A DNA stretch of 64,000 nt from Streptomyces lienomycini (GTDB taxonomy: Bacteria; Actinomycetota; Actinomycetes; Streptomycetales; Streptomycetaceae). The notes below the pieces were generated by a model, which was not told where the DNA came from, made no database searches, and worked only from the letters and a program-made list of their open reading frames with translations. The stretch covers positions 2,232,001 to 2,296,000 of the forward strand of contig NZ_CP116257.1 of assembly GCF_027947595.1 (NCBI RefSeq), read 5' to 3'. Shown piece by piece: positions 1-64,000 of the stretch (its first letter is position 1; each line of letters starts with the position of its first letter). A program made the translations under genes and the position numbers.

Positions 1-819
1 GTGACGGGCGCGACAGGCGTGACGGGTACGACAGGCGGGGCGGACGGGACCGACCGGGAGTGGAGCCTGGCCGAGCTGGCCGCCGCCTACGCCTATCCCG
101 AGCCGGACGGGCGGCGGGAGACGTGGCTGCGGGCCAACATGGTCTCCACCCTCGACGGCGCCGCCCAGCACGACGGCCGCTCCCAGCCCATCTCCAGCGC
201 GGCCGACATGCGGATCTTCGGCACCCTGCGCGCCCTCGCGGACGTGGTGATCGCCGGCGCCGAGACCGTGCGGCAGGAGGGGTACCGCCCGGCCCGGGCG
301 CGGGCGGACTTCGCGGACGCGCGGCGGGCTGCGGGCCAGGGCCCCGTGCCCGCGGTCGCGGTGGTCAGCGCCAGCCTCGAGCTGGACTTCTCCCTGCCGC
401 TGTTCACCTCCCCCCTCGTGCCCACCCTGCTCCTGACCGGGGCCGCCGCGGCCCCGGACCGGATCGCGGCCGCCGAGAAGGCCGGCGCCCGGGTGGTGAT
501 CGCCGGTGACGGGGTGGGCGTGGACCCCGCCCGCGCCCTGCGGGCGCTCGCCGCGCTCGGCCACACCCGGCTGCTGACCGAGGGTGGTCCGCGGCTGCTG
601 GGGCAGTTCGTCGCCGCCGGGGTGCTCGACGAGCTGTGCCTGACCGTCTCGCCGATGCTGACCGCCGGGGACGCGCAGCGGATCGCGGGCGGACCGGCGG
701 TCGAGGTGCCGCGCCGGTTCGCACTGGCGTCCCTGCTGGAGGAGGAAGGTTTCCTCTTCGGCCGGTACCGGCGTGCGGAGGACCGTCCGGGAATCGATGG
801 AATCTCCCGTTCCGTTTAG
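1..819 (+). CDS. RibD C-terminal-type pyrimidine/dihydrofolate reductase family protein
   Basis: A 272-residue protein with the NADPH-dependent reductase fold of the RibD C-terminal domain (riboflavin pathway pyrimidine reductase, DHFR-like). Supporting segments are NMVSTLDG at residues 46-53, GAETVRQEGYRP at 86-97, and a late TEGGP loop followed by a hydrophobic segment near 193-222, all typical of the family. The first 16 residues are a Gly/Thr/Ala-rich tail. The GTG start coincides with the first base of the window, so an upstream start cannot be excluded. There is no deaminase domain, so it is not a full RibD. Many Streptomyces carry such stand-alone reductases of unproven substrate, so a riboflavin role is inferred only from the fold. 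Confidence 0.8.
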   Translation: MTGATGVTGTTGGADGTDREWSLAELAAAYAYPEPDGRRETWLRANMVSTLDGAAQHDGRSQPISSAADMRIFGTLRALADVVIAGAETVRQEGYRPARARADFADARRAAGQGPVPAVAVVSASLELDFSLPLFTSPLVPTLLLTGAAAAPDRIAAAEKAGARVVIAGDGVGVDPARALRALAALGHTRLLTEGGPRLLGQFVAAGVLDELCLTVSPMLTAGDAQRIAGGPAVEVPRRFALASLLEEEGFLFGRYRRAEDRPGIDGISRSV

Positions 820-943
820 TCCGCGCCGGGCACACTGATTCCGGCAGTACCTGTGCGATCACGGGGCAGGATGGTTTCCGCAGGGTCCGGTACGGCCTAC
901 GGAGGGTGGGCCCACGGGTCCTCGTAAGGAGAAGGGGCGCCTG

Positions 944-1417
944 GTGTTCACAAGCGTTTTGATGATCGAGAAGGCCCTGACGTCCGCCGACGTGGAGTTC
1001 GTCACCACTTTGCACGGGGACGAGGAGGTCGCCTTCCACGTGCTGCTCCAGCCGCGCGGCGATCAGGCCGACCGGCTGCTGCGGGCCATCGACGACGTCG
1101 CGCTCGGCGAGCTCGACGACGCCGTACGGGAGGGGGAGACCCCGGAGGGGCAGGACGCGCAGAGCGTCGGGGAGCGGGCCCTGGAGGTGTCCCTCACCGC
1201 CCTGCGCGCGTCCGGTGCCCAGGCCGAGGGGCGGCTGATCGAGGACCACCCGCTGGACGAGCTGAAGGCCCTGGCCATGGAGATCGGCGCCGACGAGGTG
1301 ATCGTCCTGACCGACCCCCACTACGTGGAGGAGTTCTTCCACCGGGACTGGGCCTCCCGGGCCCGGCACAAGGTCGGCGTACCGGTCCTGAAACTCTTCT
1401 CCCACAGCAAGGCATAG
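944..1417 (+). CDS. Small conserved UspA-like protein (often labelled indole-3-glycerol phosphate synthase)
   Basis: A 157-residue protein. The GTG start follows AAGGAG at 926-931. Its C-terminal part (HPLDELKALAMEIGADEVIVLTD, cited here only by its ends, then a VGVPVLKLF tail) looks like the alpha/beta end of a universal-stress-type domain, but no glycine-rich ATP loop is visible. Streptomyces homologues are widely labelled indole-3-glycerol phosphate synthase. At 157 residues it is too short for a TrpC barrel and shows no TrpC motifs, so I regard that label as a propagated error. It lies between a reductase and murC and is followed by a hairpin that probably ends its transcript. Confidence 0.7.
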   Translation: MFTSVLMIEKALTSADVEFVTTLHGDEEVAFHVLLQPRGDQADRLLRAIDDVALGELDDAVREGETPEGQDAQSVGERALEVSLTALRASGAQAEGRLIEDHPLDELKALAMEIGADEVIVLTDPHYVEEFFHRDWASRARHKVGVPVLKLFSHSKA

Positions 1418-1425
1418 GCTGGTGC

Positions 1426-1448
1426 CGCGCCCCCGCCGAGGGGGCGCG
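1426..1448 (+). terminator. Hairpin between the UspA-like gene and murC
   Basis: A perfect 9-bp stem (CGCGCCCCC / GGGGGCGCG) with a five-base loop starts 9 bases after the stop at 1417. There is no T tract, as is usual for Streptomyces terminators. It lies 18 bases before the murC ribosome binding site, so it could also act on the murC leader. Confidence 0.55.
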
Positions 1449-1478
1449 TCCACCAACAGACCCCTGGGAGAACAGCGC

Positions 1479-2876
1479 ATGGCACCCGGCCTTCCTACCG
1501 CCATGGACCGACCGCACTTCATCGGCATCGGCGGCGCCGGGATGTCGGGCATCGCCAAGATCCTCGCCCAGCGCGGTGCCGCCGTGGCGGGCAGCGACGC
1601 CAAGGAGTCCGCGACCGCCCAGGCACTGCGCGCCCTGGGCGCCACCGTGCACATCGGGCACGCGGCGGACCACCTCGCCGACGACGCGAGCTGTGTGGTC
1701 GTCTCCTCGGCCATCCGCGAGGACAACCCGGAGCTGGTCCGCGCCGCCGAACGGGGCATCCCGGTCGTGCACCGCTCCGACGCCCTGGCCGCCCTGATGA
1801 ACGGCCTGCGTCCGATCGCGGTGGCCGGCACGCACGGCAAGACCACCACCACCTCGATGCTGGCGGTCTCCCTGTCCGAGCTGGGCCTGAACCCGTCGTA
1901 CGCGATCGGCGGCGACCTCGACGCGCCGGGCTCCAACGCCCTCCACGGCGACGGGGAGATCTTCGTCGCCGAGGCGGACGAAAGCGACCGCAGCTTCCAC
2001 ACGTACGCCCCCGAGGTCGCCATCGTCCTCAACGTCGAGCTGGACCACCACGCCAACTACGCGTCGATGGACGAGATCTACGAGTCCTTCGAGACCTTCG
2101 CCGACAAGATCGTGCCCGGCGGAACCCTGGTGATCGCCGCCGACCACGAGGGGGCCCGGGAGCTGACCCGGCGGCTGGCCGGCCGGGTGCGGACGGTGAC
2201 GTACGGGGAGTCCGAGGACGCCGACGTGCGCATCCTGTCCGTCGTCCCGCAGGGCCTCAGGAGCGAGGTCACCGTCGTCATGGACGGGGCCGAGCTGACC
2301 TTCGCCGTCTCCGTCCCCGGCCGCCACTACGCCCACAACGCCGTCGCCGCCCTCGCCGCGGGCGCCGCCCTCGGTGTCCCCGCCGCCGAGCTGGCCCCCG
2401 CGCTGGCCGCGTACACCGGCGTCAAGCGGCGCCTCCAGCTCAAGGGCGAGGCGGCCGGCGTCCAGGTCGTCGACTCCTACGCGCACCACCCCACCGAGAT
2501 GACCGCCGACCTGGAGGCCATGCGCGCCGCCGTCGGCGACGCCCGCATCCTGGTCCTCTTCCAGCCGCACCTCTTCTCCCGCACCCAGGAGCTGGGCAAG
2601 GAGATGGGCCAGGCGCTGAACCTCGCGGACGCCTCGGCCGTCCTCGACATCTACCCGGCCCGCGAGGACCCGATCCCGGGCATCACCAGCGACCTGATCG
2701 TCGAGGCGGCCCGGGCGGCCGGCGCCGACGTCACGCCGGTCCACGACAAGCAGGAGGCTCCCGCGGTGGTCGCGGGAATGGCGAAGGCCGGTGATCTCGT
2801 TCTCACCATGGGCGCGGGCGACGTCACCGACCTCGGACCGCGCATCCTGGACGAGCTGTCGAGCAAGGCGAAGTAA
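1479..2876 (+). CDS. murC: UDP-N-acetylmuramate--L-alanine ligase
   Basis: MurC adds L-alanine to UDP-MurNAc in the cytoplasm, the first step of the peptidoglycan stem peptide. The 465-residue protein has the N-terminal nucleotide-sugar loop GIGGAGMSG (residues 16-24), the Mur-ligase ATP loop GTHGKTTTT (117-125), and conserved central and C-terminal Mur domains including a VDSYAHHPTE segment. I chose the ATG at 1479 because GGGAG precedes it by 8 bases; an in-frame ATG 57 bases upstream would add a poorly conserved Arg/Gly-rich extension. Streptomyces murC is typically separated from the main division and cell wall cluster, and this stand-alone location fits that pattern. msrB follows 14 bases later. 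Confidence 0.95.
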   Translation: MAPGLPTAMDRPHFIGIGGAGMSGIAKILAQRGAAVAGSDAKESATAQALRALGATVHIGHAADHLADDASCVVVSSAIREDNPELVRAAERGIPVVHRSDALAALMNGLRPIAVAGTHGKTTTTSMLAVSLSELGLNPSYAIGGDLDAPGSNALHGDGEIFVAEADESDRSFHTYAPEVAIVLNVELDHHANYASMDEIYESFETFADKIVPGGTLVIAADHEGARELTRRLAGRVRTVTYGESEDADVRILSVVPQGLRSEVTVVMDGAELTFAVSVPGRHYAHNAVAALAAGAALGVPAAELAPALAAYTGVKRRLQLKGEAAGVQVVDSYAHHPTEMTADLEAMRAAVGDARILVLFQPHLFSRTQELGKEMGQALNLADASAVLDIYPAREDPIPGITSDLIVEAARAAGADVTPVHDKQEAPAVVAGMAKAGDLVLTMGAGDVTDLGPRILDELSSKAK

Positions 2877-2890
2877 GGGGCTGAGAACTC

Positions 2891-3298
2891 ATGTCGTACG
2901 ACGTCGAGAAGCCGGACGAGCAGTGGCGGGCGGAGCTGGCCCCGGCCGAGTACGCCGTCCTGCGCGAGGCCGCCACGGAGCCCGCCTTCACCGGTGAGTA
3001 CACCGACACCAAGACCGAGGGCGTCTACTCCTGCCGGGCCTGCGGCGCGGAGCTGTTCACCTCCACCACCAAGTTCGAGTCGCACTGCGGCTGGCCGTCC
3101 TTCTTCGACCCGAAGGACACCGACGCGGTCGAGCTGATCGAGGACCGCACCCACGGCATGGTCCGCACCGAGGTGCGCTGCGCCCGCTGCGGCTCGCACC
3201 TCGGGCACGTGTTCGAGGGCGAGGGGTATGCGACCCCGACCGACCAGCGGTACTGCATCAACAGCATCTCGCTGCGGTTGGAGCCGACGGCGGGCTGA
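2891..3298 (+). CDS. msrB: Peptide-methionine (R)-S-oxide reductase
   Basis: MsrB reduces methionine-R-sulfoxide in proteins. The 135-residue chain is a complete single-domain enzyme. Two CxxC pairs, C48/C51 and C97/C100, form the structural zinc site. The catalytic cysteine is C122 in RYCIN, and C66 in SHCGWPS is a candidate resolving cysteine. It starts 14 bases after murC with a weak ribosome binding site, suggesting co-transcription with murC. The gene is followed by short GC-rich tandem repeats and then by a convergent histidine kinase gene. Confidence 0.96.
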   Translation: MSYDVEKPDEQWRAELAPAEYAVLREAATEPAFTGEYTDTKTEGVYSCRACGAELFTSTTKFESHCGWPSFFDPKDTDAVELIEDRTHGMVRTEVRCARCGSHLGHVFEGEGYATPTDQRYCINSISLRLEPTAG

Positions 3299-3351
3299 GC
3301 CGGCGACGGGCCGGGCCGGCGACGGGCCGGGCCGGGCCGGCGACGGGCCGG
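3299..3351. repeat. Three copies of a 16-bp GC-rich repeat
   Basis: GCCGGCGACGGGCCGG occurs at 3299-3314, 3315-3330 and 3336-3351, between the convergent msrB and histidine kinase stop codons. Each unit can form a small internal stem (CCGG...CCGG). This may serve as a transcription barrier, or it may be slippage-prone filler. Confidence 0.8.
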
Positions 3352-3352
3352 G

Positions 3353-4792
3353 TCAGCGACGGGCGGCCGGGAGCGTCACGGTGAACACCGTCGCCCCCGG
3401 TTCGCCGCCCAGAGCGATCGTGCCGCCGTGCGCCCGCACCAGTGAGGCGGCGACGGCCAGGCCCAGGCCGCTGCCGCCCCGGTCGCGGCTGCGGGCCTTG
3501 TCGACGCGGTAGAAGCGGTCGAAGATCCGGTCCCGGTCGGCCACCGGCACACCGGGACCGGTGTCGGCGACCGACACCCGGGCCGCCTCGGCCGTGACGG
3601 TCACCGTGACGGCGACCTCGGTGCCGGGCGGCGTGTGCACGGCCGCGTTGGTGAGGAGGTTGTCCAGCACCTGCCGGATCCGCTGCGGATCCAGGCGCAG
3701 CCGCACCCCCGCCGGCCCGGGCGTCACCGTCACCGTCAGCGGATGGTCCGGCCGACCGGCGCGGAAGGCGTCGGCCGCCTGCCGCACCAGCTCCGTCAGG
3801 TCCGCCTCCCGCCACCGCAGCGGCGCCTCCACCTCGTCCGCGTCCAGCCGGGCGAGCAGCAGCAGATCGTCCAGCAGGGTCCCCATCCGCGCCGCCTCCG
3901 CACGCAGCCGGGCCAGGTGCCGCTCCCGCTCCTCGGGGGCGTTGGCCGCCGCGTACTGGAAGAGGTCGGCGTAGCCCCGTACGGACATCAGCGGGGTGCG
4001 CAGCTCGTGCGAGGCGTCCGCGACGAACCGGCGCAGCCGCTGCTCGGCGCGCGCCCGCACCGCCAGCGACGCGTCGATGTGCTCCAGCATCGTGTTGAAC
4101 GCGGTCCGCAGCTCCGCCACCTCCCTGCCGCCGTCCCGGCCGTCGGCCCGCAGCGGCAGCCGCGCGGCCGACTCGGTCAGGTCGTGCGAGGCGATGCCGT
4201 GTGCCGTGCTCGCCATGTCGCTCAGCGGTTCCAGTCCCCGCCGCAGCATCCGCCGCCCGAACACCACCAGCGCGAGCAGCGCGAGCCCGAAGGCGACGAC
4301 CTGCACCGTGATCAGCTGCCGCACCGTGTCCTCCACATCGCCCAGGGGTGCCGCGCTGACCAGCACCACCCCGGGCCCGACCGCGCAGGCCCGCAGCAGG
4401 TACGGGCCGTGCCCGTCGATCCGCACGGTGCGGGTGAGGTCCTCGCCCGAGCGGGCCATGGTCCGCGCCAGGTCGGTCAGCGCCCGGCTGTCGGCCGGCA
4501 CCTCGGCGGGCGTGCGCAGGTCCGCCGAGCCGCCGGACACGTCGTACACCGCCGTGTACCAGCCGTAGTAGGGCTTGCGTTCCACCGTGCCGTGCGCCGC
4601 CGCGTCCTTGGACTGCACCACCTGCACCAGCTTCATCTGGTCGGCGAGCTGCCGCTCCAGGTAGTCCCGCATGTACGCGGTCAGCACCGTGCCCACCACG
4701 GCGAACACCACCAGCGCCAGCACCCCCAGCCCCAGCGCCAGCCGGGTGCCGAGCCGCAGCCCGCGGTAGGCGTGCCACCACCGGCGTATCAC
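3353..4792 (-). CDS. Two-component sensor histidine kinase
   Basis: A 479-residue membrane kinase. The first transmembrane helix spans about residues 17-40, an extracytoplasmic sensor of about 115 residues follows, and the second helix spans 158-178. A HAMP segment comes next (about 180-246). The HisKA box ASHELRTPL carries the phosphoacceptor H262. The ATPase domain has its N box (NLLTNAAVHT), DTGPG, and GSGLGLA. It starts at a GTG overlapping by four bases the TGA of the response regulator gene upstream, so the two are translationally coupled. The signal is unknown and no pathway gene lies in the same transcription unit. Confidence 0.95.
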   Translation of the reverse strand: MIRRWWHAYRGLRLGTRLALGLGVLALVVFAVVGTVLTAYMRDYLERQLADQMKLVQVVQSKDAAAHGTVERKPYYGWYTAVYDVSGGSADLRTPAEVPADSRALTDLARTMARSGEDLTRTVRIDGHGPYLLRACAVGPGVVLVSAAPLGDVEDTVRQLITVQVVAFGLALLALVVFGRRMLRRGLEPLSDMASTAHGIASHDLTESAARLPLRADGRDGGREVAELRTAFNTMLEHIDASLAVRARAEQRLRRFVADASHELRTPLMSVRGYADLFQYAAANAPEERERHLARLRAEAARMGTLLDDLLLLARLDADEVEAPLRWREADLTELVRQAADAFRAGRPDHPLTVTVTPGPAGVRLRLDPQRIRQVLDNLLTNAAVHTPPGTEVAVTVTVTAEAARVSVADTGPGVPVADRDRIFDRFYRVDKARSRDRGGSGLGLAVAASLVRAHGGTIALGGEPGATVFTVTLPAARR

Positions 4793-5505
4793 CCGGCCGC
4801 CTGCCGGATCGCGTAGCCGAAGCCCCGCACCGTCCGGATCAGCGGCTCACCCGCGCCGTCCGCGCCGTCCATGCCGCTCGCGTGCTCCAGCTTGCGGCGC
4901 AGCCGGCTCACGACCAGTTCCACGACGTTGGACCGGCCGCCGAAGCCGTACTCCCACACGTGGTCCAGGATCTGGGCCTTCGTCAGCACGGCCGGCGACT
5001 TGCGCATCAGGTAGCGCAGCACCTCGTACTCGGTCGGCGTCAGCGACAGCCGCCGCTCGCCGCGGCGCACCTCACGGGTGTCCTCGTCCATCGCCAGGTC
5101 CGCCACCCGCAGCACCGACCGCCGCGGGAGCGGCCCGGTGCCGCGCCGCAGCACGGTGCGCAGCCGGGCCATCAACTCCTCCACCGCGAACGGCTTGACC
5201 AGGTAGTCGTCGCCGCCCCGGGTCAGCCCCGCCACCCGGTCGGCCACCCCGTCGCGGGCGGTGAGGAACACCACCGGCACCGTCGTGCCCGCACCGCGCA
5301 GCCGGTCCAGGACCCCGAAGCCGTCGACGTCCGGCAGCATCACGTCGAGCACCACGATGTCCGGCCGGAACCGGACGGCCAGCCGCAGCGCCTGCTCACC
5401 GGAGTGCGCGGTGACCGCCTCCCAGCCCTCGTAACGGGCGACGGTGGCCACGAGATCGGCGATGGGCGGGTCGTCGTCCACCACGAGCAGTCGCACTTTG
5501 TCCAC
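4789..5505 (-). CDS. OmpR/PhoB-family response regulator
   Basis: A 238-residue regulator with a receiver domain and a winged-helix C-terminal domain. The acidic pair D10/D11, phosphoacceptor D54 and K104 are all present. The effector has LTPTEYEVLRYLM and a terminal RTVRGFGYAI, typical of the OmpR class. The reading frame is open further upstream, but the extra residues are unlike receiver N-termini, so I start at the GTG giving VDKVRLLVVDDD. A second GTG three codons later has a better-spaced purine run (GGGTGG) and is an alternative. It is divergent from the osmoprotectant importer across a 196-base region. Confidence 0.92.
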   Translation of the reverse strand: MDKVRLLVVDDDPPIADLVATVARYEGWEAVTAHSGEQALRLAVRFRPDIVVLDVMLPDVDGFGVLDRLRGAGTTVPVVFLTARDGVADRVAGLTRGGDDYLVKPFAVEELMARLRTVLRRGTGPLPRRSVLRVADLAMDEDTREVRRGERRLSLTPTEYEVLRYLMRKSPAVLTKAQILDHVWEYGFGGRSNVVELVVSRLRRKLEHASGMDGADGAGEPLIRTVRGFGYAIRQAAG

Positions 5506-5701
5506 CCGCCCATACTGCGCCACCGCCCCGCGGGACCGACAGGCCGGGAAGGTTTCCGGTGTGAACGTCCGAACAGCGGGAAGGAGTCGCCCCGGAGCAG
5601 CGGGCCGAGGCGGCACAGCCGTCTACACTCGACCGGCGACGGCCCCACCGACCGCGGCCGGAGCGGGCAGCTTCTGCCAGACCCGAAGGGCATTCGGCGT
5701 T

Positions 5702-6853
5702 TTGATACGGATGGAATCAGTCACCAAGCGGTACCCGGACGGCACCGTCGCGGTCGACCGGCTGTCGCTGGAGATACCCGACCGCTCGATCACGGTCCTG
5801 GTCGGCCCCTCGGGCTGCGGCAAGACGACCACCCTGCGGATGATCAACAGAATGGTCGAACCCACTGAGGGAACGATCCTGCTCGACGGCGAGGACCTCC
5901 AGCGGCAGCCCGTCACCACCCTGCGCCGGTCGATGGGCTACGTCATCCAGAACGCCGGGCTCTTCCAGCACCGGACGATCCTCGACAACATCGCCACCGT
6001 GCCCCGCATGACCGGCTGGGGCAAGCAGAAGTCCCGCGAGCGGGCCGCGGAGCTGATGGAGCGCGTGGGGCTCGACGCCGCCCTCGGCAAGCGCTACCCG
6101 TACCAGCTCTCCGGCGGCCAGCAGCAGCGCGTCGGCGTGGCCCGGGCGCTGGCCGCCGACCCGCCGGTGCTGCTCATGGACGAGCCGTTCTCCGCCGTCG
6201 ACCCCGTGGTCCGCAAGGGGCTGCAGGACGAACTCCTGCGCCTCCAGGACGAGCTGGGCAAGACCATCGTCTTCGTCACCCACGACATCGACGAGGCCAT
6301 CAAACTGGGCACCATGGTCGCGGTGATGCGCACCGGCGGCCGGCTCGCCCAGTTCGCACCGCCCGCCGAGCTGCTGTCCGACCCCGCGGACGAGTTCGTC
6401 GAGGACTTCCTCGGCGCCGACCGCGGCATCCGGCGCCTCTCCTTCTTCCCCTCCGGCGCCCTGGAGCTGACCACCGGCCCGGTCGTGCGCGCCGACGCCG
6501 GCGCCGAGCAACTGGCCGCGGTCGACGCCCCGCACCTGCTGGTGACCGACGCGGAGGGCAGGCCGCTGGGCTGGGCCGAGCCGGGAGACCTCGCCGCCGG
6601 GGGCCCGGCGGCCGGGCGACTGCTGCCCTACGGGCGGCCGTTCGTGCCCGGCACCGACTCGCTGCGGGCCGCCCTCGACTGCGCCGTCCTCTCGCCCACC
6701 GGCTGGGCCGTCGCCGTGGACACCGACGGCCGGGTCACCGGCGTCGTCTCCCAGCAGACCATCGGCGAGGCGATCCGCGCCGCCCACGGTGCGGGGGCCA
6801 CCGGCGACGCGCCGGCCGAGGAGTCCGCCGACGTCACCAAGGTCGCCCCGTGA
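5702..6853 (+). CDS. Osmoprotectant (betaine/choline-type) ABC importer ATPase
   Basis: A 383-residue OpuCA/ProV-like ATPase that powers uptake of quaternary-ammonium compatible solutes. It shows Walker A GPSGCGKTT, signature LSGGQQQR, Walker B VLLMDEP and the switch THD. After the ATPase domain there is a regulatory region of about 140 residues, ending in one CBS-like segment (TDGRVTGVVSQQTIGEAI). I start at TTG 5702, giving MIRMESVTKRYPDG, which matches the usual N-terminus; ATG 5711 is the alternative. The downstream permease starts inside the last codon and stop (GTGA overlap), so the four genes to 9250 form one operon. Confidence 0.93.
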   Translation: MIRMESVTKRYPDGTVAVDRLSLEIPDRSITVLVGPSGCGKTTTLRMINRMVEPTEGTILLDGEDLQRQPVTTLRRSMGYVIQNAGLFQHRTILDNIATVPRMTGWGKQKSRERAAELMERVGLDAALGKRYPYQLSGGQQQRVGVARALAADPPVLLMDEPFSAVDPVVRKGLQDELLRLQDELGKTIVFVTHDIDEAIKLGTMVAVMRTGGRLAQFAPPAELLSDPADEFVEDFLGADRGIRRLSFFPSGALELTTGPVVRADAGAEQLAAVDAPHLLVTDAEGRPLGWAEPGDLAAGGPAAGRLLPYGRPFVPGTDSLRAALDCAVLSPTGWAVAVDTDGRVTGVVSQQTIGEAIRAAHGAGATGDAPAEESADVTKVAP

Positions 6854-7551
6854 ACGGCTTCTTCGACATCCCGAGCGACCTGGACAACACCTACTTCGGC
6901 CTGATCGGGCTGCACCTGCGCGAAGCGCTGCTGCCGGTCCTCGCCGGTCTGCTCGCCGCGCTGCCCGTCGCCCAGCTCTGCGTCCGCTTCCGCTGGCTGT
7001 ACCCGCCCGTGCTCGGCGTGACCACCGTGTTCTACGCCATCCCGTCGCTGGCCGTCTTCGTGGTCCTCATCGACTACACCGGCCAGACCGAGCTGACCGT
7101 GATGATCCCGCTGGCCGTGTACAGCCTGGTGGTGCTCGTCCCGGCGATCGTCGACGGGGTCCGGTCGGTGCCCGAGGAGACGCTGGCCGCTTCCACCGCC
7201 ATGGGCTTCGGCCCCGTCCGGCGCTACCTCCAGGTCCAGTTGCCGATCGCCGTGCCCGCGATCCTCGCCGGGCTGAGGGTGGCCGTGTCGGCGAGCATCT
7301 CCCTGGTCAGCGTCGGCGCCCTCATCGGCAACCAGGGCGCCCTCGGCAACCTGCTCGCCGACGCCCAGAAGTACGGGCGGCCGGAACTGGCGGTGAACTC
7401 CGTCCTCACCACCGCCGTACTGGCGATCCTGTGCGACGCGGCCCTCGTCCTGGTCCGCAACCTGCTGACCCCGTGGATGCCGCGGGGCAGGCGGCAACGC
7501 CCGAAGGCGGCCGCCGCGCGGCCCGAACCGCAGGAGGCGGCGGCCCGGTGA
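6850..7551 (+). CDS. Osmoprotectant ABC importer permease 1
   Basis: A 233-residue inner-membrane permease of the BPD_transp_1 family with about five or six hydrophobic helices. The cytoplasmic EAA loop is recognisable around VPEETLAASTAMGFGPVRR. The C-terminus is an Arg/Ala-rich cytoplasmic tail. The GTG start overlaps the ATPase stop by four bases and its own stop overlaps the next permease start by four bases, so the two permeases are probably made in equal amounts and form a heterodimer. Confidence 0.92.
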   Translation: MNGFFDIPSDLDNTYFGLIGLHLREALLPVLAGLLAALPVAQLCVRFRWLYPPVLGVTTVFYAIPSLAVFVVLIDYTGQTELTVMIPLAVYSLVVLVPAIVDGVRSVPEETLAASTAMGFGPVRRYLQVQLPIAVPAILAGLRVAVSASISLVSVGALIGNQGALGNLLADAQKYGRPELAVNSVLTTAVLAILCDAALVLVRNLLTPWMPRGRRQRPKAAAARPEPQEAAAR

Positions 7552-8213
7552 ACGTCCTCCACTTCGTCAACGCCTTCTTCGGCGACGGCGCCCACTGGCA
7601 CGGCTACGACGGCATCCCCCGACGCCTGGTCGAACACGTCCAGTACACCCTGATGGCCCTCGGCCTCGCCGCCGCGATCGGGCTGCCCGCCGGGCTGCTG
7701 ACCGGGCACACCGGGCGCGGCGGCAACGCCGTCGCCTTCGTCGCCACCGCCGCCCGCGCCCTGCCCAGCTTCGGCCTGCTGGTGCTGATCGCCGTGGCCG
7801 TCGGCATCGGCCTGCTGCCCGTGATGGTCCCGCTGGTCGTGCTCGCGATCCCGCCGATCCTGGTGACCACCTACGAGGCGGTCCGCTCCGTCGACCCCTC
7901 CCCGGTGGACGCCGCGCGGGGCATGGGCATGCGCGAGTCGAGCATCCTCTTCCGCGTCGAACTGCCCGTCGCCCTCCCGCTGGTCCTCAGCGGACTGCGC
8001 TCGGCCGCCATCCAGGTCGTCTCGACGGCGACCATCGCCGCGTACGTCAGCCTCGGCGGCATCGGCCGCTACATCATCGACGGCCTCTACCAGCGCGACT
8101 ACGAGAAGGTGGTCGGCGGCGCCACGCTGGTGGCCGCCCTCGCCCTCGTCACCCTCACACTCTTCTGGGCGGCGGGACGGTTCGCGGTGTCGCCGGGGGT
8201 GCGCAGGCGTTGA
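7548..8213 (+). CDS. Osmoprotectant ABC importer permease 2
   Basis: A 221-residue second permease of the same importer. A short N-terminal segment is followed by the usual hydrophobic helices and an EAA loop near VDPSPVDAARGMGMRESSILF. It starts at GTG 7548 within the stop of permease 1. The binding-protein gene follows after 74 bases, and this permease resembles OpuCD/YehY-type partners of permease 1. Confidence 0.92.
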   Translation: MNVLHFVNAFFGDGAHWHGYDGIPRRLVEHVQYTLMALGLAAAIGLPAGLLTGHTGRGGNAVAFVATAARALPSFGLLVLIAVAVGIGLLPVMVPLVVLAIPPILVTTYEAVRSVDPSPVDAARGMGMRESSILFRVELPVALPLVLSGLRSAAIQVVSTATIAAYVSLGGIGRYIIDGLYQRDYEKVVGGATLVAALALVTLTLFWAAGRFAVSPGVRRR

Positions 8214-8287
8214 CGGCGCACGGCGGCGGGGAAACCGTAACCAGGCCGTTCTTGACTGACCGGCGAGTGGCTCGTTTGGATCGACGG

Positions 8288-9250
8288 ATGACTTCCACCG
8301 CGCAGAGCAGCAGGTCCAGGACCAGGCACACCGGCGCGACGGCCGTCGCGCTCATCGCCGCGGCGGCGCTGCTCGCGGGCTGTTCCTCCGACTCCGACGA
8401 CACCTCCGACAACCCGTTGGCGGGCGACAAGGCGGAGGCGGGCACCGTCGTCGTCGGCTCGAACAACTTCGCCGAGTCCACCCTGCTCGCCGACATCTAC
8501 GGCGAGGCGCTCAAGGCCAAGGGCCTCAAGGTCTCCTACAAGCACAACATAGGAAGCCGCGAGACGACGTACGGCCTGATGAAGAACGGCTCCGTCACGG
8601 TGCTGCCCGAGTACAACGGTTCGCTGCTCGCCTACCTCGACCCCGAGGCCGAGCAGAAGTCCGTCGAGGCGGTGAACGAGGCCGCGAAGGCCAAGCTCGA
8701 CAAGAAGCTGACGCTGCTGGAGTCGTCGCCGGCCGAGAACAAGGACTCGGTGAGCGTCAACGCCGAGACCGCGAAGAAGTACGGGCTCACCGCCGAGTCG
8801 ACCCTCGCCGACCTCAAGGACGCCGCACCGGACCTGGTGATCGGCGGGTCACCCGAGTTCCAGACCCGGCAGCAGGGACTCAAGGGCCTGGAGTCCGTGT
8901 ACGGCCTGAAGTTCAAGTCCTTCAAGGCGCTCGACGCGGGCGGCCCGCTGACCCAGTCGGCGCTGACCAAGAACGACGTGCAGGCGGCCGACGTCTTCAC
9001 CACCGACCCGGCCATCATCAAGGAGAAGTTCGTCGTCCTGAAAGACCCGGAGAACCTCTTCGGCCACGCGAACGTGACCCCGCTGGTCACCAAGGACGGG
9101 CTGTCCAAGGAGGGCGTGGCCGCGCTCGACGCGGTCTCCGCCAAGCTGGACACCAAGACGCTCCTCGACCTGGACGCCCGGGTCCAGCTGGACAAGAAGG
9201 ACCCGCTGGACGTGGCCAAGGAGTGGCTGAAGTCGGCGGGTCTCGTCTGA
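8288..9250 (+). CDS. Osmoprotectant ABC importer substrate-binding lipoprotein
   Basis: A 320-residue lipoprotein of the OpuAC/OsmX (QAT) family. The signal peptide ends in the lipobox LLAGC with acylated C32. The mature protein opens with VVVGSNNFAESTLLADIYGE, the hallmark of this family, and contains an acidic Asp/Lys-rich C-terminal lobe. I use ATG 8288 because it gives a normal signal peptide; the open frame reaches to 8210 without a good ribosome binding site. It would bind glycine betaine, choline or a related solute and deliver it to the two permeases upstream. The exact ligand cannot be read from the sequence. Confidence 0.93.
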   Translation: MTSTAQSSRSRTRHTGATAVALIAAAALLAGCSSDSDDTSDNPLAGDKAEAGTVVVGSNNFAESTLLADIYGEALKAKGLKVSYKHNIGSRETTYGLMKNGSVTVLPEYNGSLLAYLDPEAEQKSVEAVNEAAKAKLDKKLTLLESSPAENKDSVSVNAETAKKYGLTAESTLADLKDAAPDLVIGGSPEFQTRQQGLKGLESVYGLKFKSFKALDAGGPLTQSALTKNDVQAADVFTTDPAIIKEKFVVLKDPENLFGHANVTPLVTKDGLSKEGVAALDAVSAKLDTKTLLDLDARVQLDKKDPLDVAKEWLKSAGLV

Positions 9251-9276
9251 CGGGTCTCGTCCCGCGGGTACTGCCG

Positions 9277-9897
9277 CTACGACGCCGCGGCCCCGGCCGC
9301 GGCGTCGATCAGCTGGTCGATCAGGGCGACGAGGACGTCCCGGCTGGACGTCCGCTCCCGTACGTCGCACAGCAGCACCTGCACGTGCTCCGGCAGTGCG
9401 AGGGCCTCCCGGATCTCCGCCGCCGGGTACGGATGGCGTCCGTGGAACCCGTTGACGCCGACGACGAAGGGGATGCCCCGCCGCTCGAAGAAGTCGATCG
9501 CGGCGAAGCTCGACTCGGGCCTGCGCACGTCGACCAGGACCACCGCGCCGAGCGCCCCGATCGCCAGGTCGTTCCACATGAACCAGAACCGCTGCTGACC
9601 GGGCGTACCGAAGAGGTACAGCACCAGGTCCCGGCCGATGGTGATCCGGCCGAAGTCCAGGGCGACGGTCGTGGCCCGCTTCTCCTCGATGCCCGCGAGG
9701 TCGTCGACGTCCAGGCCCGCCGCGGTCAGCGGCTCCTCGGTGCGCAGCGGGGCGATCTCGCTGACCGACCCGACCATGGTGGTCTTGCCGACGCCGAAAC
9801 CGCCCGCGATCAGGATCTTCACCGCCTCGGGCGCGTCGGTCGCGGTCGGGCGGGCGGGTGCCGTGGGCGTCTCGGCGACGCGCTCAGAGCCGGCCAA
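9277..9897 (-). CDS. cvnD: Conservon protein CvnD (small GTP-binding protein)
   Basis: A 206-residue G-protein-like ATP/GTP-binding protein, the last gene of a conservon. The P-loop GGFGVGKTT is at residues 32-40, followed by the conserved EKRATTVALDFGRI switch region and the GTPGQQRFW segment equivalent to DxxG of Ras-like proteins. A disordered Pro/Ala-rich N-terminus precedes the domain. It starts with TTG at 9897 behind GAGGGA and overlaps cvnC by 14 bases. In other conservons the four products form a membrane-associated complex resembling a eukaryotic G-protein-coupled system. Confidence 0.94.
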   Translation of the reverse strand: MAGSERVAETPTAPARPTATDAPEAVKILIAGGFGVGKTTMVGSVSEIAPLRTEEPLTAAGLDVDDLAGIEEKRATTVALDFGRITIGRDLVLYLFGTPGQQRFWFMWNDLAIGALGAVVLVDVRRPESSFAAIDFFERRGIPFVVGVNGFHGRHPYPAAEIREALALPEHVQVLLCDVRERTSSRDVLVALIDQLIDAAAGAAAS

Positions 9898-10243
9898 GGC
9901 CGTCCCTCACTTTCTGCAGCAGGTCCAGGTCCCCGGCGGCGCGGGAGACGACGTGCGGCGGCCGGGCGGTGATCCGGCCGGCCTCCAGCAGGTCCGAGAG
10001 CAGGATGACGACCACGCTCACCGGCAGGTCGAGACGGGCCGCGACCTCCGCCACGGCGACCGGCTCGGCGCACAGCCGCAGGATCCGCAGGTGCTCCGGC
10101 TGCGGACGCGCCGCCCGGGCCGGCTGCGGGTCGAGGGCGGTCACCGTCGTGATGAGGGTGAAGTCGGCGCGGCTGGGCCGGGTCCGGCCGCCGGTCAGGG
10201 TGAACGGCCGCACGAGCCGGCCCCCCGCGTCGCCTCCGGTCAC
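9884..10243 (-). CDS. cvnC: Conservon protein CvnC (DUF742)
   Basis: A 119-residue DUF742 protein. The N-terminus carries the family signature (RLVRPFTLTGGRTRP) and the C-terminal half reads as a winged-helix-like domain (VAEVAARLDLPVSVVVILLSDL). It starts with GTG one base after the cvnB stop and ends 14 bases inside cvnD. No catalytic motif is visible. It probably acts as an adaptor or DNA-binding element within the conservon complex, which is an inference from the fold. Confidence 0.93.
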   Translation of the reverse strand: MTGGDAGGRLVRPFTLTGGRTRPSRADFTLITTVTALDPQPARAARPQPEHLRILRLCAEPVAVAEVAARLDLPVSVVVILLSDLLEAGRITARPPHVVSRAAGDLDLLQKVRDGLGRL

Positions 10244-10244
10244 G

Positions 10245-10664
10245 TCACTCGCCGGGGCCGACGGTGGCCCGGGGTGCCGCGCTCAGGTGCTCGCCGATCT
10301 TCTTCACCAGCATGTTCATCTGGTACGCCACCACGCCGACGTCGGCGTTCGGGCCGGTCAGCACGACCAGGTGGGCGCCGGGACCCGCGGAGGTGAGTAT
10401 CAGGTAGCTGTTGGCCATCTCGATGAGCGCCTGGCGCACCGGGCCGCCCCGGAAGTCCATGCTGACGCCCTTGCTGAGGCTCATCAGGCCCGACGCCGTC
10501 GCCGCCAGCCGCTCGGCGTCGTCCCGCAGGAAACCGGTGGACTTGCTGACGACCAGTCCGTCCTCGGAGAGCACCACGGCCTGGTTCACGTCGGCGACCC
10601 GCTCCACGAGTCCGGTGAGCAACTGGTCCAGCTCGGTGTGCGTGGCGGGGGAGGGTCGGGTCAT
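10245..10664 (-). CDS. cvnB: Conservon protein CvnB (roadblock/LC7 domain)
   Basis: A 139-residue roadblock/LC7 protein of the kind that acts as a GTPase-activating or scaffold partner for the CvnD G-protein. It shows the family pattern of ELDQLLTGLVERV, followed by VVLSEDGLVVSKS, and the SKGVSMDFRGGP and GPNADVGVVAYQM segments. Its ATG overlaps the stop of cvnA by four bases, and cvnC begins one base after its stop, giving tight translational coupling along the conservon. Confidence 0.94.
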   Translation of the reverse strand: MTRPSPATHTELDQLLTGLVERVADVNQAVVLSEDGLVVSKSTGFLRDDAERLAATASGLMSLSKGVSMDFRGGPVRQALIEMANSYLILTSAGPGAHLVVLTGPNADVGVVAYQMNMLVKKIGEHLSAAPRATVGPGE

Positions 10665-13210
10665 CGCGTGTCCTTCGTCGGCGTTCTGCGGTCGGTGGTC
10701 GGGGTCGAGGGGGCGGCGGAGGAGAGGACCTGGGCGTCGTCGGCGTCTGTGCCGGTGTCGTCCGCGTCCTCGCCGGTCTGGGCCCGCAGCGTGCCGCGCT
10801 GGAATCCGGCGAGGGAGGAGGCGGCGCGCTCGGCCGTGAAGTCGGCGTAGTCGCCGGTCCGGGCGTCCCGGCCGGCGCCGTGGTCGTCGTCGCGCAGTTC
10901 CGCGGCGAGGCTGGTCTGCGGCACGCGGCGGGGCAGCGGCGCCGGTCCGCCCGGCGTGCCGGTGGCACCGCCGCGTGCGGCGTCGGGAGAACCTGCCGCC
11001 GAGGACCGGGGCGCGGGCGCGGGCCGGGACGACCGTACGGGTGCCGCGCCCGCCGCCGGATCCGCTCCCGCCCCGGAGGCGGCGGAGGACGGGGCGGCCG
11101 GGGCGGCGGCCCGGCCGGGGGCGCGGTCCCCGGACGCTTCGAGGGTCCCGGCGGCCCGCGGGCCGTCCGCCCCGCCCACCGGCTCGCGCACCACGATGTC
11201 GTGCGGGATCAGCACGATCGCCGTGGTCCCGCCGTACGGGGAGGAGCGCAGCGTGACGGTGATGCCGTGCCGGTGCGCGAGGCGGGCGACGACGAACATG
11301 CCGAGCCGCAGGTCACCGGCGAGCGCCACCACGTCGAACTGCGGTGCCACCGCCAACTGGGCGTTGAACGACGCGTAGTCCTCCTCCGACAGCCCGAGCC
11401 CGCGGTCCTCGATCTCGACGGCCAGGCCCTTGGCCACCAGCGCCGCCCGCACCCCGACCGGGTTGGGGGCGGGGGAGTACGCGGTCGCGTTGTCGATCAG
11501 CTCGGCCAGCAGATGGATCACGTCGGCCACCGCCGGCGGGGCGAGGGCCACCTCCTCGTCGGTGTGCAGCTCCACCCGCTGGTACTCGGCGACCTCGCCG
11601 ACGGCGCTGCGCAGGATGTCGACCAGCGACACGGGCTCCCGCCAGGTGCGCCGGGGCTGCTCGCCGCTGATGATGACGAGGTTCTCCTCGTAGCGCCGCA
11701 GCTGGCTCGCCGTGGAGTCCAGTTCGTACAGGCCCTTGAGGATCTCGGGGTCCGTGTGCTCGCGCTCCAGGGCGTCCAGCTTGCCGAGCTGCATGTTGAC
11801 GAGGTTCTGGCTCTGCCGGGCGATGCCCAGGATCACCTTCTGGAAGCCGCGCCGGGTGTCGGCGAGTTCGACGGCGGTGTGCACGGCGGTGCGCTGGGCC
11901 GTGTTGAACGCCTGCGCGACCTGGCCGAGTTCGTCGCGCCCGTAGTCCAGCGGCGGGGTCGCCGACTCCACGTCGACCGTCTCACCACGCTCCAGCCGGG
12001 CCACCACGTCGGGCAGCCGCTCCTCGGCCAGGCTCAGGGTGGCCAGTCGCAGCCCGCGCAGCCGCCGGGACAGCGAGCGCGTGATGCGCCAGGACATGAC
12101 GACGCAGAGCACCAGGGCGACCAGGCCGCCCGCGCTGAGGGAGGCGGCCGTGATCAGCAGCCCGCGTGCCTCGTCGGCGCTGCGGTCGAGCAGCCCGTCG
12201 GTCTGCTCCCCGATCAACTGCCGGTACTGCTCGGAGACCTTCGCCATGGCGGGGGCCCACCGCTGACGCACGTCCGGCAGGTCGATCCGGTCGTCCCCGC
12301 CCGCCGCACGGGCCGCGAGGACCTCGTCCTCGACCTTCTGGAGGGTCTGCCACTCGGGGCTCGCGAGGATCCGCTCGGTCTGCGCCTTCGCGCTGCCGCT
12401 CAGCGCGGGCAGGATCTGGTCCTGGACGAGCCAGCGCCGGGTGTGGACCAGCTGGGAGAACCGCTGCCACTGTGCCGCGTCCATCCGGCCGGACGGCCCG
12501 GCCAGGGTGAGCCGGGCGTCCTCCTGGGAGACCAGCTCGGCGGCGTGTTCGATGGCTACCAGCGGCCCCGCCTGCGAGGTGAGGTCGCCGTCGTCGACCT
12601 GGGAGAGCTCCTGGAAGGCGTGGATCTGCTCGTCGACGATCGCGGTGTACTGGTCGAGGGCCTGCTCGGCGGTGATGTCGCTGGGGTCGTCCACCTGGTT
12701 GCGGTAGTACTCCAGGCTGCCCAGCGAGCCGAGCACCGAGTACAGCCGGTCCGACACCCGGTCGGGCGCGCTCTCGATCGCCTCGGACTGGCTCACCAAC
12801 TGGGCGACCGCCTCGTCCGACTTCTCGCGCTGCGCGTCCAGTTCCGACCGGTCGCCGCCCGGGTCGGCCAGCCGGGCGGCGGACAGACTGCGCTCCTTCT
12901 GCAGGGCGAGGGCCGCCTCGGTGCCCATGGCGCCGGTGTCACGGCTCAACTCCGTCTGCGCGCGCAGCCGCAGGCCCTCCGAGAACATCTGGATCGTCGT
13001 GACACCCCACACGGCCGTCAGGGTGACGCCGGGCACCAGCGCCAGGAGGATCAGGGAGAGACGTATGGAGCCGAGGCGGCGCCGGACGCCCTTCCCCGGG
13101 GCCCGCCGCGACTGCCGCGGCTTCCGAGCCGTCCCTGCCGTCGTCCCCGTCGTTGTCCCTGTCGTTGTCCCTGTCGTCTTCCGTGTCTTGCGTGTCTTGC
13201 GTGCAGACAT
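10661..13210 (-). CDS. cvnA: Conservon sensor CvnA (histidine-kinase-like, nitrate/nitrite-sensor-type)
   Basis: An 849-residue membrane sensor. A Thr/Arg/Lys-rich N-terminal tail precedes a first transmembrane helix near residues 50-72. An extracytoplasmic nitrate-sensor-like helical domain of about 280 residues follows, then a second helix near 350-373, a HAMP-like segment, and a GHKL ATPase domain with LIDNAT (N574) and EDRGLG (D602-G606). The last 170 residues are Ala/Pro-rich and disordered. The helix where CvnA proteins usually read LDH-x-ATRxRR reads LDSTASQLRR here, so the expected histidine is serine at position 499. It heads the conservon, 74 bases after an orphan binding-protein gene on the same strand. 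Confidence 0.93.
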   Translation of the reverse strand: MSARKTRKTRKTTGTTTGTTTGTTAGTARKPRQSRRAPGKGVRRRLGSIRLSLILLALVPGVTLTAVWGVTTIQMFSEGLRLRAQTELSRDTGAMGTEAALALQKERSLSAARLADPGGDRSELDAQREKSDEAVAQLVSQSEAIESAPDRVSDRLYSVLGSLGSLEYYRNQVDDPSDITAEQALDQYTAIVDEQIHAFQELSQVDDGDLTSQAGPLVAIEHAAELVSQEDARLTLAGPSGRMDAAQWQRFSQLVHTRRWLVQDQILPALSGSAKAQTERILASPEWQTLQKVEDEVLAARAAGGDDRIDLPDVRQRWAPAMAKVSEQYRQLIGEQTDGLLDRSADEARGLLITAASLSAGGLVALVLCVVMSWRITRSLSRRLRGLRLATLSLAEERLPDVVARLERGETVDVESATPPLDYGRDELGQVAQAFNTAQRTAVHTAVELADTRRGFQKVILGIARQSQNLVNMQLGKLDALEREHTDPEILKGLYELDSTASQLRRYEENLVIISGEQPRRTWREPVSLVDILRSAVGEVAEYQRVELHTDEEVALAPPAVADVIHLLAELIDNATAYSPAPNPVGVRAALVAKGLAVEIEDRGLGLSEEDYASFNAQLAVAPQFDVVALAGDLRLGMFVVARLAHRHGITVTLRSSPYGGTTAIVLIPHDIVVREPVGGADGPRAAGTLEASGDRAPGRAAAPAAPSSAASGAGADPAAGAAPVRSSRPAPAPRSSAAGSPDAARGGATGTPGGPAPLPRRVPQTSLAAELRDDDHGAGRDARTGDYADFTAERAASSLAGFQRGTLRAQTGEDADDTGTDADDAQVLSSAAPSTPTTDRRTPTKDTR

Positions 13211-13284
13211 CGTCGTCCTAGGCGATCAGTGGAGGAGGGTGGCGGCGGGGGCGGCGCGCAGCGACCGGCGACCCCGGGGTCCGG

Positions 13285-14298
13285 TCACCGGGTGCCGCCC
13301 GCGGCGAACTCGGCGACCGCGTCGGCGTTCGTCCGGGTGACGAACGCGGGGCCGGTCAGCACGGGGGCCACTCCACCGCCGCTGACGTTGCCGTTGGTGC
13401 GGTACAGCCAGAGCGCGTCCACCGCCAGGTACCCCTGGAGGTACGGCTGCTGGTCCACGGCGAACTGGATGTCCCCGCTCTTGACGGCGTCGACCAGGTC
13501 GTTGTCCAGGTCGAAGGTGGCGACCTCGGCGTCGCTGCCCGCCTCGCGGACCGACTCGACCGCGGTGAGGGCGAACGCCGCGCCGTTCATGACGACTTCG
13601 TCGATGCCGGGATTCTGCCGCAGCCGGGCCGTGACGGCCGCGCCGACCGCCTTCATGTCGGTGCCCTCGACGTACAGCATCTCGCTCTCGCCCTTGAACG
13701 TCTTCTTCACCCCCGCGCAGCGGGCCTCCAGGGCGACGTTGCCGCGCTCGTGGATGACGCACAGGGCGTGCTCGGCCTTGAGGTCGTTCAGCTTGTCGCC
13801 GACGGCCCGGCCCGCGACGCTCTCGTCCTGTCCGAAGTACTCCAGGAGTCCGGTGGAGCGCCAGGCGTCGATACCGGAGTTGAGGCCGACCACGGGGATC
13901 CCGGCCGCCTTCGCCTCGGCCACCGGTGCCTTCATCGCCTGCGGTTTGGCCAGCGTCACGGCGATGCCGTCGGCCTTGTCGCGGACGGCGTCCCGCACCA
14001 GGTCGGCCTGGTCGGCGGTGTCGGCGTCACCGGCGTAGGTCAGCTCGACGCCGTCCTTGGCGGCCGCCGCCTCCGCGCCCTTGCGCACCCGGTCCCAGAA
14101 GGCGTCGCCCTCACCGCCGTGGGTGACCATGACGATCTTCATCGGGTCCGTGCCGTCCCCGCCCGCGGCGTCCGCGGCCGGGTCGTCCTCGTCGCCGCCG
14201 AGGGCGGAGCAGCCGGCCGCCAGCAGACAGACGGCCGCGGCGAGGGCCGCGGCGCGCAGCCGTCCGGGGAAGTGAAGGGGCGGGGGAGTTGTACTCAT
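13285..14298 (-). CDS. Sugar-type periplasmic-binding lipoprotein (RbsB/Peripla_BP_4 family)
   Basis: A 337-residue lipoprotein with a signal peptide ending in LLAAGC (C30) and a type-I sugar-binding fold. Visible family segments are KIVMVTHGGEGDAFWDRVRKG at the start of lobe 1, ADGIAVTLAKPQ, and AGIPVVGLNSGID. No permease or ATPase gene lies nearby. Instead it sits directly upstream of cvnA on the same strand, 74 bases away, so it may supply a ligand signal to the conservon sensor rather than serve transport. I start at ATG 14298 because it gives a proper signal peptide; the frame remains open for 132 bases upstream. Confidence 0.88.
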   Translation of the reverse strand: MSTTPPPLHFPGRLRAAALAAAVCLLAAGCSALGGDEDDPAADAAGGDGTDPMKIVMVTHGGEGDAFWDRVRKGAEAAAAKDGVELTYAGDADTADQADLVRDAVRDKADGIAVTLAKPQAMKAPVAEAKAAGIPVVGLNSGIDAWRSTGLLEYFGQDESVAGRAVGDKLNDLKAEHALCVIHERGNVALEARCAGVKKTFKGESEMLYVEGTDMKAVGAAVTARLRQNPGIDEVVMNGAAFALTAVESVREAGSDAEVATFDLDNDLVDAVKSGDIQFAVDQQPYLQGYLAVDALWLYRTNGNVSGGGVAPVLTGPAFVTRTNADAVAEFAAGGTR

Positions 14299-14592
14299 GG
14301 GGGTTGGGGCACCTCGCTGTGCGGCCGAGCAGGAGGAACGGGACGAGGTGGCCCGGAGCCGCGGGTCAGTGCGCCAACCGGGTGATACTCGCCTGGCCGG
14401 AGCAAACCGTGTGTGACCGCTGGTAGTCAAGTGACCTGGGAACCGCTGTCAGTTGTCGGTGCCGCATCGTGATGAACGGGATCGGCGAAAGCGGGCCGAA
14501 GCGGAATCCCGGGCGGTATGTCCGTCCGTCGGCGTCCATACGCGGAACGCGGGTCCGGAACGCGCGTCGCCGCCGGGGGCAAGGAGGATGAT
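14299..14592. other. Divergent intergenic region between the binding-protein gene and cprB
   Basis: This stretch holds no open frame with Streptomyces codon bias and no strong hairpin. It must contain the promoter of the minus-strand binding-protein/conservon genes and part of the cprB control region, but I see no convincing -35/-10 pair on the minus strand. Confidence 0.5.
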
Positions 14593-14622
14593 CTGACGGG
14601 CAGTTAGTCCGTGAGTTATCGT
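14593..14622 (+). promoter_or_regulatory. Candidate cprB promoter overlapping an ACGG...CCGT inverted repeat
   Basis: CTGACG at 14593-14598 and TATCGT at 14617-14622 are separated by 18 bases. The spacer region contains arms ACGG (14596-14599) and CCGT (14609-14612). This recalls the inverted ACGGG/CCCGT arms of published CprB target sites, and CprB is known to bind its own upstream region. The match is partial. Confidence 0.4.
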
Positions 14623-14683
14623 GTACAGGGGGTTAAGACAGGCGGCACGGCCTGTTGAGTTCCAGCCCAGGAGAGTTCAGCCG

Positions 14684-15331
14684 ATGGCGAGGCAGGCACG
14701 CGCCGAGCAGACCCGCGCGACGATCGTCGGTGCCGCGGCCGACCTGTTCGACCGGCACGGCTACGAGTCGACCAGCCTGAGCGAGATCGTCGCCCACGCC
14801 GGGGTCACCAAGGGCGCCCTGTACTTCCACTTCGCGGCCAAGGAAGACCTCGCCCACGCCATCATGGAGATCCAGTCCCGCACCTCGCGCCGGCTGGCGA
14901 GGGACCTGGACGGGCGGGGCTACTCCTCGCTGGAGGCGCTGATGCGCCTCACCTTCGGCATGGCCCGGCTGTGCGAGGAGGGCCCCGTGCTGCGGGCCGG
15001 GCTGCGGCTCGCCACCGGGGGAGTGCCGGTCCGGCCGCCGCTGCCGCACCCCTTCACCGAGTGGCGGGAGATCGCCACCTCCCGGCTCCTGGACGCCGTC
15101 CGGCAGTCCGACGTGCATCCGGACATCGACGTCGACTCCGTCGCCCACACCCTGGTCTGCTCCATCGTCGGCACCCGCGTCGTGAGCGGCACCCTGGAAC
15201 CGGCCGGACGCCAGCCCCGCCGCCTCGCCGAGATGTGGTACATCCTGATCCGCGGCATGGTCCCGGTGACCCGGCGGGCCCGCTACCTCACCCTCGCGGC
15301 CCGTCTGGAACAGGAGACGGGCACGCCCTGA
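14684..15331 (+). CDS. cprB: CprB, TetR-family gamma-butyrolactone-receptor homologue
   Basis: A 215-residue DNA-binding repressor, the same length as CprB of S. coelicolor and nearly identical to it as I remember that sequence. The TetR helix-turn-helix lies at about residues 5-50 (ATIVGAAADLF through VTKGALYFHF). The C-terminal ligand domain contains the conserved tryptophan segment EWREIATSRLLDAV and the family tail WYILIRGMVPVTRRARY. ATG 14684 is preceded by AGGAGA at 9 bases; the frame is open for 63 bases upstream but without support. In S. coelicolor CprB influences sporulation and actinorhodin timing and has no dedicated butyrolactone synthase beside it. None is found here either. A DUF89 gene and geosmin synthase follow. 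Confidence 0.95.
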   Translation: MARQARAEQTRATIVGAAADLFDRHGYESTSLSEIVAHAGVTKGALYFHFAAKEDLAHAIMEIQSRTSRRLARDLDGRGYSSLEALMRLTFGMARLCEEGPVLRAGLRLATGGVPVRPPLPHPFTEWREIATSRLLDAVRQSDVHPDIDVDSVAHTLVCSIVGTRVVSGTLEPAGRQPRRLAEMWYILIRGMVPVTRRARYLTLAARLEQETGTP

Positions 15332-15348
15332 CCGGTACGGTGACGGAC

Positions 15349-16560
15349 ATGCCCGACACCGCGTCCGAGTCCGCCCCCGTCATCCTCGGCAACGAGCCCG
15401 GCTCCTTCCCGCACGGCGTGCTGGCCGAGCGGCACCCCGCCATCGTGCGGCAGGTGCGGGACGCGTTCCCCCACGACCCCGCACGGCGCGAGGCGCTCGA
15501 CGCGCTCCTCGCGAGCTGTGCCGACGGCGTGATCGAACCGCTGCCCGCCGACGCCGACCCCACCGGCCGCGACCGGGACCGCTGGGCGGCCTGGGGCATG
15601 GACGCGTACGCCGGCCGCTCCTGGTACGACGTGCCCTGGCTGTGGGCCGAGAGCCACTTCTACCGCCGGCTCCTCGACGCCGTCGGCTACTTCGGCCCCG
15701 GCCCCTGGCAGGGCGTCGACCCCTTCCGGCCCGCCAAGCTCACCGAACTGGACGCGCCGGAGACCGACGAGGAACTCGCCGCGCTCGACGGCCTGGACCG
15801 CGTGCCGGCCGGCGAACGCACCCGGGCCCTGCTGCACGGCTCGCTCTGGGGCAACCGCGCGGACCTCGGCTTCCGCCTCTCCGACCGGGGCGCCGACACC
15901 GCCGGGAAGGTGGACGCACTCGTCGCCGACGACAGCGACACCCTCTGGTCCCTGCTCCCGCACCCCGCGACGGCCGCCGCGGGCCCGACCACCCTGTGCC
16001 TCGTCGCCGACAACGCCGGCCGCGAACTCGTCCCCGATCTCCTCCTCGTCTCCCACCTGCTCGCCGAGGGCCGGGTCGACCGGGCGGTGCTGCACGTCAA
16101 GCCGTACCCGTACTACGTCTCCGACGCCACGCCCGGCGACGTGCTCGACGCCCTGTGGCGCCTTCGCGCGGCGGGCGGCGCCGCGGCCGCGTACGGCGAC
16201 CTGCTCTGGACCGCGCTGGCCGACGGCCGCGTCACCGTCCGCGCCCACCCCTTCTCCTGCGCGCCGCTGCCGTACGCGGACATGCCCGGCGACCTGCGCG
16301 AGGACTTCGCCGCGGCCACCGTCACCGTCCTCAAGGGCGACCTGAACTACCGGCGCCTGGTGGGCGACCGCTGGTGGCCGCCGACCACCTCCTTCGCGGA
16401 CGCCACCGCGTACTTCCCCGGCCCCGTCGCCGCGCTGCGCACCCTGAAGTCCGACGTGATCACCGGCCTGTCCGCCGCGACCGAGGCGGCGCTGGAAGCG
16501 AGCGGCGAGCCGCGCTGGCGCACCGGCGGGACGCACGCGCTGATCCAGGTCAGGCGCTGA
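15349..16560 (+). CDS. DUF89 (ARMT1-like) metal-dependent phosphatase family protein
   Basis: A 403-residue DUF89 protein. Members of this family are Mn/Ni/Co-dependent damage-control phosphatases acting on damaged or excess phosphometabolites. Visible hallmarks are LLHGSLWGNRADLGFRLSD (RADL-type segment), the metal-binding DNAGREL loop (VADNAGRELVPDLLL), and HVKPYPYYVSDAT. The ATG at 15349 lies 17 bases after the cprB stop, so co-transcription with cprB is likely. Its substrate is unknown. Confidence 0.88.
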   Translation: MPDTASESAPVILGNEPGSFPHGVLAERHPAIVRQVRDAFPHDPARREALDALLASCADGVIEPLPADADPTGRDRDRWAAWGMDAYAGRSWYDVPWLWAESHFYRRLLDAVGYFGPGPWQGVDPFRPAKLTELDAPETDEELAALDGLDRVPAGERTRALLHGSLWGNRADLGFRLSDRGADTAGKVDALVADDSDTLWSLLPHPATAAAGPTTLCLVADNAGRELVPDLLLVSHLLAEGRVDRAVLHVKPYPYYVSDATPGDVLDALWRLRAAGGAAAAYGDLLWTALADGRVTVRAHPFSCAPLPYADMPGDLREDFAAATVTVLKGDLNYRRLVGDRWWPPTTSFADATAYFPGPVAALRTLKSDVITGLSAATEAALEASGEPRWRTGGTHALIQVRR

Positions 16561-16678
16561 GAACGGAGTCCCCGGAGCCCGGGGGATCCGGAGCCCCGAA
16601 GTTCCGCGAACCGCCTCGATTCACGCGATGGTGTGATCATGTCCCGCCCGGTGGATGCGGCCGAAGGGCCGCGGGTAG

Positions 16679-18904
<2,226 letters not shown>

Positions 18905-18979
18905 CCGACGTTCAGTCTCACTCTTTCGTGGCTCGTCACGCGCCGGTGCGCCGGGTAGAGCACCTGCCGGAGGCGATCC

Positions 18980-19578
18980 ATGGAACAGACAGCGTTGCGT
19001 CCCAAGCCGATGCCCGGTCGTGAGCCGGGCCCCGGCGCCGAGCCCGACACCGCCCGGCGTCCGCATGCCGGACGCCGCCGTCGGCGGCTCACCACCGTCC
19101 TGCTCGGCGTGCTCGCCGCGGTCGTCCTCCTCCTGGCGGGCGTGGGACTCGGCACGGTGGCCGCCACGGTGGCCGGCATGAGCAAGCTCGCCGAGCTGCA
19201 ACGCCAGGCCGGGGCGGCGGGGCCGGGAGCGGCCGGCGGAGCGGGGGCGCCGACGGGCACCCGGGCCGCCCCGGCGCACCCCTCGGCCGCTCCCACCCCT
19301 TCCCGGCGCCGGCCGGGGCGACCCTCGGCGTGGAGGCCGTGGACGACGAGAAGCCCGGGGCCCTGGTCGTGGGCGTCCACGTGCCGGGGCCCGGGTACGC
19401 GGCGGGCCTGGTGCGGGGCGACGTGCTGCTGACGGTCGGCACGGCCCGCGTCGACTCGGCCGCCGACCTCGCGCACGCCGTGTCCCGGGCCAGGCCCGGC
19501 AAGGAGGTCAAGGTCACCGTGCGCCACAAGAGCGGCGGTTACCAGCAGCTGACGGCCGTGCCGGGGGTCGTCACGTGA
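18980..19578 (+). pseudogene. Single-pass membrane protein with C-terminal PDZ domain, frameshifted
   Basis: Two overlapping frames make up one recognisable protein. The first (18980 to about 19299) gives an Arg-rich cytoplasmic N-terminus, one transmembrane helix near residues 38-62 and an Ala/Pro-rich linker. The second (from about 19300 to the TGA at 19578) gives a complete PDZ domain with GALVVGVHVPGPGYAAGLVRGDVLL. Adding one base in the C run at 19296-19299 joins them as ...APTPFPAPAGATLGV..., a natural linker, and makes the total exactly 200 codons. So either the gene is disrupted by a one-base loss or the assembly has an error. The stop overlaps the convergent phosphoesterase stop region by 8 bases. 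Confidence 0.75.
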
Positions 19579-20326
19579 CGGTACGGAAGTGGCTCGTGAG
19601 CAGCCCGGTGTCGTCCAGTACGTGGTAGGCCAGTCCGACCGGCGCGTCCCGGTCCGCGATCTGGTCGCCCTCCCAGGGCAGCCGCAGCGTCCACGTCACC
19701 CCGGGGCCGACCATCAGGGGGCGCCCGGCGAACACGGTGGCGGCGGGCGTGTGGGCGTGGCCCGTGATCAGCCCGGCGATCGAGGGCCTGCGGTCCAGCA
19801 GCGCGGCGAGGCGCCCGGGGTTTCGCAGTCGGTAGGAGTCGGGCAGGGGGTGGTGCAGCGCCGTGGGCGGATGGTGGAACGCGAGCAGGGCCGGGCGGTC
19901 GGCGTCCAGGCCGTCGAGCGACGCCTCGATCCAGGCGTACGTCTCCTCGTCCAGTTCCCCCTCGTCGCTGCCCGGGATGCTGGAGTCGCACATGAGGACC
20001 GCGCCGCCGTCGAAGACGCGCATCTCGTTGACCGGGCCGTCGGCGGCGGGCCGGCCGAGCAGGGCCTTGCGGTAGGGGGCGCGGCTGTCGTGGTTGCCGG
20101 GGCAGACGAGCACGGGGAACGGCGCGGAACCGTCGCGCAGTCCGAGGATGCGGGCGGCCTCCTCGTACTCCGCCTCCGTGCCGTGGTCCGCGACGTCCCC
20201 GGTCACCAGGAGCGCGTCCACCCGCCCCGGCAGTCGCCACAGCAGGTCGCGCACCCGCTCGGCGCGCTCGGTCGCCCGCGGGCTTGCGTCCAGATGCAGA
20301 TCGCTGATGTGCGCGAGTACGAGCAC
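19571..20326 (-). CDS. Calcineurin-like metallophosphoesterase (Icc/CpdA type)
   Basis: A 251-residue dimetal phosphoesterase with the full motif series: HISDLHLD (D-x-H), a central VTGDVADHG (GDxxD), CPGNHDSR (GNHD), FHHPP, and GHAHTPA (GHxH). These assign it to the cyclic-nucleotide/Icc-like group. The GTG start lies in a divergent 181-base region shared with the M24 peptidase gene. The substrate could be cAMP or another phosphodiester. Confidence 0.92.
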   Translation of the reverse strand: MLVLAHISDLHLDASPRATERAERVRDLLWRLPGRVDALLVTGDVADHGTEAEYEEAARILGLRDGSAPFPVLVCPGNHDSRAPYRKALLGRPAADGPVNEMRVFDGGAVLMCDSSIPGSDEGELDEETYAWIEASLDGLDADRPALLAFHHPPTALHHPLPDSYRLRNPGRLAALLDRRPSIAGLITGHAHTPAATVFAGRPLMVGPGVTWTLRLPWEGDQIADRDAPVGLAYHVLDDTGLLTSHFRTVT

Positions 20327-20507
20327 GGTGTCGGCCTCCTCCGGGCGTCCGGACCGCGACGCCCCGTCACTGATGCTGTGTTAATGGTTATGACGCATCC
20401 AAGCATTAGTCACGTGGTTGATCAATGCCAATCGGGTCGCGTCGCCACCTTCCTGAGGGCAGGATGCTGCCCGTGGTCCCTTCACTCTTCCGCCCCGGGA
20501 GGCCCGG

Positions 20508-21638
20508 ATGACCGGCAGCAGGCCCGCCGCTTCCTTCACCGCCGACGACTACCGGGCCCGCATGGAGCGCGCCGCGCGTGCGGCCGCCGACGCGGGTCTG
20601 GCCGGGCTGCTGGTGGCCCCCGGCCCCGACCTGGTGTGGCTCACCGGCTACGCGCCCACCGCGGACACCGAACGGCTCACCCTGCTCGTCCTCGCCCCCG
20701 GCCGCGACCCCGTCCTCGTCGTACCCGCGCTCGAAGCCGCCGACGCCGCGAAGGCGGCAGGCGCCCCCGCCCTGACCCTGCGCGACTGGACCGACGGCAA
20801 GGACCCCTACGCGGCCACCGCCACCCTCCTCGACGGTTCCGGCCGGCTCGGCATCAGCGACAACGCCTGGGCCATGCACCTGCTGGCCCTCCAGCGGACG
20901 CTGCCCGACACGTCGTACGCCTCCCTCACCGAGGCGCTTCCCATGCTGCGCGCCGTCAAGGACACGGCGGAGCTGGAGCTGCTGGCGGCGGCGGGCGCGG
21001 CCGCGGACGCCGCCTTCGAGGAGATCCGTAAGGTCCGCTTCGGCGGGCGCCGGGAGTCCCAGGTCGCCGCCGACCTCGCCGGCCTGCTGCGCCGGTTCGG
21101 GCACTCCCGGGTCGACTTCACCATCGTCGCCTCGGGGCCCAACGGCGCCAACCCGCACCACGAGGTCGGCGACCGCGTCATCGAGGACGGCGACATGGTC
21201 GTCCTCGACTTCGGCGGTCTGAAGGACGGCTACGGCTCCGACACCTCCCGCACCGTCCACGTCGGCGAACCCACCGACGAGGAGCGCCGGGTGCACGACC
21301 TGGTCCGCGAGGCGCAGGAGGCCGGCTTCCGCGCGGTGCGGCCCGGCGCCGCTTGCCAGGACGTCGACAGGGCCGCCCGCACGGTCATCGCCGACGCCGG
21401 GTACGGCGAGTACTTCATCCACCGCACCGGGCACGGCATCGGCGTCACCACCCACGAACCGCCCTACATGATCGAGGGCGAGGAACGGCCCCTCGTGCCC
21501 GGCATGTGCTTCTCCGTCGAGCCCGGCGTCTATCTGCCCGGCCGGTTCGGGGTACGCATCGAGGACATCGTCACCGTCACCCAGGACGGCGGCCGCAGGC
21601 TCAACGACACCACCCGGGAGCTGGTCGTCGTCGAGTGA
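20508..21638 (+). CDS. M24-family metallopeptidase (Xaa-Pro dipeptidase/aminopeptidase P-like)
   Basis: A 376-residue PepP/PepQ-type enzyme. An N-terminal creatinase-like domain precedes the pita-bread catalytic domain, whose metal ligands are visible: VVLDFGG (first Asp), GYGSDTSRT (second Asp), RTGHGIGVTTHE (His), SVEPGVYLPG (Glu) and RIEDIV (Glu). ATG 20508 follows GGGAGG by five bases. It would release N-terminal residues before proline or cleave X-Pro dipeptides in the cytoplasm. Confidence 0.93.
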   Translation: MTGSRPAASFTADDYRARMERAARAAADAGLAGLLVAPGPDLVWLTGYAPTADTERLTLLVLAPGRDPVLVVPALEAADAAKAAGAPALTLRDWTDGKDPYAATATLLDGSGRLGISDNAWAMHLLALQRTLPDTSYASLTEALPMLRAVKDTAELELLAAAGAAADAAFEEIRKVRFGGRRESQVAADLAGLLRRFGHSRVDFTIVASGPNGANPHHEVGDRVIEDGDMVVLDFGGLKDGYGSDTSRTVHVGEPTDEERRVHDLVREAQEAGFRAVRPGAACQDVDRAARTVIADAGYGEYFIHRTGHGIGVTTHEPPYMIEGEERPLVPGMCFSVEPGVYLPGRFGVRIEDIVTVTQDGGRRLNDTTRELVVVE

Positions 21639-21693
21639 CCGGCGACGGACGGACCCCGAACGCACCGGCAGACCCGGAAGACGACGGCGCGAC

Positions 21694-22632
21694 ATGACCC
21701 AGGCACCGACACCCACCGCGGACACCGTCCGCCGACTGGTCCGCTCCCTGCTGGGCGGGAGCACGGAACCCGACGTCCGGCCGGTCGCCGAGGGCGTGGA
21801 AGCCGGCACGTGGTGGGTCGGCGCCCGGCACGTACTGCGGCTGGCCCCCGACCGGGAGACCGCGGTGCGCAGACGCCGCGAACTGCGCCTGCGCGAACTG
21901 GTCCGGCCGTACGTCCCGGTCGCGCTGCCGACGAGCGTGGCGCACGGCGAGTGGGCGCCGGGACTCACGTACACGCTGGACGCCAGGGTGCCCGGCGGTT
22001 CGGGCGAGGACCACGCCGTGTCCGCCCTCGGCGAGGCGGACCTCGCCGCGCTGCTCACCGGCCTGCGCGAGGTGCCGGTCCGTCAGGCGGAGACACTCGG
22101 CACCCCGCGTGCGGCCCCGCGTTCCCTGGAAACCCTGCGGCAGACCGCCGAGCGGGCCGCCCAACGCCTCGCCGCCGCCGACGAGTTCGACGCCGCGCGG
22201 CCGGAGCGGCTCACCCGGGAGGCGGCGGCCCAGCTCGGCGTCCAGCCGGGCGCGGCGGCCCTCGTCCACCACGGGCTGACCGGCGAGCACCTCGTGGTCA
22301 GCGTCGACGGCCGGCTGCGCGGCGTCCTCGGCTGGAGCGACGCGGTCCTCGGCGACCCGGCCGAGGACATCGCCGGGCTCGCCCTGTCCGTCGGCTCACC
22401 GGCCGCCGTCCGTGCCGCCACCCTCGCCGGTTACGGAGCCCGGCCCTGCCTGCGCGGCCTGTGGCTGGCCCGCTGCGACGCGGTCGTCCAGCTCGCCGGA
22501 GCACTCGCGGGCCGGCCCGCCGAGCCGCTGTCCCTGCCCCCGCTCGGAACCCGGCTGCGACGCGCCTGGGAACCGATCCTCCTGGAGCGGGTGACGGAAC
22601 TGCGCGGGAACGGCCCGAGCGACCCGGCCTGA
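21694..22632 (+). CDS. Aminoglycoside-phosphotransferase-fold protein with degenerate active site
   Basis: A 312-residue protein whose fold and spacing match APH/choline-kinase-like enzymes. The catalytic loop, normally VHGDLxxxN, reads VHHGLTGEH (H192-H193-G194), so the catalytic Asp and the Asn are lost. The metal-binding loop, normally IDW, reads LGW (G213). The N-lobe lysine position appears to be Arg (HVLRLA). DPAEDIAGLA is retained as a structural segment. It is therefore a probable pseudokinase. It begins 55 bases after the M24 peptidase gene, so the two may be co-expressed. An intact APH-fold gene exists elsewhere at 34111-34977. Confidence 0.75.
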   Translation: MTQAPTPTADTVRRLVRSLLGGSTEPDVRPVAEGVEAGTWWVGARHVLRLAPDRETAVRRRRELRLRELVRPYVPVALPTSVAHGEWAPGLTYTLDARVPGGSGEDHAVSALGEADLAALLTGLREVPVRQAETLGTPRAAPRSLETLRQTAERAAQRLAAADEFDAARPERLTREAAAQLGVQPGAAALVHHGLTGEHLVVSVDGRLRGVLGWSDAVLGDPAEDIAGLALSVGSPAAVRAATLAGYGARPCLRGLWLARCDAVVQLAGALAGRPAEPLSLPPLGTRLRRAWEPILLERVTELRGNGPSDPA

Positions 22633-22713
22633 CCGGCCCGCACGCCCCGGTACGAGGGGCACGGCGTCCCGTGCGAGCCCCGAGTGCGGACGGGGCACCC
22701 GAGTGCGGGCCGG
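22633..22713. terminator. Long inverted repeat between convergent genes
   Basis: CCGGCCCGCAC at 22633-22643 is exactly complementary to GTGCGGGCCGG at 22703-22713. The loop itself contains a smaller GCACGG/CCGTGC hairpin. The position, directly after the stop at 22632 and just before the convergent treZ stop at 22733, suits a bidirectional terminator. Confidence 0.5.
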
Positions 22714-22732
22714 ACCCCGTGCACGGGCCGGC

Positions 22733-24478
22733 TCACTCCTGCGACAGCACCACACTCGACTCGCCCGGTACGCGCAGGATCCCGTCCGCGCCCGGCCCCT
22801 CCACCGGTTCCCACGCCGCGAGCACGCGCGCGGGGCGGTTGCCCAGCGGGATCGCAGCCGGTTCGCTGCCCAGGTTGACGGCCACCCGGATGTCGCCGCG
22901 CCGGAAGGCCAGCCAGCGCGCCGCGCCGTCGTACGCCACCCTGGTGTCGCCCAGGTCGGGATCGGTCAGGTCCGGCTGCTCGGCGCGCAGGGCGATCAGC
23001 CGCCGGTACCAGTCCAGTACGCGCGCGTGCGGCTCGCGTTCCGGCTCCGACCAGTCGAGGCAGGAGCGCTCGCGCGTCGCCGGGTCCTGCGGGTCGGGCA
23101 CGTCCTCCTCCCGCCAGCCGTGCGCGGCGAACTCCCGCCGCCTGCCGCGCCGTACCGCCTCCGCCAGCTCCGGATCGGTGTGGTCGGTGAAGAACTGCCA
23201 CGGTGTTCCGGCCGCCCACTCCTCACCCATGAAGAGCATCGGCGTGAACGGCGCGGTCAGCGTCAGCGTGGCCGCGCAGGCCGCGAGGCCGGGCCGGACC
23301 AGGGACGCCAGACGGTCGCCCTGGGCGCGGTTGCCGACCTGGTCGTGGGTCTGGCTGTAGCCGGTCAGCCGGTGCGCGGCCATGCGGCCGCGGTCCAGCG
23401 CCCGCCCGTGCGAACGGCCCCGGAAGCTGGAGTAGGTGCCGTCGTGGAACCAGCCCCGGGTCAGCGTCTTGGCCAGCGCCCCCAGCGGGTCGCGCGCGAA
23501 GTCGGCGTAGTAGCCCTGCGACTCCCCGGTCAGCGCGGTGTGCAGGGCGTGGTGGAAGTCGTCGTTCCACTGCGCGTGCACCCCCAGGCCGCCCTCCGCG
23601 CGCGGGGTGATGATCCGCGGGTCGTTCAGGTCGGACTCGGCGATCAGGAACAGTGGCCGGTCCAGGTCGGCGGCGAGGCCGTCCACGGCCGTCGACAACT
23701 GCTCCAGGAAGTGGCATGCGCGCGTGTCGGCCAGGGCGTGCACCGCGTCCAGGCGCAGCCCGTCGACCCGGTAGTCCCGCAGCCACGCCAGCGCGCTGTC
23801 CACCAGGTACGCCCGCACCTCGTCCGAGCCGGGCGCGTCCAGGTTCACGGCGACGCCCCAGGGCGTGTGGTGCGTGTCGGTGAAGTACGGGCCGAACGCG
23901 GGCAGATGGTTGCCGGAGGGGCCCAGGTGGTTGTGCACCACGTCCAGGACCACCCCGAGGCCGAGTTCGTGGGCCCGGTCGACGAACCGCTTCAGCGCCT
24001 CGGGCCCGCCGTACGGCTCGTGCACCGCCCACAGCGAGACCCCCTCGTACCCCCAGCCGTGCCGGCCGGGGAAGGGGCACAGCGGCATCAACTCGACGTG
24101 GGTGACGCCCAGTCGCACCAGGTGTTCGAGGCGTCCGGCGGCGGCGTCCAGGGTGCCCTCGGGGGTGTACGTCCCCACGTGCAGCTCGTACAGGACGCCG
24201 CCCGGCAGCGGACGCCCGGCCCACGGCGTACGCCACGCGTACCGACCGTGGTCGACGACCGCGCCGAGCCCGTCCGGCCCGTCCGGCTGCCGGCGCGAGC
24301 GCGGATCCGGCAGCACTGGGCCGTCGTCCACCGCGAAGCCGTACCGCGAGCCGTCCCGCGCCCGCGCCTCGCCGCACCACCACCCCGGCCGTTCCGGATC
24401 GCGCTCCAGCGCGCGCGTGGCGCCGTCGCACTGCAACGTCACTCGGCCGGCCTGCGGTGCCCACACCTCGAACTGCAC
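22733..24478 (-). CDS. treZ: Malto-oligosyltrehalose trehalohydrolase
   Basis: TreZ (GH13) cleaves trehalose from maltooligosyl-trehalose made by TreY. The 581-residue protein has an N-terminal beta-sandwich (VWAPQAGRVTLQCDG), the TIM barrel with DVVHNHLGPSGN, nucleophile D244 in GLRLDAVHAL and acid/base E281 in LIAESDLND, and a C-terminal beta domain. The GTG start follows GAAGGGGA. The gene is divergent from the FHA protein gene. TreY is encoded about 2.4 kb away on the same strand, separated by two plus-strand genes, so the two enzymes have separate transcripts. Confidence 0.95.
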   Translation of the reverse strand: MQFEVWAPQAGRVTLQCDGATRALERDPERPGWWCGEARARDGSRYGFAVDDGPVLPDPRSRRQPDGPDGLGAVVDHGRYAWRTPWAGRPLPGGVLYELHVGTYTPEGTLDAAAGRLEHLVRLGVTHVELMPLCPFPGRHGWGYEGVSLWAVHEPYGGPEALKRFVDRAHELGLGVVLDVVHNHLGPSGNHLPAFGPYFTDTHHTPWGVAVNLDAPGSDEVRAYLVDSALAWLRDYRVDGLRLDAVHALADTRACHFLEQLSTAVDGLAADLDRPLFLIAESDLNDPRIITPRAEGGLGVHAQWNDDFHHALHTALTGESQGYYADFARDPLGALAKTLTRGWFHDGTYSSFRGRSHGRALDRGRMAAHRLTGYSQTHDQVGNRAQGDRLASLVRPGLAACAATLTLTAPFTPMLFMGEEWAAGTPWQFFTDHTDPELAEAVRRGRRREFAAHGWREEDVPDPQDPATRERSCLDWSEPEREPHARVLDWYRRLIALRAEQPDLTDPDLGDTRVAYDGAARWLAFRRGDIRVAVNLGSEPAAIPLGNRPARVLAAWEPVEGPGADGILRVPGESSVVLSQE

Positions 24479-24653
24479 GGACGGTTCCCCTTCGTCTGCT
24501 CACCGTGATGTAGCCCACTCATGGTCCTGCAAAAGTGATCGTTCCGCTGGGGATTGCCCCGGCCGGTGACGGGTGTCGTGCCATACGCGCGCGGGGCGGC
24601 CCGCCGGCCCCCTCTTCTGGACACTCCGGCCCGGCTGACCGACAATCAGCTGC

Positions 24654-25205
24654 GTGACGTCGTCCTTCGAGTTCCACACCTACCCCGCGCGGTTGTCCGA
24701 CGCGGAGCGCGACAAGGCGCTGAAGGCGCTGCGGGACGGCGCCGCCATGGGGCGCCTGTCGCACGACACGTTCATCCGCCGCATGGAGCTGGCGCTCGTC
24801 GCCCGCCGCTCGGAGGAGCTGACCGAACTCACCGCCGACCTGGCCACCGAGAGCCGGCTGTCCAGAATGGTGTTCGGCACCGTCGAGGCCGTGTCCGGGT
24901 TCGGCGTACGGCTCGGCAGGGCCTGGCGGGCCGAGCGGCTGCCCAAGCTGCTGCTGCCGCACCCCGGCGCCGGTCATCCGCTGCGCATAGGGCGCGACCC
25001 GGGCAGCGGGCTGCGGCTGAGCCACGAGACGGTCTCGCGCGTGCACGCGGAACTCAGCCTCCAGGCCGGCCTGTGGGTGCTGCGCGACCTGGGCTCCACC
25101 AACGGCACCACGGTCAACGGGCGGCGGGTCATCGGCGCGGCCGTCGTCCGTGAGGGCGACCAGATCGGCTTCGGCCGGATGGCCTTCCGCCTGGCGGCGA
25201 ACTGA
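24654..25205 (+). CDS. DUF1707 and FHA domain protein
   Basis: A 183-residue soluble protein. Residues 11-63 are a DUF1707 domain (LSDAERDKALKALRDGAAMGRL...), common in actinobacterial regulators and membrane proteins. Residues 100-180 are an FHA phosphothreonine-binding domain with G113-R114, S128-R129-H131 and N150-G151 all conserved. It should bind a Ser/Thr-kinase-phosphorylated partner. No kinase gene lies in the window. It is divergent from treZ across 175 bases, which raises but does not prove a link to trehalose metabolism. Confidence 0.9.
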   Translation: MTSSFEFHTYPARLSDAERDKALKALRDGAAMGRLSHDTFIRRMELALVARRSEELTELTADLATESRLSRMVFGTVEAVSGFGVRLGRAWRAERLPKLLLPHPGAGHPLRIGRDPGSGLRLSHETVSRVHAELSLQAGLWVLRDLGSTNGTTVNGRRVIGAAVVREGDQIGFGRMAFRLAAN

Positions 25206-25393
25206 CGCGACGGCTCAAGTCCCGGAGCGGAGCGAAGGGGCCGAACGGACCGTCGAACAGATCCCTGGCCTGGGCATCACGCAGTGTCTTGGCCCGCCTC
25301 GCGCCCGTGTCCGTGGGCCACATCCCTTTGCTCCGCACACTGTTGACGTACCCCTGAAGTCGTGACTGACTGTGCGTACACCGCGCACACCAG

Positions 25394-26779
25394 GTGAATC
25401 GACGGCCCGCTTCGTGGAGGTGTGCCCTGCCGCCCCTCCTGCGCTACCCGACCGTGGACGAGCTGGGAGCCCGGGCCGCCGCACTCGCCGCCCGGCATCC
25501 CCGACAGGCCCGGCTGCGCCGCGTCGGCACCTCCCGCGCGGGCATCCCGCTGCTGCTGCTCTCCGTCGGCCACGGCAGCCGCCAGGTCCTCGTCGTCGCC
25601 GGACCGCACGCCAACGAGCCCGTGGGCGGCGCCACCGTCCTGCGGCTGGCCGAACGCGCCGTGGCCGACCCCCGGCTCACCGAGGGCGCCGACGCCACCT
25701 GGAACCTGCTGCTGTGCGTCGACCCCGACGGGCTGCGGCGCAACGAGGGCTGGCTGACCGGGCCGTACACCCTCGGCCGCTACGCCCGGAACTTCTTCCG
25801 GCCCGGCTTCCTGGAGCAGCCCGAGTGGCTGCCCGACGGCCCGGACCGCGCCACGCTGCCCGAGACCCGTACGCTGCTCGCACTCCAGGACGAACTGCGG
25901 CCCTTCCTGCAGTGCTCCCTGCACGGCGTGGACGTCGGGGGCGGCTTCGTCGAGCTGACGCACGACCTGCCCGGCCTCGCCCAGCGCGTCGCCCACACCG
26001 CCACCCGGCTAGGCATACCGCGGGAACTGGGCGCCTACGACACCCTGTACTGGCCCGACCTCGGACCCGCCGTCTACCGCATACCGCCGCCCCGCCGCGG
26101 CGACCTCACCGCCGCCATCACCGAGGCCGCCGTCGACTCGACGTGGTGCCATCCGCGCGGCTACGGCACCGTCACCGCGGTCGTCGAGGCCCCCATGTGG
26201 GGCGTGGCCGCGGTGGCGGACGGCTCGCCCCCCTCCGACCGGGACGCGGTGCTGCGCTCCGTGAGCCGCACCCTGCGCCACGACACCCGGAGCCTGCACC
26301 GCGTCCTCGCCCGCGTGCGGCCCCACCTCGCGGCGGTGCCGGAGGCGGCGCACCTCCTCGCGCCGGTCGACGACTACCTGCTGGTCTGCCCCCGGCTCGC
26401 CGACGCGTGGGACCCCGACACCGACGACGGTTCGGGCCGCTCGCTGCCGCCCATGAACACCGCCCACCTGGTCGCGCTCCGGCTCGCCGGGCGCCGCCTG
26501 GCGCTGCGGACCGCCGGACTGCTGCACCAACTCGTCACCCGCACCGGGGGCGACCCGGCGGGCGTCCTGCCCGAACTTGACCGGCTCGTCGACGAGGGCT
26601 GCGCCGACTACCGCGACGGCTGCGCGGCCCACTGGATACCGGTCGGACGCCAGGTCGAGTACCAGACCCGGGTCGTACTCGCCGCGTTCGAACTCGCCGG
26701 CCGCCGCCCCACCGCCGGTTCCCGCTCGGGCGAGCCGGGCCGCGGCCCCGGCGCCACGGTGCCGATGCACCGCGACTGA
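25394..26779 (+). CDS. M14-family zinc carboxypeptidase-like protein
   Basis: A cytoplasmic M14-type peptidase of about 450-461 residues. The first zinc motif is PHANE (HxxE) in VVAGPHANEPVGG and the second His is in QCSLHGVDVGGG. PMNTAHLVALRLAGRRLAL lies near the C-terminus. No signal peptide is seen. The only standard in-frame start before the domain is GTG 25394, which lacks a ribosome binding site. A perfect GGAGG at 25416-25420 stands 6 bases before an in-frame CTG at 25427, giving LPPLLRYPTVDELG, so CTG may be the real start. Confidence 0.85.
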   Translation: MNRRPASWRCALPPLLRYPTVDELGARAAALAARHPRQARLRRVGTSRAGIPLLLLSVGHGSRQVLVVAGPHANEPVGGATVLRLAERAVADPRLTEGADATWNLLLCVDPDGLRRNEGWLTGPYTLGRYARNFFRPGFLEQPEWLPDGPDRATLPETRTLLALQDELRPFLQCSLHGVDVGGGFVELTHDLPGLAQRVAHTATRLGIPRELGAYDTLYWPDLGPAVYRIPPPRRGDLTAAITEAAVDSTWCHPRGYGTVTAVVEAPMWGVAAVADGSPPSDRDAVLRSVSRTLRHDTRSLHRVLARVRPHLAAVPEAAHLLAPVDDYLLVCPRLADAWDPDTDDGSGRSLPPMNTAHLVALRLAGRRLALRTAGLLHQLVTRTGGDPAGVLPELDRLVDEGCADYRDGCAAHWIPVGRQVEYQTRVVLAAFELAGRRPTAGSRSGEPGRGPGATVPMHRD

Positions 26780-26887
26780 CACCCCGCGAAGTGGCCCGCC
26801 ACGCGCGCGTGCCCGTGGGCTTCCCGTTCGGGTGCCGCCGCGTCGGTGCGTCGGCCGGTGGCAGTCGAGGTGCCGGGACGGAGGCGG

Positions 26888-29365
<2,478 letters not shown>

Positions 29366-29402
29366 GGAAACCTACGTACCCGCCCTGCGGCCATTCCTGT
29401 CA

Positions 29403-29432
29403 CCGGCCCCCTGCACGGGTGCAGGGGGCCGG
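29403..29432 (-). terminator. Strong hairpin downstream of glgX
   Basis: CCGGCCCCCTGCAC at 29403-29416 pairs perfectly with GTGCAGGGGGCCGG at 29419-29432, giving a 14-bp stem with a 2-base separation. It lies between the glgX stop (29513) and the treY start (29365) on the minus strand, so it probably ends the glgX transcript. Confidence 0.7.
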
Positions 29433-29479
29433 GCGCGGGGGCCTGCCGCGGAACCGGTCCCCGCACCGGCCCGCACGGG

Positions 29480-29512
29480 CCGCACCGGCCCCTACACCGG
29501 CCGCACCGGCCC

Positions 29513-29521
<9 letters not shown>
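29480..29521. repeat. Two tandem copies of a 21-bp repeat at the glgX 3' end
   Basis: CCGCACCGGCCCCTACACCGG is repeated exactly at 29480-29500 and 29501-29521. The second copy contains the glgX stop codon and the first duplicates it just downstream. This looks like recent replication slippage. Confidence 0.85.
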
Positions 29522-31621
<2,100 letters not shown>

Positions 31622-31986
31622 GAACACGACTCTTTCAGGTGTGGGGCGCCCGCGCGGACGCCTTGGCTCCGAGTCCCTCGGAAGTCTCCCCGAAAGTGAG
31701 GCGACGACCTAGCACGTATGTCCTCTACCCACCCGTCGGCGTTCTGCTCCGACCGCGCCGTGCGCGGGTGCCCGGTCCGCTTCGTCCTGCCCGCCCCACG
31801 TCACCGCTATGAATCCGCTCACTCCCAGGAGTCAGGGCGACCGGAACACGCTTGTGGATCAAGGATGTTGGGAAAACCGGCCCGTCCATCGGGCTGCACC
31901 GCGGACCGCTCGCGGAGTACCCTTCCTTGATCGTTGGGACGGGGTGTCCCCGGGCAGGGTCCGGGGGAGCGGAAGGCGGTACTCGG
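31622..31986. other. Divergent intergenic region between glgX and the HEPN protein gene
   Basis: A 365-base gap between divergent genes. It contains a 9-bp inverted repeat GATCAAGGA (31857-31865) / TCCTTGATC (31924-31932) separated by 58 bases, which could be paired operator half-sites. No frame has convincing coding bias; the open frame continuous with the plus-strand gene reads poorly before 31987. Confidence 0.45.
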
Positions 31987-33234
31987 GTGGGCTCGGGAGG
32001 GCTGGAGCTGCCTCCTGGTGACGACGGTCATCAGGGGAACTCCGCGGACGTCCCGCCCGGTGCGGTGTCCCTGGCGCGGCCGATGGACGCGGGCGCGATC
32101 GGTCCGGAACTGGACTGGGACGCCGACGCCTGGCACGAGGTGCGCACCCGTGCGCAGCGGGCCGGCCGGGCCTACATCTGGCTGAACCTCGTCGAACAGC
32201 GGCTGCGCGCCGTCGTGGCCGCCGTTCTGCGGCCGGTCTACGAACCGGTCCACGGCGACGACTGGGTGGTCGCCGCCGCCGGGCCCGCCGGCCAGGAGTG
32301 GGTGCAGCGGGCCGTCGCCGTCCGCGAGGTCAGCCGCCGCAAGGGCTACCTCCTCGACCCGGCCGACGACAACGTCCTCAGCTTCCTCACCCTCCCGCAG
32401 CTGCGCGAGCTGATGGTGCAGCACTGGCCCTGCTTCGAGCCCTACGTGGACGAGCGCCGCGACGTCGAACTCGCCCTGGACGAGCTGGAGGTGACCCGCA
32501 ACGTCGTCTCCCGCAACCGGGCCCTGTCCGAGGCCGTCCTGGGCCAGGCCGAACGCGCCTCGGCGCGGCTCCTCGAAGTCCTCGGCGCCGGCAGCGACGT
32601 GCCGTCCGCGCGCCGCCTGCCGGTCGACGCGGTGGAGGACCTGGTCGGCGACCGCTACGCCGACGTCGTCGCCGTGCACTCGGACCGGGTGCGGCTGCTG
32701 CGGCAGTTCCCGGCCGAGGACCTGTTCGGCAGCGCCCGCCGCGTGGACGCCCTCGGCATCGGCCTCAACCTGCTCGTGCAGAACTTCTCCGGCCGCCGCC
32801 TGCTGCGGATGGCCGAGGCCGGCGGCCGGGTGCGGCTGCTCTTCCTCAACCCGGCCTCCAGCGCGATCAAACGCCGCGAGCGCGAACTGGGCATCAAGCG
32901 CGGCGAGCTGAGCCGCGCCGTGGAGATGAACATCCTGCACATGCGCCGGGTCCGCGCCCGGCTGCGGGACCCGGGCGCCTTCGAGATCCAGGTCTTCGAC
33001 GAGACGCCCCGCTTCACGGCCTACCTCGTCGACGGGGACGGCTCCGACGGCATCGCGATCGTGCAGTCCTACCTGCGCCGGACGCGGGGGATGGAGGCAC
33101 CGGTCCTCGTCCTGCGCAACGGACGCAACGGCGGGAAGGTCCTGAAGTCGGACGGCGTTGATGAAAGCGGACTTTTCCCCACCTATCGCGAGGAGTTCGA
33201 GCTGATGTGGGCGGATTCGCGCCCGGTGTCGTGA
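31987..33234 (+). CDS. SAV2148-family HEPN-domain protein, function unknown
   Basis: A 415-residue protein conserved across Streptomyces. The N-terminal half is a helical HEPN-like domain (about residues 45-190). At the usual RN-x3-H nuclease position it reads RNVVSR (R171, N172, then R176 instead of His). A separate R140-x5-H146 pair (RELMVQH) is the only alternative match. The C-terminal half has a Rossmann/PLD-like segment (GLNLLVQNFSGRRLLRMAEA, then VRLLFLNP) without an HKD motif. I start at GTG 31987, 10 or so bases after a purine run. No partner toxin or antitoxin gene is adjacent. Confidence 0.8.
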   Translation: MGSGGLELPPGDDGHQGNSADVPPGAVSLARPMDAGAIGPELDWDADAWHEVRTRAQRAGRAYIWLNLVEQRLRAVVAAVLRPVYEPVHGDDWVVAAAGPAGQEWVQRAVAVREVSRRKGYLLDPADDNVLSFLTLPQLRELMVQHWPCFEPYVDERRDVELALDELEVTRNVVSRNRALSEAVLGQAERASARLLEVLGAGSDVPSARRLPVDAVEDLVGDRYADVVAVHSDRVRLLRQFPAEDLFGSARRVDALGIGLNLLVQNFSGRRLLRMAEAGGRVRLLFLNPASSAIKRRERELGIKRGELSRAVEMNILHMRRVRARLRDPGAFEIQVFDETPRFTAYLVDGDGSDGIAIVQSYLRRTRGMEAPVLVLRNGRNGGKVLKSDGVDESGLFPTYREEFELMWADSRPVS

Positions 33235-33350
33235 GCGCCGCCCCCCGGCGTCAAGGCGGGCGTAAGCGGAATGCGATCCTCTGATTGTCAGTGGCCCGTG
33301 GGAAGGTGGAGACCACTGGGGGAACGCACCACCAAGAAGGGGGATCGCCC

Positions 33351-34085
33351 ATGGGCTGGCACCGGGAGCTGCTGATCGGCTTCGACCTGGAGACGACGGG
33401 CACCGATCCGCGCGAGGCGCGCATCGTCACGGGGGCCGTGATCGAGGTCAGGGGCGGAGAGCCGCTCGGCCGGCGGGAGTGGCTCGCCGACCCCGGCGTG
33501 GAGATCCCGGCGGACGCGGTCGCGGTCCACGGCATCAGCAACGAACGCGCGGCCGGGGAGGGCCTGCCCGCCGACCGGGTCGCGGACGCCATCGCCGAAG
33601 TCCTCACGGACCACTGGAAGGCGGGAGTTCCGGTCGTCGCCTACAACGCGGCCTTCGACCTCACCCTCCTCTCCGCCGAACTGCGGCGCCACTCACTGCC
33701 GTCCCTGCGCGAGCGTCTGGGCGGGACGGATCCCGCCCCGGTCATCGACCCGTACACCATCGACCGTTCCGTCGACCGCTACCGCCGGGGCAAGCGCAAC
33801 CTCGAAGCGGTCTGCCGGGAGTACGGTGTCCCCCTCGACGCCGCCCACGACGCCACGGCCGACGCCCTCGCCGCGGCCCGGCTGGCCCGCGCGATAGCCG
33901 GCCGCCACCCCAAGGTCGCGTCCCTCGGCCCGGCGGACCTGCACCGCCGCCAGATCGAGTGGTACGCCGAGTGGGCGGCCGACTTCCAGAGCTTCCTGCG
34001 CCGCAAGGGCGACGCCACCGCGGTCGTCGACGGCACGTGGCCGGTGCGCGACCCGGCCGAGGAGCCGGCCGACGAGCGGGTCTGA
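33351..34085 (+). CDS. DnaQ-type 3'-5' exonuclease (DEDDh)
   Basis: A 244-residue exonuclease with all DEDDh motifs: FDLETTG (D12, E14), HGISNE, NAAFDLTLL (Asp), and AAHDATADA (His, Asp). ATG 33351 follows AAGGGGG; the frame is open 66 bases further upstream without support. There is no polymerase or helicase domain, so it is a stand-alone exonuclease of the proofreading-subunit family, with DNA repair or RNA/oligonucleotide turnover as possible roles. It is convergent with the APH-fold gene downstream. Confidence 0.93.
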   Translation: MGWHRELLIGFDLETTGTDPREARIVTGAVIEVRGGEPLGRREWLADPGVEIPADAVAVHGISNERAAGEGLPADRVADAIAEVLTDHWKAGVPVVAYNAAFDLTLLSAELRRHSLPSLRERLGGTDPAPVIDPYTIDRSVDRYRRGKRNLEAVCREYGVPLDAAHDATADALAAARLARAIAGRHPKVASLGPADLHRRQIEWYAEWAADFQSFLRRKGDATAVVDGTWPVRDPAEEPADERV

Positions 34086-34110
34086 CCCCGCACCGTCGTA
34101 CACCCCGGCG

Positions 34111-34977
34111 TCAGAAGGGATACCACCGCACCGTCGTGTCCCCGTCCCGCAAGGACGCCACCCTGCGTTCGAACTCGGCCAGCGCCTTCGGGTTGCTCGG
34201 TGCGTGCTGGGCGACCCATGCGCAGCTGGCGGTCTCCCGGGCGCCGCGCAGGACCGCGCAGCCGTCCCACTCGCGCACGTCCCAGCCGTAGGTCGCGGTG
34301 AAGGCGTCGTGCGCCTTCGCGGGCAGCCCGTAGCGGTCCCGGCTCAGTGCCATCACCACGAGGTCGTGCTCGCGCAGGTCGGCGGAGAAGGTCTCCAGGT
34401 CGATCAGGACCGGCCCGTCGGGACCGACGTGCACGTTGCGGGGCAGCGCGTCCCCGTGGATGGGGCCCGGCGGCAGGTGCGGGGTGAGCGCCGCGGCGGC
34501 CGACGCGAAGCCGTCCCGGCGCTCGCGCAGAAACGCGGCGTCCGCCGGGTCGATCACGTCGCCCGCGAGGCGCAGCCAGCGTTCCACACCGCCCAGCAAC
34601 TCGCGGGGCGGCAGCTCGAAGGAGGAGGGGAGGGGAAGTTCGTGGACGAGCCGGAGCAGCGCGGCCACGTCCCGGGGCTCGGTGGGCCGCACCGGCTCGG
34701 GCAGCCGCCGCCACACCGTCACCGGATGCCCGTCGACGATCAGCGCCGCCGGATCGGCCGCCCGTACCGCCGGCACACCGGCCTCCTCCAGCCAGACGGC
34801 GACGGCCAGTTCCCGGCACGCCCGCGCGAGGAGTTCGGCGTCGCGGCCGACCTTGACCGCCAGGTCGCCGGCGGCGAACACCGCGTTCTCGCCGAGGGCC
34901 AGCAGCCGCGCCTCCCGCGCCGGGCCGGGCAGTACCCCCGCCGCGGCCAGCACCTCCCGCGCCCGTGCCTCGTCCAT
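34111..34977 (-). CDS. Aminoglycoside phosphotransferase-family kinase
   Basis: A 288-residue APH-fold protein with an intact active site: AVKVGRD (Lys), IHGDALPRNV (catalytic Asp and Asn) and VLIDLETF (metal Asp). The substrate is not predictable; members phosphorylate aminoglycosides, macrolides, amino sugars or small alcohols. Nothing next to it indicates a resistance cassette, although a macrolide resistance locus lies about 3.6 kb away. ATG 34977 is followed upstream by GC-rich short tandem repeats. Confidence 0.85.
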   Translation of the reverse strand: MDEARAREVLAAAGVLPGPAREARLLALGENAVFAAGDLAVKVGRDAELLARACRELAVAVWLEEAGVPAVRAADPAALIVDGHPVTVWRRLPEPVRPTEPRDVAALLRLVHELPLPSSFELPPRELLGGVERWLRLAGDVIDPADAAFLRERRDGFASAAAALTPHLPPGPIHGDALPRNVHVGPDGPVLIDLETFSADLREHDLVVMALSRDRYGLPAKAHDAFTATYGWDVREWDGCAVLRGARETASCAWVAQHAPSNPKALAEFERRVASLRDGDTTVRWYPF

Positions 34978-35000
34978 CGTCTCGCGCCTCCGTGTCTGCC

Positions 35001-35080
35001 GTCTTCGTCCGTGCGGTCTTCGTCCGCGCGGTCCTGGGGTCCGCCGTCTTCGCGGCGTCCCTCGCGGCGTCCCTCGCGGT
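35001..35080. repeat. Short imperfect tandem repeats upstream of the APH-fold gene
   Basis: GTCTTCGTCCGTGCG (35001-35015) is followed by a one-mismatch copy (35016-35030). CGCGGCGTCCCT at 35051-35062 is repeated at 35063-35074. The period is a multiple of three, but neither strand gives a convincing gene here. Confidence 0.6.
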
Positions 35081-35222
35081 CGCCGGGCCCGCGGGCTTCC
35101 CGCCGTCCGTCGGCCAGTGTCGCATTCGCACAGGTGGGAGGGTGTACGCGGGCACTTGACGGGACGCGGTCACTTCACGACCATGACCAGGCCCGCCCGA
35201 GCCGCGCGAAGGGGTTGCACAC

Positions 35223-36170
35223 GTGACATCGGCGACCGATTCGAGGAGACCGGCGCGTCGTGCGCCCGGTCCGGACCGCCCGCCCGGCGGCCCGGACCAC
35301 GGCGCCTGGTTCCTGGTGCTGCCCGCGCTGATCCCGATCCTGGTCCTCAGCGTGGGGCCGCTGCTCTACGGCATCTCGCTGGCGTTCACCGACGCCCAGT
35401 CCGGCCGTACGCGGGCCACCCAGTGGATCGGCGCCCTGAACTTCCGGGACCTGCTGCACGACACGCTGTTCTGGGAGTCGTTCCGCATCGGCCTGGTGTG
35501 GGCCGTCGGGGTGACCGTGCCGCAGTTCCTGCTCGCCCTCGGCCTCGCCCTGCTGCTCAACCAGAACCTCCGGCTGCGCTGGCTGGCCCGCGCCCTCGCG
35601 ATCATTCCCTGGGCGATGCCCGAGGTCGTCGTCGGCATCATGTGGCGCCTGGTCTACAACCCGGACGCGGGCATCCTCAACGAGACCCTGCGCGACCTCG
35701 GCCTCGGCGACGGCCGCGACTGGCTCAGCGGCCTCGGCACCGCCCTGCCCGCCGTCATCGTCGTCGGCGTCTGGGCCGGCATGCCGCAGACGACCGTCGC
35801 CCTGCTCGCCGGACTCCAGAACACCCCGCGCGAACTGCACGAGGCCGCCGCGGTCGACGGCGCGGGAGCCTGGCGCCGCTTCCGCACGGTCACCTGGCCC
35901 GCCCTCAGACCCGTCGCCCTCGCCATCACCGCGCTGAACCTCATCTGGAACTTCAACTCCTTCGCGCTGGTCTACGTGCTGACCAACGGAGGACCCGGCG
36001 GCCGCACCCGGCTGCCCATGCTCTTCGCCTACGAAGAGGCCTTCCGCTACGGACAGTTCGGGTACGCGGCGGCGATGGGCTGTGTCATGGTCGCCGTGAT
36101 CTCGATCCTGCTGGCCGTCTTCCTCGTCGGCCGGATCCGGGGCGCGACCAAGGGAGGCAGCCCGGCATGA
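35223..36170 (+). CDS. Sugar ABC importer permease (MalF/UgpA type)
   Basis: A 315-residue CUT1-family permease with six predicted helices after a Pro/Arg-rich cytoplasmic N-terminus. The EAA loop is clear: ELHEAAAVDGAGAWRRFRTV. GTG 35223 follows AAGGGG. Its stop overlaps the second permease start (ATGA), and the binding protein follows, so the three genes to 38292 form an operon. No ATPase gene is present; Streptomyces CUT1 importers commonly share the ATPase MsiK encoded elsewhere. Confidence 0.93.
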   Translation: MTSATDSRRPARRAPGPDRPPGGPDHGAWFLVLPALIPILVLSVGPLLYGISLAFTDAQSGRTRATQWIGALNFRDLLHDTLFWESFRIGLVWAVGVTVPQFLLALGLALLLNQNLRLRWLARALAIIPWAMPEVVVGIMWRLVYNPDAGILNETLRDLGLGDGRDWLSGLGTALPAVIVVGVWAGMPQTTVALLAGLQNTPRELHEAAAVDGAGAWRRFRTVTWPALRPVALAITALNLIWNFNSFALVYVLTNGGPGGRTRLPMLFAYEEAFRYGQFGYAAAMGCVMVAVISILLAVFLVGRIRGATKGGSPA

Positions 36171-37000
36171 GGACCTCGACCGGGGCCCGCGTGGGCCAGT
36201 ACGCCGCGCTGCTCGCGTATCTCGTCTTCCTCGCCTTCCCGTTCCTCTGGCTGATCTCCCTCGCCTTCAAACCGCCGCGCGAGCTGGCCAGTCTGCACCC
36301 CACCTGGATCCCCAAGAACCCCACCCTCGACAACTTCCGGCAGGCCTTCGACGAACAGCCGCTGCTGCACGCCGCGCTCAACTCCCTGCTCGCCGCACTC
36401 GGCGCCGCCCTGATCGCGGTGGTGATCGCGACACCGATGGCGTACGTCATGGCCCGCCGCCGCGGCCGGCTCACCCAGGCGGCCACGGGCTGGGTGGTGG
36501 TCAGCCAGGCCTTCCCCTTCGTCCTGCTGATCATCCCGCTGTTCCTGGTCCTGAAGAACCTCGGCCTGATCAACTCGGTCCCCGGCCTGGTGATGGTGTA
36601 CGTCGTGTGGTCGCTGCCGTTCGCGCTGTGGATGCTCTCCGGATACGTCCGCGCCGTCCCGGCCGAGCTGGAGGAGGCGGCCGCCGTCGACGGCGCCGGG
36701 CGGCTGCGGACCCTGGTCTCGGTGACCGCGCCGCTGCTCGCGCCGGGGATCGTGGCGACGGCCCTGTTCGCGTTCATCACCGCGTGGAACGAGTTCTTCT
36801 TCGCGCTGGTCCTGCTGAAGACACCGGAGAGACAGACGCTGCCCGTGATCCTCACCCACTTCATCGGCGCCGAGGGCGTCGCCGACCTGGGACCGCTCGC
36901 CGCGGCGGCCTTCCTCGCGACGCTGCCCTCGCTGCTGGTCTTCGCGCTCATCCAGCGGCGGATCACGGGCGGCATGCTCGCCGGGGCGGTGAAGAGCTGA
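36167..37000 (+). CDS. Sugar ABC importer permease (MalG/UgpE type)
   Basis: A 277-residue second CUT1 permease. It has six helices, the EAA loop ELEEAAAVDGAGRLRTLVSV, and the WNEFFFALVLLKTPERQTLPV segment typical of MalG proteins. ATG 36167 lies inside the stop of the first permease and its own TGA shares a base with the ATG of the binding-protein gene, giving strong translational coupling. Confidence 0.94.
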   Translation: MRTSTGARVGQYAALLAYLVFLAFPFLWLISLAFKPPRELASLHPTWIPKNPTLDNFRQAFDEQPLLHAALNSLLAALGAALIAVVIATPMAYVMARRRGRLTQAATGWVVVSQAFPFVLLIIPLFLVLKNLGLINSVPGLVMVYVVWSLPFALWMLSGYVRAVPAELEEAAAVDGAGRLRTLVSVTAPLLAPGIVATALFAFITAWNEFFFALVLLKTPERQTLPVILTHFIGAEGVADLGPLAAAAFLATLPSLLVFALIQRRITGGMLAGAVKS

Positions 37001-38292
37001 TGACGCGGACGCCCACGAGGATCCTCACCCTGTTCGCCTGTGCCGTCCTGCTGCTCACGGGCTGCTCGGGCGGCGGCGACGGGGCGGACGGCGGCCGGAT
37101 CACCCTGCGCTTCCAGTCCCTGGCCTGGCAGGACGAGTCGGTGCAGGCCAACAAGGACCTGGTGCGGGAGTGGAACGCCACACACCCGGACGTGCGCGTC
37201 GAGTACGTCCAGGGAAGCTGGGACAGCGTCCACGACCAACTGCTCACCTCCTTCGAGGGCGGCGAGGCGCCCGACATCATCCACGACGCCTCCGACGACC
37301 TCGCCGACTTCGCCTACGGCGGCTACCTCGCCGACCTCACCGAACTGCTGCCCGCGCGGCTGAGGTCGGACATCCCGCGGCGCAGCTGGGAGACGGTCAC
37401 GTTCGGCGACGGCGTCTACGGCGTGCCGTTCCTCCAGGAACCGCGCGTACTGATCGCCAACGCGGCCCTGCTGAAGAAGTCCGGCGTCCGGATCCCGACC
37501 CCGGAACACCCCTGGACCTGGGCGGAGTTCCGGCAGGTGACGAAGGAGCTGAGCGGCGACGGAAGGTACGGGGTGGCCTGGCCGCTCAAGGAGCCCGTCT
37601 CCGCCACGCTGAACCTCTCCCTGTCCACCGGCGGCGAGCTGTTCCACCGGGGCGCCGACGGCAGGGTGACCGTCCGCTTCGAGGAGGGCGACCAGGTGGT
37701 GCCCCGCACCATCCACGACCAGGTCGACACCGACCGCAGCGCCTCACCCACCACCCTGGGCAGCGGCGGCTCCGACACCCTGCCCGGCTTCTTCGCCGGC
37801 AAGTACGCCATGGTGCCGCTCGGCTTCTCCTACCGCCAGCAGATCGAGCAGCAGGCCCCCGAGGGCTTCGACTGGCAGGTGCTGCCCGCCCCCGCCGGCG
37901 CCGACGGGCTCGCCCAGGGCGTCAGCCCGCAGACCCTGTCGATCGCCGAGGACAGCCCGCACAAGAAGGAGGCCGCCGCGTTCGTCGACTTCCTCCTCCA
38001 GCCGGACAACACGGTGCGCCTCGCACTCGGCGACTGGATGCTCCCCACCGGCGAGCAGGCCCTGAAGGACCCCGCGCTGCACACGGCCGAACGCGGCTGG
38101 GCCACCGGCACCGCGCTCGCCGCCCACCTGCGCTCGGCGCCCGCGCAGTCCGTACGGGGCTACGCCGAGTGGAAGGACAAGGTGGCGACCCCGGCACTCC
38201 AGGAGTACTACAGCGGCGCGATCGGCATGGACGAGCTGCGCCACAGACTGGAGGAGGACGGGAACCTGGTACTCGCCCGGTACCAGCGCTGA
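37000..38292 (+). CDS. Sugar ABC importer substrate-binding lipoprotein (family 1)
   Basis: A 430-residue SBP_bac_1 lipoprotein with lipobox LLTGC (C22). The fold is recognisable from WNATHPDVRVEYVQGSWDS, PDIIHDASDDLADFAYGGYLADL and GVYGVPFLQEPRVL. It should bind an oligosaccharide or glycerol-phosphate-type ligand and deliver it to the MalF/MalG-type pair upstream. The ligand is not deducible and no glycosidase or regulator gene adjoins. It ends 22 bases before the WhiB7-like promoter of the resistance locus. Confidence 0.93.
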   Translation: MTRTPTRILTLFACAVLLLTGCSGGGDGADGGRITLRFQSLAWQDESVQANKDLVREWNATHPDVRVEYVQGSWDSVHDQLLTSFEGGEAPDIIHDASDDLADFAYGGYLADLTELLPARLRSDIPRRSWETVTFGDGVYGVPFLQEPRVLIANAALLKKSGVRIPTPEHPWTWAEFRQVTKELSGDGRYGVAWPLKEPVSATLNLSLSTGGELFHRGADGRVTVRFEEGDQVVPRTIHDQVDTDRSASPTTLGSGGSDTLPGFFAGKYAMVPLGFSYRQQIEQQAPEGFDWQVLPAPAGADGLAQGVSPQTLSIAEDSPHKKEAAAFVDFLLQPDNTVRLALGDWMLPTGEQALKDPALHTAERGWATGTALAAHLRSAPAQSVRGYAEWKDKVATPALQEYYSGAIGMDELRHRLEEDGNLVLARYQR

Positions 38293-38306
38293 CGGCCGTC
38301 CGCGCG

Positions 38307-38344
38307 AAAACCCGTTGCCCGCTCGGCGCACGGCCGTCTAACGT
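38307..38344 (+). promoter_or_regulatory. WhiB7/WblC-type promoter of the macrolide resistance locus
   Basis: An AAAA block (38307-38310) stands just upstream of the -35 TTGCCC (38315-38320). An 18-base spacer leads to the -10 TAACGT (38339-38344). An A/T-rich block next to a TTG-type -35 is the hallmark of WhiB7/WblC-activated promoters in actinobacteria, which respond to ribosome-targeting antibiotics. The predicted transcription start is at or within a base or two of GTG 38352. Confidence 0.65.
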
Positions 38345-38351
38345 CGCGCCC

Positions 38352-38465
38352 GTGGCAGCTTTCAACGCGATCTTCGACTCCGGTCTCGGCCGGGGCTGCA
38401 CGTACTCCATCAGGATGCGTCGCGGCCCCGGAGTCCTGACCGGCCCGGGGTCCCCCCGCCACTGA
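38352..38465 (+). CDS. Putative erm leader peptide (37 codons), possibly leaderless
   Basis: A 37-codon ORF begins with GTG seven bases after the -10 hexamer, so the mRNA probably starts at or next to its start codon. The peptide begins MAAFNAIFDSG and is rich in Gly, Arg and Pro toward the end. It ends 135 bases before erm. Its last third (38435-38443) is exactly complementary to 38542-38550, just upstream of the erm ribosome binding site. This fits a translational or transcriptional attenuator relieved by stalled ribosomes. No literature peptide is claimed here; the function is inferred. Confidence 0.5.
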   Translation: MAAFNAIFDSGLGRGCTYSIRMRRGPGVLTGPGSPRH

Positions 38466-38586
38466 CGCGCCCGGCGCGCAGGACACGCCCCAGGCGGGCG
38501 TGGCGGGGCTGAGCCTCCGCGTTCCCTTTTGCCCCCGTCTTCCGGTCAGGGCCTTCGGCTGCCCGTTTCCCCCTGTCACGGAAGAC
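38435..38586 (+). promoter_or_regulatory. Putative attenuator with mutually exclusive stems in the erm leader
   Basis: Three pairings are visible. CCTGACCGG (38435-38443) pairs with CCGGTCAGG (38542-38550). GTCTTCCG (38537-38544) pairs with CGGAAGAC (38579-38586), ending directly before the erm AAGG at 38587-38590. The two share bases 38542-38544, so they exclude each other. A third hairpin, CACGCCC/GGGCGTG (38484-38502), lies between. This arrangement is what an antibiotic-inducible erm leader needs. Confidence 0.5.
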
Positions 38587-38600
38587 AAGGACCGCAGGCC

Positions 38601-39380
38601 ATGGCCCGCCCCACCCAGCGTGCCCGCACGCTCTCGCAGAACTTCCTCGCCGACCGCCCCACCGCCGAACGCGTCGCCCGGCTCGCCGCCCCCGACCACC
38701 GGCGCCCTCCCCTCCTGCTCGAAGTCGGCGCGGGCAAGGGCGCCCTCACCGAGCCGCTCGCCCGCCGCAGCCGCGAACTGCACGCCTACGAGATCGACCC
38801 CCGGCTCGTCCCCGGACTCCGCGCCCGCTTCGGACGCCGCCCGCACGTCCACGTCGTCGCCGGTGACTTCCTCGCCGCCCGGCCCCCGCGCACGCCGTTC
38901 TCGGTCGCCGGGAACGTGCCCTTCTCGCGCACGGCCGACATCGTCGACTGGTGCCTGACCGCCCCCGGCCTCACCGACGCCACCCTCCTCACCCAACTCG
39001 AGTACGCCCGCAGACGCACCGGCGACTACGGCCGCTGGACCCGGCTCACCGTCCTGACCTGGCCGCGCCACGAGTGGCGGCTGGTGGGCCGCGTGGACCG
39101 GCACCGCTTCCGTCCCGCGCCACGCGTCGACGCCGGCATCCTCCGGATCGAACGCCGCCCCGCCCCGCTGATCGGCGGCGCCGCCGGGCGCGGCTGGGCG
39201 GACCTGGTCGAGCTGGGGTTCTCGGGCGTCGGCGGCTCGCTGCACGCCTCCCTGCGGCGTGCCCACCCGCGGCGCCGGGTGGACGCCGCCTTCCGGGCCG
39301 CGCGGCTCGACCCCGGCGCACTCGTCGGCGAGGTCGCGCCCGAGCGGTGGCTGCGGCTGCACGAGGAGCTGACGGCATGA
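38601..39380 (+). CDS. erm(O): 23S rRNA (adenine-N6) methyltransferase, Erm family
   Basis: A 259-residue Erm/KsgA-type methyltransferase that methylates 23S rRNA A2058, giving macrolide-lincosamide resistance. SAM motif I is EVGAGKG (residues 41-47), an acidic residue follows in AYEIDP, and the catalytic NVPFS (105-109) replaces the usual N-I-P-[YF]. The order erm then mgt is the arrangement of lrm-mgt in S. lividans; lrm is the prototype erm(O), mainly a mono-methyltransferase. ATG 38601 follows AAGG at 10 bases. The long leader with a WhiB7-like promoter suggests induction by ribosome-targeting drugs. Confidence 0.88.
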
Positions 39381-39391
39381 CCCCAAACAAG

Positions 39392-39419
39392 TTGTACGAG
39401 ACGTCTCGTCTCGTATACG
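39392..39419 (+). promoter_or_regulatory. mgt promoter overlapped by a perfect TetR-type operator
   Basis: TTGTAC (39392-39397) and TATACG (39414-39419) are separated by 16 bases. The inverted repeat TACGAGAC (39395-39402) / GTCTCGTA (39408-39415) with a five-base centre covers the spacer. The nested CGAGACGTCTCG is itself a perfect 12-mer palindrome. A TetR-type repressor bound here would block RNA polymerase. mgt's ATG lies eight bases after the -10, implying a leaderless mRNA. Confidence 0.65.
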
Positions 39420-39427
39420 GTCGTCGC

Positions 39428-40630
39428 ATGACCAGTCCCGCGCACATCGCCATGTTCTCCATCGCCGCCTACGGCCACGTGAACCCCAGCCTGGAGGTGA
39501 TCCGCGAGCTCGTCGCGCGAGGGCACCGGGTGACGTACGCGATCCCGCCGCTCCTCGCGGAGAAGGTCGCCGAGGCGGGCGCCGAACCCAAGCTGTGGCA
39601 CAGCACCCTGCCCGGCCCCGACGCCGATCCCGAGGCGTGGGGGAGCACCCTGCTGGACAACGTGGAGCCCTTCCTGGACGACGCGATCCAGTCGCTCCCC
39701 CAGCTCACCGAGGCGTACGAGGGCGACGAACCGGACCTGATCCTGCACGACATCGCCTCCTACACCGCCCGCGTCCTCGGCCACCGCTGGGGCGTGCCGG
39801 CGATCTCCCTGTCGCCCTGCATGGTCGGCTGGGAGGGGTACGAGCAGGAGGTCGGCGAGCCGATGTGGGAGGAGCCGCTGAAGACCGAGCGCGGGCAGGC
39901 GTACTACGCCCGCTTCCACGCCTGGCTGGAGGAGAACGGGATCACCGAGCACCCCGACTCGTTCCTCGGCCGCCCCGACCGCTCCCTGGTCCTGATCCCC
40001 AAGGCGCTCCAACCCAACGCCGACCGGGTGGACGAGAAGGCGTACACCTTCGTCGGCGCCTGCCAGGGGGACCGCACCGCCGAGGGCGACTGGACGCGCC
40101 CCGAGGACGCCGAGAAGGTCGCCCTCGTCTCCCTCGGGTCCGCCTTCACCAAGCAGCCGGCGTTCTACCGGGAGTGCGTCAAGGCGTTCGGCGAGCTGCC
40201 CGGCTGGCACACGGTGCTCCAGGTCGGCAGGCACGTCGACCGGGCCGAGCTGGGTGACGTACCGGACAACGTCGACGTGCGCACCTGGGTACCGCAGTTG
40301 GCGATCCTCCAGCAGGCCGACCTGTTCGTCACCCACGCGGGCGCCGGCGGCAGCCAGGAGGGCCTGGCGACCGCCACGCCGATGATCGCCGTACCGCAGG
40401 CCGCGGACCAGTTCGGCAACGCCGACATGCTCCAGGGCCTCGGCGTCGCCCGCACGCTGGCGACCGAGGAGGCCACCGCCGAGGCGCTGCGCACCGCCGC
40501 CCTCGCCCTGGTCGACGACCCGGAGGTGGCCGGGCGCCTGAAGGAGATCCAGGCGCAGATGGCCCAGGAGGGCGGCACCGGGCGGGCCGCGGACCTCATC
40601 GAGGCGCAGCTGGCCGCCGCGAAGGGCTGA
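39428..40630 (+). CDS. mgt: Macrolide glycosyltransferase
   Basis: A 400-residue GT1 (GT-B fold) enzyme that inactivates macrolides by adding glucose to the desosamine 2'-hydroxyl. The N-terminal acceptor site has H17 in [12 protein letters not shown]. The C-terminal donor motif is [28 protein letters not shown] (cited by its ends, VTHAG and PQAADQ). As I recall the S. lividans Mgt sequence, it is closely similar throughout. I start at ATG 39428, which gives the known MTxxAHIAMFS N-terminus. An ATG at 39377 overlapping the erm stop is in frame but would translate through the operator/promoter region. Confidence 0.92.
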
Positions 40631-40645
40631 CCCCGCACCACACCA

Positions 40646-40688
40646 CCGCAGGACCCGTCGGTTCCCCCCAAACCGACGGGTCCTGCGG
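40646..40688. terminator. Bidirectional terminator between mgt and the MmpL gene
   Basis: CCGCAGGACCCGTCGGTT (40646-40663) pairs perfectly over 18 bp with AACCGACGGGTCCTGCGG (40671-40688) around a seven-base loop. It stands 15 bases after the mgt stop and 13 bases before the convergent MmpL stop, so it should end both transcripts. Confidence 0.9.
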
Positions 40689-40701
40689 CAGGAGCGGCGG
40701 A

Positions 40702-42972
40702 TCAGACCCCGACCCGCTCACCCCGCTCCCCGCGCTCGCCCACGCCGTCCCGGGCCGTCGGCGCGATCGCCTCGGGCGCCTCGTCGTGGGTCAGGTCGGG
40801 CAGCCGGTGCAGCCACTTCGGCAGGTACCAGTTGCGCTCCCCGAGCAGGGACATCACGGCCGGCAGCAGGACGCCGCGGATGATCGTCGCGTCGATCAGC
40901 ACCGCAGCCGCCAGGCCCACGCCCATCTGCTTCATGGACTGCATGGACAGCGTCCCGAAGATGGCGAACACCGCGACCATGATGACGGCGGCACTGGTGA
41001 CGACCCCCGCCGTGGTGACCACCCCGTGCTGGATCGCGTCCCGGGTGGAGCGCCCGCGCAGCCGGGCCTCGCGGATCCGGGAGACCACGAACACGTGGTA
41101 GTCCATGGAGAGGCCGAACAGGATCACGAAGAGGAACAGCGGCAGCCACGTGATGATGGCGCCCACGCCCTCCGCCCCCACCAGCGAGGCGCCCCAGCCG
41201 TGCTGGAAGACGGCGACCAGGATGCCGTACGCGGCGCCCACCGACAGCAGGTTGAGGACGATCGAGGTGATCGCGACCGTCAGCGAGCGGAAGGACAGCA
41301 GCATCAGCAGGAAGGCGAAGACCACCACGAACACGAACACCGGCAGGACCGATCCGACGAGCTGGTCGTTGAAGTCCTTGTTGCCGGCCACCTGACCGGT
41401 GATCGGGGCCTCGACACCCTCGACCTTGCCCAGCGTCGCAGGACGCACGTCGTCCCGCAGCCTGTCCAGGCTCTCGCCCGCCCTGTCCTGGTCCGAGCCG
41501 CCCACCAGCGGGACGTACACCAGCGCGACGTTCTGCTCGTCGTGCGTCGTGATGTCCACCGGACCGCGCGAGGCCCCCGAACTGATCGCCCGCTCCCGGA
41601 AGTCGGCGAGCGCGGCCCGCACCTCGGGCGCGTTGATGTCGTCGGCCTTCACGACCACCTCGGCCGGGTCGGAGCCGCCGGGGAAGGCCTCGTTGACCCG
41701 GTTGTACGTCTGCACGATCGGCAGCGAGTCGCCGAACTCCTGGTCCAGCGTCAGGTTCTGCGTCTTCATCCCCAGGGCCGGTGCGGCGACGGCCAGCAGC
41801 GCGCCGACGGCGACCACCGCCGCCAGCAGCGGCCTGGCCAGTACGCGCTTGAGCACGGCCGTCCAGAACCGGCTGCCCTCACCGGTGCCACCGCCCGGCC
41901 GGCGCCGGCGCAGGAACGGCACGCGGCCCTTCTCCACCCGCTCGCCCAGCAGGGACAGCAGCGCCGGCAGCACCGTCACCGAGCCCACCATGGCGACCGC
42001 GACCACCATCAGCGAGGCCAGGCCCATCGCCTCGAACTCGGAGATTCCGGTGAACAGCATGCCCGCCATCGCCACGCACACCGTGACCCCGGAGACGACG
42101 ATCGCCCGGCCACTGGTGGCGGCGGCGATCCGCAGCGCCGTCTGCGCGTCCCGGCCGGCGGCGCGCTCCTCGCGCTCGCGGCGCAGGTAGAACAGGCAGT
42201 AGTCGACGCCGACGGCCAGACCGACCAGCAGCATCACGGAGTTCGCGGTGTCGCTCATCGGCTGGAAGTGGCTGACCAGGCCCATCAGGCCCATCGTCGC
42301 GACGATCGCGGTGATCGCCAGCGCCACCGGGACCAGCGCCGCCACCAGCGCGCCGAACGCCACGAGCAGGATGCCGAGGGCCACCGGAACCGCCGAGTAC
42401 TCGGCCTTCTTGAAGTCGTCGCCGAACGCGTCGTCGAACGTCTTCATCATGCTGGCGCCGCCGATCTCCTCGATCCGCAGCGACCCGTGCTCCTTCTGGA
42501 CGCCCGCGACGGCCTCCAGGACCGGCTCCACCCGCTCGCCCGCCGTGTCCGCCTCGCCGCGCATGTCGAACTGCACCAGCGCGCTGCGGCCGTCCTTCGA
42601 GATCGTCCGCGCGTCGTACGGCGAGGTCACGCCGGTGACCTTCCCGGTCCCCTCCACCGCGGCGACGACCGCGGTGACCGCCGCCCGGAACTCGGCGTCC
42701 GTCGCCTTCGGCCCGCCGTCCCTCGCCTGGATCAGGACGCTCTCACTGGCCGGTTCGTCGATCCCGGCGTCCTCGACGATGCGGGCGGCGGTGTGCGTCT
42801 CGCCGCCCATCTGGTCGCTGTCCTTGACGTCGACCCGGCCGGCCGCCGAGCCGAGCCCCATCGCCAGGACGACGAACAGCACCCAGATCCCGACGGCGGC
42901 CCATCGGTGCCGGGCGCTCCAGCCGCCGGCCCGGGCGGCTATGCCCCGCACCCGTGTCTCTCGGTTCCGCAT
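40702..42972 (-). CDS. MMPL/RND-family transporter
   Basis: A 756-residue inner-membrane exporter of the MmpL group with about 11-12 helices and two large extracytoplasmic loops. The paired proton-relay segments GVDYCLFYLRRE and GLSMDYHVFVVSRIRE, each with Asp-Tyr, are present, as is a C-terminal VLIDATIIRG segment. Such proteins export lipids, siderophores or drugs. I use ATG 42972 behind a purine-rich run; the frame extends 144 bases upstream but is Arg-rich and unlike an N-terminus. It is convergent with the macrolide resistance pair but has no link to it beyond position. Confidence 0.93.
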   Translation of the reverse strand: MRNRETRVRGIAARAGGWSARHRWAAVGIWVLFVVLAMGLGSAAGRVDVKDSDQMGGETHTAARIVEDAGIDEPASESVLIQARDGGPKATDAEFRAAVTAVVAAVEGTGKVTGVTSPYDARTISKDGRSALVQFDMRGEADTAGERVEPVLEAVAGVQKEHGSLRIEEIGGASMMKTFDDAFGDDFKKAEYSAVPVALGILLVAFGALVAALVPVALAITAIVATMGLMGLVSHFQPMSDTANSVMLLVGLAVGVDYCLFYLRREREERAAGRDAQTALRIAAATSGRAIVVSGVTVCVAMAGMLFTGISEFEAMGLASLMVVAVAMVGSVTVLPALLSLLGERVEKGRVPFLRRRRPGGGTGEGSRFWTAVLKRVLARPLLAAVVAVGALLAVAAPALGMKTQNLTLDQEFGDSLPIVQTYNRVNEAFPGGSDPAEVVVKADDINAPEVRAALADFRERAISSGASRGPVDITTHDEQNVALVYVPLVGGSDQDRAGESLDRLRDDVRPATLGKVEGVEAPITGQVAGNKDFNDQLVGSVLPVFVFVVVFAFLLMLLSFRSLTVAITSIVLNLLSVGAAYGILVAVFQHGWGASLVGAEGVGAIITWLPLFLFVILFGLSMDYHVFVVSRIREARLRGRSTRDAIQHGVVTTAGVVTSAAVIMVAVFAIFGTLSMQSMKQMGVGLAAAVLIDATIIRGVLLPAVMSLLGERNWYLPKWLHRLPDLTHDEAPEAIAPTARDGVGERGERGERVGV

Positions 42973-43220
42973 GACGGGCCTGCCCCCTCGTGAGCGGTGC
43001 CGGCCCCCTGCCGTCACCTTGCGTTTCGAAGGTATGGCCGCTGTAAGGACGTCGCGTCGTGCTCTCCGGTGACGTGCGGCGGCCGTCGGCTCATCCCTCC
43101 GTACCGCCGCCCTCACCGCTGAGGAGGATCCCGGCCCCTTACATCTACCGGGGGTTCCAGGGGTGCCGGATCAGGGTACGGTGACGCACCGGGGGCCTTC
43201 CGCGGAGTCGTGCGCGGACC

Positions 43221-43255
43221 GGCCGTCGTGCCCACCCCCACGGGGCACGACGGCC
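43221..43255 (-). terminator. Terminator downstream of the sulfur operon
   Basis: GGCCGTCGTGCCC (43221-43233) pairs perfectly over 13 bp with GGGCACGACGGCC (43243-43255), nine-base loop. It lies about 110 bases beyond the stop of the CbiX-like gene, the last gene of the sulfur operon. Confidence 0.75.
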
Positions 43256-43279
43256 GTCTCGTTCCCGGGGGCAGGGGCC

Positions 43280-43330
43280 GACCGGCGGACCGGAGCAGAC
43301 CGGCGGACCGGACGCCGACCGGCGGACCGG
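43280..43330. repeat. Three copies of a 14-bp repeat
   Basis: GACCGGCGGACCGG occurs at 43280-43293, 43298-43311 and 43317-43330, with spacing of 18-19 bases. It lies between the sulfur operon's last stop and its terminator. Each unit has CCGG arms and can fold on itself. Confidence 0.8.
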
Positions 43331-43361
43331 TGGCCTCGCCCGCATCCGCCCGTCGTGGCCG

Positions 43362-44114
43362 TCAGGCCCCGACGGCCACCCGCACCCGGCGTCGCACCCG
43401 CGCCGCGTCGTACCGCTCCAGCAGGACCCGCGCCACCTCCGGCGACGGGCCCAGGACGTCCGCCAGCACGTCCGCCCCGGCCGCGCCGCGCGCGATACGG
43501 TCCGGCAGGAAACCGGGCGCCAGGACGTACGGCGCGACGGCGACGCGCGCACAGCCCAGCTCGCGCAACCGCCGCACGGCGTCCTCGGTGCGCGGAAGGG
43601 ATGCGGAGGCGAACGCAGGCCGCACGGCGCACCAACCGGTGAGCCGCCACTCCCGCGCGATGTCAGCGATCACTGCGATCGCCTCCGGGTCGGAGGACCC
43701 CGCCGAGGCCAGCACGACCCCGGTCGAGGACTTGTCGGCGGGCGTGAGACCCGCCTCGTACAGGCGCCGCTCCAGCGCCGACAGCAGCAGCGGCGACGGA
43801 CCGAGCACCTCGGCCTGCCGGATCCTGAGCCTCGAAGGCGCGGCCGCCAGAACCGCCGGGATGTCCGCCTTGGCGTGGAAGGCCCGGGTCAGCAGCAGCG
43901 GGAGAGCCACCACGTCCCGCACGCCCTCCGTCTCCAGGGACTCCAGCGCGCCCCGCACCGAGGGGACGTTGAAGTCCAGGAAACCGGTCTCCACCCGTAC
44001 GTCCGGGCGCAGCGCCCTGACCCGGCGGACCAGGGCGTGCACGGTCGCGGCGTGCCGCGGATCGCGGCTGCCGTGGGCGACGACCAGGAGTACGGGGCGG
44101 ACCGGAGCGGACAT
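43362..44114 (-). CDS. CbiX/SirB-type sirohydrochlorin chelatase-like protein
   Basis: A 250-residue class II chelatase with two CbiX-like repeats. The N-terminal active-site segment VLLVVAHGSRDPRH carries the metal-binding His; LPLLLTRAFHAKADIP carries the second His of the first repeat. The C-terminal repeat (VAVAPYVLAPGFLPDRI) is less conserved. In the sulfur operon its likely job is insertion of Fe(II) into sirohydrochlorin to make siroheme for the sulfite reductase encoded at the operon's other end. ATG 44114 is 8 bases after the permease stop. Confidence 0.9.
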   Translation of the reverse strand: MSAPVRPVLLVVAHGSRDPRHAATVHALVRRVRALRPDVRVETGFLDFNVPSVRGALESLETEGVRDVVALPLLLTRAFHAKADIPAVLAAAPSRLRIRQAEVLGPSPLLLSALERRLYEAGLTPADKSSTGVVLASAGSSDPEAIAVIADIAREWRLTGWCAVRPAFASASLPRTEDAVRRLRELGCARVAVAPYVLAPGFLPDRIARGAAGADVLADVLGPSPEVARVLLERYDAARVRRRVRVAVGA

Positions 44115-44122
44115 GATGTGCC

Positions 44123-45025
44123 TCAGCCCTTCACCAGCAGACCGCGGCTGCGCAGCACCCACCGCTCCAGCGGGCTGAAGATCAGCAGGTCGATGGCGAT
44201 GCCGACGACCAGGATCAGCAGGATCGCCTCGAACACCATGGCCATGTCGCTGGCGTTGCGGCCGTTCTCCAGCAACTGGCCCAGGCCCACCCCGAGATCG
44301 GGGAAGGAGGCGATGATCTCGGCGGCCATCAGCGAGCGCCAGGAGAACGCCCAGCCCTGCTTGAGACCGGCGACGTAGCCGGGCAGCGCGGCCGGCAGCA
44401 CGATGTGCCAGGTTCCCCTCAGTCCCGTCGCGCCGAGGGTGCGGCCCGCGCGCAGGAAGATCGGGGACACCTGGTCGACGCCGGACACCAGGCCGTTGGC
44501 GATGGAGGGCACCGCGCCGAGCAGGATCACGGCGTACATCATCGAGTTGTTCAGGCCCAGCCAGATCACGGCCGGCGGCACCCAGGCCACCGACGGCAGC
44601 GACTGGAGGCCGGACAGGATAGGGCCGATCGCCGCCCGCACGAACTTCACCCGCGCCACCAGCAGCCCCAGCGGGGTACCGATGAGCAGCGCGAAGCAGA
44701 AGCCGAGCAGACCGCGCGAGACGCTGGTCCAGATGTAGCCGAGCAACTCCCCCTCGAGCCACGCCTGGTGGAGGACGTCCCACACGTCGGCCGGGGCGGG
44801 CAGCTTGGTCGGGTCGTCGACGATCTCGAAGGAGACCAGTGCCTGCCACACCGCCAGCACCAGCAGGACGGCGACGGTGGGCGGCAGGATCTTCTCCACG
44901 ACGGTCTGCCGCCACGGCGTGCGCCCCTGCTGCACCGAGTCCAGCGCGTCCAGGCCCGCCTCCAGGCCGGCGAGATCGCCGCCGTCCTTCGCGCCTGCGG
45001 GACGCGTCGTGTCAGTGCTGGCCAT
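44123..45025 (-). CDS. Sulfonate/sulfate-ester-type ABC importer permease
   Basis: A 300-residue SsuC/TauC-type permease with six helices and the family's EAA-like segment LRAGRTLGATGLRGTWHIVLP. Its N-terminal 40 residues are cytoplasmic and acidic. ATG 45025 overlaps the ATPase stop by 14 bases. It lies within the sulfur operon, so the transported solute is very likely a sulfur source, probably an alkanesulfonate, taurine or sulfate ester. Confidence 0.9.
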   Translation of the reverse strand: MASTDTTRPAGAKDGGDLAGLEAGLDALDSVQQGRTPWRQTVVEKILPPTVAVLLVLAVWQALVSFEIVDDPTKLPAPADVWDVLHQAWLEGELLGYIWTSVSRGLLGFCFALLIGTPLGLLVARVKFVRAAIGPILSGLQSLPSVAWVPPAVIWLGLNNSMMYAVILLGAVPSIANGLVSGVDQVSPIFLRAGRTLGATGLRGTWHIVLPAALPGYVAGLKQGWAFSWRSLMAAEIIASFPDLGVGLGQLLENGRNASDMAMVFEAILLILVVGIAIDLLIFSPLERWVLRSRGLLVKG

Positions 45026-45806
45026 GGCGGCGGATCTCCCCACGCAGTTCTTCGGTGATCTCGACGGACAGCTCCGCCACGTCGGTGTCCTCGATACGGC
45101 GCGGCTGCGGGATGCCCACCGTCCACTCGCGCGCCACCCGCCCGGGACGGGAGGACAGCAGCACCACGCGCTCGGCCAGCCGCACGGCCTCGCGCACGTT
45201 GTGCGTCACGAACAGCACGGACAACTTCGTCTCGCGCCAGATCCGGGTCAGCTCGTCGTGCAGCACGTCCCGCGTGATGGCGTCCAGCGCCGCGAACGGC
45301 TCGTCCATCAGCAGCAGCCTGCTCTCCTGCGCCAGCGCCCGGGCCATCGCGACCCGCTGGCGCATACCGCCCGACAGCTCGTGCACCCGCTTGCCGTACG
45401 CGCCCGTCAGCCGGACGAGTTCGAGCAGCTCCTCCGCCTTGTCCCGGCGCTCCGCCTTGGGCACGCCCCGCAGCTTCAGGGCGAGTTCGATGTTCTTGCC
45501 CGCGGTCAGCCACGGGAACAGGGCGTGCTCCTGGAACATCAGGGCCGGTCGCCCGTCCGTGGTGATCTCGCCGGCGCTGGGCCGGTCGAGGCCCGCCACC
45601 AGGTTGAGCAGTGTGGACTTGCCGCAGCCGGAGGCACCCAGGAGGGTGACGAACTCGCCGGGCGCCACATCGAGGGTGATGTCGTCCAGGACGAGCTGCT
45701 GCCCGGCGGGGCCCGCGAAGGACTTCGATACGTGCTCGATGCGGGCGGCGTACGTGGCCGGCTCGGTGCCGTCGGCGGCCTTGGCGAGGGTCGTGGTCGT
45801 GGCCAT
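45012..45806 (-). CDS. Sulfonate/sulfate-ester-type ABC importer ATPase
   Basis: A 264-residue SsuB/TauB-type ATPase with Walker A GASGCGKST, signature LSGGMRQRVAMARAL, Walker B LLLMDEP and switch VTHN. ATG 45806 follows a perfect AGGAGG by eight bases, the best ribosome binding site in this operon. It starts 32 bases after the binding-protein stop and overlaps the permease start. Confidence 0.93.
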   Translation of the reverse strand: MATTTTLAKAADGTEPATYAARIEHVSKSFAGPAGQQLVLDDITLDVAPGEFVTLLGASGCGKSTLLNLVAGLDRPSAGEITTDGRPALMFQEHALFPWLTAGKNIELALKLRGVPKAERRDKAEELLELVRLTGAYGKRVHELSGGMRQRVAMARALAQESRLLLMDEPFAALDAITRDVLHDELTRIWRETKLSVLFVTHNVREAVRLAERVVLLSSRPGRVAREWTVGIPQPRRIEDTDVAELSVEITEELRGEIRRHGQH

Positions 45807-45838
45807 GGTCGTCACCTCCTGGGTGGTCGGATCCGGGC

Positions 45839-46942
45839 TTACTTGACGCCGAGTCCGGCGTCGTCGACCGCGGGCTCGCCCTTGGCCTTGAGGACCTTGT
45901 TGAGCGGCGTGAGGTCGTAGATGCCGTTCAGGTCGGGCTTCTCCAGCAGGCCCGCCTTCACGGCGTGTTCCGCCTGGGCGTCGAGGGTGGCGGCCAGCGG
46001 GTCGTCGGTGAGTTCGATCGACTTCCACGCCGGGTCCAGGACCTCGGCCGGCAGGGCCTTGCCGGTGTCCTTCTCCAACTGCCTGTTGGCCGCTTCCTTC
46101 GCCTCGTCCGGGTTGGCCTTGATCCACTCGTTGGTGTCGACCGAGGCCCTGAGCACGGCCTCCACGGCCTTCGGGTGCTCCGCGAGGAACTTCTGCGACA
46201 CGATGATGTTCGTGATGACGAACTTCTCGTCCGGCCACAGCGTCGACTCGTCGAGCAGCACCTCGCCGCCCTCGGCGACCAGCTTGGAGGCAGTCGGCTC
46301 GGGCACCCAGGCCCCGTCCAGGGAACCCGCCTTGTAGGCGTCCGGCGTGACCTTGTTGTCGCTGCGGACGACCGTCACGTCGCCCCTGCCGCTCTGCGCG
46401 TCGACCTTCCAGCCCTGCTCGGCGATCCAGTTGAGGAACGCCACGTCCTGCGTGTTGCCCAACTGCGGCGTGGCGATGCGCTTGCCCCTGACGTCGTCGA
46501 GCGTCTTGATCTTGTCCGGGTTCACCACGAGCTTCACGCCGCCCGAGGCCGAACCGCCGATGATGCGCAGGTTCTTGCCGCCGGACTTGGTGTAGCCGTT
46601 GATCGAGGGGGAGGGGCCGATCCAGCCGATGTCGATGGAGCCGGAGTTCAGCGCCTCGATCTCGGACGGGCCCGCGTTGAAGGTCGCGTACTTGGCCTCG
46701 GTGGCGCCCAGTGCCTTCTGGAAGAAGCCCTTCTGGTTGCCGACCAGCGGCGTCGCGTGGGTGACGTTGCCGAAGTAGCCGATCCGGACGGAGTCGAGGC
46801 CGTCGATCTTCTCGGCGCCCTCGGCGACCTTGGCGGTGTCGTCGTCCTTCGCCTCGGAGCCGTACCCGCAGGCGGCCAGGGTGAGCAGGGGAAGGGCGGC
46901 TATGACCGCGAGGGTGCGGCGCAGGGCGTTGGTGGCAGGCAC
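45839..46942 (-). CDS. Sulfonate/sulfate-ester-type substrate-binding lipoprotein
   Basis: A 367-residue SsuA/TauA-like NMT1-family lipoprotein. The lipobox is LTLAAC (C25). The mature chain shows VRIGYFGNVTHATPLVGNQKGFF and SIDIGWIGPSPSINGY, typical of this family, then LNWIAEQGW. GTG 46942 follows GAGG; the open frame extends 33 bases upstream. The matching SsuD/TauD oxygenase is not encoded in this window, so either it lies elsewhere or the ligand is not a sulfonate. Confidence 0.9.
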   Translation of the reverse strand: MPATNALRRTLAVIAALPLLTLAACGYGSEAKDDDTAKVAEGAEKIDGLDSVRIGYFGNVTHATPLVGNQKGFFQKALGATEAKYATFNAGPSEIEALNSGSIDIGWIGPSPSINGYTKSGGKNLRIIGGSASGGVKLVVNPDKIKTLDDVRGKRIATPQLGNTQDVAFLNWIAEQGWKVDAQSGRGDVTVVRSDNKVTPDAYKAGSLDGAWVPEPTASKLVAEGGEVLLDESTLWPDEKFVITNIIVSQKFLAEHPKAVEAVLRASVDTNEWIKANPDEAKEAANRQLEKDTGKALPAEVLDPAWKSIELTDDPLAATLDAQAEHAVKAGLLEKPDLNGIYDLTPLNKVLKAKGEPAVDDAGLGVK

Positions 46943-47068
46943 GGGAGGTGTTCCTCTCGTTGGTCCGGCTCGCACGCCTGTCGGTTGGTCCGAGGGGTCA
47001 GGTCGTGGCCGGGAGGTCGGCAGGTCTTCGGCTGTGGGGGGCGAGGGCGCGCGAGCGGTGCGCGTACG

Positions 47069-47173
47069 TCAGCGCGCACATCGCGACACTCCGCCCTGCC
47101 CGCTGCCGAGGGCGCCGCTGCCGACGCGGCCGCCCTCCTTGGCGAACATGGAGTAGAAGTCGGGGGAGGACAT
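47069..47173 (-). CDS. Small ORF coupled to cysN, function unknown
   Basis: A 34-codon ORF starting ATG two bases after the cysN stop. It begins MSSPDFYSMFAKEGG, becomes Gly/Ser-rich and ends SRCAR. Nearly every third codon position is G or C, as in neighbouring genes. There is no ribosome binding site of its own, so translation would rely on coupling to cysN. The C-terminal cysteine and the location just before the importer genes make a sulfur-responsive role possible, but this is inference. Confidence 0.4.
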   Translation of the reverse strand: MSSPDFYSMFAKEGGRVGSGALGSGQGGVSRCAR

Positions 47174-47175
47174 GT

Positions 47176-48531
47176 TCAGAAGTCCCACCCGTCGTCGTCC
47201 GCCGCGTCCTTGACCGGCTCCGGCGCGGCGAAGGACTCGCCGACCATGCCGGCCGTGAGGGTGGTGCCGTCGCTGGGGTCGATCAGGATGAAGGAACCCG
47301 TGCGCCGCGAGTCGGCGTAGGAGTCGGCGGGCAGCGGCTCCGCGGTGCGGATCTTCACCCGGCCGATGTCGTTGGCGGCGAGCTGCCCCGGGTGCGGGTG
47401 CAGGGACAGGTCGTCCAGCGTGAGCCGGGCCGGGATGTCCTTGACGATCGCCTTGACGGTGCGGGTGCCGTGCTTGACCAGGACCCGGTGGCCCACGGTG
47501 AGCGGCGCGTCGGCGACGTGGCAGACGGTGGCCTCGACGTCCTGGCTGGTCGCCGGGGCGTCCTCGCTGGGCACGATCAGGTCGCCGCGGGAGACGTCGA
47601 TGTCGTCCTCCAGGAGCAGCGTCACCGACTGCGGTGTCCAGGCGGCGTCGACGGGCTCGCCGAGCAGGTCGATGGCGGACACCTTCGAGGTGCGGCCCGA
47701 CGGCAGCACGGTGACCTCGTCGCCGACGCGGAAGGTGCCCGCCGCGATCTGGCCCGCGTACCCGCGGTAGTCGGGATGCTCGGCGGTGCGCGGCCGGATC
47801 ACGTACTGCACGGGCAGCCGGGCGTGGCAGTGCGCCAGGTCGTGGCTGACCGGGACGGTCTCCAGGTGCTCGAGGACGGTCGGGCCCCCGTACCAGTCCA
47901 TGACCGCCGACGGCTCCACCACGTTGTCCCCGGCGAGCGCCGAGATCGGGATCGCGGTGACCTCCGGGACGCCCAGCTCGGTGGCGTACGCCGTGAACTC
48001 CTCGGCGATGGCCGCGAACACGGGCTCCCGGTAGTCGACCAGGTCCATCTTGTTGACGGCGAGGACGACGTGCGGGACGCGCAGCAGGGCGGCGATCGCG
48101 GCGTGCCGGCGGGTCTGCTCGACGACGCCGTTGCGGGCGTCGACGAGGATCACCGTCAGCTCGGCGGTGGAGGCGCCGGTGACCATGTTCCGCGTGTACT
48201 GCACGTGCCCGGGGGTGTCGGCCAGGATGAACCGGCGGCGCGGGGTGGCGAAGTAGCGGTAGGCCACGTCGATGGTGATGCCCTGCTCGCGCTCGGCCCG
48301 CAGGCCGTCGGTGAGCAGCGCGAGGTCCGGCGCGTCCTGGCCGCGGCTCGCGGAGGCGCGCTCGACGGCCTCCAACTGGTCGGTGAGGACCGACTTGGAG
48401 TCGTGCAGGAGACGGCCGACCAGCGTGGACTTGCCGTCGTCGACCGAGCCGGCGGTGGCGAAGCGCAGCAGCGTCGTCTCCGACAACTGCCAGACCGACA
48501 GCGGCTCGGCGGGTTCTGTGGTGCTGGTCAT
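47176..48531 (-). CDS. cysN: Sulfate adenylyltransferase large subunit
   Basis: CysN is the GTPase subunit of ATP sulfurylase (sulfate + ATP to APS). The 451-residue protein has GSVDDGKST (residues 28-36) as its P-loop, the switch DTPGHVQYTRNM, and NKMDLVDY for guanine recognition, followed by the EF-Tu-like domains II and III. It lacks a fused APS kinase domain; CysC is a separate gene here. ATG 48531 is two bases beyond the cysD stop. Confidence 0.96.
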   Translation of the reverse strand: MTSTTEPAEPLSVWQLSETTLLRFATAGSVDDGKSTLVGRLLHDSKSVLTDQLEAVERASASRGQDAPDLALLTDGLRAEREQGITIDVAYRYFATPRRRFILADTPGHVQYTRNMVTGASTAELTVILVDARNGVVEQTRRHAAIAALLRVPHVVLAVNKMDLVDYREPVFAAIAEEFTAYATELGVPEVTAIPISALAGDNVVEPSAVMDWYGGPTVLEHLETVPVSHDLAHCHARLPVQYVIRPRTAEHPDYRGYAGQIAAGTFRVGDEVTVLPSGRTSKVSAIDLLGEPVDAAWTPQSVTLLLEDDIDVSRGDLIVPSEDAPATSQDVEATVCHVADAPLTVGHRVLVKHGTRTVKAIVKDIPARLTLDDLSLHPHPGQLAANDIGRVKIRTAEPLPADSYADSRRTGSFILIDPSDGTTLTAGMVGESFAAPEPVKDAADDDGWDF

Positions 48532-48533
48532 GG

Positions 48534-49472
48534 TTAGAAGTACCCCTCGCGCTTGCGGTCTTCCATCGCGGCCTCGGACATCTTGTCGTCGGCGCGGGTG
48601 GCGCCGCGTTCGGTGAGCCGGGTGACGGCGATCTCCGCGATGACCTTCTCGATGTCGTCGGCGTCGGAGTCGACGGCGCCGGTGCAGGACATGTCGCCGA
48701 CCGTGCGGTAGCGCACCCGCCGCTTCTCGACCGTCTCGCCGTCCTTGGGGCCGCCCCACTCGCCGGCGGTCAGCCACATGCCGGAGCGGGCGAAGACCTC
48801 GCGCTCGTGGGCGTAGTAGATCTGCGGCAGCTCGATGCCCTCGCGGGCGATGTACTGCCACACGTCCAGCTCGGTCCAGTTGGAGAGCGGGAAGACGCGG
48901 ACGTGCTCACCGGCGGCGTGCCGGCCGTTGTACAGGTTCCACAGCTCGGGGCGCTGACGGCGCGGGTCCCACTGGGAGAACTCGTCCCGCAGCGAGAACA
49001 CCCGCTCCTTGGCCCGCGCCTTCTCCTCGTCCCGGCGCCCGCCGCCGAAGACCGCGTCGAACTTCTCCGCCTGGATCTTCTCGGTCAGCGGCAGCGTCTG
49101 GAGGGGATTGCGGGTGCCGTCGGGGCGCTCGCGCAGCACCCCGCGGTCGATGTAGTCCTGCACGGAGGCGACGTGCAGCCGCAGCCCGTGCCGCTCGACC
49201 GCGCGGTCGCGGTAGTCCAGGACCTCGGGGAAGTTGTGCCCGGTGTCCACGTGCAGCAGGGAGAACGGCACGGCGGCCGGGGCGAACGCCTTCAGCGCCA
49301 GGTGCAGCATCAGGATCGAGTCCTTGCCGCCGGAGAACAGGATCACCGGCCGCTCGAACTCACCCGCCACCTCACGGAAGATGTGCACCGCTTCCGACTC
49401 GAGAGCGTCCAGATGGGAGAGGGCGTACGGGCCCGCCGTACCCTCCCGGGCCGCTGCGGCGGTCGTCGTCAT
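48534..49472 (-). CDS. cysD: Sulfate adenylyltransferase small subunit
   Basis: CysD carries the catalytic PP-loop of ATP sulfurylase. The 312-residue protein has the PP motif SGGKDS (residues 47-52), HVDTGHNFPEVLDYRD, and the C-terminal SCTGAVDSDADDIEKV segment. The ATG overlaps the cysC stop by four bases and cysN follows after two bases, ensuring balanced subunit synthesis. Confidence 0.97.
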   Translation of the reverse strand: MTTTAAAAREGTAGPYALSHLDALESEAVHIFREVAGEFERPVILFSGGKDSILMLHLALKAFAPAAVPFSLLHVDTGHNFPEVLDYRDRAVERHGLRLHVASVQDYIDRGVLRERPDGTRNPLQTLPLTEKIQAEKFDAVFGGGRRDEEKARAKERVFSLRDEFSQWDPRRQRPELWNLYNGRHAAGEHVRVFPLSNWTELDVWQYIAREGIELPQIYYAHEREVFARSGMWLTAGEWGGPKDGETVEKRRVRYRTVGDMSCTGAVDSDADDIEKVIAEIAVTRLTERGATRADDKMSEAAMEDRKREGYF

Positions 49473-50005
49473 GCCAGTCCCCTTTCGGTGAGCAGGGCGT
49501 GGACCGCCGCGGCGGACTCCTGGACGGTCTGGTCCTGCGACTCGATGCGCAGGTCGGGCTTCACGGGCTCCTCGTAGGGGTCGTCCACCCCGGTGAGTCC
49601 CGTCAGCTCACCCGCGGCCTGCTTGGCGTACAGGCCCTTCACGTCGCGTACCGAGCAGACCTCGACGGGCGTGGCGACGTGCACCTCGACGTACGCCGTG
49701 CCGTTCGCCCCGTGGCGTTCGCGGACCGCGTCGCGGCTGTCCGCGTACGGCGCGATCACCGGGACCAGCGCCGTGACGCCGTTGCGGGCGAGCAGTTCGG
49801 CGACGAAGCCGATGCGCTGCACGTTGGTGTGCCGGTCCGCACGGTCGAAGCCGAGGCCCGCGGAGAGGAACTCGCGGATCTCGTCGCCGTCGAGCAGCTC
49901 GACGCGCCGGCCCTCCTCACGCAGGCGGTCGGCCAGCTCGCGGGCGATGGTGGTCTTGCCGGCGCTGGGCAGCCCCGTGAGCCAGACGGTGGCTCCGGTC
50001 GTCAC
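49469..50005 (-). CDS. cysC: Adenylylsulfate kinase
   Basis: CysC phosphorylates APS to PAPS. The 178-residue kinase has the P-loop GLPSAGKTT (residues 11-19), the DGDEIRE segment, and EVHVATPVEVCSVRDVKGLYAKQ. I prefer GTG 50005 because AGGGAGA precedes it closely and the resulting length is standard; an ATG at 50077, one base from the cysH stop, would add a 24-residue Thr/Pro-rich extension. Having both CysC and an APS reductase suggests PAPS is also made for sulfotransfer. Confidence 0.93.
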   Translation of the reverse strand: MTTGATVWLTGLPSAGKTTIARELADRLREEGRRVELLDGDEIREFLSAGLGFDRADRHTNVQRIGFVAELLARNGVTALVPVIAPYADSRDAVRERHGANGTAYVEVHVATPVEVCSVRDVKGLYAKQAAGELTGLTGVDDPYEEPVKPDLRIESQDQTVQESAAAVHALLTERGLA

Positions 50006-50078
50006 GTGGTTCTCCCTGGATCTCGATGGCCCGGTGCCGGTCGGCCCGGTGGGCGTCGCTCGGGTGGTGGTCGTCATG

Positions 50079-50789
50079 TCAGCCGTGCAGTCCGCACTCG
50101 GTCTTGGAGCGGCCCGCCCAGCGTCCGGCGCGGGCGTCCTCGCCCTCCAGCACACGACGGGTGCAGGGCGCGCAGCCCACGGAGGCATAGCCGTCCATGA
50201 GCAGCGGGTTGGTGAGGACGCCGTGCTCGGTGACGTACGTTTGCACATCTTCCTGTGACCACTTGGCGATGGGCGAGATCTTCACCTTGCCCCGCTTCTC
50301 GTCCCAGCCGACGACCGGCGTGTTGGCCCGGGTCTCGGACTCGTCGCGGCGCAGCCCGGTCGCCCAGGCCCGGTAGCCCGCCAGCCCCTCCTCCAGCGGC
50401 TTCACCTTGCGCAGCGCGCAGCACAGGTCGGGGTCGCGGTCGTGCAGCTTCGGGCCGTACTCGGCGTCCTGCTCGGCGACCGTCCGGCGCGGGGTGAGCG
50501 TGATGACGTTCACGTCCATCACGGCCTCGACGGCGTCGCGGGTGCCGATGGTCTCCGGGAAGTGGTAACCGGTGTCGAGGAAGACCACGTCCACGCCGGG
50601 CAGGGCGCGGGAGGCGAGGTGGGCGACGACCGCGTCCTCCATGGAGGAGGTCACGCAGAACCGGTCGCCGAACGTCTCGGCCGCCCACCGGAGGATCTCC
50701 AGCGCGGAGGCGTCCTCCAGCTCGCGGCCCGCCCGCTCGGCCAGCGCCCTGAGGTCGTCGGTCGTGTGTTCTTCCTGAAGCGTCGTCAT
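50079..50789 (-). CDS. cysH: Adenylylsulfate (APS) reductase, iron-sulfur type
   Basis: CysH reduces adenylylsulfate to sulfite. The 236-residue protein has a PP-loop-like SSMEDAV segment, the cysteine pairs C123-C124 (DLCCALRK) and C206/C209 (GCAPC), which bind the 4Fe-4S cluster of APS-type reductases, and the catalytic C232 in ECGLH. Presence of the cluster cysteines favours APS rather than PAPS as substrate. ATG 50789 follows a strong GGGAGGGG and overlaps the zinc-ribbon gene stop by four bases. Confidence 0.95.
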   Translation of the reverse strand: MTTLQEEHTTDDLRALAERAGRELEDASALEILRWAAETFGDRFCVTSSMEDAVVAHLASRALPGVDVVFLDTGYHFPETIGTRDAVEAVMDVNVITLTPRRTVAEQDAEYGPKLHDRDPDLCCALRKVKPLEEGLAGYRAWATGLRRDESETRANTPVVGWDEKRGKVKISPIAKWSQEDVQTYVTEHGVLTNPLLMDGYASVGCAPCTRRVLEGEDARAGRWAGRSKTECGLHG

Positions 50790-50965
50790 ATCGGTTCCCC
50801 TCCCGTGGAGTTGGGCTGAAGACCCCGGGCGAGCAGCCCGAGGAACTTCAACTGGAAGGCGCGGTTGCAGGCCCCGCATTCCCAGGCGCCGTGTCCTTGC
50901 TCACCGGGACGCAGGTCCTCGTCGCCGCAGTAGGGGCAGTAGAAGGGCGCGGCGCGCTCGCTCAC
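50786..50965 (-). CDS. Small zinc-ribbon protein of the sulfite reductase operon
   Basis: A 59-residue protein with two CxxC knuckles, CPYC and CGAC, about 14 residues apart, a typical zinc ribbon (or iron site), then a short basic helix (AFQLKFLGLLARGL). GTG 50965 overlaps the sulfite reductase stop, and its own stop overlaps the cysH start, each by four bases. It is thus fixed between the two redox enzymes. The function is unknown; an electron-transfer, assembly or regulatory role is conceivable. Confidence 0.88.
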   Translation of the reverse strand: MSERAAPFYCPYCGDEDLRPGEQGHGAWECGACNRAFQLKFLGLLARGLQPNSTGGEPI

Positions 50966-52659
50966 GACAGAGCCTCCTCGGAGGCCCGGGCCGCCCAGGC
51001 GGCGAAGCGCTCGCCGTCCTCGCGCTCGGCCTGGAAGCGGGTGAGGACGCGCTCGATGTAGTCCGGCAGCTCGTCCGAGGTCACCTTCAGGCCGCGCACC
51101 TTGCGGCCGAAGCTCGGCTCCAGGCCGAGGGCGCCGCCCAGGTGCACCTGGTAGCCGCCGACCTGCCGGCCCTCGGAGTCGGTCATCAGCTGGCCCTTGA
51201 GGCCGATGTCCGCGGTCTGGATGCGGGCGCAGGCGTTCGGGCAGCCGTTGATGTTGATGGTGAGCGGCTCGTCGAACTCGGGCATCCGGCGCTCGAGTTC
51301 GTCCATCAGGTCGCTGCCGCGCTCCTTGGTCTCGACGATGGCGAGCTTGCAGAACTCGATGCCGGTGCAGGCCATCGTGCCCCGCCGGAACGGGGAGGGC
51401 TTGACCCGCAGGTCGAGCGCTTCCAGGGACTCCACGAGGGAGTCGACCCGGTCGCCGGGCACGTCGAGGACGATCATCTTCTGCTCGACGGTGGTGGAGA
51501 CCCGTCCCGAGCCGTGGTTCTCGGCCAGCTCGGCGACCTTGGTGAGCACCGAGCCGTCCATGCGTCCCACGCGCGGGGCGAAACCGACGTAGAAGCGGCC
51601 GTCCTTCTGGCGGTGCACACCGATGTGGTCGCGCCACTGCTGCGCGGGCATCTCGGGCGCCGGGCCGTCGAGCAGTTTGCGGCCCAGGTAGTCGTCCTCC
51701 AGGACCTGCCGGAACTTCTCCGGGCCCCAGTCGGCGACCAGGAACTTCAGGCGGGCGCGGTTGCGCAGCCGCCGGTAGCCGTGGTCGCGGAAGATGGAGG
51801 TGACGCCCTCCCACACGTCCGGGACCTCGGACTCGGGCACCCAGGCGCCCAGCCGCACACCGAACTTGGGGTTGGTGGACAGCCCGCCGCCGACCCACAG
51901 GTCGAAGCCGGGGCCGTGCTCGGGGTGGACCACGCCGACGAAGGAGATGTCGTTGATCTCGTGGGCGACGTCGAGCAGCGGGGAACCGGAGACCGCCGTC
52001 TTGTACTTGCGCGGCAGGTTGGAGAAGCGCGGGTCGCCGAGGTAGCGGCGGGCGATCTCGTCCAGGGCGGCCGTGCCGTCGATGATCTCGTCCTCGGCGA
52101 CTCCGGCCACCGGGGAGCCGAGCATGCCGCGCGGGCAGTCGCCGCACGCCTCGGTGGTCGACAGGCCGACGGCCTCCAGCCGCTCCCAGATGCTGGGCAC
52201 GTCCTCGATGCGGACCCAGTGGAACTGGATGTTCTGCCGGTCGGTGATGTCGGCGGTGCCACGGGCGTACGTCTCGGACAGCTCGCCGATGGTGCGCAGT
52301 TGCTCGGTGGTGAGCCGGCCGCCGGTGATGCGGACGCGCATCATGAAGTACTCGTCCTCGAGCTCCTCGGGCTCCAGGAGACCGGTGCGGCCGCCGTCGA
52401 TGCCGGGGCGGCGCTGGGTGTACAGGCCCCACCACCGGAATCGTCCGCGCAGGTCGTTGGGGTCGATGGAGTCGAAGCCCCGCTTGGAGTAGATCGTCTC
52501 AATGCGTGTCCGCACATTGAGACCGTCGTCATCCTTCTTGAACTGCTCGGCGCCGTTGAGCGGGGTGAAGTGCCCGGCCGCCCACTGGCCCTCGCCGCGG
52601 TGACGGCTCACCTTGCGGCGTGGGGTCGCGGCAGCGGGGTTGGGTGGCGTGGCGGCCAT
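50962..52659 (-). CDS. sir: Ferredoxin-dependent sulfite reductase
   Basis: A 565-residue siroheme/4Fe-4S reductase that makes sulfide from sulfite. The cluster ligands are C431, C437, C473 and C477 (CTGIEFC and CPNAC). Y80 and C172 stand 92 residues apart, the same spacing as the Tyr-Cys pair beside the siroheme of M. tuberculosis NirA. That supports sulfite rather than nitrite as substrate. ATG 52659 has AAGGA 12 bases upstream; in-frame ATGs exist upstream. It is the first enzyme gene after the cysteine leader ORF. Confidence 0.95.
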   Translation of the reverse strand: MAATPPNPAAATPRRKVSRHRGEGQWAAGHFTPLNGAEQFKKDDDGLNVRTRIETIYSKRGFDSIDPNDLRGRFRWWGLYTQRRPGIDGGRTGLLEPEELEDEYFMMRVRITGGRLTTEQLRTIGELSETYARGTADITDRQNIQFHWVRIEDVPSIWERLEAVGLSTTEACGDCPRGMLGSPVAGVAEDEIIDGTAALDEIARRYLGDPRFSNLPRKYKTAVSGSPLLDVAHEINDISFVGVVHPEHGPGFDLWVGGGLSTNPKFGVRLGAWVPESEVPDVWEGVTSIFRDHGYRRLRNRARLKFLVADWGPEKFRQVLEDDYLGRKLLDGPAPEMPAQQWRDHIGVHRQKDGRFYVGFAPRVGRMDGSVLTKVAELAENHGSGRVSTTVEQKMIVLDVPGDRVDSLVESLEALDLRVKPSPFRRGTMACTGIEFCKLAIVETKERGSDLMDELERRMPEFDEPLTININGCPNACARIQTADIGLKGQLMTDSEGRQVGGYQVHLGGALGLEPSFGRKVRGLKVTSDELPDYIERVLTRFQAEREDGERFAAWAARASEEALS

Positions 52660-52810
52660 GGTTGACACACGTCCTTCAAGACAGGCGGAATGCTGCTCTG
52701 ACCTGCGCGCATGGCGCATGGCACTACGTGGACACAGAGGAGACACGCGTGCGCGTCATTGCGCGGGAGCGAGGCGAATGCGGGAAATCCGGAGGTGCTG
52801 GAGGGTGCTC

Positions 52811-52894
52811 TCAGCGGCCCGGACAGATGGCGCTGGACATGCGGCCGAGGTCGACGTGGCGCCGACTCACCAAGGCAATTCCAGTTCCAGGCAT
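52811..52894 (-). CDS. Cysteine-type leader peptide of the sulfur operon
   Basis: A 27-residue ORF ending in the signature RRHVDLGRMSSAIC followed by PGR, the recognisable Streptomyces short leader peptide found before sulfur and cysteine genes. The ATG is at 52894; a GTG at 52870 in frame would give 19 residues. It ends 151 bases before the sulfite reductase start. The cysteine codon near the stop can stall ribosomes when Cys-tRNA is scarce, which would control the operon by attenuation. Confidence 0.85.
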   Translation of the reverse strand: MPGTGIALVSRRHVDLGRMSSAICPGR

Positions 52895-52947
52895 GACGGA
52901 AGCGTGGCACGGCGATCTGTTACTGGTCCAGCTTAATCCAAAATGCG

Positions 52948-52982
52948 GACACCCTTGTCCCGTAGAGTGAGACAAGGGTGTC
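52948..52982. promoter_or_regulatory. Perfect 12-bp palindrome upstream of the cysteine leader
   Basis: GACACCCTTGTC (52948-52959) and GACAAGGGTGTC (52971-52982) are separated by 11 bases. It sits 62 bases past the GNAT stop and 54 bases before the leader ATG (minus strand). It could end the GNAT transcript (a TTTT run follows on the minus strand) or be an operator just upstream of the sulfur operon promoter. Confidence 0.6.
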
Positions 52983-53043
52983 GTTGGTCACAGTGCGGTG
53001 ACCTGGCTGGTCGGACGGCCGGAAACAGGCGTGTCGGAGCGGC

Positions 53044-53616
53044 TCAGCGGGGGAAGGCGCCCGGCCACGGCCCCGGTGTGGCGACGTCCGCCTCCTCCTC
53101 CACCTTGGTGTCGAACAGGCGGAAGCCCCGGCGCTGGTAGTTGTCCATCGCGTACGCGCCGTCCTTGCTGCAGGTGTGCAGCCAGACCCGCTTGGTGGTG
53201 GCGAGCCCGGGCCAGCGCTCGGCCAGGTCCCAGGCGCGGGCGGTGCCGTAGGAGAGGAGGTGGCCGCCGACGCGCCGGCCGCGGAAGGCCGGGATCAGGC
53301 CGAAGTACTCGATCTCCACGACCCCGTCGTCGCCGGGCGCCAGCTCCACGTACCCGGCGGGCGTGCCCCGGTCGTGGGCGACCCAGGTCTCCACGCCCGG
53401 CCGCTCCAGGTGCTCCCGCCAGCGCGCGTGGCTCCAGCCGAGCCGGTCCGTCCAGCGGATGTCGCCGCCGACCGAGGCGTACAGGAAGCGGCTGAACTCG
53501 GGCGAGGGCACCTCGGCGCGGACGATCCTGACGTCCCCCTCCGGGGCGGCGGCCGGCAGCAGATCGGTGGGCGCCGTCTGCTCCAGGGACCACGTGGTCA
53601 CGGCGATGTTGGTCAT
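53044..53616 (-). CDS. GNAT-family N-acetyltransferase
   Basis: A 190-residue GNAT protein. The acetyl-CoA-binding motif A is visible in VVEIEYFGLIPAFRGRRVGGHLL (V/I-x-P-x-x-R-G-x-G/A pattern), and KDGAYAMDNYQRRGFRLFDT is the characteristic C-terminal motif. The substrate is unknown. It is on the same strand as the sulfur operon but separated from it by a palindrome and the leader ORF, so it is likely transcribed separately. Confidence 0.88.
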   Translation of the reverse strand: MTNIAVTTWSLEQTAPTDLLPAAAPEGDVRIVRAEVPSPEFSRFLYASVGGDIRWTDRLGWSHARWREHLERPGVETWVAHDRGTPAGYVELAPGDDGVVEIEYFGLIPAFRGRRVGGHLLSYGTARAWDLAERWPGLATTKRVWLHTCSKDGAYAMDNYQRRGFRLFDTKVEEEADVATPGPWPGAFPR

Positions 53617-53657
53617 GCCGGTCAGGGAACCATCCGCTCCGCGGATCTGTCGATCCC

Positions 53658-53689
53658 CGCCCCGAACGGCCGGAACGGGTGCCGGGGCG
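53658..53689 (-). terminator. Weak hairpin downstream of the secreted protein gene
   Basis: CGCCCCG (53658-53664) pairs with CGGGGCG (53683-53689), 18-base loop that itself contains inverted bases. It lies about 20 bases beyond the stop at 53708 on the minus strand. Confidence 0.4.
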
Positions 53690-53707
53690 GACGCCGGACG
53701 CGACGCG

Positions 53708-55021
53708 TCAGTCGAGCGCGTCCCGGATCGACGTCAGCGGCAGCGCGAACAGCATGCGGCCCGACTGGGACCAGACCTCGCCGGTCCGCGCCCAGTACGA
53801 CATCGATCCCGCCCGCCCGCTCCAGCACTGCTGCGACTGGTCGGCCCCGCACTCCGTGGCCCGGGCGCCGTCCGTGTCCTGGCGCCACAGGGTCCCGCGT
53901 CCGTCCTGTCCACCGGCCGCACGTCCGAGATACCAGTCGGACCGTGCCGCCCCGGGCGGACGGTACGACAGCACGCCCCCGACCTCGGCCGCCCCGGTCC
54001 GGTACGCCTCCACCGCGTGCACGTGCCCGGCGGAGTCGGTGACGGGCAGCCCGGTGCGCTCGGGGTCCGCGAGCGTGCTCAGCGAGTAGCGCCACAGGCG
54101 GGTGGGGCGGTCGCCGTCCGCGTCCACCCGTTCGCCGGCCACCAGACTGTCGGGGGCCGTACTGCGGTCCAGCGAGATCGCGCCGGGACGGGCCGCGCCG
54201 TCGGTGTCGGGGAGGCGGTAGGAGGCGATGGCGGGCAGCACGTACCGGTTGCCGCCCGCCGCCCAGCCCCCGGGCACCCGCCCGACGGCGTCGGCCGCGG
54301 TGGTGGCGCGCTGGACCCGCTCCACGTCGTACACGTACAGCGCGTCGCGGTCTCCGGCGGACGAGGTGACCAGCAGCTTGTCCTGGTACCAGACCATGCC
54401 GGTGACGGGGGAGTCGAGCCCCCGGTAGTCGTGGCCGCCGTCGACCGGTACGGCGAGCAGCGCCGAGGTGTAGCCCAGGCGGTCCGGGTCGTCGGCGTCG
54501 ACGAAGGAGACCCGGGCGAGGCCCCCTTCGGGTGTGCCGTCGTCGCGGGACCAGGCGGAGAGGATGACGCGGTGGGTGCCCCACAGGCCGTCCTCGTCGG
54601 CGTCCCCGGAGGTGGTGACCGCGCCGGGCCGCCAGCCGTCGGTGTCGGCGTCGTCCCAGCAGTACGCGCGGGTGGCGGCGGGGGAGACGGGCAGTGCCTC
54701 GCGCGCCCCGGCCGTGCAGTCGCCGGCGTCGCGCAGCGTGTGGTCGGCGGAGTCGAGGACGGTGTCGACGCCCACCGGGTCGCCCATGGAAGCGGAGAGC
54801 CGGTCCAGCCAGGGCCGCGGTACGCGGTGTTCGGTGAGCCGCAGCGCGTCCGTCTCGGCGGCGGAGGTGAGGGGTTCGAGGGCGCCCGGATCGTCGGCCA
54901 CCGTGGCCTGCGAGGCGCTGATCAGCGTGGCCGCGCCGGTCAGCGCGAGAGCCGCGCCGGTCAGGGCGGCGCGCAGTGCCCTGCCCCGTCTGCGTCGGCG
55001 GTGTCTGCCGCGCTGCTTCAT
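53708..55021 (-). CDS. Secreted protein of unknown function
   Basis: A 437-residue secreted protein. The N-terminus is Arg-rich ([15 protein letters not shown]) followed by a hydrophobic Ala/Thr stretch (ALTGAALALTGAATLISASQA), a strong Sec-type signal with a possible AXA cleavage near ASA/SQA. ATG 55021 has a perfect GGAGG eight or so bases upstream. The mature region has many Asp/Gly-rich beta-strand-like segments (LGYTSALLAVPVDGGHDYRGLDSP) suggesting a beta-propeller-like fold, and several Cys residues. I do not recognise a characterised family. Confidence 0.8.
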   Translation of the reverse strand: MKQRGRHRRRRRGRALRAALTGAALALTGAATLISASQATVADDPGALEPLTSAAETDALRLTEHRVPRPWLDRLSASMGDPVGVDTVLDSADHTLRDAGDCTAGAREALPVSPAATRAYCWDDADTDGWRPGAVTTSGDADEDGLWGTHRVILSAWSRDDGTPEGGLARVSFVDADDPDRLGYTSALLAVPVDGGHDYRGLDSPVTGMVWYQDKLLVTSSAGDRDALYVYDVERVQRATTAADAVGRVPGGWAAGGNRYVLPAIASYRLPDTDGAARPGAISLDRSTAPDSLVAGERVDADGDRPTRLWRYSLSTLADPERTGLPVTDSAGHVHAVEAYRTGAAEVGGVLSYRPPGAARSDWYLGRAAGGQDGRGTLWRQDTDGARATECGADQSQQCWSGRAGSMSYWARTGEVWSQSGRMLFALPLTSIRDALD

Positions 55022-55252
55022 AGAACCTCCACCGGCACCGAACCAACTGCGCTCGACGGTGGTCGCGTTGACCGAGGAGCGGATGGGGCGGCCCGTAGAG
55101 GATGCTACGACAGACGGACGGGTCGGGGGACGCGGACGATGCAAATATGCGAAATCAACCCGTCTTTACAGCCGTCCGGGGGCACCGGGGCCTCCGGGGC
55201 CTCCGGCAGACGGCCCGGAGAGCGTCCCGCCCGCCGCCCGGGCGCCCCGCGG

Positions 55253-56542
55253 TCAAGGCACCCGCATCGACGCCTTGCCCTCCACGACCGCCGGTGCCGT
55301 CGAGTGGGGGAGCAGGTCACGGGGGTCGGCCGGCAGGAGGACCTCGACCTCCGCGTCCTCGCAGAAACGATACGGCCGGTGTTCCAGGTGCGCCCCGAGG
55401 TACCTGCGGACCCGCGACATCTCGGCCCGTACCGTCACCGTGCGGGCCGGGTCGCCGAACATGTCCTCGGCCAGCCCGGCCGCGCTGCGCCCACCCCGGC
55501 GCACCGCCAGCAGGTACAGCAACTCCGCGTGCCGCGGACTCAGTTCCCGCGTCCAGTCCTCCGCGCCCCCCAGCACCCGCACCGACCAGCGGCGCGACTG
55601 CCCGAGGTCCAGCACGATCCGGGTGGCGCCCTGCGGCACCGGCTCCACCGTGGCGCGCACCAGCCAGCCCTCGGCCAGCGGCTCCACGGTGCACGCCCCG
55701 AGCACCGGCAGCCGCCGTGTCCCCGCCTCCGGCGACCCGGGCAGCGCCACCCGCTCCAGGTACGGCATCCCCGCCACCGCCGCCGTCCAGCCGTCGCGGT
55801 CGGCCACCAGCGCACGCCCCCCGATCCGGGCCAGCACCGGCGCGGCCACCGCCCGCAGCCGCTCCAGCGACTGCACGTGCAGCTCCCGCAGCCTGGCCTC
55901 GGCCAGCTTCGCCACCGAGTCGACCCAGGCCAGCGTGGCCGGATGCATGGTCTCCAGCGGTCCACTCACGTCGACCACGCCGAGCAGCCGGCCGCTGCGC
56001 GGGTCCGTGATCGGCGCCCCGGCGCAGGTCCAGGTCGCCTGCGACCGTACGAAGTGCTCGGAGGCGAAGACCTGGACGGGACGCCGGGTGACCGCCGGAG
56101 TCCCCACGCCGTTGGTGCCGACCACCTCCTCCCGCCAGTCCGCCCCGAGTTCGAACCCGAGCCCGTCGGCCCGGCGCAGCACCCGCGCGCTGCCCTCCCG
56201 CCACAGCACCCGGCCGTCCCCGTCCGCGACGACCATGATGTGGTGGGCCACGTCCGCCACCGACAGCAACGCCTCCCGCAGCACCGGCAGGACATGCCGC
56301 AGCTCCGACGACTCGCGACGCCGCCGCACCTCGTCGGGGGCCAGCAGCCCCGAGCGGACGTCCTGCTCCGGATCGACGCCGCCGCGCAGCATCCGCTCCC
56401 AGGACTGCTCGATCACCGGACGCGGCGCCACCGGAGCCCGCCCGCCGGAGAGTCTCGCGGAACGGACCTCGCTGAGCATCCGGGCCGCACGCGCCGTGTC
56501 GACGGTGGCGAACTGCGCTACGTCCATCGGCGAGAGCGCCAC
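55253..56542 (-). CDS. GAF-domain transcriptional regulator
   Basis: A 429-residue regulator of the GAF-containing type common in Streptomyces near dehydrogenase genes. Residues about 60-230 hold the GAF-like sensor (VADVAHHIMVVADGDGRVLWREG, EEVVGTNGVGTPAVTRRP, WTCAGAPITDP). The C-terminal domain (ELSPRHAELLYLLAVRRGG...VRAEMSRVRRYLG) is a winged-helix-like DNA-binding module. GTG 56542 is preceded by GGAAGGA. A TTGCAACC-type repeat in its upstream region may be its own operator. Confidence 0.85.
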   Translation of the reverse strand: MALSPMDVAQFATVDTARAARMLSEVRSARLSGGRAPVAPRPVIEQSWERMLRGGVDPEQDVRSGLLAPDEVRRRRESSELRHVLPVLREALLSVADVAHHIMVVADGDGRVLWREGSARVLRRADGLGFELGADWREEVVGTNGVGTPAVTRRPVQVFASEHFVRSQATWTCAGAPITDPRSGRLLGVVDVSGPLETMHPATLAWVDSVAKLAEARLRELHVQSLERLRAVAAPVLARIGGRALVADRDGWTAAVAGMPYLERVALPGSPEAGTRRLPVLGACTVEPLAEGWLVRATVEPVPQGATRIVLDLGQSRRWSVRVLGGAEDWTRELSPRHAELLYLLAVRRGGRSAAGLAEDMFGDPARTVTVRAEMSRVRRYLGAHLEHRPYRFCEDAEVEVLLPADPRDLLPHSTAPAVVEGKASMRVP

Positions 56543-56632
56543 GGGACCCGTCCTTCCGGAAGCCGAATGTTCGTCTGATACCGGCCGGTTGCCCAGGCCG
56601 TGAGGACACAGTCCGCACACAGCCGACCGCAA

Positions 56633-56653
56633 GTTGCAACCCCTTGCAACCCT
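56633..56653 (-). promoter_or_regulatory. TTGCAAC direct/palindromic repeat upstream of the GAF regulator
   Basis: GTTGCAAC (56633-56640, a perfect palindrome) is followed by a second TTGCAACCC at 56644-56652. Such paired half-sites are a plausible autoregulatory operator for the GAF regulator, whose start is at 56542 on the minus strand. Confidence 0.4.
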
Positions 56654-56730
56654 GGTGGACGCCCGTACCGGTGGCCAAACTTGGAACACGCCGTCCCGAG
56701 CGGCGTACGCGGCCTGAACGGGCCCGTGTG

Positions 56731-56768
56731 GCGGGGGTGGTGCCGTGTCGGCGCAGCACCACCCCCGC
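56731..56768 (-). terminator. Terminator downstream of the AidB-like gene
   Basis: GCGGGGGTGGTGC (56731-56743) pairs perfectly over 13 bp with GCACCACCCCCGC (56756-56768), 12-base loop, 24 bases past the stop at 56792 on the minus strand. Confidence 0.75.
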
Positions 56769-56791
56769 GCCGCACGCGGGGAGCGTCGGGA

Positions 56792-58435
56792 TCAGGCCAC
56801 CGGCCGGGCCCGCTCCACCACCGACGCCAGGTCCAGTGTGGGCGGCAGCGTGCCGAAGGCCGCGCCCCCGTCGCCGCCCAGCCGCGAGGCGCAGAACGCG
56901 TCGGCGACCTCCGGCGGCGCGTACCGGACCAGCAGCGCGCCCTGGAGCACCAGCGCCAGCCGTTCCACCAGCCGCCGCGCCCGCCCCTCCGCGTCCGCCA
57001 GGTCGGCCAGCTCCGTCAGCAGGTCCCGGATCGCCGCGTCCAGCCGGTGATCGGCCCCGCGCGCCGCACCCACCTCCGTCAGATACGCGTCGAGGGCCGA
57101 CGGCTCCCGCTCCAGCACCCGCAGCACGTCCAGTGCCTGTACGTTCCCGGCGCCCTCCCAGACCGAGTTCAGCGGCGACTCGCGCACCAGCCGGGGCAGG
57201 CCCGACTCCTCGACGTACCCGTTGCCGCCCAGGCACTCGGCCGCCTCCACCACCAGCGGCGCGCACCGCTTGGTCACCCAGTACTTGGCCGCCGGCACCG
57301 CCAGCCGCAGCAGCGCGCGCTCCCGCTCGTCCCCGTCCTCGGCGGCGTCCAGGGCCGCCGCCAGCCGCAGCCCGAGCGTGGTGGCCGCCTCCGACTCCAG
57401 CGCGAGGTCCGCGAGGACGTTGCGCATCAGCGGCTTGTCGACCAGCTTCCCGCCGAACGCCTCGCGGTGGGTGCAGTGGTGCACCGCCTGCGCCACCGCC
57501 TGCCGCATCAGGCCCGCCGACCCCAGCACGCAGTCGAGCCGGGTCGCCGCCACCATGCCGAGGACGGTGGCCACCCCGCGCCCCTCCTCGCCGACCCGCC
57601 GCGCCCAGGTCCCGGCGAACTCGACCTCGGCGGAGGCGTTGGACCGGTTGCCCAGCTTGTCCTTGAGCCGCTGGATCAGGAACACGTTGCGGGCGCCGTC
57701 CGCCAGCACGCGCGGAACCAGGAAGCAGGTCAGGCCCCCCGGTGCCCGCGCCAGCACCAGGAAGGCGTCCGACATCGGCGCCGAGCAGAACCACTTGTGC
57801 CCGGTCAGCCCGTACGTCCCCTCCTCGGCCAGCGGCCGCGCCGACGTGGTGTTCGCCCGGACGTCGCTGCCGCCCTGCTTCTCCGTCATGCCCATCCCGA
57901 ACAGCGCCCCGGCCTTCAGCCGGGCCGGACGCGGCTCCCGGTCGTAGACCCGGGAGGTCAGCCGCGGCACCCATTCGGCGGCCAGATCCGGGTCGGCGCG
58001 CAGGGCGGGCACCGCCGCGTGGGTCATGGACAGCGGACAGCAGTTGCCCGCCTCCACCTGGGTCCACATCAGGAACCCGGCCGCGCGCCGCACCTGCCCG
58101 CCCGGCCGGGACCAGGCGTCGGTCAGGCCCGCCGAGACGCCCTTGCCGAGGAGCCGGTGCCAGGCGGGGTGGAAGTCGACCTCGTCGACGCGGTGGCCGT
58201 ACCGGTCGTGGGTGCGCAGGACGGGCGGGTTGTCGTTGGCCAGCGCACCCCACTCCTGGGTCTGGAGCGCCCCGCAGCCGCGGCCCGTGCCCGACAGCTC
58301 CGCCACCGCCTCCGCGCGCAGTTCCGCCGGCAGATGCCGCTCGACCGCCTCCGTCAGGGCCCGGTCGGCGGTGAAGACGTCGTAGCCGGTCAGCGGCGGC
58401 GCCTGATTGGTCACGGTGTGGGTGCTGCCTGCCAT
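56792..58435 (-). CDS. AidB-like acyl-CoA dehydrogenase
   Basis: A 547-residue flavoprotein of the AidB branch of the acyl-CoA dehydrogenase family, longer than typical degradative enzymes. It has GMGMTEKQGGSDVRANTTSA (FAD/substrate motif), LTGHKWFCSAPMSDAFLVLA, and ECLGGNGYVEESGLPRL with the late SPLNSVWEGAGNVQALDVL. ATG 58435 has only a weak ribosome binding site. AidB proteins in E. coli act in alkylation-damage defence; whether this one does or is a plain dehydrogenase is unknown. The GAF regulator gene lies downstream. Confidence 0.93.
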   Translation of the reverse strand: MAGSTHTVTNQAPPLTGYDVFTADRALTEAVERHLPAELRAEAVAELSGTGRGCGALQTQEWGALANDNPPVLRTHDRYGHRVDEVDFHPAWHRLLGKGVSAGLTDAWSRPGGQVRRAAGFLMWTQVEAGNCCPLSMTHAAVPALRADPDLAAEWVPRLTSRVYDREPRPARLKAGALFGMGMTEKQGGSDVRANTTSARPLAEEGTYGLTGHKWFCSAPMSDAFLVLARAPGGLTCFLVPRVLADGARNVFLIQRLKDKLGNRSNASAEVEFAGTWARRVGEEGRGVATVLGMVAATRLDCVLGSAGLMRQAVAQAVHHCTHREAFGGKLVDKPLMRNVLADLALESEAATTLGLRLAAALDAAEDGDERERALLRLAVPAAKYWVTKRCAPLVVEAAECLGGNGYVEESGLPRLVRESPLNSVWEGAGNVQALDVLRVLEREPSALDAYLTEVGAARGADHRLDAAIRDLLTELADLADAEGRARRLVERLALVLQGALLVRYAPPEVADAFCASRLGGDGGAAFGTLPPTLDLASVVERARPVA

Positions 58436-58535
58436 GCACGTGAACCTACCGTGCCGCGGGACCCCGGCGGGCCGGGACGGGACCGGCGGGCGTCCGCGGA
58501 TGAGTGCCACCCTCCACGCCGGATACCTTTAGGGC

Positions 58536-59708
58536 GTGCAGCCAGCAAGCGACTCCCCCGAACGGCCCTCCGGCCGGCTCCACCGCGCCCGGGTTCTGTA
58601 CCGGAACGTGTCCAAACGCAGGACCGCCTGGCTGCTGCTCAAGGACACGGTCAACTCGTGCATGGAGTACCGCATCCTCGGCCTGGCCGCCGAGGCCGCG
58701 TTCTTCACCCTGCTCTCGGTGCCGCCGCTGCTGCTGAGCCTCCTCGGACTGCTCGGCTACGTCGACTCCTGGATCGGCGCCGACACCACCGAGAGCCTGC
58801 GCACCAACATCCTGGACGCCTCCCGCGCGGTGCTCTCCGAGAAGGGCGTCAAGCAGATCACCGAGCCGATCCTGGACGACGTGATGAAGGGCGGCCGGCC
58901 CGACGTCATCTCCATCGGCTTCGTCTTCGCCCTGTGGTCGGGCTCCCGCGCGGTGAACGTCTTCATCGACACCATCACCGTGATGTACGGCCTCGACGGC
59001 GTCCGGGGCATCGTCAGGACCCGCCTGATGGCCTTCCTGCTGTTCATCGTGGCCCTGGTGATCGGATCCATCGCGCTGCCGCTGATGGTGGCGGGACCGG
59101 ACGCCGTGGTGCGGGTCGTGCCCTGGTCGACGACGGTCGTGCAGATCCTGTACTGGCCGGTCGTGATCATCCTGTCCGTGGCCTTCCTGACCACCCTGTA
59201 CCACGTGTCCGTGCCCGTGCGTTCCCCGTGGATCGAGGACGTCCCCGGCGCGCTGGTCGCCCTCGCCATGTGGGTCCTCGGCAGCTTCCTGCTGCGTATC
59301 TACCTCACCAACACCGTCGAGGGCCCCACCATCTACGGCTCACTGGCCGCGCCCGTCGCCGTGCTGCTGTGGATCGGTGTATCCGCGTTCGCGGTGCTCG
59401 TCGGCGCCGCCGTCAACGCGGCCATCGACCGGGTGTGGCCGGCCGCCGCGACCGCCGCCGCCCGCGAGGCCAACGAGCGGCTGCGGCAGGCCCAGGTCGC
59501 CGAGTACGTGGCCCGCACCTCCTCCGGCGGCGAGGGCGACCCCGACATGCCCTCCGAGTTCCCGGAACGCTGGTCCCGCTTCCTGCCGCCCGAGGACGTC
59601 ACGGCCCGCCTGCGCACCCACCCGAAGAGCCCGCCGCCCGCGAACCACCACCACGCCCACGACCACCACCACGACGGTCACGACCACGACAAGCCCGAGG
59701 CCTCCTGA
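58536..59708 (+). CDS. YihY/virulence factor BrkB-family membrane protein with His-rich tail
   Basis: A 390-residue YihY (formerly Rbn) protein with six predicted helices. GLAAEAAFFTLLSVPPLLLSL is the family's first-helix motif, with SIGFVFALWSGSRAVNV and GSLAAPVAVLLWIGVSAFAVLVGA following. The C-terminus has an unusual stretch of about 17 residues alternating His and Asp (HHHAHDHHHDGHDHD), a probable metal-binding tail. GTG 58536 lies just after a TACCTT -10-like element, so a leaderless mRNA is possible. Confidence 0.9.
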   Translation: MQPASDSPERPSGRLHRARVLYRNVSKRRTAWLLLKDTVNSCMEYRILGLAAEAAFFTLLSVPPLLLSLLGLLGYVDSWIGADTTESLRTNILDASRAVLSEKGVKQITEPILDDVMKGGRPDVISIGFVFALWSGSRAVNVFIDTITVMYGLDGVRGIVRTRLMAFLLFIVALVIGSIALPLMVAGPDAVVRVVPWSTTVVQILYWPVVIILSVAFLTTLYHVSVPVRSPWIEDVPGALVALAMWVLGSFLLRIYLTNTVEGPTIYGSLAAPVAVLLWIGVSAFAVLVGAAVNAAIDRVWPAAATAAAREANERLRQAQVAEYVARTSSGGEGDPDMPSEFPERWSRFLPPEDVTARLRTHPKSPPPANHHHAHDHHHDGHDHDKPEAS

Positions 59709-59894
59709 GGCGGCGATTCCCCTACCGAGTGCGCTTCTCGTGAAGGGAGGCCGGACGGTCGGTGACTTTACTGTGCGGCACTTCGGGACGGCCTGTGTAC
59801 GATGCGTCACGCGTCAGCTGATTTCCGCTGCTCATACGAACTCCCAGCCACTTCACGGTCGTACGTCACCCGGTCACCGAAGAAGGGAAGTACG

Positions 59895-61424
59895 TTGTCC
59901 CACACTGGAATACGCGTGCGGCAGGCCCGCGGCGCTCTGGCCGGCGGCATGGTCCTGGCGGCCGCCGCCGCCCTGCTCACCGCGGCGCCGTCCGCACAGG
60001 CGGTGTCCGGCGAGCCCGCGGCCGCGGCCGAGCACGCCTTCACCGCCCGGCTCCGCATCGGCGAGGGCGACGCCATGCGCGGCTGTTCCGCCGCCCTGGT
60101 GCACCAGCAGTGGCTGCTGACCGCCACCAGTTGCTTCGCGGCCACCCCGGGCGACGAGGTCGGGGCCGGCAAGCCCGCGCTGAAGTCCACGGCGACCCTG
60201 GGCGGCAGGACCCTCGACATCGTCGAGGTGGTCCCGCGTGACGACCGGGACGTGGCCATGGTCCGGCTCGCCGAGCCCGTCACCACGGTCGAACCGGTGG
60301 CACTGGCCGCGAACGCCCCCGTGGCGGGCGAGACCCTGCTCGGCGCAGGCTTCGGGCGGACCCGCACGGAATGGGTCCCGAACCAGGTGCACACCGGTGC
60401 GTTCCGGGTGGATTCCACCACCGACACCACCGTCGCCCTGACCGGCCAGGACGGGGTGTCCGTGTGCAAGGGGGACACCGGCGGCCCGACCCTGCGCGGG
60501 ACGGGGAGCGGTGCCGAGCTGACCGCCGTCCACAGCCGTTCCTGGCAGGGCGGGTGCCTCGGCGAGACGGAGACCCGGACCGGCGCGATCGACGCCAGGG
60601 TGGACGGCTTGGCGGACTGGGTGAAGGACGTCCGCAACCGTGACCGGACGTACTCGGCGGACGTCGACGGCGACGGCAAGGCCGATCTGGTCGTCCTGCG
60701 CTCGAACGGCGATGTGGTCGTCCACCGCAACCAGGGCGAGGCCTTCGCCCCGGGCCGGGTCATGTCCAGCGGCTGGGGCCGCTTCGTGACCTGGAAGGAC
60801 CTGGGCCGGTTGTACTTCGCCGACGTCAACGGCGACGGCAGGGCCGACATGGTCGTGCACACCAGTGACGGGAAGATCGCCGTCCGCGTCAACCAGGGCA
60901 CCTACTGGGACCAGGGCACGCAGTGGTCCAGCGGCTGGGGCCGCTTCGTCGACGGCAGCGACCTGGGCCGGTTGTACTTCGCCGACGTCAACGGCGACCG
61001 CAGGGCCGACATGGTCGTGCACACCAGTGACGGGAACGTCGCCGTGCGCGTCAACCAGGGCACCTACTGGGACGGCGGCACGCACTGGTCCAGCGGCTGG
61101 GGACGCTTCCTGACCTGGAAGGACATGGGCCGGTTGTACTTCGCCGACGTCAACGGCGACGGCAGGGCCGACTTGATCGTGCACACCAGTGACGGGAACG
61201 TCGCCGTGCGCGTCAACCAGGGCACCTACTGGGACGGCGGCACACACTGGTCCAGCGGCTGGGGACGCTTCGTCGACGGCAGCGACATGGGCACGCTCAA
61301 GTTCGGCGACGCCACCGGCGACGGCAAGGCCGACCTGTTCGTCCACACCAAGGACGGCGGCGTCGCGGTCCGCACCAACCACGGCACCTACTGGGACCAG
61401 GGCAAGACCATGATCACGCTCTGA
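59895..61424 (+). CDS. Secreted trypsin-like pseudoprotease with FG-GAP repeats
   Basis: A 509-residue secreted protein. TTG 59895 follows AGGGAAG and gives a typical signal peptide ending in APSAQA. An S1 (chymotrypsin-fold) domain follows, but the catalytic His site reads LTATSC (S79 instead of His) and the Ser site reads GDTGGP (T195), while Asp (D119, RDVAMVRL) is kept. It therefore should not be an active protease. Cysteine pairs around residues 64/80 and 191 are kept. The C-terminal half is four 54-residue FG-GAP/VCBS repeats with Asp-rich calcium loops (DVNGDGRAD). It is probably a cell-surface or secreted binding protein. Confidence 0.88.
   Translation: MSHTGIRVRQARGALAGGMVLAAAAALLTAAPSAQAVSGEPAAAAEHAFTARLRIGEGDAMRGCSAALVHQQWLLTATSCFAATPGDEVGAGKPALKSTATLGGRTLDIVEVVPRDDRDVAMVRLAEPVTTVEPVALAANAPVAGETLLGAGFGRTRTEWVPNQVHTGAFRVDSTTDTTVALTGQDGVSVCKGDTGGPTLRGTGSGAELTAVHSRSWQGGCLGETETRTGAIDARVDGLADWVKDVRNRDRTYSADVDGDGKADLVVLRSNGDVVVHRNQGEAFAPGRVMSSGWGRFVTWKDLGRLYFADVNGDGRADMVVHTSDGKIAVRVNQGTYWDQGTQWSSGWGRFVDGSDLGRLYFADVNGDRRADMVVHTSDGNVAVRVNQGTYWDGGTHWSSGWGRFLTWKDMGRLYFADVNGDGRADLIVHTSDGNVAVRVNQGTYWDGGTHWSSGWGRFVDGSDMGTLKFGDATGDGKADLFVHTKDGGVAVRTNHGTYWDQGKTMITL
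60801..61424 (+). repeat. 162-bp tandem repeats encoding FG-GAP units
   Basis: Units begin at 60801, 60963, 61125 and 61287, exactly 162 bases apart (54 codons); the last is cut short by the stop. Copies are nearly identical at the DNA level, for example the CCGGTTGTACTTCGCCGACG segment in the first three, indicating recent duplication or gene conversion. Confidence 0.9.
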
Positions 61425-61502
61425 CGCCGAGGCTTCGTCCCGGCGCTGCCGGAGCCCCGGGTTTCCGGAGCTCCGGCCTCCGCCTCGCCCGCCGCCCCGT
61501 GG

Positions 61503-62429
61503 TCAGCGGGCGGTCAGCTCGTGGCGGGCCCGGGCCGCCGCGCCCAGCGGCACCGCGTCGGTCCCCAGGGCCGCCCGTACGAGTTTGACGGGGTGGCCGC
61601 TGATCGGCGGTTCGGCGGCGAGCGCCTCCTGGATCAGGGGTTCGAGCAGCGTCCAGGCGCCGCTGACACCTCCGCCGATGACGACCGAGCCGATGTCGAC
61701 GAGACCGGCGGTCATCACGATCGCGCGAGCGACACCGGCGCCCGCCGCCGCGTACACGGCACGGGCGTCGGCGTCCCCGTCCCGCGCCGCCTCGGCCACC
61801 TCGCGGGCGGTCGGCTCCCGCCCGGTGCGCTCGCCGTAGCGGGCACGGATGGACCGGGCCGAGGCCAGCGTCTCCAGGTGGCCGCGGCCGCCGCAGGTGC
61901 ACGGCAGGTCGCCGAAGCCGGGGATGTGGCCGATCTCGCCCGCCGCACCGTGGGCGCCGGCGCGCAGCTCGCCGCCCGTCCACAACGCCCCGCCGACGCC
62001 GGTGCCCAGGGTCATCCCGAGGACGTCCGCCTCGCCCGCCGCCGCACCGCACGCGACCTCGCCCCGCAGGAAGGCGTTGACGTCGTTGTCGAGGAAGGCG
62101 GGGACGCCCAGCGCGGTACGCAGGGCGGCGGTCACGGGGAAACCGGCCCAGTCGGTGAACGAGTCGCTCGCCACCAGGATGTGACCGGAGGCCGCGTCGA
62201 CCACTCCGGCCGCGCCCACCCCCACGGCGGCCAGCCGCCCCGGCGTACGCGCCCGTACGACCGTGAGCGCGTCGAGTGCCGCGGCGATCATCGCCCGGCC
62301 GCCACAACCGGCCGGAGTGGCCGTCTCCGCGCGGTCGAGCACCGTCAGTTCCTCGTCGCAGAGCACCACCTGGGTGGTGGTGCCCCCGATGTCGACCCCG
62401 GCGAAGACCGGGGCGTCGTGACCCCTCAC
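61503..62429 (-). CDS. ROK-family sugar kinase
   Basis: A 308-residue ROK kinase (glucokinase or N-acetylglucosamine kinase group). The ATP motif is VDIGGTTTQVVL, the catalytic region DNDVNAFLRGE, and the zinc motif CTCGGRGHLE. The third zinc ligand, normally Cys in CxCGxxGC, is His here. GTG 62429 overlaps the stop of the ATPase gene by four bases, so the kinase is translated with a peptide-type ABC ATPase. This suggests coupled import and phosphorylation of an amino sugar or muropeptide-derived sugar. Confidence 0.9.
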   Translation of the reverse strand: MRGHDAPVFAGVDIGGTTTQVVLCDEELTVLDRAETATPAGCGGRAMIAAALDALTVVRARTPGRLAAVGVGAAGVVDAASGHILVASDSFTDWAGFPVTAALRTALGVPAFLDNDVNAFLRGEVACGAAAGEADVLGMTLGTGVGGALWTGGELRAGAHGAAGEIGHIPGFGDLPCTCGGRGHLETLASARSIRARYGERTGREPTAREVAEAARDGDADARAVYAAAGAGVARAIVMTAGLVDIGSVVIGGGVSGAWTLLEPLIQEALAAEPPISGHPVKLVRAALGTDAVPLGAAARARHELTAR

Positions 62430-64000
62430 CCCTGCTCCTCCGTCCGCCCCGCGGCGAGGGTCGCCAGGCGCTCCGCCCTGCGGCCGCGCTGGACCACGGG
62501 GTCGGGCACGGGCACCGCCGCCAGCAGACGCCGGGTGTAGTCGGTCTCCGGGTGCAGCAGCGTCGCCGACGTGAGCCCCTGCTCCTCCGCCCGTCCCGCC
62601 CGCATCACGACCACCCGGCGCGCGAACTGCTGCACGACGGCCAGGTCGTGGGAGACGAAGAGGCAGGCGAAGCCCAGCTCCTCCTGCAGTTCGCCGATCA
62701 CTTCGAGGACCGCCTCCTGCACGCTCACGTCCAGGGCGCTGGTGGGTTCGTCCGCCACCAGCAGCCGCGGTTCGAGGACCAGGGCGCGGGCGAGGCTCAC
62801 GCGCTGGCGCTGACCGCCGGACAGCTCGCGCGGCGCCCGCCGGGCCACCTCCCGCGGCAGCCTGACCCGGTCGAGGACGTCGCCGACCAGGGACTCCCGT
62901 TCCCTGCCGGACAGTCGCCCGCGGTGCACCCGCAGCGGTTCGGCGACGCACTCGCCGACCGTCATACGGGGATCGAGCGAGGCGACCGGGTCCTGGAGGA
63001 CGACGCCGATGCCCGCGCGCAGCGCACGCCGCGCCCGCGCACGGGTGCGGGCCAGGTCGGCGCCGAACAGCGTCACGGAGCCGGCCGTCGGGGCGATCAG
63101 ACCGAGCGCCACCCGGGAGGCGGTGGACTTCCCGGAGCCCGACTCGCCCACCAGGCCGAGGGTCTCCCCGGGGTGGACGGCGAGGGAGACACCCTTCAGG
63201 GCGTGCACCGCGTGCTTCCCGCGGCCGAAGACCACGGAGACGTCCCTGAGTTCCACCGCCGGTTCTCCGGCCGGTGCGGCGTCGGCCTCCCGCGCCCGCC
63301 GCCCACCGGGCCCGTCGGCCTCGGCGACCGAGAGCCGCGGTACGGCGGACAGCAGTCGCCTGGTGTAGTCGTGCGAAGGGCGCAGCAGTACGTCGTCCAC
63401 GGGTCCGGTCTCCACGATGGCGCCCTGGTACATCACCGCGACCCGGTCGGCGAAGTCCGCGACGACGCCCATGTTGTGGGTGACCAGGAGGACCCCCGTG
63501 CCGGTCTCCGCGGCCAGTCGCCGCAGCAGGTCGAGGATCTCGGCCTGCACGGTCACGTCGAGCGCGGTGGTGGGTTCGTCGGCGATCAGCAGCGCCGGTT
63601 CGTTGGCGATGGCCATGGCGATGACGACGCGCTGGCGCTGGCCGCCGGAGAGCTGGAACGGGTAGGAGCGGGCCCGCTGCTCCGGCTCGGGGATGCCGAC
63701 GCGGCGGAGCAGTTCGACGGCGCGCGCGGCGGCGTCCGCCGCGGACACCCGACGGTGGTTGCGGATGACCTCGGCGATCTGCTTGCCGACCCGGGTGAGC
63801 GGGTCGAGCGCGGTGGCCGGCTCCTGGAACACCATGGAGACGGTCGATCCGCGCAGCCGGGACAGCTGTTCCTCGTCGGCGCCGACGATGTCGGTGCCGT
63901 CGACGACGGCCGTTCCGGTGGCGCGGGCGTTGCCGGCGAGCAGCCCCATGGCGGCCAGCGCGACGGTGGACTTGCCCGAGCCGGACTCGCCGACCAGGGC
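62426..64000 (-). CDS. Fused double-ATPase of a peptide/nickel-type ABC importer (partial)
   Basis: A protein of at least 525 residues, truncated by the window end (its N-terminus lies beyond 64000). It fuses two DppD/DppF-type ATPase domains. The first shows [26 protein letters not shown] and [12 protein letters not shown]. The second shows [25 protein letters not shown] and [12 protein letters not shown]. Each is followed by the oligopeptide-type C-terminal DYTRRLL motif. It should power import of peptides or glycopeptides together with permeases likely encoded beyond the window. Its stop overlaps the ROK kinase start. Confidence 0.93.

Follow-up and report, generated by a model that had tools for sequence, protein, structure and literature searches.

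A putative leaderless arrest leader behind a WblC-type promoter in front of erm(O) of Streptomyces lienomycini

The erm(O) gene of Streptomyces lienomycini is preceded by an arrangement that probably constitutes a two-stage macrolide/lincosamide switch, in which a WblC promoter, a leaderless leader ORF, a ribosome stall within that ORF and a refolding of the leader RNA would act in succession. The gene lies on the + strand at 38601..39380 of the window, the 64-kb stretch analysed here, which was taken from a 7.86-Mb single-contig genome, and its product is recognised as a 23S rRNA A2058 methyltransferase by NCBIfam model NF000087 (ErmO), with 501 bits against a cut-off of 450. A first-pass annotation, made from the sequence of the window, had claimed an antibiotic-sensing switch at this place, and that claim now finds support in a conserved promoter, a conserved start spacing, selection on an Arg-x-Arg motif and compensatory changes in a long-range helix. 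In kind the erm(O) leader would be a case of erm leader attenuation, in a leaderless, WblC-driven variant, and it likely works like a +X+ erm attenuator. The element that would sense the drug, the Arg-x-Arg motif, is an addition to the first-pass annotation, which also lacked a stem internal to the leader ORF (1:2) and an extra stem at 38454-38462/38500-38508.

Downstream of erm(O), and beginning 47 nt past its end, lies mgt (39428..40630, + strand), a macrolide-inactivating glycosyltransferase gene (NF033129, 776 bits against a cut-off of 700) that is perhaps co-regulated with erm(O). Between the two genes a near-palindromic repeat, TACGAGACGAGACGTCTCGTA, is found at 39395-39415; it is terminator-like on the - strand, and it could alternatively be a repressor operator for mgt, whose ATG follows close behind. 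A search with Rfam at gathering thresholds gave nothing at the site of the erm leader and one match elsewhere in the window, RF02827 (Scr6106, Streptomyces RNA 6106) at 56688-56771 on the + strand with 97 bits, distant from the leader.

Promoter and predicted leaderless start

The genome of S. lienomycini contains nine matches to the WhiB family, one of which ends in the AT-hook-like KRPRGRPRK, a tail that I take to mark this protein as WhiB7/WblC. The consensus of WblC promoters in S. coelicolor reads GAAAWY, 3 nt, TKGMNN, 16-19 nt, TANNNT (PMC7157823), and the sole strict match to it on both strands of the window is at 38306..38344 (+ strand), consisting of the box GAAAAC (38306-38311), the 3 nt CCG, the -35 element TTGCCC (38315-38320), an 18-nt spacer and the -10 element TAACGT (38339-38344), 7 nt before the leader GTG. 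The promoter initially read as AAAA, TTGCCC, 18 bases and TAACGT is confirmed base for base, and it fits the published consensus. As WblC raises the transcripts of the Erm(O)-type gene SCO6089 in S. coelicolor (PMC7157823), WblC control of such a gene has already been published, and that part is not new.

In order to follow the arrangement through relatives, erm loci were collected from the genus, where 74 of 392 genomes had a match at E <=1e-40; a scan of genome contigs gave 57 loci, and the collection came to 128 loci (L001-L128), L002 being a KsgA-like match. The matched genomes G120, G193, G233, G271 and G333 were left out, two of which (G193 and G333) hold erm(O)-like fragments without the 5' end. 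A leader was accepted as an ORF of 20-45 codons starting with ATG or GTG, at most 330 nt from erm, with R-x-R in its peptide and [T/C]ANNNT 5-8 nt before its start. This rule found a leader in 106 of the 128 loci; 89 of these leaders are distinct and 80 of the distinct ones belong to the erm(O) clade, defined by at least 69% identity to the Erm of the window. Among the erm(O)-clade loci fetched, the rule missed only L088, whose contig ends 55 nt upstream. A few loci are odd in themselves. L048 and L038 (Streptomyces sp. F001) are two erm matches on different contigs with an identical leader peptide, perhaps an assembly duplicate or a recent copy. The Erm match has an internal stop in L102 and is in two pieces in L103 and L104, which are possibly broken copies, as perhaps are L052 and L058, whose start coordinates are displaced by a local match.

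The leader ORF of the window occupies 38352..38465 on the + strand and encodes the peptide MAAFNAIFDSGLGRGCTYSIRMRRGPGVLTGPGSPRH in 37 codons, from a GTG at 38352 to a TGA at 38463-38465; both its length and its start 7 bases after the -10 element are as first claimed. A comparison of the leader across Streptomyces erm(O) loci, proposed as a check together with the claim, places the start 6-7 nt after the -10 element in all 80 distinct leaders (7 nt in 76, 6 nt in 4), a uniformity to be read with the leader rule in mind, as the rule itself demanded a -10-like motif at 5-8 nt and could hide exceptions. The full promoter is matched strictly in 41 and in relaxed form in 74 of these 80 leaders. 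When the strict consensus was run over 1.2 Mb of strand sequence from the collected loci, it gave 63 distinct matches, 62 of them with an ATG or GTG 5-9 nt later and 56 at exactly 7 nt; these loci were mostly picked for erm and are hence no random sample. Since published transcription start sites (TSS) of WblC promoters mostly follow the -10 element by 7 or 8 bp (PMC7157823), transcription is predicted to start at 38351..38352 (+ strand), which would give a 5' leader of 0 or 1 nt and a leaderless mRNA whose start codon all but coincides with its TSS. One observation counts against a leaderless start: leaderless mRNAs of S. coelicolor prefer AUG (76.4%, PMC4895711), whereas 70 of the 80 erm(O)-clade leaders start with GTG and 10 with ATG.

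The Arg-x-Arg motif and the leader RNA

The motif Arg21-Met22-Arg23 (AGG ATG CGT, 38412..38420, + strand) is of the +X+ type that arrests ribosomes with macrolides. R-x-R is present in 80 of 80 leaders, in part by construction, as the leader rule required it. The codon changes behind it come from one parsimony reconstruction of 29 codons on a tree of 77 erm genes, which leaves out 3 of the 80 leaders in which an anchor motif is missing. The first Arg codon changed 8 times synonymously and never nonsynonymously, the second 15 times and never, and the third Arg 20 and 4 times, while the whole leader underwent 104 synonymous and 230 nonsynonymous changes. For the two Arg codons of R-x-R together, 23 synonymous changes without a nonsynonymous one have a chance of ~1e-10, given expected synonymous shares of 0.44 and 0.33, an estimate whose extremeness codon and mutation bias would lessen. 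The x position shows 14 residue changes on the same tree; as it is usually ATG, which has no synonym, only its freedom to vary is informative. The stretch GCC-CTG-ACC, inside arm 2 of the RNA described below, is on the other hand almost unchanging even at silent sites, and this difference from the silently varying Arg codons suggests that the motif is kept as peptide and arm 2 as RNA. In L020 and L079 the frame of the leader is altered beyond R-x-R-R and a shorter peptide results, but both retain arm 2; the leader of L020 ends, by eye, at a TGA within arm 2. From these patterns, the erm(O) leader is very probably translated, and Arg-x-Arg is very probably what selection keeps in it, so that the leader appears as an ORF with Arg-x-Arg under selection at the peptide level. 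Leader-wide pN/pS was uninformative in this respect (0.77 in the true frame vs 0.72 in frame +1). GCG, the codon of the Ala in an x-Ala-[ILVM] element near the N-terminus that is described below, lies outside all proposed stems, yet none of 77 erm(O)-clade leaders departs from it.

A drug-bound ribosome translating ErmDL halts when the x of Arg-Leu-Arg is in the P site (PMC8298421), and by analogy the stall in the window is predicted with the Met22 codon (38415-38417, + strand) in the P site. On the same strand, arm 1 (38380..38399), the 5' part of a hairpin within the ORF, consists of CCGGTC (38380-38385) and CCGGGGCTGC (38390-38399). Its 3' arms together span 38422..38443, with GCGGCCCCGG (38422-38431) as the 3' arm of the inner 1:2 helix and arm 2, GTCCTGACCGG (38433-38443), as a partner of either arm 1 or arm 3. 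Arm 3, CCGGTCAGGGC (38542..38552), pairs with arm 2 in the putative on state through 11 pairs including one G-U. The putative off state is the 3:4 stem at 38537..38586, in which GTCTTCCG (38537-38544) and CGGAAGAC (38579-38586) form 8 pairs, and it adjoins AAGGA (38587..38591), the Shine-Dalgarno (SD) sequence of erm. The two stems sharing 38542-38544, one of them beside the erm ribosome binding site, were present in the first-pass annotation, and both hold when the pairs are checked.

In relatives the two mutually exclusive stems, 2:3 and 3:4, are conserved or compensated, here counted over 79 of the 80 loci, with L101 left out. Compensatory changes in the long-range 2:3 helix, the kind of conservation the first reading had called for, turn G-C into A-U in L049, C-G into U-A in L058 and A-U into G-C in L108 and L110; 19 of 79 loci have U-G instead of U-A, and an A-C mismatch occurs in 2 of 79 erm(O)-clade loci and also in L107, L109 and L114. 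Measured from the first base of the x codon, the distance to the beginning of arm 2 is 18 nt in 77 of 79 loci and 17 nt in 2; since the loci share a conserved frame from R-x-R to arm 2, the 77 spacings are not independent. The exact GTCTTCCG/CGGAAGAC stem occurs in 66 of 79 loci, with L050 and L051 altered, by eye, on both sides; the 3:4 stem as found by search adjoins AAGGA, or runs 1 nt into it, in 65 of 76, and in 70 of 79 loci AAGGA begins 14 nt upstream of the erm start. The extra stem (38454..38508, + strand), between CCCCGCCAC in the last leader codons (38454-38462) and GTGGCGGGG (38500-38508), was found in 21 of 79 loci, all close relatives of the window with at least 85% Erm identity. 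Relatives mostly have it as CCCCGCCGC/GCGGCGGGG, from which the window departs by a change from G-C to A-U on both sides. As the gap between arms 2 and 3 is longer in loci with the extra stem (median 98 vs 68 nt), this stem is suggested to shorten the loop between the two arms, and in the clade of the window it would narrow that gap.

The following order of events is proposed. Ribosome stress would raise WblC/WhiB7, which would turn on the promoter at 38306-38344, a step based on the sequence match and on the published WblC dependence of the S. coelicolor gene. The transcript would start at the leader GTG or one base earlier, and ribosomes would load at its 5' end without an SD. When no drug is present, ribosomes would traverse the leader and mask or pass arm 2; in the models 1:2 and 3:4 then form, and 3:4, beside AAGGA, would hold erm translation low. 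A drug-bound ribosome would instead stall at Arg21-Met22-Arg23 with codon 22 in the P site, as in ErmDL, at the very motif on which selection is seen. There it would cover the 3' arm of the inner 1:2 helix and leave arm 2 free from its first base, and arm 2 would pair with the emerging arm 3 before arm 4 exists, forming the helix that carries the compensatory changes. This 2:3 helix would block 3:4 and open the erm initiation region, with a direction and size of effect taken from modelling.

For that modelling the footprint of the ribosome was set at -14 to +14 relative to the first base of the P-site codon. In masked folding of full-length RNA (n=76; the 3 of 79 loci in which the search found no 3:4 stem were left out), mean 2:3 pairing is 0.51 at x, 0.70 at x+1 and ~0 from x+3, with another, early peak of 0.60-0.61 at x-15/x-14. 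The full-length RNA of the window shows no equilibrium flip, with 3:4 never below 0.98 and 2:3 never above 0.014 at any ribosome position; its 3:4 is unusually strong at -25.0 (mean -19.9), and its 2:3, at -22.5 (mean -24.9), is weak. In RNA that ends before arm 4, mean 2:3 is 0.99 at x-1 to x+1 (0.997-0.998 in the window), above 0.5 in 79 of 79 loci and ~0 from x+3. Here, 2:3 is already likely without a ribosome (mean 0.79, window 0.91) and high at most positions before x (0.61-0.99), and the maximum per locus falls at x+1 in 46, at x in 8, at x-13 in 23 and elsewhere in 2 of 79. As 2:3 is high also without a stall, these models show that it is allowed up to x+1 and lost after x+2, and do not show that it depends on the stall. 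The unpairedness of the SD is nearly flat (mean 0.26 to 0.31). When the ribosome sits at x and 2:3 is imposed, the erm region -20..+15 opens at a cost of 16.5 kcal/mol, vs 24.1 for a ribosome at the leader end; the former state is the cheaper one in 78 of 79 loci (window 15.8 vs 24.8). Relative to free RNA, the gain is 1.8 kcal/mol (18.4 to 16.5; window 17.8 to 15.8). For the shorter region -14..+3, 65 of 79 loci have a lower cost in the on state, and in the window the cost rises from 10.8 to 12.0. The early 2:3 maximum and the small gain over free RNA weaken the step from arm 2 to arm 3 and the opening of erm; taken as models, the folding results point to a kinetic, co-transcriptional choice, in which a ribosome passing x+2 would prevent 2:3, or else to an incomplete model.

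Recurrence in other actinobacterial erm loci

A class-wide search found Erm relatives in 60 of 394 genomes and 27 of 137 genera, and the set analysed held 89 distinct loci, made up of class Erms, other non-erm(O) loci and four erm(O) representatives, with 8 loci of the erm(O) clade. The distant Erms tested, 10 out of 27 fetched, all scored above the Erm cut-off. A strict rule (a TTG -35 with three A/T among the 9 nt preceding it, a spacer of 17-18, TANNNT, a start 5-10 nt after the -10, and an ORF of 12-60 codons with R-x-R) matches 48 of 89 loci, with a gap of 7 nt in 41 of the 48, and gave 0 matches in 40 shuffle rounds and 0 on the reverse strands. A relaxed rule, with no -35, a start at 6-8 nt and [R/K]-x-[R/K], matches 63 of 89 (shuffle mean 1.6, maximum 5); among the 30 loci that are neither strict matches nor of the ErmS type it matches 18 (shuffle mean 0.68, maximum 3). 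Both rules together find a similar layout before 66 of the 89 class-wide Erm loci, and the promoter-leader arrangement thus appears not to be specific to erm(O). The remaining 23 lack a leaderless leader: 11 were set aside by eye as SD-led loci of the ErmS type, and nothing was found in 12.

The class-wide peptides are mostly different, some short, such as MSCHFFIRIRHNRALAR or MTASMRLRTA, and some long. In 28 of the 34 strict leaders of at least 25 residues, 8 of which are erm(O)-clade ones, x-Ala-[ILVM] occurs near the N-terminus (residues 4-11), where 5.4 are expected from residue shuffles, and the long leaders may therefore be homologous. Long-range pairing after R-x-R is weak across the 48 strict leaders (best z < -2 in 18, median -1.8, window -1.2), so that the claim for 2:3 is confined to the erm(O) clade and its near kin. 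In the ErmS-type loci L107-L117 a homologous arm, GCCCTG(A/G)CCGG, is present in 10 of 11 by pattern, and a matching arm 3 in 5 of 6 inspected, three of them with one A-C mismatch. In L108 and L117 a candidate start that is, by eye, SD-led lies ~66 nt after the -10 of a WblC-like promoter. The same attenuator thus seems to exist in a leaderless and an SD-led form, and L107-L117 offer a natural comparison of the two kinds of sensor.

It is possible, though I put it forward tentatively, that leaderless arrest ORFs behind WblC promoters are the general, and perhaps ancestral, erm sensor of actinobacteria, with a 5'-end start that matters for the mechanism and with SD-led leaders such as the ErmS type being derived. 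If so, drug-bound 70S ribosomes would load directly on the sensor ORF and the testing ribosome would be one of the inhibited population, while erm would be under double control, with WblC answering to general ribosome stress and the leader to macrolide-type drugs.

Rival readings and known systems

Three other readings share part of the evidence. It could be that the promoter and leader are as described and the switch is transcriptional, the stall at R-x-R preventing a terminator between leader and erm or the entry of Rho. For tlrA, transcriptional attenuation has been reported, which I counted for this reading, as I did the use of transcription attenuation by wblC (PMC7157823, PMC10727445) and by ARE-ABCF genes (PMC12421871). 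The window itself has a terminator-like hairpin at 38503-38520 with the tail GTTCCCTTTT, whose 5' arm overlaps the extra stem at 38500-38508; it is one of 2 terminator-like hairpins in 38200-39500 (shuffle mean 0.3), the other being on the - strand. Its four-T run, however, begins 6 nt beyond the stem, and its 5'-arm block (GYGGYGGGG) is found with a partner in only 21 of 79 loci, a figure that counts the block and not the hairpin. Nor is the inner hairpin of arm 3 commonly followed by T, as only 25 of 79 loci have a run of at least 4 T within the 10 nt after it, a count in which at least 6 loci took an earlier GCCC, and the best conserved stem, 3:4, precedes AAGGA rather than a T run. I consider a transcriptional switch unlikely, and it keeps its weight because of the hairpin at 38503-38520.

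Less probable still is a leader translated from a conventional, SD-led mRNA that starts further upstream. The homologous leaders of L107-L117, which have by eye a purine-rich, SD-like stretch before the candidate start, would fit it, but the 7 nt before the erm(O)-clade leader start are C-rich (most commonly GCCGTCC in 9 of 80 and CGCCTCC in 7 of 80), the -10 element is too near for an SD downstream of the leader's own TSS, and the upstream ORF of the window ends at 38292, 59 nt before the leader. Least of all do I expect that the WblC promoter alone matters, with erm set by transcription initiation and the ORF and stems as by-products. The raised SCO6089 transcripts in S. coelicolor (PMC7157823) agree with it; the purely synonymous change of the R-x-R Arg codons, the exact start spacing, the compensatory changes in 2:3 and in the extra stem, and the class-wide recurrence do not.

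Should the two-stage switch be real, then downstream of a general stress activator actinobacteria would have put a ribosome sensor that is drug-specific and built on leaderless initiation. It could then be tested whether drug sensing depends on leaderless initiation, and why only some drugs are answered by parts of the WhiB7 regulon; of 8 Mycobacterium abscessus homologues of the M. tuberculosis WhiB7 regulon, 7 were induced by erythromycin and only two, whiB7 and a putative transporter, by kanamycin (PMC4974804). The rule of a WblC promoter, 7 nt, a start and R-x-R would also find inducible erm genes whose short leaders annotation may miss.

ermSF/tlrA and ermSV are known Streptomyces erm leaders, and Arg-x-Arg in actinobacterial erm leaders has been noted in surveys of programmed stalling. 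The first-pass annotation held a leaderless erm(O) leader to be undescribed. This stands as far as the matches listed from open-licence PMC titles and abstract starts go, among which there was no leaderless erm leader and no erm(O) leader, and it is less secure beyond them, as the lrm/erm(O) leader may be in print within the ermSF, tlrA, ermSV and lrm literature. Neither Streptomyces nor ErmO was found in the main text of a survey of 35 known erm genes for uORFs (PMC11264731). Within the literature searched, three things are new: the prediction that a WblC promoter gives the leader a leaderless start, the figures for selection on R-x-R, and the recurrence of the layout across the class.

Among known systems, leaders of the ErmDL and ErmCL type are SD-led. 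The leader of the window differs from them in that its start codon and predicted TSS coincide and that a WblC promoter precedes it, while it resembles them in its short ORF, its +X+ arrest motif and the refolding proposed before erm (PMC8298421). The ErmS type, kin of ermSF/tlrA and ermSV, has an arm homologous to that of the window, but an SD-like stretch before its leader start. With the WblC/WhiB7 regulon and the uORF of wblC the window shares the GAAAWY promoter and a sensing based on the ribosome. That uORF, as Lee et al. reportedly found in 2022, controls termination before the activator gene, whereas the window would have a second sensor, sitting on the target gene. Leaderless polycysteine attenuator ORFs in mycobacteria, which Canestrari et al. 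are said to have described in 2020, likewise are short and leaderless, and they differ from the erm(O) leader in that they sense cysteine and not a drug.
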